The translations under genes were made by a program, and so were the position numbers. Source: Lachnospiraceae bacterium (GTDB lineage Bacteria > Bacillota_A > Clostridia > Lachnospirales > Lachnospiraceae). Taken from it: a stretch of DNA of 25,794 bases. Every line of letters starts with the position of its first letter. Within the stretch, counting starts at the first letter, position 1. Location: positions 1 through 25,794 of the forward strand of contig JAILCT010000050.1 in NCBI GenBank assembly GCA_024690425.1. The letters run 5' to 3'. The notes under the pieces were generated by a model, which was not told the DNA's origin, made no database searches, and was given only the letters and a program-made list of their open reading frames with translations. Shown here one piece after another: positions 1-25,794 of this stretch.

Positions 1-1868
1 TCATGGGTGCCGCGTTCTATGATGCGGCCCTGTTCAAGGACCATGATGCAGTCACTGTTCTTAATGGTTGACAGGCGGTGGGCGATCACGAAGGTAGTGC
101 GTCCCTTCATAAGCTTGTCCATGCCCTGCTGTATGAGCTTCTCGGTACGTGTATCGATAGAGCTTGTCGCTTCATCCAGGATAAGGACCGGCGGGTCGGC
201 TATGGCGGCCCTGGCTATCGCAAGAAGCTGGCGCTGGCCCTGGCTTAGGGATCCTCCGTCTCCTGTTATGACAGTATCATAACCCTGCGGAAGGTGTCTT
301 ATAAAAGCATGTGCATTGGCAAGCTTAGCAGCCGCGATCACTTCTTCATCGGTCGCATCCAGCCTGCCGTAGCGGATATTCTCCTTAATGGTCCCGGTAA
401 AGAGGTGGGTATCCTGCAGAACAATACCAAGAGACCTTCTAAGATCAGCCTTCCTGATCTTGTTTATATTAATACCGTCATACCTTATCTTACCGTCCTG
501 TATGTCATAAAATCGGTTTATAAGGTTGGTTATCGTCGTCTTGCCGGCACCCGTTGAGCCGACAAAGGCTATCTTCTGCCCCGGAGTCGCGAATATGTCT
601 ATATTGTGAAGGACTATCTTCTCATCCGTATATCCGAAATCAACATCATTGAAGACCACATCGCCCTTAAGCTCAACATAAGTCGTGGTATCATCCGCCT
701 TATGATAATGCTTCCATGCCCACAGTCCCGTTCTTTCATCGGACTCTGTGATATTACCGTCAGCATCCTTCTTCGCATTTACGAGCATTACGTAACCCTC
801 GTCCACCTCAGGCTCCTCATCCATCAGCTTAAATACCCTGTCGGCACCGGCAAGTGCCATTACCACTGTATTGAACTGCTGGCTTATTTGGTTTATGGGC
901 ATATTGAGGTTACGGTTAAAGGTCAGGAAGCTTGCAAGAGATCCAAGGGTGAAGCCTCCGATGTTGCCTATAGCCAATAATGCTCCGACCACCGCAACAA
1001 GAACATAGCTGACATTACCGAGCTGGGCATTTATGGGCCCCATGATATTTACGTATTTATTGGCATTGTTAGCGCTTACACACAGGTTCTCGTTTCGTTC
1101 GTCAAATCCCCTGACCGCTTCATTCTCATGGCAGAAGACCTTAATGACCTTCTGTCCTTCGATCATTTCTTCGATATAACCGTTAAGGGAGCCAAGTTCC
1201 CCCTGCTGCTTAACAAAGAATTCAGAGCTCTTCTTTACAACTGCCTTGGATGCGATCAGCATGACCGCTACCATGGACAGTGTCACAAATGTAAGCGGCA
1301 GGCTTAAGGCTATCATGCTTGCAAGTATGCTGACTACCGTTATGACCGAATTGAGCAGCTGCGGCATGGTCTGACTTATTACCTGACGCATTGTATCAAC
1401 ATCATTCGTGTATACCGACATGATGTCCCCGTGGCTGTGTGTATCGAAATATCTTATGGGAAGATTCTCCATCTTCTCGAACAGGGAAGTCCTGATCCTT
1501 CTCAAGGATCCCTGCGAGACATAGATCATCAGCTTGTTATAAGTAAAGGATGTAATTATTCCGGCAGCATATATGATGACCATCTTCGTTATGGCATTAC
1601 GCAGCGGAATGAAGTCAGGCTCCTTGCGGCCGATCAGCGGGAGAATATATACATCCACCAGTTCCTTCATAAAGAGAGTACCGCGGACCGTACACAGAAC
1701 AGACGTTATTATGCACAGGCATACCAGAAAAACGTGCAGCTTATAATGTCCGAAGCTTATTGCAAACAGCCTCTTCAGTATCTTCCCGGGATTATCAAGC
1801 TTGGGCCTGGGCCCTATGGCTCTTGCGCCTCGTCCCATCTTTACTTCTCTTACCTTGGGTTCTGCCAT
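1..1868 (-). CDS. ABC exporter half, canonical NBD (3' end outside window)
   Basis: This is one half of a heterodimeric ABC multidrug or lipid-type exporter, with a permease domain followed by an ATPase domain. 622 codons are visible; the last few residues lie beyond the left edge. After a basic N-terminus (MAEPKVREVKMGRGARAIGP) come about six membrane segments. The ATPase domain has Walker A GSTGAGKTT, Q-loop LQDTHLF, signature SLSQGQRQ, Walker B VLILDEATSSID with the catalytic Glu, and switch His in IAHRLST. The signature is LSQGQ rather than LSGGQ, which fits the subunit that supplies the weak signature to the degenerate ATP site. A spacer of about 60 residues before the ATPase core (DEEPEVDEGYVTLVNAK onward) is, from memory, typical of clostridial homologues. 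The start overlaps the partner's stop by one base (TAATG), so the two are translationally coupled. The substrate cannot be read from the sequence. Confidence 0.95.
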   Translation of the reverse strand, partial: MAEPKVREVKMGRGARAIGPRPKLDNPGKILKRLFAISFGHYKLHVFLVCLCIITSVLCTVRGTLFMKELVDVYILPLIGRKEPDFIPLRNAITKMVIIYAAGIITSFTYNKLMIYVSQGSLRRIRTSLFEKMENLPIRYFDTHSHGDIMSVYTNDVDTMRQVISQTMPQLLNSVITVVSILASMIALSLPLTFVTLSMVAVMLIASKAVVKKSSEFFVKQQGELGSLNGYIEEMIEGQKVIKVFCHENEAVRGFDERNENLCVSANNANKYVNIMGPINAQLGNVSYVLVAVVGALLAIGNIGGFTLGSLASFLTFNRNLNMPINQISQQFNTVVMALAGADRVFKLMDEEPEVDEGYVMLVNAKKDADGNITESDERTGLWAWKHYHKADDTTTYVELKGDVVFNDVDFGYTDEKIVLHNIDIFATPGQKIAFVGSTGAGKTTITNLINRFYDIQDGKIRYDGININKIRKADLRRSLGIVLQDTHLFTGTIKENIRYGRLDATDEEVIAAAKLANAHAFIRHLPQGYDTVITGDGGSLSQGQRQLLAIARAAIADPPVLILDEATSSIDTRTEKLIQQGMDKLMKGRTTFVIAHRLSTIKNSDCIMVLEQGRIIERGTH

Positions 1869-3742
1869 TATGCTCCCACCTCACTTCCGCTTGTCATTAC
1901 TTCATCGGGTTCCTGTGAAGCATATTCGGCATCGGCATGAACCGCATTCATTCCTTCATCCGGTCCTATCCTGTCGAAGTCTCTCTCTCCTGTCTGGCTC
2001 TCATAAACATCACGGTATATCTCATTATTCTTAAGCAGCTCCTCATGAGTTCCGATACCGTCTATCCGTCCGTCGTCCATTACTATTATCCTGTCGGCAT
2101 CCTTAACAGAGGATACACGCTGGGCGATTATTATCTTGGTAGTATCCGGGATCTCCTCATAAAAAGCCTTGCGGATCTTAGCATCCGTAGCGGTATCCAC
2201 CGCACTGGTCGAATCATCAAGTATAAGTACCTTAGGCTTTTTAAGAAGAGCCCTCGCAATACATAGGCGCTGTTTCTGACCGCCCGACACATTGGTTCCG
2301 CCCTGTTCGATATAGGTATCGTACTTGTCCGGCATCTTCTCGATAAATTCATCTGCGCAGGCAAGACGGCATACGCGCCTGCATTCTTCCTTCATCTCAT
2401 CGGTGGGCATGATGACAAAAGAACCGTCCCCGTGTCCCGGATGGTTCATGCCCCACATGAGATTCTCGTATATAGTTCCCGAAAACAGCACGTTCTTCTG
2501 CAGCACTACTGCCACTTCATTACGGAGAGTCTCAAGATCGTAATCCCTGACATCTCTTCCGCCGACCATCACCTTACCCTGTGTAACGTCATACAGGCGG
2601 CATATAAGATTAACAAGCGTGGTCTTACCTGAACCGGTACCGCCGATTATCCCTATGGTCTCACCGGATGCTATCTTTAAGGTGATATCCTTAAGTACCG
2701 GTGCTTCGCTCTCTTTATAATATGAAAAATCAACATCCGAAAATTCAATGCTCCCATCCTTCACTTCCATGACAGGAGACCCGGGATTCACTATATCCGC
2801 AGTCTCATCAAGCACTTCAACGATCCTCTCACCGCTTGCCATGCTTATCGATACCATGACAAATATCATTGACAGCATCATAAGGTTCATGAGTATATTC
2901 ATACAATAAGTGAGCAGGGTCATAAGCTCACCGGTTGTCAGCTCATCGCTTACTATCATATGGGCACCCACCCAGCTTATGACAAGGATGCAGGTATAGA
3001 TGGCTGTCATCATCACGGGAGCATTGATCACCACCTTGCTCTCCGCATTGACAAAAAGCCTGTAGATGTTCTCACATGCCTTGTACATGCGTGACTTTTC
3101 ATAATCCTCACGGACATATGCCTTGACAACACGGATCGCATTCACGTTCTCCTGTACGGTTGCGTTAAGCTCATCGTACTTCTTAAATACCTGCCTGAAG
3201 CTCTTCATTGCAGAAAGCATGATCGTGACGATTATGGCAGCAAGAATGATGACAGCGATAAGATAGACCCTGGCGATCCTTGCGGATACCAGGAAGGCCG
3301 CCGTCATGGCAAAGATAAGCGAAAAGGGTGCACGAAAGCTCATCCTTATTATCATCTGAAATGCATTCTGGACATTGGTAACATCCGTGGTGAGGCGGGT
3401 GATAAGTCCCGCTGTCGAAAACCTGTCGATATTTGAAAAAGAAAATGTCTGTATGTTATCATACATGGCCTTGCGAAGGTTCTTGGCAAATCCGGTCGAT
3501 GCCTTTGCCGCGGTAAAGCCTCCGGCAAGACCTGCCGCAAGACCGAAAACGGCCATCGCAAGCATCATAAGTCCCACCCTGACTATGTATGATATATCAC
3601 CCTTCTCGACACCATTATCCACAAGCTGGCCCATGAGACGGGGCGTTATAGTCTCGGCTATGACCTCAAGGATCATACATACGGGTGTGATAACAGCAAA
3701 TACCTTATATTCCTTTAGCTGAGCTCCAAGCTTCCTGATCAT
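1868..3742 (-). CDS. ABC exporter half, degenerate NBD
   Basis: This is the partner half-transporter, 624 aa, with an N-terminal six-helix permease domain (residues about 15-320) and a C-terminal ATPase domain. Walker A is GGTGSGKTT and the signature is the canonical VSGGQKQR. Walker B reads LILDDSTSAVD, with Asp in place of the catalytic Glu, and the switch position reads IIAQRVSS, with Gln in place of His. These two losses mark the non-hydrolysing site known from heterodimeric exporters such as the BmrCD and TM287/288 types. There is also an insert of about 15 residues between the Q-loop and the signature (GMNHPGHGDGSFVIMPTDE region). The ATG at 3742 follows GGAAGAG by eight bases. It is the first gene of the operon; no MarR-type regulator lies beside it. 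Confidence 0.95.
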   Translation of the reverse strand: MIRKLGAQLKEYKVFAVITPVCMILEVIAETITPRLMGQLVDNGVEKGDISYIVRVGLMMLAMAVFGLAAGLAGGFTAAKASTGFAKNLRKAMYDNIQTFSFSNIDRFSTAGLITRLTTDVTNVQNAFQMIIRMSFRAPFSLIFAMTAAFLVSARIARVYLIAVIILAAIIVTIMLSAMKSFRQVFKKYDELNATVQENVNAIRVVKAYVREDYEKSRMYKACENIYRLFVNAESKVVINAPVMMTAIYTCILVISWVGAHMIVSDELTTGELMTLLTYCMNILMNLMMLSMIFVMVSISMASGERIVEVLDETADIVNPGSPVMEVKDGSIEFSDVDFSYYKESEAPVLKDITLKIASGETIGIIGGTGSGKTTLVNLICRLYDVTQGKVMVGGRDVRDYDLETLRNEVAVVLQKNVLFSGTIYENLMWGMNHPGHGDGSFVIMPTDEMKEECRRVCRLACADEFIEKMPDKYDTYIEQGGTNVSGGQKQRLCIARALLKKPKVLILDDSTSAVDTATDAKIRKAFYEEIPDTTKIIIAQRVSSVKDADRIIVMDDGRIDGIGTHEELLKNNEIYRDVYESQTGERDFDRIGPDEGMNAVHADAEYASQEPDEVMTSGSEVGA

Positions 3743-3829
3743 TCCTTAGTCTCTTCCATGCTTCATACAATGTTACAGATGCAGGCAACTGTTCATAACA
3801 TACTCAAAACGGTTGCAAACACAGAGAAT

Positions 3830-3838
3830 ATTATAGCA
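3830..3838 (-). promoter_or_regulatory. Extended -10 promoter of the ABC exporter operon
   Basis: Read on the minus strand the sequence is TGC-TATAAT: a perfect -10 hexamer with a TGn extension. There is no good -35 at 16-18 bp. Transcription would start near 3823, leaving a leader of about 80 bases before the exporter gene. Assignment rests on the match alone. Confidence 0.6.
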
Positions 3839-3892
3839 CGTCCGCATGCAATTAACTACGTAAAGATTCATCTGTCACATGCACAAAAATAT

Positions 3893-3920
3893 TTACCTTT
3901 TTTACGAATTATTATAAAAT
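3893..3920 (+). promoter_or_regulatory. Possible promoter of the diguanylate cyclase gene
   Basis: TTTACC (3893-3898) is followed after 16 bp by TAAAAT (3915-3920), within an AT-rich run. The -10 ends only six bases before the ATG at 3927, so transcription would start at or beside the start codon. No Shine-Dalgarno sequence is visible. The match is moderate. Confidence 0.35.
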
Positions 3921-3926
3921 ATTCAC

Positions 3927-5588
3927 ATGAAACTCAACAAATCCTCCAAAATCATCATAATGATCATTTCCGTGCTCGTGGCGGTAATTGTGTGGGATCT
4001 GGTATATTCGCGCCTTTACGTGGAGTCGGCCAGGGAACGTACGCACGAGCAGGTATCCGCATATATAAATGAAGCTCTCCAGTATAACGAGAGCGAATTT
4101 GACGCATATATCGAGCAGATCAACGAGCTTATCGGACTGCCTCACATAAGTGATTCCGACAAGGGACATCTTTATGAGCGGAAGGCCCAGATCTACAAGT
4201 TCCGCGGAGACACCCTCAACTTCTACCATACAATGGGAAATGCCCTGTATTATCTCGAAAAAGGCGGTAACAAGAGTATTGCGGTAAATATCTATGAGGA
4301 TATAGCCAACTACTACATTTCCGAATGCAACTACGAACAGGCAGAGAACATAATCCGGAATGTCTATTCCATATGTCCCATAAACGATATAGATGATCCC
4401 CAGGTAAAGTCATACGCCTACAGGATGGAGGCAATACTTGCAAGACATTCCGGTGACCTTAAGTCGGCAATAAGCTATATGGATGAATCCGACAGGATCA
4501 CGGCCGAGTGTTCCGACCAGGTCTGGTATGCCTCATATGTTGCCATAAATGCTGCCGCAAGATCCGGGATGATCCTAGACGAAGGCAGGATCGATGAGGC
4601 AAGAGCCTTCGTAGATGAATACAGGGACAGCGATTTCTTTACCATACCCATTTTTGCGGATATAATGACGCGTGACTTTGTCCTTCCCTATTACGAAACA
4701 GCTTGTAAGCTTGCGGCTTATGATAAGGATGAAGCTGAGCTTAACGAACTTCTTGATAAGTGTTCCGCCGCGAGCTCACAATATAGCTTCAGAAGAAAGG
4801 AACTCAGTATCATCCTTGACCTGCTGGAAGGGGATTACGCTCTCTCGGACAGGACACGGGCCAAGCTTACCGATACAACTCTCCTCATCTACTCCGAGGT
4901 CACCAGGAAACAGAGTGATGAATATGCGGCAATGATAAATTCTCCTCTCGAAAACGGGATACATGAACAGGAGGAACTCGAACGGGAGAAATACGAGCAG
5001 GCGATCTCTGTAAGGATATATGCCGTAGCAAGCCTTGTTACCCTGATCGTCATCACCGTACTCACCCTTGTGATACAGAGAAGCCTCACGGATCCCCTTA
5101 CGGGCATAGGCAACAGACGCGGGCTTGACTATTACCTGCATCTGCTCCATATATTGGGAAGAAATGTCCATACACTTATGATCGATGCCGATGATTTCAA
5201 GATGGTAAACGACAGCTTCGGACATGATCAGGGGGATGTGGTATTAAAGCGTATCGGCAGCCTGTTAAACGCCATGAAGAGCAGGAATAACAGGGTCTTC
5301 AGATACGGAGGCGAGGAATTCGTCGTGATAATCCATAACCTTGATACGAATGCCGTCATCAGGATAGCCGAAAATATAAGGCGCGACATCGAATGGCAGG
5401 TCTGGGACTTCCCGCGCAAGGTAACGGTCAGTATCGGCGTAGCATCCGGCAATGCTTCAATGGACTCTGTACGGCATGCCGATGAGTGCATGTACCACTC
5501 CAAACAGAACGGAAAAAATGCCGTTACTTATGAAGTAAACGGCAAAAAGGTAAAGCTTATATATTCAGAAGATTCGTCGCAATCGTGA
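3927..5588 (+). CDS. Membrane diguanylate cyclase with extracytoplasmic TPR-like domain
   Basis: This 553-aa protein makes the second messenger c-di-GMP from GTP. An N-terminal signal anchor (residues about 9-26) is followed by about 330 residues of helical repeats outside the membrane; stretches such as NIYEDIANYYISECNYEQAE look like tetratricopeptide repeats. A second membrane helix (about 360-383) leads into a cytoplasmic GGDEF domain beginning at DPLTGIGNRR. Metal and substrate residues are present (IDADDFKMVNDSFGH), and the active-site signature is GGEEF at 461-465, so it should be active. The product-inhibition RxxD site is absent; the aligned stretch reads SRNN. No ribosome binding site precedes the ATG, and a later start at Met12 has none either. 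The last 32 bases overlap the convergent mgtE gene. The ligand sensed is unknown. Confidence 0.88.
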   Translation: MKLNKSSKIIIMIISVLVAVIVWDLVYSRLYVESARERTHEQVSAYINEALQYNESEFDAYIEQINELIGLPHISDSDKGHLYERKAQIYKFRGDTLNFYHTMGNALYYLEKGGNKSIAVNIYEDIANYYISECNYEQAENIIRNVYSICPINDIDDPQVKSYAYRMEAILARHSGDLKSAISYMDESDRITAECSDQVWYASYVAINAAARSGMILDEGRIDEARAFVDEYRDSDFFTIPIFADIMTRDFVLPYYETACKLAAYDKDEAELNELLDKCSAASSQYSFRRKELSIILDLLEGDYALSDRTRAKLTDTTLLIYSEVTRKQSDEYAAMINSPLENGIHEQEELEREKYEQAISVRIYAVASLVTLIVITVLTLVIQRSLTDPLTGIGNRRGLDYYLHLLHILGRNVHTLMIDADDFKMVNDSFGHDQGDVVLKRIGSLLNAMKSRNNRVFRYGGEEFVVIIHNLDTNAVIRIAENIRRDIEWQVWDFPRKVTVSIGVASGNASMDSVRHADECMYHSKQNGKNAVTYEVNGKKVKLIYSEDSSQS

Positions 5589-6894
5589 AGTAAATGGCCA
5601 GCGACAGGGCATCGACTATCGTTGTGATAAACGGCGAAGCCATTACAGCCGGGTCAAATCCTATCTTCTGGGCAAACATAGGCAGTGTACAGCCCACTAT
5701 CTTGGCAAATAAAACGGCAAGAAGAAGGGTCAGGCACACAACAAGGGCAACCGAAACAGATACCCTGTCTACCACCATTATCTTGGCAAAATTGGCAACC
5801 GCAAGGGTGACACCACACAGGGCAGCGACCCTTATCTCCTTCCACACAACCTTGATCATATCCTTGAATTCAATCTCATTAAGTGAAAGACCACGGATTA
5901 TCGTAACACTGGCCTGTCCACCGGCATTACCGCCTGTATCCATGAGCATGGGGATAAAGGCAGTCAGAACTATATAAGTTCCAAGGGCATCTTCATAATG
6001 GGTGATTATCTTGCCCGTAACAGTCGCTGATATCATGAGCAAAAGAAGCCACGGTATCCTCTTCTTCCATGTCTCAAAGACGCCCGTCTTCATGTAAGGC
6101 TTGTCAGTGGGAAGGATGGCGGCCATCTTCTCGATATCCTCCGTAGCCTCTTCCTGCATGATGTCGACAACGTCATCGATGGTTATGATACCGACAAGCC
6201 TGTTCTCGTTATCAACAACCGGCATTGCGGTAAAGTCATACTTGGAAAAGAGCTGTGCAACTTCTTCCTGGTCGGTCATGGTATTGACCGAGATTATGTT
6301 GTCATTCATGAAGTCCCCGATGACTTCATCAGCCTTCCTAAGGAGCAGGTATCGAAGTGATACGGTTCCGATAAGATGACGTTCCGCATCAAGTACATAA
6401 CATATATTGATGGTCTCCTTATCTATACCTGTTCTTCTTATCCGCTCTATTGCCTGAGCAACTGTCAGATGAACCTTTAAGTCAACGAACTCCACTGTCA
6501 TGATGGAACCGGCGGAATCCTCCGGGTATCTTAACAGATGGTTTATATCTCGCCTCGTTTCTGCCGAGGCGTTGGCAAGCAGCTTCTTGACCACTCCTGC
6601 CGGCATCTCTTCCATAAGGTCGGTAGCATCATCGGCCATCAGGTTATTGATGATGTTGGCCGCCTCACGATCGGTCAGGGCAGTGATTATCATCTGCTCG
6701 GTCTCGATAGACAGGTACGCAAAAACATCTGCCGCCATTGTTTTGGGCAGAATCCTGAAAACCCTTATAAGTTCATCCTTGGGTAACTCCTCCAGTACAG
6801 CCGCTATATCAGCCTCCTGAAGTTCCGCAAGCTCCTGACGCAGCCTTGTATACTGCCTGCTGTCAATAAGCTCCTTGATCTCTTCCATAGACAT
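5557..6894 (-). CDS. mgtE: MgtE magnesium transporter
   Basis: MgtE is a Mg2+-gated magnesium channel/transporter of the cytoplasmic membrane. At 445 aa the protein has normal family length. It contains the helical MgtE N domain (about 1-125), a CBS pair (about 130-255, ending near IDDVVDIMQEEATED), and five membrane helices. The family signature GGNAGGQASVTIIRGL and the C-terminal pore segment TTIVDALSL are both intact. The ATG at 6894 follows AAGGAGG by eight bases. It is expressed from its own promoter at 7028-7056 and has an unusual overlapping leader ORF instead of the M-box riboswitch often found ahead of Firmicute mgtE genes. Its 3' end overlaps the convergent diguanylate cyclase gene by 32 bp. 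Confidence 0.97.
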   Translation of the reverse strand: MSMEEIKELIDSRQYTRLRQELAELQEADIAAVLEELPKDELIRVFRILPKTMAADVFAYLSIETEQMIITALTDREAANIINNLMADDATDLMEEMPAGVVKKLLANASAETRRDINHLLRYPEDSAGSIMTVEFVDLKVHLTVAQAIERIRRTGIDKETINICYVLDAERHLIGTVSLRYLLLRKADEVIGDFMNDNIISVNTMTDQEEVAQLFSKYDFTAMPVVDNENRLVGIITIDDVVDIMQEEATEDIEKMAAILPTDKPYMKTGVFETWKKRIPWLLLLMISATVTGKIITHYEDALGTYIVLTAFIPMLMDTGGNAGGQASVTIIRGLSLNEIEFKDMIKVVWKEIRVAALCGVTLAVANFAKIMVVDRVSVSVALVVCLTLLLAVLFAKIVGCTLPMFAQKIGFDPAVMASPFITTIVDALSLAIYFTIATNLLNI

Positions 6895-6973
6895 GATGGT
6901 ATCCTCCTTTTGTAGTTTTTATGAACGATCGATGGGGAACATCTGATGTCTGCTTGACCTTAGACTTCTTCAT
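6863..6973 (-). CDS. 36-codon leader ORF overlapping the mgtE start
   Basis: This small ORF begins MKKSKVKQTSDVP and encodes 36 residues, basic in the first half. It has a very good ribosome binding site (GGGAGG, eight bases before the ATG), and its start lies about 48 bases after the predicted transcription start. It runs across the mgtE ribosome binding site and start codon in the +1 frame and stops at 6865-6863, 29 bases inside mgtE. I do not recognise the peptide as a known family. The position and strong start suggest that its translation controls mgtE, by occlusion, coupling or re-initiation. A chance ORF is possible, but the well-spaced SD argues against it. Confidence 0.5.
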   Translation of the reverse strand: MKKSKVKQTSDVPHRSFIKTTKGGYHHVYGRDQGAY

Positions 6974-6996
6974 AAAAACCACCTCCCTTGGATACC
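6898..6996 (-). promoter_or_regulatory. Possible RNA helix masking the mgtE ribosome binding site
   Basis: In the transcript, GGTATCC (6996-6990), just before the leader ORF's ribosome binding site, is perfectly complementary to GGATACC (6904-6898), which overlaps the end of the mgtE AGGAGG. The upstream strand can alternatively fold into a local hairpin, ACCGT-N8-ACGGT, so the two structures exclude each other. The helix is only 7 bp; no folding energy was calculated. Confidence 0.3.
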
Positions 6997-7027
6997 GTCA
7001 TCTGAAACGGTTTATTTGTACCATGTA

Positions 7028-7056
7028 AGTTTAGCAAATGAACAATTCTATTTCAA
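7028..7056 (-). promoter_or_regulatory. mgtE promoter
   Basis: On the minus strand: TTGAAA (7056-7051), a 17-bp spacer, then TAAACT (7033-7028). Transcription would start near 7021. The promoter begins 16 bases past the stop codon of the upstream transglutaminase gene. I see no terminator hairpin between them, so read-through from that operon is possible. Confidence 0.65.
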
Positions 7057-7071
7057 GTCCAAAAATGCCTT

Positions 7072-9354
7072 TTATGCCTTCTTATACCTGCCGGCCTTTT
7101 TGGAATATTCATACATACTGTTTCTTAGCTCTCTTACCCTGTTTCCTTCCTCTTCAGATACTTCGTTTTTTCCCTGATCACTGTCAGGATCCCTGTACAG
7201 CAGCCTGTAATAGATGTCAAAAGCCTCCGCAGCCCTGCCCATGTACTCATCGGGCACATAAGGTTCATAATCCGACATAAGACCCCTGTCATTAAATGTC
7301 CGTCCGGAAGCCTTCTTAATGTACATGATGATGTCCCGGATATCCATCTTAAGTCTTTTGTCCCTGTCGGACATCTTATACCTTACAGCCCTTATGACCA
7401 TCGCAAGAATGATCATCAGTACAAGTGTTATAAGTATCATCAGGATTACGATAAGCGTGATCTTTACATACTCCAAAAAAGCGCCCCGGCCTTCCATCCC
7501 CGGATCATTGTCAGACGCTTCGGATTCATTGTATGGCATAGGCACATCGGTATGTCCCATATTTACCGGTCCTGCTGCAGGTTCATCGGCAGAGTGACGG
7601 CCATCACCGCTTTCCGCCTTTCTGTGCCATGTCCTGTCCGACGATGTGGAGAAGGCAGCAGTCGGTTCAAAGCCCATCCATCCGAAGCCTTCTATATATG
7701 CTTCCGGCCAGATGTGCGCATCCCCCGAACTGACCTCGTATACCTCCCGTCTGTCAAACGGGAATGTATACCTGTAACCGCCCGAGAGCCTTGCCGGTAT
7801 ACCGTTCATGCGCAGCAGCATGACCATGGAAGATGCAAAGTGCACGCAGTAACCTTCCCCCGATTCAAACAGGAAACGGTCCGTGATATCACTCATGCCC
7901 GCCGCATCGGCCGTACTGCCCTTACCGGCGGCCCCTGTATCCCTGCTGTACTTATACTGCCTGAGAAAGGCTTCTATTACCCTGCATCTGCTAAGATCAT
8001 TGCTGCACCCCGCGGTCACTTCATGTGCAAGCTCTCGCATCCTGTCCGTTGCCCCGTCCGTTTCAAGATACTCAGGCCCCGGGGTGCTCCTCTCCTGCCA
8101 TGATACGTATTCCTCTTCACTGACATACTTATTGAGCCGGATGCCGTATGTGGCAAGCACATATGCTGCCATTGTCTTATAGCCTGTATCACTCTTCTTA
8201 ATGACTGTTACCGGGTGAGCGATCATTTCTTCAAGATAAGGACTTCCGTAATCAATATCCATATAACAGGCCTGCAGGCGGTAACCCTTTTTATGTTTGA
8301 GCGAGGAACCGTAAACCTCATCACCATCGGCGTCCTCAAGAGACATAAGGCAGTCCGGAAATATCTCGTCCCTCGTCTTTAAGTATTCATAGGTGATCTC
8401 CATCCTGCCTGTCGTTGAAAAGAGTGCCGCCTCGGAAGGATCCGCGCCATGGGTATACATTGTAAAAAGAAAATCAAGCAGCTTGTCCTTATCTACCCTG
8501 CCGTTTCCTGTAAGATATATGGTCTTACGCCTTATGATCTTCTGTCCGGTCTTATCGTCAACATATCTGAAGGTGGTGTTATCCCTGGTTCGGATCTCAA
8601 GCTCCTGTTTATCGGAAGATATAAGGGCAGCACCTGTCTGGTCAAGCGATGAATAACCGGTATGATAAGATGAGCCAAAACCAATATCCGACAGATAATA
8701 GTTCAGGGACCTGGTCATGTCTTTTGTTTTTTCAACAACTCTGCTGGCTGCATTTATGACAGGGTTCCAGTTTATGGGTTCATCCCGCACGGGAATGATC
8801 AGCATAAAAAGAAAGAGACCGAGAAAAAAAATGAACGGAGACTTTCTTCGGATGGTCGAAACACTCAAAATGACAAGGGCCGTAATAACGATCTTGCAGG
8901 TAAAGGCTTCACCCAGGACAAGGCTCCCATTGAACCATTTATATGCCATCAGGATATCGCAGGCAATGTACAGAAGAAGTTCCGGCCAGAACATATCTTC
9001 ACACAGCTCTATAAAGAGCCATGCCAGATATACCGGCAATGCAGCTTCTGCCTTTAAAAAGACAGCAAGCAGCATGGCCGGTACGGACACTGCAAGTACA
9101 GACACCCTCCTGCCTGAAAACCTTCCGAAAACAGCGCCGGCCAGAGAATAGAAAGCTGCCAGTCCCACCGCCTCCCATATCAAGGTTACTGCCTGATCCT
9201 CTGCCGCCCCGCCTATTACAAGATCGTGGAGTTCGATCATGGAAGAGGCAAAAACCAGAATGGCCAGTATATGCTTTATCTCAATCGGCAATGATACAGA
9301 AATCTTCGCCGGGCCACTCATCTTCAAGGACAAGGACTCTTGTTTCGCTTCCAT
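7072..9354 (-). CDS. Membrane transglutaminase-like protein (TgpA/YebA type)
   Basis: This 760-aa membrane protein has an N-terminal group of hydrophobic helices, a long extracytoplasmic region with a transglutaminase-like core, one further helix (around VKITLIVILMILITLVLMII) and a cytoplasmic tail. The core shows catalytic Cys503 (GYCVHFASSM), His547 (DAHIWPEAY) and Glu563 (WMGFEPTAA), where many transglutaminases have Asp. It is the third gene of a MoxR, DUF58, transglutaminase operon, an arrangement widely seen in bacteria and thought to act in envelope protein maturation; the substrate is unknown. I chose the ATG at 9354 (MEAKQESLSL) because GGAGG lies ten bases upstream. The frame is open to 9408 but without a comparable site there. 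The start lies 74 bases inside the DUF58 gene. Confidence 0.85.
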   Translation of the reverse strand: MEAKQESLSLKMSGPAKISVSLPIEIKHILAILVFASSMIELHDLVIGGAAEDQAVTLIWEAVGLAAFYSLAGAVFGRFSGRRVSVLAVSVPAMLLAVFLKAEAALPVYLAWLFIELCEDMFWPELLLYIACDILMAYKWFNGSLVLGEAFTCKIVITALVILSVSTIRRKSPFIFFLGLFLFMLIIPVRDEPINWNPVINAASRVVEKTKDMTRSLNYYLSDIGFGSSYHTGYSSLDQTGAALISSDKQELEIRTRDNTTFRYVDDKTGQKIIRRKTIYLTGNGRVDKDKLLDFLFTMYTHGADPSEAALFSTTGRMEITYEYLKTRDEIFPDCLMSLEDADGDEVYGSSLKHKKGYRLQACYMDIDYGSPYLEEMIAHPVTVIKKSDTGYKTMAAYVLATYGIRLNKYVSEEEYVSWQERSTPGPEYLETDGATDRMRELAHEVTAGCSNDLSRCRVIEAFLRQYKYSRDTGAAGKGSTADAAGMSDITDRFLFESGEGYCVHFASSMVMLLRMNGIPARLSGGYRYTFPFDRREVYEVSSGDAHIWPEAYIEGFGWMGFEPTAAFSTSSDRTWHRKAESGDGRHSADEPAAGPVNMGHTDVPMPYNESEASDNDPGMEGRGAFLEYVKITLIVILMILITLVLMIILAMVIRAVRYKMSDRDKRLKMDIRDIIMYIKKASGRTFNDRGLMSDYEPYVPDEYMGRAAEAFDIYYRLLYRDPDSDQGKNEVSEEEGNRVRELRNSMYEYSKKAGRYKKA

Positions 9355-10351
9355 ATCCCGGTTTCCTCCTCTCCTGTGCAAGTGTATGCATCCTCTCCTT
9401 CTCATCATCCGACCGGTATGAGATACCTCCGGAAATGTCCTTATAGAACTCCATAAAGCTCTCTTCCGAGCCGGTCATCTTCTCTGTTATCTTCCCGGAT
9501 GGATAGATGATAAGGACCGGAAGGCCGCGTCTTACAAAATACCATGCTGCAGATACCGCAAATTCAAGAAAACAGTCTCTTCTCTTAAGAAATTCCGTAT
9601 CCCGCAACCGCTCGGGAACATTGGCAGGCTCAAGTATAAGAGTGATCCTGCGCGTATCCATCCTGTCGGGAGTACGTACAATAAGCCTGTCAAGCCTGGC
9701 GGAAACCTTCCAGTTTATGTTCTTCCTCGGATCACCGGGCATATAGTCGCGCATATCATTTCCGGCCGTTTCTTCATAACGTATCTCGCTCTTGCTCCCG
9801 CAGCTGTTTATGACATTTTCCATATCAAGATATCTGTATGCCGCATCGGTGATCCTGGGGGATACGATCGCCCTGAATGTATAGGGAACATTAAATACAA
9901 CCCGCATTATCCCAAAGGGGTCACTAAAACCGATACTCTTAAGTCCTATTTCATAATTACCCCCATATCTGCATTCTACCCTCGTCGATATCTTCATTTC
10001 GCCAAAGGGAGCGACCGATATCCTGTCGCCATCACTTATATCGGCAAAATCACACCTTTCGGAGTGCAGGATAAGCTCCATATCATGTATTGGAAGAAAG
10101 CTCCTGTTCTCAAAGGAGATAAGAAAGTCATGGGGGTCCCCCTTCAATACCCGCCGGGATGACAGTTCCTGAAAAACAGAAAGGAAATGATACTCAAGGA
10201 GAATAAACGCAAGCAGGACAGGGATAAAGAGAAGCATTCCGTAAAGGATCACAAAAGGAAGCAGGCCTCCGTAGAAGCTTGCAAAAACAACGGATGCCGA
10301 AAGCAATACCAGATATATTATCAAGGCTTTTATATTGAAACCGATATGCAT
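9281..10351 (-). CDS. DUF58 domain protein
   Basis: This 356-aa protein has two N-terminal membrane helices (about residues 7-52) followed by a cytoplasmic DUF58 region with a von Willebrand A-like fold. The family signature is clear: RDYMPGDPRKNINWKVSAR. Such proteins are regularly encoded between a MoxR ATPase and a transglutaminase and are assumed to be the partner or client of the ATPase. The gene starts seven bases after the moxR stop with only a weak ribosome binding site (GAGAAAG), so translation is probably coupled. Its molecular function is not established for the family. Confidence 0.88.
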   Translation of the reverse strand: MHIGFNIKALIIYLVLLSASVVFASFYGGLLPFVILYGMLLFIPVLLAFILLEYHFLSVFQELSSRRVLKGDPHDFLISFENRSFLPIHDMELILHSERCDFADISDGDRISVAPFGEMKISTRVECRYGGNYEIGLKSIGFSDPFGIMRVVFNVPYTFRAIVSPRITDAAYRYLDMENVINSCGSKSEIRYEETAGNDMRDYMPGDPRKNINWKVSARLDRLIVRTPDRMDTRRITLILEPANVPERLRDTEFLKRRDCFLEFAVSAAWYFVRRGLPVLIIYPSGKITEKMTGSEESFMEFYKDISGGISYRSDDEKERMHTLAQERRKPGYGSETRVLVLEDEWPGEDFCIIAD

Positions 10352-10358
10352 ATCTTTC

Positions 10359-11303
10359 TCACGAAGGAACCTTTATATGGTCGGTAATACGTTTGAGCAC
10401 TCCCTCGCCGGATGCGCGGTTCATTTTCGCCTGTGCTGTAAGTATAAGCCTGTGCGGCAGAGTATTCAGAGCTGAGCTTAGAATGTCCTCGGGAATGCAG
10501 TAATCCCTGCCGGCATAGAAGGCAGCTGCCTGAGCGCATCTTAAGAGCGACAGAAGTGCCCTGGATGAAGCTCCGCATGATATATCGGGATCGGATCGCG
10601 TTGCTTCCGCGATCATAACTGCATAGTCAACAAGTCTCTCATTTATACCGACTTCCTTAACACCCGCACGCATCTTTATTACATCATCCGCATTAAGCAC
10701 AGGCTCCGTAACTTCATGCAGGCTCCCCCGTATGAAGCTGTCCGCCATCTTAAGGGTATCTTCCCTTGCAGGATATCCTACGGACATTTTCATCATAAAC
10801 CTGTCAAGCTGGGCCTCCGGGAGGGGATAGGTTCCCGTAAGCTCCATGGGATTCTGTGTCCCTATCACCATAAAGGGATCCGGAAGCGGTATACCCTTGC
10901 CGTCGATCGTTACCCGGCCTTCCTCCATTGCTTCCAGCAAGGCCGACTGTGTTTTGGGTGTCGTCCTGTTAAGTTCATCAGCCAGTACGATATTGTTCAT
11001 TACAGGCCCCGGGACCGGATCAAAAGACCCTGTCTTAGAATTATAAACCGACACACCCGTAATATCGGACGGCATGGTATCGGGCGTGCACTGTATCCTT
11101 GAAAAAGACAGGGAGAGTGATTGTGCCAGAGCCCTTGCAAGGGAGGTCTTGCCTACTCCGGGTACATCCTCGATGAGCACATGGCCGCCTGCCAACAGGG
11201 CTATGATCATCTTATCGATCACTTCACCCTTCCCGACGATCCTTTTCTCGATATTTTTCTTAAGTTCATTTATCATTTCCTGCATTTTTGCATCCATATC
11301 CAT
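10359..11303 (-). CDS. MoxR family AAA+ ATPase
   Basis: This 314-aa AAA+ ATPase is of the MoxR group, chaperone-like enzymes that help mature or insert metal-bound or envelope complexes. It shows Walker A DVPGVGKTS (residues about 46-54), Walker B IVLADELNRT, the sensor-1 region VIGTQNPMELTGTYPLPEAQLDRF and a C-terminal helical lid. It is the first gene of the operon with the DUF58 and transglutaminase genes. The ATG at 11303 has GGAG upstream (CTGGAGACAAT); in-frame ATGs follow at codons 3 and 7. It is transcribed divergently from the SPFH gene. The client is unknown but presumably involves the two downstream membrane proteins. Confidence 0.93.
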   Translation of the reverse strand: MDMDAKMQEMINELKKNIEKRIVGKGEVIDKMIIALLAGGHVLIEDVPGVGKTSLARALAQSLSLSFSRIQCTPDTMPSDITGVSVYNSKTGSFDPVPGPVMNNIVLADELNRTTPKTQSALLEAMEEGRVTIDGKGIPLPDPFMVIGTQNPMELTGTYPLPEAQLDRFMMKMSVGYPAREDTLKMADSFIRGSLHEVTEPVLNADDVIKMRAGVKEVGINERLVDYAVMIAEATRSDPDISCGASSRALLSLLRCAQAAAFYAGRDYCIPEDILSSALNTLPHRLILTAQAKMNRASGEGVLKRITDHIKVPS

Positions 11304-11342
11304 ATTGTCTCCAGATGTTTACCTTCCTGATCTTTTGCGAAC

Positions 11343-11351
11343 ATTGTATCA
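11343..11351 (-). promoter_or_regulatory. Extended -10 promoter of the moxR operon
   Basis: On the minus strand: TGA-TACAAT, an extended -10 without a clear -35. It lies in a tandem TATCACA repeat (11347-11360, plus strand). The 12-mer TGTGATACAATG here is identical to the one at the rubrerythrin promoter (20765-20773 region). Confidence 0.5.
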
Positions 11352-11408
11352 CATATCACAGGTCCGTGGGGGTCTTTTCACGTCCCGAAGATCGGCTGAA
11401 AATATCTA

Positions 11409-11436
11409 TTGACTTTTTCTGGCAAATTGATATCAT
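11409..11436 (+). promoter_or_regulatory. Promoter of the SPFH-RHH operon
   Basis: TTGACT (11409-11414), a 16-bp spacer, then TATCAT (11431-11436) preceded by the extended-10 TGA. Transcription would start near 11443. The -10 is embedded in the first of two ATTGATATCA repeats. Confidence 0.7.
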
Positions 11437-11448
11437 ATTGATATCAAT
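11426..11448. promoter_or_regulatory. Twin ATTGATATCA operator candidate
   Basis: ATTGATATCA occurs at 11426-11435 and again at 11437-11446, eleven bp apart (one helical turn). Each contains the palindrome TGATATCA, and the second extends to the 12-bp palindrome ATTGATATCAAT. The first covers the -10 and the second covers the transcription start, so a bound protein would block the promoter. The regulator is not identified; the ribbon-helix-helix protein encoded at the end of the operon is one candidate. Confidence 0.55.
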
Positions 11449-11466
11449 TTAAAGGAGGTCACTCTA

Positions 11467-12483
11467 ATGACAGAAAAAATCTATACAGACAAAAAGATCG
11501 GCATGTTTGTACTTATCGGAGTACTTGCCGCATATGTATTCGCTTTCTTCCTCTGCGTGGTCGGAGGAATGATATCAAGTTACAGCGGGATAGGCGGTTT
11601 CTTCGTTTTCATCGGGATCCTCATCTTTGTGTTCGGCTGGTTCCCTCTTCTGGGCCTTAAGGTACTGAAGCCCCAGGAAGCCTTAGTACTTACTCTCTTT
11701 GGCAATTACAAGGGATCGATCAAGGAGCCCGGCTTCTATTTCGTCAATCCCTTCTGTACCGCAGTAAATCCCGCAGCCGGCACCAGGCTTGCACAGAGCG
11801 GTGAATCACCTGCCAAGCAGGAGACCGTCAACCTCAATGTTAACTCAGGTGCCAATGTAAATGTTTACAGCAAGAAGATATCCTTAAAGGCAATGACTCT
11901 TAATAACGGCAGGCAGAAGATCAACGACTGTCTGGGTAATCCCGTTGAGATCGGTATTGCCGTAATATGGAAGGTAACAGATACTGCCAAGGCAGTGTTC
12001 AACGTTGACAATTATAAGGAATACCTGTCACTTCAGTGTGATTCCGCGCTGAGAAATATCGTAAGGATCTATCCCTATGATGTGGCTACCGATGTCGACA
12101 CAACAGGCGACGGACACGCTGATGAAGGAAGCCTTCGCGGTTCGGCCGAAGTTGTTGCCAACAGGATCAAGGACGAAATACAGGGCAAGGTAGCTGATGC
12201 GGGACTTGAGATCATAGAAGCAAGGATCACGTATCTCGCATATGCACCAGAGATAGCCTCCGTAATGCTTCAGAGACAGCAGGCATCCGCTATAATAGAT
12301 GCACGTAAGATGATAGTTGACGGTGCTGTGGGAATGGTTGAGATGGCTCTTGATCGCCTTAATGAAAAGGATATCGTGAATCTTGATGAAGAAAGAAAGG
12401 CTGCAATGGTATCCAATCTCTTAGTGGTACTATGCGGCAACCACGATGCTCAACCCGTAGTTAATTCGGGAAGCCTTTATTAA
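11467..12483 (+). CDS. SPFH/Band 7 domain membrane protein
   Basis: This 338-aa protein has two N-terminal hydrophobic segments (about 10-62) and then an SPFH/prohibitin-like domain starting near [20 protein letters not shown], with the usual PGFYFVNPF segment and a long helical part ([20 protein letters not shown]). SPFH proteins assemble into ring scaffolds at membranes and often organise lipid domains or proteases. The specific role here is unknown. AAAGGAGG lies eight bases before the ATG. The stop codon overlaps the start of the downstream ribbon-helix-helix gene (TAATG), so the two are made together. It is divergent from the moxR operon, though nothing shows a functional link. Confidence 0.9.
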
Positions 12484-12656
12484 TGGCTGAAAAGAAACAG
12501 GTGCCGCTACGGCTGTCCGAGAAATTGTACGCCGAAATAGCCGCATGGGCGGAAGACGATTTCCGTTCGGTCAACGGCCAGATAGAATACCTCTTAACAG
12601 AATGTGTTAAGAAACGCAGAAAAGGCACAGAAGAAGCTCACCCTGATGAAGGGTGA
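12483..12656 (+). CDS. Arc-like ribbon-helix-helix small protein
   Basis: This 57-aa protein begins [20 protein letters not shown]. The pattern of a short strand (VPLRLS), a helix (EKLYAEIAAWAEDDF), a turn with SVNGQ and a second helix (IEYLLTECVKKRRK) is that of Arc/MetJ-type ribbon-helix-helix DNA-binding proteins. Its start overlaps the SPFH stop by one base, so translation is coupled. It could bind the twin ATTGATATCA repeats upstream of the operon and autoregulate, or act as the specificity partner of the SPFH protein; neither is shown. The tail of the gene (EEAHPDEG) is encoded by the first arm of the terminator hairpin. Confidence 0.8.
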   Translation: MAEKKQVPLRLSEKLYAEIAAWAEDDFRSVNGQIEYLLTECVKKRRKGTEEAHPDEG

Positions 12657-12668
12657 GCTTCATTTTAC
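12633..12668 (+). terminator. Hairpin terminator after the SPFH-RHH operon
   Basis: A perfect 12-bp stem, GAAGCTCACCCT (12633-12644) with AGGGTGAGCTTC (12650-12661), has a 5-base loop and is followed by ATTTTAC. The stem includes the stop codon of the ribbon-helix-helix gene and ends eight bases before the stop of the convergent DAHP synthase gene. It may therefore serve both directions, although the T-run is weak on the minus side. Confidence 0.75.
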
Positions 12669-13697
12669 TTATAAAAGATCCGCGATCTCGTATATGAGCT
12701 TCTCTGTGGCTTCCCATCCGAGGCAGGGATCGGTTATGGACTTGCCGTAACATCCGCCCCCGGGTTCCTGGGCTCCATCCTCTATATAGCTTTCTATCAT
12801 AAATCCCTTCAGAATACCCGCGATCCGTTCGTCATGCCTTGCCGAGTGGAGCACCTCCTTTACGATCCTTCTCTGCTCAAAAGGATTCTTGTTGGAATTA
12901 CAGTGATTGGTATCAACGATAAGGGCAGGATTTTCAAGCTGCATTTCATCATAGCAGTCACATAACCTGACCAGATCCTCATAATGATAATTGGGCTTCA
13001 TGGATCCGTGCTGGTCAGTATATCCCCTGAGGATCGCATGGGTGTGCCGGTTCCCGTCGGAATGGACCTGCCATCCCCTGTAAATAAAAGTATGCCCGTT
13101 CTGCGCAGCACTTATCGCGTTCATCATGACCCTGTAATCACCTGATGTAGGGTTCTTCATTCCCACGGGTACGCTGACCCCGCTTGATGTCAGCCTGTGC
13201 TGCTGGTCTTCAACGGAACGCGCTCCCACAGCAACGTATATGAGCAGGTCGTCAAGGTATCCGTAATTCTCCGTGTACAGCATTTCATCAGCGCATGCGA
13301 ATCCCGTCTCCATAACGGCCCGCATATGCAGATGCCTGGTTGCCTCTATACCCTTGAAAAGGTTGGGCTTCTCTGTAGGATCCGGCTGATGGAGCATCCC
13401 CTTGTAGCCTTCGGCTGTTGTCCTGGGCTTGTTGGTGTATATCCTCGGAACGATGAATATCTTATCCTTTACCTTCTCCTGAACAGGTATGAGCCTCCCT
13501 ATGTAGTCCATGACCGAGTCCTCGTTATCGGCCGAGCAGGGCCCGATAATAAGTATAAGCTTATCCCTTCTGCCTTCAAATATGGATATAAGCTCGGCTC
13601 TCCTCTCCTGGATCGTCTCATTCATCCTGGCCGTGAGCGGATACATCTCCTTAAGTTCGGCCGGTATTGCAAGCTGTCTTTCATACATCATCCCCAT
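12669..13697 (-). CDS. DAHP synthase, class I (first step of aromatic synthesis)
   Basis: 3-deoxy-7-phosphoheptulonate synthase condenses phosphoenolpyruvate and erythrose 4-phosphate, the entry to the shikimate pathway. The 342-aa sequence has class I (AroF/G/H-like) hallmarks: LIIGPCSADN near residue 50, a KNPTSGDY segment, HAILRG, and DTNHCNSNKNP. Paralogue type (Phe-, Tyr- or Trp-sensitive) cannot be read safely, but it is the second gene behind a phenylalanine attenuator, so it should be controlled by Phe supply. Its ribosome binding site AAAGGAG lies in the last codons of the prephenate dehydratase-like gene, five bases upstream, so the two are tightly coupled. The start may be Met1, Met3 or Met4. 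Confidence 0.93.
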   Translation of the reverse strand: MGMMYERQLAIPAELKEMYPLTARMNETIQERRAELISIFEGRRDKLILIIGPCSADNEDSVMDYIGRLIPVQEKVKDKIFIVPRIYTNKPRTTAEGYKGMLHQPDPTEKPNLFKGIEATRHLHMRAVMETGFACADEMLYTENYGYLDDLLIYVAVGARSVEDQQHRLTSSGVSVPVGMKNPTSGDYRVMMNAISAAQNGHTFIYRGWQVHSDGNRHTHAILRGYTDQHGSMKPNYHYEDLVRLCDCYDEMQLENPALIVDTNHCNSNKNPFEQRRIVKEVLHSARHDERIAGILKGFMIESYIEDGAQEPGGGCYGKSITDPCLGWEATEKLIYEIADLL

Positions 13698-13702
13698 TGT
13701 CT

Positions 13703-14269
13703 TTATTCTCCTTTACCTGTGTTGTTTATATTTTTCGATATGACAGCAAATGTCGTTGTATTGTCATCCCTGTCATTTATCTTCTCATCCAATACCTTGA
13801 GCCCGTACCGTGCCGCCGTCTCAAGGCTTGCTATAGCTGCTACCGACATATCCTGTCTGTCTAAGACCTCTTTTGCCGCAACGGCCGTGTTGGTGGATTC
13901 CCTGACTTTATATCCGTGAAGGCTTATGTATCCCGCGCACTGTTCCAGGGCCTTGGGCTGGCTGATCACCGTTTTTATATCACTGCTCCTGCTGCCGCGT
14001 ATTCCCAGCAGGTTCTGGATTATCGGAAAGGAATATGTATCCCTGACTTTAAGCTCCCCTCTTTTAAGCAGCTCATCCACTTCCTTCACCTTCCCGGCAT
14101 AGGAATTCTCCGTTGGCAGAACTCCAACATCGCACTCTCCCGATACAACGGCCTCATATGCTTCCGTAAAATTCGTATATGCAATATACAGTTCATCCGG
14201 GAAGATCTTTTTAGCCGCCATATATGCAAATGCTCCTTCCACTCCGCTGTAAGCTATCTTCTTAAGCAT
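13703..14269 (-). CDS. Prephenate dehydratase-like protein (catalytic domain only)
   Basis: Prephenate dehydratase converts prephenate to phenylpyruvate, the last specific step before phenylalanine. This 188-aa protein covers only the catalytic domain; there is no chorismate mutase and no C-terminal ACT domain for Phe feedback. Recognisable parts are AYSGVEGAFAYMAAKKIF, PTENSYAGKVKEVDELL, SQPKALEQC and AAIASLETAARYGLKVL. The catalytic TRF motif reads TTF (172-174), keeping the Thr but losing the Arg, and the usual SHPQALAQC reads SQPKALEQC. It is therefore a divergent member, and its activity should be tested rather than assumed. The ATG at 14269 follows GGAGG by seven bases; the open frame extends to 14305 without a better site. 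It is the first structural gene of the Phe-attenuated operon. Confidence 0.8.
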   Translation of the reverse strand: MLKKIAYSGVEGAFAYMAAKKIFPDELYIAYTNFTEAYEAVVSGECDVGVLPTENSYAGKVKEVDELLKRGELKVRDTYSFPIIQNLLGIRGSRSSDIKTVISQPKALEQCAGYISLHGYKVRESTNTAVAAKEVLDRQDMSVAAIASLETAARYGLKVLDEKINDRDDNTTTFAVISKNINNTGKGE

Positions 14270-14338
14270 CTTTTTTCCTCCATAAACACTCTCTGTCATC
14301 TCCACTAAGCTCGTGGAATACCTCGCTAAGTGCTCTGC

Positions 14339-14373
14339 AAAAAAAAGGCGATCCGGATCATTTCCGGACCGCC
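14339..14373 (-). terminator. Attenuator terminator of the aromatic operon
   Basis: On the minus strand GGCGGTCCGGA pairs with TCCGGATCGCC (11 bp, one G-U pair, 5-base loop), followed by eight T residues. This is a strong intrinsic terminator placed between the leader peptide ORF and the first structural gene, so it would stop transcription before the operon unless it is disrupted. Confidence 0.92.
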
Positions 14374-14426
14374 TGTAAGATCAACTCATGATTTCAAGCA
14401 TCACAAATCACCCTTACATCGGTCCG
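14364..14426 (-). promoter_or_regulatory. Antiterminator of the Phe attenuator
   Basis: In the leader RNA, CGGACCG (14426-14420) pairs with CGGTCCG in the terminator's first arm (14371-14365), and TGTAAG (14418-14413) pairs with CTTACA (14379-14374). Together they make a helix of about 13 bp with a small internal loop that excludes the terminator. The 5' strand lies directly after the Phe codons and inside the leader ORF. A ribosome stalled on Phe codons would leave it free, while one running to the stop would cover it. Confidence 0.8.
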
Positions 14427-14484
14427 AGGTAAAGGCAAAAAAGAAAAAGACTGTTGTTGTATATAATGCTCTGTTCATGTTCAT
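14401..14484 (-). CDS. Phenylalanine-rich leader peptide (attenuator)
   Basis: This 27-codon ORF starts MNMNRALYTTTV and then has five Phe codons in six (FFFFAF), followed by TSDRCKGDL and a TGA stop. The design matches the enterobacterial pheL/pheA leader peptide, whose translation senses charged tRNA-Phe. GGAAAG lies about six bases before the ATG, and the promoter lies about 30 bases upstream of the ORF. Together with the antiterminator and the terminator it makes a complete ribosome-mediated attenuator for the prephenate dehydratase-like and DAHP synthase genes. A second in-frame ATG is at codon 3. Confidence 0.9.
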   Translation of the reverse strand: MNMNRALYTTTVFFFFAFTSDRCKGDL

Positions 14485-14508
14485 GTTGCTTCTTTCCAAA
14501 TAACTTTT

Positions 14509-14542
14509 TTGACAGAATACATGTTTTTAACTATTCTGTCAA
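14509..14542. repeat. 11-bp inverted repeat forming a symmetric promoter
   Basis: TTGACAGAATA (14509-14519) and TATTCTGTCAA (14532-14542) are exact inverted repeats separated by 12 bp. Because each arm holds a -35 hexamer and the complement of a -10, the same TTGACA-N17-TATTCT promoter is read on both strands. On the plus strand it would fire toward the mgtC-like gene from about 14545. It could also be a repressor operator. Confidence 0.75.
14514..14542 (-). promoter_or_regulatory. Promoter of the aromatic operon
   Basis: On the minus strand: TTGACA (14542-14537), a 17-bp spacer, then TATTCT (14519-14514). Transcription would start near 14507. Both hexamers are part of an 11-bp perfect inverted repeat. 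Confidence 0.8.
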
Positions 14543-14548
14543 CAGTTT

Positions 14549-14577
14549 TTGACCTTTAATTGTTTTTTTATTATAAT
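14549..14577 (+). promoter_or_regulatory. Promoter of the mgtC-like gene
   Basis: TTGACC (14549-14554), a 17-bp spacer, then TATAAT (14572-14577). Transcription would start near 14584, about 19 bases before the start codon, which rules out the more upstream in-frame start at 14549. Confidence 0.85.
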
Positions 14578-14602
14578 CAATACAGAAAAGGAGAAGATGC
14601 CC

Positions 14603-15343
14603 ATGACACTGTCCGGTTATTTCCACAGCCAATATGATCTTATGCAGGTCCTTGATTTCTGTATGCGGATAGTAGTATCAGCCATCGCAGGTGCCATCAT
14701 AGGCCTTGAGAGAAGCCACCGTTTCAAGGAAGCAGGTGTACGTACCCATGTTATAGTGTGCTGCACTACAGCGGTCCTCATGATCATATCCAAATACGGC
14801 TTCGTGGACCTTACCAATACAGACGGCGGATTTCTGAACGGTACACGCGGAGCCGATGCTGCCCGTATAGCGGCTCAGGCCGTAAGCGGAATAAGCTTCC
14901 TGTGTGCCGGCGTTATCTTCAAAACAGGTAATAACGTGCGCGGACTTACCACTGCTGCAGGACTGTGGTATACCGCCGGACTGGGGCTTGCATTCGGCGC
15001 GGGAATGTACATTGTAGGTGCATTTTCACTGGCACTTCTTCTTGGCATGCAGCTCGTCATTCAGCATGCGATCAAATCACTTGACTCATATTCCGGCAAC
15101 AACCTTCATTTCAAAGTAAAGGATGACGGTTCCTTCAACAATGCACTGATGACACAGCTTAAGGAATGGAACGCCACCCTTATAGAAAACGATATGTCAT
15201 TTAATGAAGACGGCACAACCGACTTCGATCTTGTGGTTAGACGCAAGAATGAGATATCATACGATGAAGTGACTGCATTCGCCAAAGAGCGTGATGATAT
15301 CATCTCATTTCGTAATAATTCTCTCTACAACCACTTCAGATAA
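14603..15343 (+). CDS. MgtC/SapB family membrane protein
   Basis: This 246-aa protein has an N-terminal MgtC-type membrane domain of about five helices and a C-terminal cytoplasmic domain of about 80 residues. Family motifs are visible: AIAGAIIGLERSHRFKEAGVRTHV, the RIAAQAVSGISFLCAGVIFK segment and VRGLTTAAGLWYTAGLGLAFGAG. MgtC proteins are linked to low-Mg2+ growth and modulation of ATP synthase or membrane potential in pathogens; the role in commensal Firmicutes is unclear. The ATG at 14603 lies nine bases after AAAGGAG; the ATG at 14597 is only three bases away and unlikely. It shares the promoter region with the divergent aromatic operon and ends 12 bp from the convergent peroxidase gene. 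Confidence 0.9.
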   Translation: MTLSGYFHSQYDLMQVLDFCMRIVVSAIAGAIIGLERSHRFKEAGVRTHVIVCCTTAVLMIISKYGFVDLTNTDGGFLNGTRGADAARIAAQAVSGISFLCAGVIFKTGNNVRGLTTAAGLWYTAGLGLAFGAGMYIVGAFSLALLLGMQLVIQHAIKSLDSYSGNNLHFKVKDDGSFNNALMTQLKEWNATLIENDMSFNEDGTTDFDLVVRRKNEISYDEVTAFAKERDDIISFRNNSLYNHFR

Positions 15344-15355
15344 GTGATAAGCGGA

Positions 15356-15898
15356 TCACATCAGGCTCTCCACGCACTTATCCACTTCCTCCATTTTGGC
15401 AGTGGGCTCGAATCTTGCAACAACATTGCCCTCTCTGTCCACTACGAACTTGGTGAAGTTCCACTTGATCTCCGGATTATTCTTATAGTCCTTATCGATC
15501 TTGGAGAGCATCGCACTCATGGCCAAAGCCTTAGGGCCCTTACCGAAACCTTCAAAACCCTTCTGAGACTTAAGATACTTAAAGAGTCCGATCGCTGTAT
15601 CACCGTTCACATCCGACTTCTTCATCTGCGGGAACTGTGTATTATACTTCAGAGAGCAGAACTCATGGATCTCATCATCTGTTCCGGGAGTCTGTCCCGC
15701 AAACTGGTTGCACGGAACATCGATGACCTCAAATCCCCTGTCGTGGTACTTCTCATACATGGCCTCGATATCCTTATAATGAGGTGTAAATCCGCATCCT
15801 GTTGCCGTGTTTACAACAAGGACCACCTTGCCTTCATATTCCTTCATCGATATCTCTTCGCCTGTTGCTGTTGTTACGCTCTGATCATAGAATCCCAT
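15356..15898 (-). CDS. Glutathione peroxidase family (Cys-type) peroxidase
   Basis: This 180-aa peroxidase reduces hydroperoxides. Bacterial Cys-type members usually use thioredoxin rather than glutathione. The catalytic set is present: Cys35 in TATGCGFTPHY, Gln69 in CNQFAGQTPG, Trp146 and Asn147 in IKWNFTKF. Cys63 and Cys81 (EIHEFCSLKY) are in the positions usual for the three-Cys, thioredoxin-linked type, with Cys81 the probable resolving residue. The ATG at 15898 has AAAGGAGG eight bases upstream and lies about 50 bases after the predicted transcription start; the frame is open to 15958, but that start would be upstream of transcription. It is a single-gene unit with a consensus promoter, in a neighbourhood with iron uptake and rubrerythrin. 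Confidence 0.95.
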   Translation of the reverse strand: MGFYDQSVTTATGEEISMKEYEGKVVLVVNTATGCGFTPHYKDIEAMYEKYHDRGFEVIDVPCNQFAGQTPGTDDEIHEFCSLKYNTQFPQMKKSDVNGDTAIGLFKYLKSQKGFEGFGKGPKALAMSAMLSKIDKDYKNNPEIKWNFTKFVVDREGNVVARFEPTAKMEEVDKCVESLM

Positions 15899-15956
15899 AG
15901 TAATTTCCTCCTTTAATCTTGTATATTCTCTAGTGTGTGTTTTTATCTTTGACTCC

Positions 15957-15985
15957 ATTATATTGCGTCAAATATAATATGTCAA
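15957..15985 (-). promoter_or_regulatory. Consensus promoter of the peroxidase gene with embedded dyad
   Basis: On the minus strand: TTGACA (15985-15980), 17 bp, then TATAAT (15962-15957). Both hexamers match consensus perfectly. The -10 and most of the spacer form an exact inverted repeat ATTATATT-N6-AATATAAT (15957-15978), a candidate operator for an unidentified repressor. Confidence 0.88.
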
Positions 15986-15994
15986 GAAAAAATT

Positions 15995-16780
15995 TTATCC
16001 CAGTGCAACATCAAGTGCCATCATAAGGCTGAAGCCCATGGCAAAGGCAATAACGCCTATGTTGGAATGCTCACCTTCCGACATCTCCGGTATCAGTTCC
16101 TCCACAACAACATACAGCATTGCACCGGCCGCAAAGGAAAGAAAATATGGCATAGCCGGAACGATAAGTCCTGCAAGAATTACGGTCAGTCCGCCGAAAA
16201 CCGGTTCCACCGCTCCCGACAGAACACCAAGCAGGAATGACTTCCCCTTATTCCTGCCTTCTGCATAGAGAGGCATTGATATGATCGCCCCTTCGGGAAA
16301 GTTCTGTATCGCAATACCGAGGGCAAGAGCAAGGGCTCCTCCTGCGGTGATCGTAGCCGATCCGCTTAGAAGGCCTGCATAAACCACTCCAACAGCCATA
16401 CCTTCCGGTATGTTATGAAGCGTTACGGCCAATACCAGCATAGCTGTTCTCGTAAGGCTGCTCTTAGGACCTTCAGCCTGTTCCGAGTCGGCACTCTTAT
16501 GAAGGTGCGGTATGATGTGGTCAAGCAGCAGAAGAAAGAGGATTCCCATCCAGAAGCCTATAAAGGCAGGAAGAAACGCAAGGCTCCCCAAGCCCTCCGA
16601 CTGTTCTATGGAAGGAACTATAAGGCTCCATATCGAAGCTGCCACCATGACTCCTGCCGCAAAACCTGTCAGTAACCGCTGAACGCTTATCTTTATATCA
16701 TTTTTCAGGAAGAATACACAGGCCGAACCCAGTGCCGTCCCGATAAAGGGGATGATTAATCCCGTTATCGTCGTGCTCAT
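15995..16780 (-). CDS. ZIP family metal transporter
   Basis: This 261-aa ZIP permease has about eight membrane helices and imports divalent metal (zinc, iron or manganese). The signature metal-site motif in helix IV is complete (VTLHNIPEGMAVG), and helix V carries QNFPEGAIISMPL. The loop between helices III and IV contains a short His-containing stretch, DHIIPHLHKSADSEQAEG. It lies 20 bases after the DtxR-type repressor gene, as the last gene of the feo cluster, which suggests an iron or manganese substrate. GGGAG precedes the ATG. The promoter of the peroxidase gene begins right after its stop. Confidence 0.93.
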   Translation of the reverse strand: MSTTITGLIIPFIGTALGSACVFFLKNDIKISVQRLLTGFAAGVMVAASIWSLIVPSIEQSEGLGSLAFLPAFIGFWMGILFLLLLDHIIPHLHKSADSEQAEGPKSSLTRTAMLVLAVTLHNIPEGMAVGVVYAGLLSGSATITAGGALALALGIAIQNFPEGAIISMPLYAEGRNKGKSFLLGVLSGAVEPVFGGLTVILAGLIVPAMPYFLSFAAGAMLYVVVEELIPEMSEGEHSNIGVIAFAMGFSLMMALDVALG

Positions 16781-16800
16781 AATCTCTATCTCCCATCAGA

Positions 16801-17190
16801 TCATGCATTACCGCCCGCAGCATCAAAATGCGTATCATAAAAGGTACTTATACATTCGTATGTTTCATCGCTTATCACATGTTCGATCACACATGCTTCC
16901 CTTGCTGCTCTTTTTTCATTAACGCCCATGCCGATAAGCATTTTTTTGATCAGGATATGCTTGCTGTATACCTTTTCCGCAACGGCTTTACCTGCATCGG
17001 TGAAGAATATGTGCCCCTTATCGCTTGAGTAGATCATACCCTTCTCTCTAAGCCTTTTCATTGCATTGCTTACACTGGGTTTTGTAACTCCGAGTTCCTT
17101 CGCGATATCCACCGATCTGGCAAATCCCTTACTCTTGTGCAGGATAAGTATGCTCTCAAGATAATCCTCTGCCGAGTTGTTCTTTTCCAT
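16801..17190 (-). CDS. DtxR-family iron-dependent repressor (feo cluster)
   Basis: This 129-aa metalloregulator has an N-terminal winged helix (SAEDYLESILIL ... SVDIAKELGVTKPSVSNAMKRL) and a dimerisation and metal domain with the ligand motif CVIEH (C-x-x-E-H). The Cys in this motif is typical of iron-sensing DtxR/IdeR proteins rather than MntR. The SH3-like third domain of DtxR is missing, so it has MntR-like length. It lies between the FeoB-associated peptide gene and the ZIP gene and probably represses the feo promoter at 19680-19708. I favour the ATG at 17190 (MEKNNSAEDYLE); an ATG at 17202 adds four residues, and upstream codons overlap the preceding gene. Confidence 0.9.
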   Translation of the reverse strand: MEKNNSAEDYLESILILHKSKGFARSVDIAKELGVTKPSVSNAMKRLREKGMIYSSDKGHIFFTDAGKAVAEKVYSKHILIKKMLIGMGVNEKRAAREACVIEHVISDETYECISTFYDTHFDAAGGNA

Positions 17191-17206
17191 TCTGCCCTTC
17201 ATTATA

Positions 17207-17356
17207 TCAAGCTTTTCTTTTAGGGCAGGTCGCAGCGGACGGACATCCGATGCAGCGCCTGCCCTTCTTTTTCTCCCTATGGATATAGACACAGGCGCCG
17301 ATGACCAATACCATTAATACCACAATTATCACTATATTTGCAATCAATGCACCCAT
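17207..17356 (-). CDS. FeoB-associated Cys-rich membrane protein
   Basis: This 49-aa protein has one membrane helix (NIVIIVVLMVLVIGACVYIH), a basic stretch (REKKKGRR) and a Cys-rich tail (CIGCPSAATCPKRK). This is the known architecture of small proteins encoded beside feoB in Firmicutes, assumed to assist ferrous iron transport. It starts 13 bases after the feoB stop with GGAAGGAG five bases before the ATG. The upstream in-frame extension has no such site. Confidence 0.9.
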   Translation of the reverse strand: MGALIANIVIIVVLMVLVIGACVYIHREKKKGRRCIGCPSAATCPKRKA

Positions 17357-17369
17357 GTCTGCTCCTTCC

Positions 17370-19361
17370 TTAACTAAGCTTATATTCCAAAGCCATCTTC
17401 TTCCGGTTGCTCCTGATGCATGCATATATTATAGATGCAAATACCAAAACCGCAACCAGGCCGCCCACGAAACCTGTACCGAATGAACCTGTTGTTATCA
17501 GTGTACCGATCTGATATACAAGGAATCCAACCGTAAAGCCGGTTGCGAGCTGCAGCCCTATTGCTCCCCACAGCCACTTGGCCGACTTCATCTCCGAGTT
17601 CATTGCACCCAGGGCTGCAAAGCAGGGTGGTGTATACAGATTAAACATAAGATATGCAAGTGCCGCAACCTTGGTGATGCCCATTGCTGCAGCTACCGCA
17701 TTGCCTTCACCGATAAGTTCAAGCTCTTCTGTATCAATAAAGTTGGTTATGGCATATACCGTTGCGATCGTTCCGACAACATTCTCCTTGGCAATAAATC
17801 CGGTAACCGCTGCAGCAGCAAGCTGCCATGAAGCAATACCCACTATCGGGACGAGCAGGTATGAGAACGGGCCTGCTATCCCGGCAAGGATAGATGTATG
17901 TTCCGCACCTTCTTCAACAACCTGGAACCTCCAGTTAAATGACTGCATGATCTGTACCACTGTATTACATACAAGGATGATGGTGCCGGCCTTAACGATG
18001 TAAGCCTTTCCTCTCTCAAGCATGCTCTTGAAGGCAAATCCGAGACTGGGCACCTTGTATTCCGGCATTTCTATGATAAAAAAGCTCTTCCTGTATTTCA
18101 TTCCTGTTATTGCCTTGATAAGAAGTGCTCCCAACAGAACGAGCACAATACCAAGCATGTAGCATACGAAACTTACCCATCTTGATTCAGGGAAAAATGC
18201 TCCTGCGAAAAGAGCGATGACCGGAAGCTTGGCTCCGCATGGCATGAATGTTGCAAGCATTGCAGTAGACCTTCTCTCCCTTTCATTCCTTATGGTCCTG
18301 CAGGCCATGATAGCGGGAATACCGCATCCGGTACCTATTATCATAGGGATCACTGACTTACCCGAAAGACCCACCTTCTTGAATATGGGATCGAGAACGA
18401 CCGTTGCCCTCGACATGTAGCCGCAGTCCTCAAGAAGGGCGATCAGGAAATACATGACCATAACAAGCGGCAGGAACCCTACAACAGCACCCACACCACC
18501 TATTATACCATCGATCAGGAGTGCGTAAAGCAAAGGATTGGCATCACCGAGCTGTTCACCTGCCCACTCCTGGAAGGTCTCTATCCATCCTACAAGTATA
18601 TCAGCAAGATAAGTTCCAAGTGTCGTCTGGCTGATATAGAATACCAAGAACATGATACCGGCAAAGATTATAAGTCCGGCTACCGGATTGGTAACAACCT
18701 TATCGATGGTGTCACCAACGGTTTTATCCTTGGTGAAGGTCTTCCTTACTTCGGTTTCCTTAACAATACCGTTTACAAAGTCAAACCTCTTACGGTCGGC
18801 AGCTTCCACTGCTTCCTTGCTGGTGACATCGATATTGCCCTGATGATAGGGTGCCTTCTGCCCCTTCCCTTCAAGAGCGGCAGCGGCTTCCACTGCTTCC
18901 TTTATACCCTTGTCGTTCGTAGATACTGTATTTACCACAGGGCATCCAAGCTTCTCGGACAATTTCTGCGCATCTATCTTATTCCCCTTTTTATCGTTCA
19001 CATCGCTTTTATTCAATGCAACAACAACGGGGATGCCCAATTCAAGAAGCTGTGTCGTGAAGAAAAGGCTCCGGCTTAAGTTGGTGGCATCCACTATATT
19101 GATAATGGCATCGGGATGCTCATTCTTGACATAGCCGCTTGTTATGCTCTCTTCGGAAGTGAAGGGCGACATCGAATATGCTCCCGGAAGATCGACAGCG
19201 ATTATCTCCTTGCCGCTTCCGTTATATTTGCCCTTTATCGGACTCTCCTTCCTGTCAACCGTAACTCCGGCCCAGTTACCGATCTTCTCATTTCTTCCCG
19301 TCAGGGCATTATACATGGTCGTTTTGCCGCTGTTGGGATTTCCCGTTAGTGCGATTCTCAT
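17370..19361 (-). CDS. feoB: Ferrous iron transporter FeoB
   Basis: FeoB is the GTPase-coupled membrane transporter for Fe2+. The 663-aa protein has an N-terminal G domain with G1 GNPNSGKTT (residues 7-15), the G2 region GNWAGVTVDRK, G3 DLPGAYSM and G4 NKSD. Next come a cytoplasmic spacer and the transport domain with about ten helices, including the two Gate regions (PCGAKLPVIALFAGAFF and YTPPCFAALGAMNSE). The shorter length compared with about 770 residues in E. coli is usual in this phylum. AGGAGG precedes the ATG. It is the second gene of the iron operon, 29 bases after feoA. Confidence 0.97.
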   Translation of the reverse strand: MRIALTGNPNSGKTTMYNALTGRNEKIGNWAGVTVDRKESPIKGKYNGSGKEIIAVDLPGAYSMSPFTSEESITSGYVKNEHPDAIINIVDATNLSRSLFFTTQLLELGIPVVVALNKSDVNDKKGNKIDAQKLSEKLGCPVVNTVSTNDKGIKEAVEAAAALEGKGQKAPYHQGNIDVTSKEAVEAADRKRFDFVNGIVKETEVRKTFTKDKTVGDTIDKVVTNPVAGLIIFAGIMFLVFYISQTTLGTYLADILVGWIETFQEWAGEQLGDANPLLYALLIDGIIGGVGAVVGFLPLVMVMYFLIALLEDCGYMSRATVVLDPIFKKVGLSGKSVIPMIIGTGCGIPAIMACRTIRNERERRSTAMLATFMPCGAKLPVIALFAGAFFPESRWVSFVCYMLGIVLVLLGALLIKAITGMKYRKSFFIIEMPEYKVPSLGFAFKSMLERGKAYIVKAGTIILVCNTVVQIMQSFNWRFQVVEEGAEHTSILAGIAGPFSYLLVPIVGIASWQLAAAAVTGFIAKENVVGTIATVYAITNFIDTEELELIGEGNAVAAAMGITKVAALAYLMFNLYTPPCFAALGAMNSEMKSAKWLWGAIGLQLATGFTVGFLVYQIGTLITTGSFGTGFVGGLVAVLVFASIIYACIRSNRKKMALEYKLS

Positions 19362-19390
19362 TTTTTTCCTCCTAGATTTTTATTTTAAAA

Positions 19391-19603
19391 TTAAATGTTG
19401 ATAGCGGTTGCTAACTCAGGATCGATATTATATCTTGCGTCCTTTATCGACACAACAAGATTCTTTTTCCTGTCCACAACGGTAATATATTCACCGCTGT
19501 AGCATCCCAATGAAAATAGAAAACTCTCCATTTCATCGTCACCTCCGGTGTCAACTCCGGTAATAAGATATTCCTTTCCGATCTCTGCCTCATTCAGGTT
19601 CAT
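19391..19603 (-). CDS. feoA: FeoA domain protein
   Basis: This 70-aa SH3-like FeoA protein is presumed to bind FeoB and regulate or assist Fe2+ uptake. Typical features are the N-terminal NLNEAEIGKEYLITGV, the central LGCYSGEYITVVDRKKNLVVSIKDARYNID and a short C-terminus. GGAGG lies 12 bases before the ATG at 19603, slightly long. The TTG four codons earlier is too close to that site to be used. It is the first gene of the iron operon, with a leader of about 70 bases. Confidence 0.93.
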   Translation of the reverse strand: MNLNEAEIGKEYLITGVDTGGDDEMESFLFSLGCYSGEYITVVDRKKNLVVSIKDARYNIDPELATAINI

Positions 19604-19655
19604 TATAATTTTCAACCTCCAACATTTTATAGGATAAAAGAAAAGACTTACATTT

Positions 19656-19671
19656 GTTAGCTTTCGCTAAC
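19656..19671. promoter_or_regulatory. Feo operator 1 (DtxR-type site)
   Basis: GTTAGC-TTTC-GCTAAC is a perfect inverted repeat placed just downstream of the predicted feo transcription start (about +2 to +17). TTAG/CTAA half-sites are characteristic of DtxR/IdeR-type boxes. Confidence 0.8.
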
Positions 19672-19679
19672 CTATTGCT

Positions 19680-19708
19680 ATTATAGTTAGCTTGGTCTAA
19701 CTTGTCAA
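19680..19708 (-). promoter_or_regulatory. feo operon promoter
   Basis: On the minus strand: TTGACA (19708-19703), 17 bp, then TATAAT (19685-19680), both perfect consensus. The spacer is almost exactly filled by operator 2, and operator 1 follows the start site, so the promoter should be strong when iron is low and tightly shut when the repressor is loaded. Confidence 0.92.
19686..19701. promoter_or_regulatory. Feo operator 2 (DtxR-type site in the spacer)
   Basis: GTTAGC-TTGG-TCTAAC is the same motif as operator 1 with one mismatch between arms, located exactly 30 bp away and filling the -35/-10 spacer of the feo promoter. Confidence 0.78.
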
Positions 19709-19724
19709 TAGCGTTTTAGTTTGA

Positions 19725-19753
19725 TTGAATGATATTGTTTTTCATGATAAACT
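19725..19753 (+). promoter_or_regulatory. Promoter of the divergent DtxR-type gene
   Basis: TTGAAT (19725-19730), 17 bp, then TAAACT (19748-19753) with a TGA extension. It lies outside both GTTAGC operators, so this repressor gene may not share feo control. Confidence 0.5.
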
Positions 19754-19788
19754 AAACCTTAAATAACGATATTTTGGGGGATATATAT

Positions 19789-20169
19789 ATGGCACTGCAG
19801 GAATCGGGAGAAATGTATCTTGAAACAATATATGTACTTTCGCAGGAATCATCACAGGTGCGTGCGATAGATATCGGGGAATATATGGGTTTTTCCAAGC
19901 CTTCGGTAAGCCGCGCCCTCGGACTTCTCAAGGATGAAGGCCTCATCAGAAAGGATGATAACGGTTTCATAAGGTTAACTGAAGCCGGGAACATACTGGC
20001 GAAGCGCATATACGAGCGCCACACAGTACTATCCCGGCTCTTAATGGACATCGGTGTTGACGAAAAGACCGCAACAGATGATGCCTGCCGCATTGAGCAT
20101 TATATAAGCGACACGACCTTCGATGCGATCAAGGCTCATATTGCCAGGCACGCCAACGATAAGAGATAG
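19789..20169 (+). CDS. Second DtxR-family metalloregulator
   Basis: This 126-aa winged-helix metal-dependent repressor is similar in plan to the one inside the feo cluster: QESGEMYLETIYVLSQ, a recognition helix in MGFSKPSVSRALGLL, and the metal motif CRIEH with the iron-type Cys. It also lacks an SH3-like domain. It is divergent from feoA, so it is an equally good candidate for the repressor acting on the feo operators. I chose the ATG at 19789 because GGGGG lies eight bases upstream; an in-frame start at 19774 lies ahead of the ribosome binding site. Its stop is separated by two bases from that of the convergent rubrerythrin gene. Confidence 0.9.
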   Translation: MALQESGEMYLETIYVLSQESSQVRAIDIGEYMGFSKPSVSRALGLLKDEGLIRKDDNGFIRLTEAGNILAKRIYERHTVLSRLLMDIGVDEKTATDDACRIEHYISDTTFDAIKAHIARHANDKR

Positions 20170-20171
20170 TA

Positions 20172-20714
20172 TTAATAATTCTCTTTCCTTACTTCAAAAT
20201 ATGCCTGCGGGTGATTACATACCGGGCACACTTCAGGTGCCTCAAGGCCTACTACCACGTGGCCGCAGTTACGGCACTCCCACATCACCACGCCGCTCTT
20301 CTTAAATACTTCCATGGCTTCAATGTTCTTAAGAAGGGCACGGTATCTCTCCTCATGTACCTTCTCTATTGCACCTACTCCGCGGAACTGTGCAGCCAGC
20401 TCTGTAAACCCTTCTTCCTCGGCTTCTTTGGCCATTCTTTCGTACATGTCGGTCCATTCCGCATTCTCACCCTCTGCCGCATGCAGAAGATTGGCAGGAG
20501 TATCACCCAGCTCTCCCAGCGCCTTAAACCACAGCTTCGCATGCTCCTTCTCATTCTCCGCAGTCTGAAGAAACAGCGCTGCTATCTGCTCATAGCCTGC
20601 CTTCTTGGCTACAGAAGCAAAATATGTGTATTTGTTTCTTGCCTGGGATTCACCGGCAAATGCCTCCCAAAGGTTTTTTTCGGTTTTGGTTCCTGCATAT
20701 GGATTATCAGCCAT
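20172..20714 (-). CDS. rbr: Rubrerythrin
   Basis: Rubrerythrin is a non-haem diiron peroxidase that detoxifies hydrogen peroxide in anaerobes. The 180-aa protein has the ferritin-like diiron domain ([17 protein letters not shown], the ENEKEHAK ligand motif and a second EKVHEERY motif) followed by a rubredoxin-like C-terminus with CRNCGHV and [18 protein letters not shown] lies six bases before the ATG. It is a single-gene unit with an extended -10 promoter and a PerR-like sequence over the start site. It is convergent with the second DtxR-type gene. Confidence 0.97.
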
Positions 20715-20750
20715 TTTTCTCTCCTTTCAGATCGTTGTCGTAAACCTGTA

Positions 20751-20773
20751 TAAAAATCATTCTCATTGTATCA
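20751..20773 (-). promoter_or_regulatory. Rubrerythrin promoter with PerR-like box
   Basis: On the minus strand TGA-TACAAT (20773-20765) is an extended -10. Immediately downstream, TGAGAATGATTTTTA (20765-20751) matches 10 of 14 fixed positions of the PerR box TTATAATNATTATAA. PerR control of rubrerythrin is known in clostridia. The site match is moderate. Confidence 0.5.
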
Positions 20774-20875
20774 CAGATCTATTCTTTTGTATGCAATCTT
20801 TCTAAATACATGGTTCATCTAGTGAATTCATTATTTTTCTATAAATAAAGAGCATTTTTACAAAATTTCTGTTAT

Positions 20876-20881
20876 TATAAT
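20876..20881 (+). promoter_or_regulatory. Probable -10 of the PPK2 gene
   Basis: TATAAT stands 44 bases before the start codon in an AT-rich stretch. TTTACA (20857-20862) is only 13 bp away, so no well-spaced -35 is evident. The rest of the gap between the rubrerythrin promoter and this gene shows nothing else I can name. Confidence 0.4.
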
Positions 20882-20925
20882 GATATGGCATTAATTGTAT
20901 AAACATTTGACAAGGAGGATCCTGT

Positions 20926-22404
20926 ATGTTGAAGGACTGGACTAAAGCTGAAAAACCCGAAGATTCCGAAATCGATTCAAGGCTTGAAAAAGCAAGATCT
21001 GAATTAAATGCCAGACAGATGGCCATAAAGGAAAGCAAGCTGCCCGTTCTTGTGATCTTTGATGGGTGGGGAGGTGCCGGTAAGGGCGGAGTGCTTGGTA
21101 AGGTCATTAAAAACCTTGATCCCAGATTCTATAAGACCGAAACCCTGTCCAAACCGTCCGAGGATGAATTGAGGCGCCCTTTCCTGTACAGGTATTTCGT
21201 GCGTATACCCGAGGCAGGAAGATTTTCCTTCTTTGACGGAAGCTGGATGGATGAGATCACAAAGGACAGGCTTCAGGGCAAGACCAATGACGATGAATAC
21301 AAGCGAAGGCTCACATCTATAAAGCGCTTTGAAAGACAGCTTTCCGATAATGGCTATCTTGTGGTCAAGTTCTTTTTCAATATTTCAAAGAAGGAGCAGA
21401 GAAAGAGGCTTGATGCCCTTACAGATGACAAGAACACTGCATGGCGTGTAAGCAAATGGGATGAATGGCAGAATAAACATTACGATAAATGCGTTGATGT
21501 GTACGATGAATACCTCGAGCTCACCAATCAGTTTATAGCCCCATGGTATTTTATAGATTCCAAAAACCGCAAATGGGCTGAGCTTCAGGTTACGGAGATC
21601 CTTGTAAAGAGCATTGATATTGCCCTTAAGAATACCGGCAGGGCTGCCGCCATACTGCAGAATACCTTCCCTCTTGTGCAGATGCCCCGCTTAAGTGAGA
21701 TAGATCTTGATAAGAAGATAAGCGACGAGGAATATTCGAAGGAACTGAAGGAACTGCAGGCAACCCTTGCGGACCTTCACAACCTTATCTACCATAAGAA
21801 GGTACCTGTAGTAATCGCATATGAAGGCTGGGATGCCGCAGGAAAGGGCGGAAACATCAAGAGACTGACATCGGCTCTTGACCCGAGGGGCTTCGAGGTG
21901 CATCCGATAGCCTCCCCGGAACCTGCCGAAAAGAACAGGCACTATCTGTGGCGTTTCTGGAACAGGCTCCCCAAGGATGGGCATATAGCCATTTTCGATC
22001 GTACGTGGTACGGCCGTGTAATGGTCGAAAGGCTGGAGGGCTTCTGCTCTGAGAACGACTGGCAGAGGGCTTATAACGAGATCAATGAATTTGAAAAAGA
22101 GCTGTATGACTGGGGTGCGGTCATTATAAAGTTCTGGGTGCAGATAGACAAGGATACCCAGCTTGCTCGATTTACCGACAGGCAGAACACGCCCGAAAAA
22201 CAGTGGAAGATCACTGATGAAGACTGGAGGAACCGCGAAAAGTGGGACCTCTATGAAGATGCCGTTAACGAAATGATCCAGAAGACAAGTACGGAATTTG
22301 CTCCCTGGCATATACTTGAGTCAAACGATAAGCATTACGCCCGCATCAAGGCTCTTAAAACAGTCATAGATGCGATCAACAGAGCTTGCGGCCTATCCTC
22401 GTGA
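20926..22404 (+). CDS. Two-domain PPK2 (polyphosphate:AMP phosphotransferase type)
   Basis: This 492-aa protein has two tandem PPK2 domains, the layout of class II PPK2 / polyphosphate:AMP phosphotransferases, which use polyphosphate to phosphorylate AMP. Domain 1 has Walker A DGWGGAGKGG (46-55) but a weak Walker B, FFDGSWMDE. Domain 2 has Walker A EGWDAAGKGG (300-309) and the full Walker B plus lid start, IFDRTWYGRVMVERLEGF. In characterised two-domain members the C-terminal domain carries the activity, which fits the degeneration seen in domain 1. AAGGAGG lies seven bases before the ATG. The last 29 bases overlap the convergent bioB gene. Confidence 0.92.
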   Translation: MLKDWTKAEKPEDSEIDSRLEKARSELNARQMAIKESKLPVLVIFDGWGGAGKGGVLGKVIKNLDPRFYKTETLSKPSEDELRRPFLYRYFVRIPEAGRFSFFDGSWMDEITKDRLQGKTNDDEYKRRLTSIKRFERQLSDNGYLVVKFFFNISKKEQRKRLDALTDDKNTAWRVSKWDEWQNKHYDKCVDVYDEYLELTNQFIAPWYFIDSKNRKWAELQVTEILVKSIDIALKNTGRAAAILQNTFPLVQMPRLSEIDLDKKISDEEYSKELKELQATLADLHNLIYHKKVPVVIAYEGWDAAGKGGNIKRLTSALDPRGFEVHPIASPEPAEKNRHYLWRFWNRLPKDGHIAIFDRTWYGRVMVERLEGFCSENDWQRAYNEINEFEKELYDWGAVIIKFWVQIDKDTQLARFTDRQNTPEKQWKITDEDWRNREKWDLYEDAVNEMIQKTSTEFAPWHILESNDKHYARIKALKTVIDAINRACGLSS

Positions 22405-23338
22405 GCATCTCTCTGTCACTCTTTATAGTTGACCCTGAAGTGGTAAGCATATCTCCCGTGATCGTAGCACTGGCACCGCTTGAAAAGGCTGCTTCTCCGT
22501 TACCCCGGATAAGCTTCCTGCCTGCTCCGAGACGGATATCCGCTTCAGGGTTTATATATTTAAAAAGAGCTATCGTCCTTAATATCTCATCATTGTCAAG
22601 AGAAGGCAGATGCTCAAGCGGAGTGCCGGAAATCGGGATCAGGGTATTGACTGGAATGGATCTTATATTAAGTTCTGCCAGAGCGAAGGCCATATCGATC
22701 CTGTCGTCCATGGTCTCGCCCATTCCGATGATCCCTCCGGAACAAACATTAAGCCCCGCCTTCTGTGCCCGTCTTATATTCGCCGCTTTGTCTTCAAAAG
22801 TATGGCTGGTGCATATTTCCTTAAAATACCCGGGAGATGTCTCTATATTGTTATGATAGCTTCTCACACCCGCATCATATAAGCGTTTGAACTGTTCCTG
22901 TGTAAGAAAACCCAGAGATGCACACAGGTCTATCTTAAGCTCTTTACGAAGCCTCTTATATATTGCGATTATCTTTTCAAAATCATCTTCTGAGGGTCCG
23001 CGCCCTGATATAACGATCGCAAATCTATTAACCCCCGCCCTCTCATTAGACGAAGCCAGGGCATATATCTCATCATAGTCAAGAAGTCCGTATACCTCAC
23101 AGCCTGTATGGTTGTGTGCCGACTGGGCACAGAATCTGCAGTTCTCACTGCAGGCCCCGTTCCGTCCCGATATGATGGTACACAGGTCTACACGGTCTCC
23201 CGTAAAATGAGCCCTCAGCTTATCAGCTCCATCTCTCAGTTCCTGAAGCGGAGCCCCCTTTAATATACCCAGGACATCATCCTTCGATAGCCTGTAACCG
23301 TCTATTATCTTATCGGTAAGATCTAAGATATCTATCAT
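22376..23338 (-). CDS. bioB: Biotin synthase, anaerobe-type
   Basis: BioB is the radical-SAM enzyme that inserts sulfur into dethiobiotin to make biotin. The 320-aa protein has the radical cluster motif C63-ENC67-RF-C70 followed by AQS. Of the E. coli auxiliary-cluster ligands, Cys128 (here C139, DLCASLG), Cys188 (C199, NVCSGG) and Arg260 (R269, IRLGAGR) are kept. The Cys97 position is Ala107 (NRFAIVISG). An extra Cys53 (DLCTIISGRNGAC) lies ten residues before the radical motif. This variant ligand set fits the different auxiliary cluster reported for biotin synthases of obligate anaerobes. The start overlaps the symporter stop as ATGA, with GGGAGG seven bases upstream. No bioA, bioD or bioF gene is in view. 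Confidence 0.95.
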   Translation of the reverse strand: MIDILDLTDKIIDGYRLSKDDVLGILKGAPLQELRDGADKLRAHFTGDRVDLCTIISGRNGACSENCRFCAQSAHNHTGCEVYGLLDYDEIYALASSNERAGVNRFAIVISGRGPSEDDFEKIIAIYKRLRKELKIDLCASLGFLTQEQFKRLYDAGVRSYHNNIETSPGYFKEICTSHTFEDKAANIRRAQKAGLNVCSGGIIGMGETMDDRIDMAFALAELNIRSIPVNTLIPISGTPLEHLPSLDNDEILRTIALFKYINPEADIRLGAGRKLIRGNGEAAFSSGASATITGDMLTTSGSTIKSDREMLTRIGRKLC

Positions 23339-24711
23339 TGCTTTGCCTCCCTGTGCCTGACCGATATAAGGGACAATAATAAGGATAACCCCATTCCGAT
23401 AAGCGTAAGATAATTCATGATCACTTCCGGCACACCTGCATCGGTAAGCGTCTGACTAAAATATGTTCCGAGGATACCAAAGAGACCTCCTGATACAACA
23501 GCAGCAACCCAGACAGCGGGATTGATCCCCCGGTTTTTATATGCAAATATCGCGACCATAAGAGGGAATATCACACCCGGCGTATAAACGCTGTACGCCC
23601 CGGTCAGAAGGCTCATTATATCCCCCTGTCCGAAAGCTGCAAGCATGAGTGATATAAGCCCAAGAACGATAACGGTCATCCTGACACCCATAACACTTTC
23701 TTTCTTTAAGATATCCTTAACGAAGATCGTGGAAGCATTTATTATACATGTGTCTGTTGATGAAAGGATTGCGGACAGCAATCCGAAGATCAGCAGGATC
23801 GCCAGCCACCCCGGCATTATTGAAACAGCATACATGAGTGCCCCCATATCCCCCATTTCTTCGGGTGTGACATTATATCTTATCCACATACCGATCAATG
23901 TGATGACTACAGAGAACACGAGTAATACCACACCTGCTGTCCCTGCAGCCCTTTGGGCCGCTCTTCCGTCCTTTGCAATGAAATTTCTTGACATGATATC
24001 CGGTCCCAGAAAATATACTCCGCCGATCACGAAAAACTGTGTAAAGAGATTTGATATCCTGTAATCATCGTTCAGAAGTTCAATATTATCAACAATAAGT
24101 GTGTTGTTGCTTCCTCCCGAAATATACAGATACGCCATACAGGCAGTCACACCGGCCAGTATGATAATAAGCTGTACCTTGTCCGTTTTAACAACAGACA
24201 GCTGTCCGCCAATGGCCGTATATGCGATCACGATGATCGAAGTAATAATGAATACTGGCGGGGTGCTCTTACCGAGAGCAAATGTAATGAGTGAGTTCAT
24301 GGCCACCAGCTGGCCTGCAATAACACCTATCCAGGAGATGACTATGATCAGGGAGATTATGACTTCTGCCGGACGTCCGACGATCTTACCGGCCAGATCG
24401 GGCAGGGTATCGGCACCTATATCCCTGACTTTCCCCGAAAGCAAAACAGACTGCAGCATAAGTCCGATGGCTCCAAAAGCAAGCCACCAGATTCCCGGAA
24501 ATCCGATATTGTAAACCGTTGTTGTAATACCGATAGTTGTCGACGCCCCGACCACAGTGGCAAGCAGCGTCATAACAACCGAACATGAGGCCTGATTCTT
24601 CCCCGCAACGGAATAATCAGTGAATGACCTGATATTCTTCAGGTCCAGGATACCGATCGCGATGAATACGATCAGATATAAGAATAATGCTATCGCAAAA
24701 ATATAATTCAT
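23335..24711 (-). CDS. Sodium:solute symporter in a BirA-controlled operon with bioB
   Basis: This 458-aa membrane protein of the sodium:solute symporter (SSS) family has about 12-13 hydrophobic helices. Family features include DYSVAGKNQ near the N-terminus, TLLATVVGASTTIG, and the conserved helix region LLSAILSSTDTCIINASTIFVKD. The SSS family includes the pantothenate carrier PanF, but biotin is not a usual substrate. Here the gene is first in an operon with bioB (4-bp ATGA overlap), and its promoter carries a BirA operator, so the cargo is probably biotin, dethiobiotin or another precursor. I chose the ATG at 24711 (MNYIFAIALF), with AAGGAG about ten bases upstream; a TTG nine codons earlier lies before that site. 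Confidence 0.9.
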   Translation of the reverse strand: MNYIFAIALFLYLIVFIAIGILDLKNIRSFTDYSVAGKNQASCSVVMTLLATVVGASTTIGITTTVYNIGFPGIWWLAFGAIGLMLQSVLLSGKVRDIGADTLPDLAGKIVGRPAEVIISLIIVISWIGVIAGQLVAMNSLITFALGKSTPPVFIITSIIVIAYTAIGGQLSVVKTDKVQLIIILAGVTACMAYLYISGGSNNTLIVDNIELLNDDYRISNLFTQFFVIGGVYFLGPDIMSRNFIAKDGRAAQRAAGTAGVVLLVFSVVITLIGMWIRYNVTPEEMGDMGALMYAVSIMPGWLAILLIFGLLSAILSSTDTCIINASTIFVKDILKKESVMGVRMTVIVLGLISLMLAAFGQGDIMSLLTGAYSVYTPGVIFPLMVAIFAYKNRGINPAVWVAAVVSGGLFGILGTYFSQTLTDAGVPEVIMNYLTLIGMGLSLLLSLISVRHREAKQ

Positions 24712-24743
24712 TTTCCAATCTCTCCTTATTTTGGCCAAACACA

Positions 24744-24773
24744 GTTATACTATAAGGAGAGGCGTATTGTCAA
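24744..24773 (-). promoter_or_regulatory. Promoter of the symporter-bioB operon
   Basis: On the minus strand: TTGACA (24773-24768), 18 bp, then TATAAC (24749-24744). The -35 lies inside one arm of the BirA operator. Transcription would start near 24737. Confidence 0.75.
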
Positions 24774-24799
24774 CCCATATATGCTTGTGGGTTGACAAT
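24766..24799. promoter_or_regulatory. BirA (biotin repressor) operator
   Basis: ATTGTCAACC (24766-24775) and GGTTGACAAT (24790-24799) are perfect 10-bp inverted repeats separated by 14 bp. This matches the known bacterial BirA site pattern, TTGTTAACC-spacer-GGTTAACAA, with one symmetric base change. It overlaps the -35 of the operon, so biotin-loaded BirA should block transcription. Confidence 0.88.
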
Positions 24800-24813
24800 T
24801 GCTCTGTTTTCAA

Positions 24814-25794
24814 TTAATGAAGCTTATCATGGCTGTCCGTTCTGGTCTTGGCCCCCATGGCTTTTAATTCTTTCTTTCGCTTGTACATCATTTTATCTGC
24901 TCTTTCAAATATATCCTTAAGCTGTCTGTCTCCCTTTTTAAGAACAGCATATCCTATTGAGATCACTACGGAATCATCCTTGATGTTCTCTTCAACCTTA
25001 CGGTTCACTTCATTGACAACTTCAAGCATCGACTCATAGCCCTTTCCCTGAAGGATCACAACGAATTCATCACCGCCGATCCTGAACACCGCTCCCTGAT
25101 CTGTCTGTTGATGATCTTTTCGTTTTCTGTATAAGCATGCTTATTGCGTACACCGGTCAGGGAATCCGTATTAGCCATATCCATATAGGTCCTGCTGGTC
25201 TCCTTCTCTTCTTCAAGCTTCTAACTGGAAAATCTTTTTAGCTGGAGCAGGAGAACAGATGCCAGGGTTAACACGGCTGCCATGGTAAAAATGACCTGAT
25301 TTCTGCTGTTTCTGATGGTTCTGTCACTGATATAACTGATCTTATCACGGATAACGCTGTCGCGGATAAGGACTGCCATCTCCCAGCCCGTATCCTGTAT
25401 GGGAACATAGTACAGCGTCTCCTCGGATATGCCGACATCGAACGTTATGTTTCCTCCCTGCCCGTTTTCAAAATTCTTAAGGTTTTTCTCCCAGACATCC
25501 TCAGCAACAATACTCTTTAACGCATCTAAGAAATTATGCTTTAAGATCACCGGTCCCAGTTCGGTATCGGACAGGTTTACACCGCTTTTTGTATACAGGG
25601 CGAAGTGGGTTCTTCCCTGATCATCGAATGCAAGCAGATCAACAATATCCTGGATATCAAGCTGGACAAAGCATGCTTTAAAAGGCTTACCCATCAGCTT
25701 AAGATCCGGTGTCGGAATAGCCAGACATAACTGCTTGGAAGAACCGTAGTTTGAAACTGTGGAGATTATCCGGGCATTCACCTGTACATCCCCT
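24814..25794 (-). pseudogene. Decayed sensor diguanylate cyclase (runs off the right edge)
   Basis: An extracytoplasmic sensor region (from the edge; NARIISTVSNYGSSKQL onward), a membrane helix (QVIFTMAAVLTLASVLLLQL) and a GGDEF domain are recognisable, but the gene is broken twice. A TAG at 25223-25221 follows LKRFSS, after which the same frame continues with a normal linker and GGDEF start (TDSLTGVRNKHAYTENEK). Then, near 25110-25088, about 60 residues that should carry the metal-binding Asp region are missing, and the reading frame shifts to reach VFRIGGDEFVVIL and the C-terminus. The GTG at 25089 could start a 91-codon fragment, but it would not fold as an active cyclase. The 5' end lies outside the window. 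Confidence 0.88.

Follow-up and report, generated by a model that had tools for sequence, protein, structure and literature searches.

An SSS-family symporter gene and the biotin synthase gene bioB form an operon behind a putative BirA-type biotin operator in the window, the whole 25,794-nucleotide stretch of Lachnospiraceae DNA analyzed here. Very probably, this symporter is a secondary importer, probably coupled to Na+, that takes up biotin and accepts dethiobiotin as well. It would have displaced the ECF-type BioY in a lineage of Lachnospiraceae, mainly from the rumen, and have been passed between this lineage and spirochaetes. The predicted role in biotin uptake is based on its regulation, the exclusion of BioY, and synteny. 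The operator, its regulon of symporter and bioB, the neighboring birA-like genes of many loci, the near-exclusion of BioY, and the lack of bioD are shown by sequence and comparison, whereas the direction of transport, the Na+ coupling, the cargo, and the binding of the regulator to the operator are what we infer.

The symporter gene (positions 23335–24711, minus strand) encodes 458 amino acid residues counted from the ATG at 24711, with an alternative upstream TTG start at 24738. Its profile match, the SSS fold of its structure model, and its rare co-occurrence with BioY mark it as a candidate Na+-coupled biotin/dethiobiotin importer. It is followed by bioB (22376–23338, minus strand), which encodes the enzyme for the conversion of dethiobiotin to biotin, contains Radical_SAM and BATS domains, and scored 386 bits against TIGR00433 (cut-off 225). 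No BioB was found in viral contigs. The stop codon of the symporter gene and the start codon of bioB overlap in an ATGA (23335–23338, minus strand), which suggests translational coupling. The order of the two genes and their overlap agree with a preliminary description of this DNA; the span given there, 23335–24799, covered the symporter gene and the operator but left out bioB itself.

SSF (PF00474) was the sole domain found in the symporter (79.4 bits; gathering score 22.8), and the BioY domain PF02632 was absent from it. The score against the SSS superfamily model TIGR00813 was 84.2 bits (E = 9.7e-24), below the cut-off of 184, as for a divergent member. The best-scoring named NCBIfam equivalogs were PutP (TIGR02121, 54.8 bits) and PanF (TIGR02119, 49.5 bits), but both identities were rejected because these scores are far below the respective cut-offs of 515.5 and 328. 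To our knowledge, no biotin operator is known for PanF or PutP. A Foldseek search with the structure model of the symporter, which is of moderate confidence (pLDDT 75.5), returned the SSS fold, with the choline transporter CHT1 (TM 0.84), SGLT2, SiaT, and vSGLT as matches. The A-x-x-S-S motif of TM8 (A314, S317, S318) was invariant in set A1. We take this motif to resemble the Na2 site of vSGLT, and the symporter is probably coupled to Na+.

The putative operator lies at positions 24766–24799 (no strand assigned) and is a perfect dyad, ATTGTCAACC-N14-GGTTGACAAT, which widens to 12-bp arms separated by a 10-nt spacer (ATTGTCAACCCA / TGGGTTGACAAT). The -35 element TTGACA (24768–24773, minus strand) is located inside its downstream arm, 18 nt from the -10 element TATAAC (24744–24749, minus strand). 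A probable ribosome-binding site, AAGGAG (24722–24727, minus strand), was recognized by inspection 10 nt ahead of the ATG. The perfect 10-14-10 dyad over the -35 of the operon that had been described earlier was thus confirmed, over TTGACA-N18-TATAAC. With up to three mismatches allowed, the 32-nt dyad pattern matched the window once, without mismatches, compared to 0.04 matches expected from shuffles. The dyad is far beyond chance because it recurs upstream of orthologues down to 53% identity (L071, L073, and L080). No Rfam family and no tRNA was detected in the window.

Among upstream regions of SSS orthologues, 74 of 82 had a dyad score of at least 14 and 70 had a score of at least 15, compared to 27 and 1 of 1640 shuffles, respectively; on this comparison, a coincidental palindrome was rejected. 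BirA boxes upstream of this symporter subfamily, for which the preliminary description had proposed a search, are thus widespread in related genomes rather than consistently missing. All 74 regions scoring at least 14 contained TTGAC within the downstream arm, and the half-site was mostly TTGTCAACC or ATGTCAACC. No dyad was found at L014, L020, and L057 despite sufficient upstream sequence, and L026 was cut by the contig end. At L020, the BirA-like neighbor described below was absent as well. The exact dyad core occurred at 40 sites in 31 of the 49 genomes searched, 29 before the SSS gene and 8 before bioB. The remaining three, the only exact sites at unrelated genes, belong to a single 53-bp minisatellite close to the gene of a ribosomal protein, and general occurrence of operator-like sites at unrelated genes was rejected on this count.

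The dyad was also found at other biotin genes. When bioB loci away from the SSS gene were fetched by profile, four of six had an upstream dyad, with none at L116 and L118; the dyad listed for L116 lies downstream and was hence not counted. Before BioY genes of relatives, 9 of 20 loci scored at least 15 (1 of 400 shuffles), and the other 11 had no dyad of this score. The dyad preceded BioY in 16 of 18 loci that had been picked because BirA matched close to BioY or because a short frame resembled BirA, a set that shares two loci with the former. Four BioY loci first fetched from spirochaete-labelled genomes (L081–L084) had no dyad scoring at least 15. The occurrence of this dyad before both bioB and the BioY of relatives supports, by association, its reading as a biotin operator, and likewise the assignment of the SSS gene to the biotin regulon. 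A regulator would be expected to bind this predicted operator in a biotin-dependent manner. BirA-bound operators precede bio and bioY-type genes in Bacillus subtilis and Lactococcus lactis, according to the available parts of two reports (PMC4016012, PMC4861984). In contrast to these, the half-site here is mostly TTGTCAACC/ATGTCAACC and the controlled gene is that of an SSS symporter.

BioY and the symporter seldom occur together. In a sample of 299 genomes from one family, 266 have BioY and 12 have the SSS gene, but none has both (Fisher p = 4e-13, with the 12 SSS genomes not being phylogenetically independent). It is unlikely that the profile overlooked BioY, since the same profile detected it in these 266 of 299 relatives. 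BioY was found in 7 of 79 SSS genomes, namely in 5 of the 7 from spirochaete-labelled records and in 2 of the 72 without this label (L042 and L058). The expected absence of bioY beside the symporter was therefore mostly observed. Six strain-named records (L029, L040, L055, L061, L072, and L076), which we took as isolates, all lacked BioY and all had bioB; most of the genomes are metagenome assemblies, with completeness not given. The absences of BioY and bioD concern the genomes of relatives, with the window's own genome outside these searches. BioY (ECF S component, PF02632) resembles the symporter in operator type, in its birA-adjacent place in relatives, and in its predicted role. However, the two proteins are unrelated, one belonging to an ECF system and the other being an SSS secondary symporter.

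Of 80 loci, 33 have a BirA-like gene within 400 nt of the SSS gene; in 25 of these it lies immediately upstream and reads in the same direction. Seven loci of relatives had a BirA/dyad/BioY layout, with BioY confirmed by Pfam in all seven. No BirA-like gene was detected in the window by tblastn with 39 BirA-like proteins as queries. The ligase motif K[WY]xN[DE] was absent from all 39 of these BirA-like proteins, the shortest two of which have 127 and 199 residues. The profile match of the neighbors ended near position 131–160 of 235, with the C-terminal domain missing, and HTH_11 was present in all four that were scanned. Judged by these features, the neighbor looks like a ligase-dead regulator. 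The BirA-like profile also matched ordinary BirA, in 232 of 299 family genomes. Its seven best matches were all SSS genomes, and the remaining SSS genomes did not stand out. L. lactis has a BirA1/BirA2 pair, one BirA with an HTH and one HTH-less ligase, both ligase-active as far as the available text describes them (PMC4861984); here, the HTH partner differs in lacking the KWPND-type motif and the C-terminal domain. No ligase-dead BirA appeared among the open-access papers listed for BirA paralogues.

The biotin-ligase model matched all 49 genomes searched (over the cut-off in 45), whereas bioA exceeded the cut-off in only one and bioD in none, with eight weak bioD matches inside long frames of 509–791 residues. 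Therefore, biotin is needed in these genomes and apparently not made from early precursors. A complete biotin pathway elsewhere was rejected for the 49 genomes on bioD and bioA, and the absence of bioD and bioA that the preliminary description had anticipated was borne out, for bioA in all but one genome.

Which compound is carried can be weighed against these data. The mammalian transporter SMVT (SLC5A6) is a member of the SLC5/SSS superfamily. A symporter of this kind, carrying biotin together with pantothenate or lipoate, is an unlikely alternative. SMVT mediates sodium-driven uptake of lipoate, biotin, and pantothenate, as stated in the accessible part of PMC3459881, and PanF is among the NCBIfam models matched here. 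However, the PanF score is far below the cut-off, and 37 of the 40 exact operator sites precede the symporter or bioB. SMVT is, moreover, eukaryotic and multivitamin; it was not among the nine PDB sequences matched by the symporter profile, and no close sequence kinship appeared in this analysis. A wider vitamin range is compatible with biotin import but is not indicated.

An importer of dethiobiotin only, serving BioB alone, is less probable still. The symporter gene is in an operon with bioB in the window, and in 22 of 80 loci bioB adjoins it on the same strand at a distance of up to 150 nt; six of the 80 have less than 1000 nt of downstream sequence. Furthermore, bioB exceeded the cut-off in 52 of 79 SSS genomes, which lack bioD as far as they were searched, and dethiobiotin salvage was inferred for BioB-only gut genomes in the available part of Rodionov 2019 (PMC6593275). 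The predicted co-occurrence with bioB was thus seen at the level of genomes, but adjacency in only a minority of loci, and dethiobiotin with BioB cannot be the whole story on these two counts. In the remaining 27 genomes, bioB was under the cut-off, yet 21 of the 23 such loci with upstream sequence kept a dyad (compared to 40 of 1640 shuffles in the same test). Some of these absences are assembly gaps, as L033 lacks bioB and the near-identical L034 has it, and bioB fragments were found at contig ends (clear in L018 and L042, weak in L048 and L078). In one clade with 100% SH-aLRT support, however, 8 of 10 rows had no bioB match over the cut-off, and the ligase model matches every genome searched. 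Since the bioB-less loci mostly keep the dyad, biotin is the more parsimonious choice for a cargo shared by all the orthologues. The symporter thus more likely carries biotin, with dethiobiotin in addition where bioB is present. The earlier scheme of dethiobiotin import followed by BioB conversion is consequently retained for the latter genomes but not for the bioB-less loci, and orthologues without bioB, common as they are, shift the cargo without refuting the link to biotin.

BioB uses up sulfur and SAM, and SSS members carry many solutes, so that the cargo could be, for instance, sulfur or a precursor of SAM destined for BioB, or else the substrate of a carboxylase, and be co-regulated with biotin by chance. 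Such a non-vitamin cargo is improbable because the exclusion of BioY and the BioY-like place beside birA-like genes would be unexpected, and the operator persists without bioB. A biotin exporter or sensor is highly improbable: vitamin excretion by some of the secondary transporters was suggested in the accessible text of Rodionov 2019 (PMC6593275), but the operator position predicts repression at plentiful biotin, and there is no evident biotin surplus to export, as bioD is absent from the genomes searched and nearly all of them lack bioA and BioY.

Under the preferred reading of biotin import, scarce biotin would cause the BirA-type regulator to leave the operator, and RNA polymerase would then reach the buried -35 element, so that the symporter, and BioB from the window operon, would be made. 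Imported biotin would pass directly to the biotin ligase, and imported dethiobiotin would be completed by BioB. At plentiful biotin, the liganded regulator would shut the promoter. We slightly favor a more comprehensive account, in which, in one Lachnospiraceae lineage, the SSS gene replaced BioY in the place beside birA, changing ECF uptake to Na+ symport. In this account, control would be exerted by a dedicated ligase-dead BirA-like repressor (HTH plus truncated ligase domain), with a separate HTH-less ligase for the chemistry, and the module would have moved between Lachnospiraceae and rumen spirochaetes. With the ligase activity on another protein, the regulator would have to read biotin, or bio-5'-AMP from that other protein.

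YigM (BioP) of enterobacteria is of the EamA/DMT type, a family other than SSS. Like the symporter proposed here, it provides secondary, non-ECF biotin uptake in bacteria, and biotin uptake in gut genomes was ascribed to BioY and YigM in the available part of the survey (PMC6593275). No SSS biotin transporter appeared among the open-access papers listed. Genome-based vitamin phenotyping would score these rumen bacteria as biotin-requiring without a transporter, a gap that a regulated SSS importer would fill. Such an importer would alter the energetics of uptake, would explain the possible use of dethiobiotin by BioB-only genomes, and would offer a bacterial relative in which biotin transport driven by sodium, known from mammalian SMVT, could be studied. 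With BirA split in this way, biotin sensing by a ligase-dead BirA would likewise become a testable question.

In the window, a gene for an SSS-family protein of 458 residues (23335–24711, minus strand; PF00474 match) is followed by bioB (22376–23338, minus strand), which overlaps it by ATGA. Both genes are driven by a minus-strand promoter, TTGACA-N18-TATAAC, and one arm of a perfect dyad (24766–24799) includes its -35 element. The preliminary description of this arrangement was right, except that the dyad arms are longer than it gave, reaching 12 bp. Scanning of the window for tRNA, Rfam families, and BirA-like genes found none. A GGDEF gene adjoins the operon upstream, where many relatives have a BirA-like gene. 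It is apparently broken (24814–25793, minus strand): the GGDEF domain is represented in one frame by its second half alone, and no Pfam match was obtained for the frame preceding it. Just past bioB, on the opposite strand, lies a gene for a two-domain polyphosphate:AMP phosphotransferase of the PPK2 family (20926–22404); the 3′ ends of these two genes share 29 nt. Elsewhere in the window (16801–20169), a FeoB-type iron transporter gene (17370–19361) has DtxR-type iron-dependent-repressor genes on either side (16801–17292, minus; 19774–20169, plus), and a rubrerythrin gene adjoins this cluster.

The best 80 of 95 relatives from a GTDB scan (53–82% identity) were kept as loci. These are chiefly from metagenome assemblies titled Lachnospiraceae, Eubacterium, or Clostridia, many of them rumen-derived, and seven carry spirochaete labels. 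The window and six of twelve loci from a 299-genome family sample were added (the other six were already included), and five loci with <200 nt upstream were excluded, which left 82 upstream regions. With arms TTGTNAACC and a spacer of 13–16 nt, the dyad scored ≥14 in 74/82 regions versus 27/1640 mononucleotide shuffles, and ≥15 in 70/82 versus 1/1640. Widening the spacer to 12–16 nt gave ≥14 in 76/82 versus 40/1640. BirA-type boxes, which the preliminary description proposed to look for, thus recur upstream of this symporter subfamily. Among the regions below 14, L042 and L166 have the dyad with a spacer of 12 nt, L069 and L070 have it before a leading bioB, and the contig of L026 ends 5 nt behind a BirA-like frame. 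The dyad was absent upstream of the SSS gene in L014, L020, and L057. TTGAC lies within the downstream arm in all 74 regions scoring ≥14, and in most of them a -10-like hexamer follows 16–18 nt past it, which suggests that a protein bound at the dyad would block the promoter.

The exact core GTCAACC-N13-16-GGTTGAC was found at 40 sites in 31 of 49 SSS-bearing genomes, and a reversed control pattern occurred once each in 8 genomes. Twenty-nine sites lie directly before the SSS gene and 8 before bioB, two of the latter being bioB-SSS operons. The other three lie in one genome, in a 53-bp minisatellite of 5.9 tandem copies located 3′ of a ribosomal protein gene (L204; G029:C75, 2929–3240). An upstream dyad was present at 4/6 unlinked bioB loci, which were picked by profile and not by motif. 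The top 20 BioY loci of relatives had a dyad scoring ≥15 in 9/20 versus 1/400 shuffles. Another 18 loci were picked, 15 for having a BirA match in the vicinity of BioY and the remaining 3 on the strength of a short BirA-like frame; two of their genomes also belong to the 20-locus set. Of these 18 loci, 16 scored ≥15, with the dyad before BioY or a birA-bioY unit. The order BirA or BirA-like gene, dyad, BioY was observed at L205, L206, L217, L218, L219, L220, and L221, with BioY confirmed by Pfam at all seven. No dyad scoring ≥15 was found at four BioY loci from genomes with both transporters (L081–L084). Because the dyad is common to SSS, bioB, and BioY genes, it is, by association, the biotin operator of this family.

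One family was sampled evenly (299 genomes), and the SSS subfamily was called there with its profile A1 (E ≤ 1e-60; every match ≥545 bits). BioY was present in 266 genomes and the SSS subfamily in 12, none of which had BioY (Fisher p = 4e-13, uncorrected for kinship); for eight of the 12 this absence comes from the family-sample search, and for the other four from the BioY search of the 49 SSS-bearing genomes. A further 21 genomes lacked both. Among the 79 genomes behind the best 80 of 95 loci, BioY was detected in 7 (4/49 and 3/30). Five of the seven come from records with spirochaete titles (there are 7 spirochaete loci in all), which leaves 2/72 among the others. The co-absence of bioY raised in the preliminary description is therefore largely borne out. 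Mere assembly gaps are argued against as its cause, since BioY was absent from all six strain-named SSS genomes. This near-exclusion and the birA-operator-transporter layout that both genes share suggest that the SSS gene has displaced BioY at BioY's own place.

The window protein matched PF00474 (79 bits) but fell far under the cut-off of all listed NCBIfam SSS models, so that, judged by sequence, it is a divergent subfamily. Its AlphaFold model (pLDDT 75.5) matched the choline transporter CHT1 (TM 0.84), SGLTs, and SiaT; SMVT was not among the nine PDB sequences matched by the profile. The TM8 pattern A-x-x-S-S was invariant across a 22-row alignment, which we take to be consistent with a Na2 site. 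In a tree of 87 sequences, at least three changes were needed for the spirochaete rows, consistent with repeated transfer involving spirochaetes. At L018, L027, L054, and L078 the dyad accompanies the SSS gene, and at L027 and L054 the BirA-like neighbour does too. No SSS-type bacterial biotin transporter appeared among the open-access literature matches listed; subscription papers or RegPrecise may contain a prediction.

In the SSS genomes, bioD was over cut-off in 0/49 and bioA in 1/49, in line with the co-absence proposed earlier. The exception is L057 (G039, Spirochaetales), where the SSS gene has no operator and bioB no upstream dyad. The biotin-ligase model was over cut-off in 45/49 and had a match in 49/49. 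These genomes need biotin, and the tested steps before BioB (bioA, bioD) appear to be missing, which makes pimelate, KAPA, and DAPA poor candidates as cargo. The expected co-occurrence with bioB held in part: bioB was over cut-off in 38/49 and 14/30 genomes, but not in 27. With BioB, imported dethiobiotin could be completed; without it, only biotin would be useful. Dethiobiotin import, as first proposed, is thus possible where bioB is present, but of the 23 bioB-less loci with upstream sequence, 21 kept the dyad (spacer 12–16), which favours biotin. Among the 27, clear bioB fragments lie at contig ends in L018 and L042 and weak ones in L048 and L078, and the absence in L033 is probably an assembly gap because the near-identical L034 has bioB. 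In a 10-row clade with L053 and L059 (SH-aLRT 100), 8 rows were without bioB over cut-off. Given the dyad at bioB-less loci and this bioB-poor clade, we commit to biotin as the first predicted cargo and dethiobiotin as the second. In Rodionov 2019 (PMC6593275), dethiobiotin salvage was inferred for BioB-only gut genomes, and biotin uptake was credited to BioY and YigM; the word "symporter" is absent from the text of that paper.

The BirA-like cluster comprised 39 proteins in 39 of the best 80 of 95 loci (e.g., L002:5139–5891), with an HTH_11 domain and a partial biotin-ligase domain in four scanned with Pfam. At 33 of these 80 loci the gene lies ≤400 nt from the SSS gene, 25 being directly upstream and co-directional and 8 converging. 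L020 (G016) has neither the BirA-like neighbour nor the dyad next to its SSS gene, and this joint loss supports their pairing. Genome G017 has two SSS copies (L021, L025), and both have an operator and a BirA-like neighbour of their own. The KWPND-type motif (K[WY]xN[DE]) was found in 0/39 neighbours. Two of them, the shortest at 127 and 199 aa, may not be complete. In the alignment the neighbours stop where the C-terminal domain would start. A model of the neighbour (pLDDT 88.9) resembled S. aureus BPL. By inspection, most of 30 full-length ligases from SSS genomes were without an HTH, the HTH-bearing ones being L085, L092, L103, and L113. BirA is probably divided here into a regulator and a separate HTH-less ligase, and, judged by sequence, the neighbour appears to have lost ligase activity. 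The division of BirA may predate the transporter swap, because short HTH-bearing forms without the KWPND-type motif also precede BioY (L205, L206, L217–L219). A ligase-dead regulator, if this is true, would need to bind biotin or borrow bio-5′-AMP.
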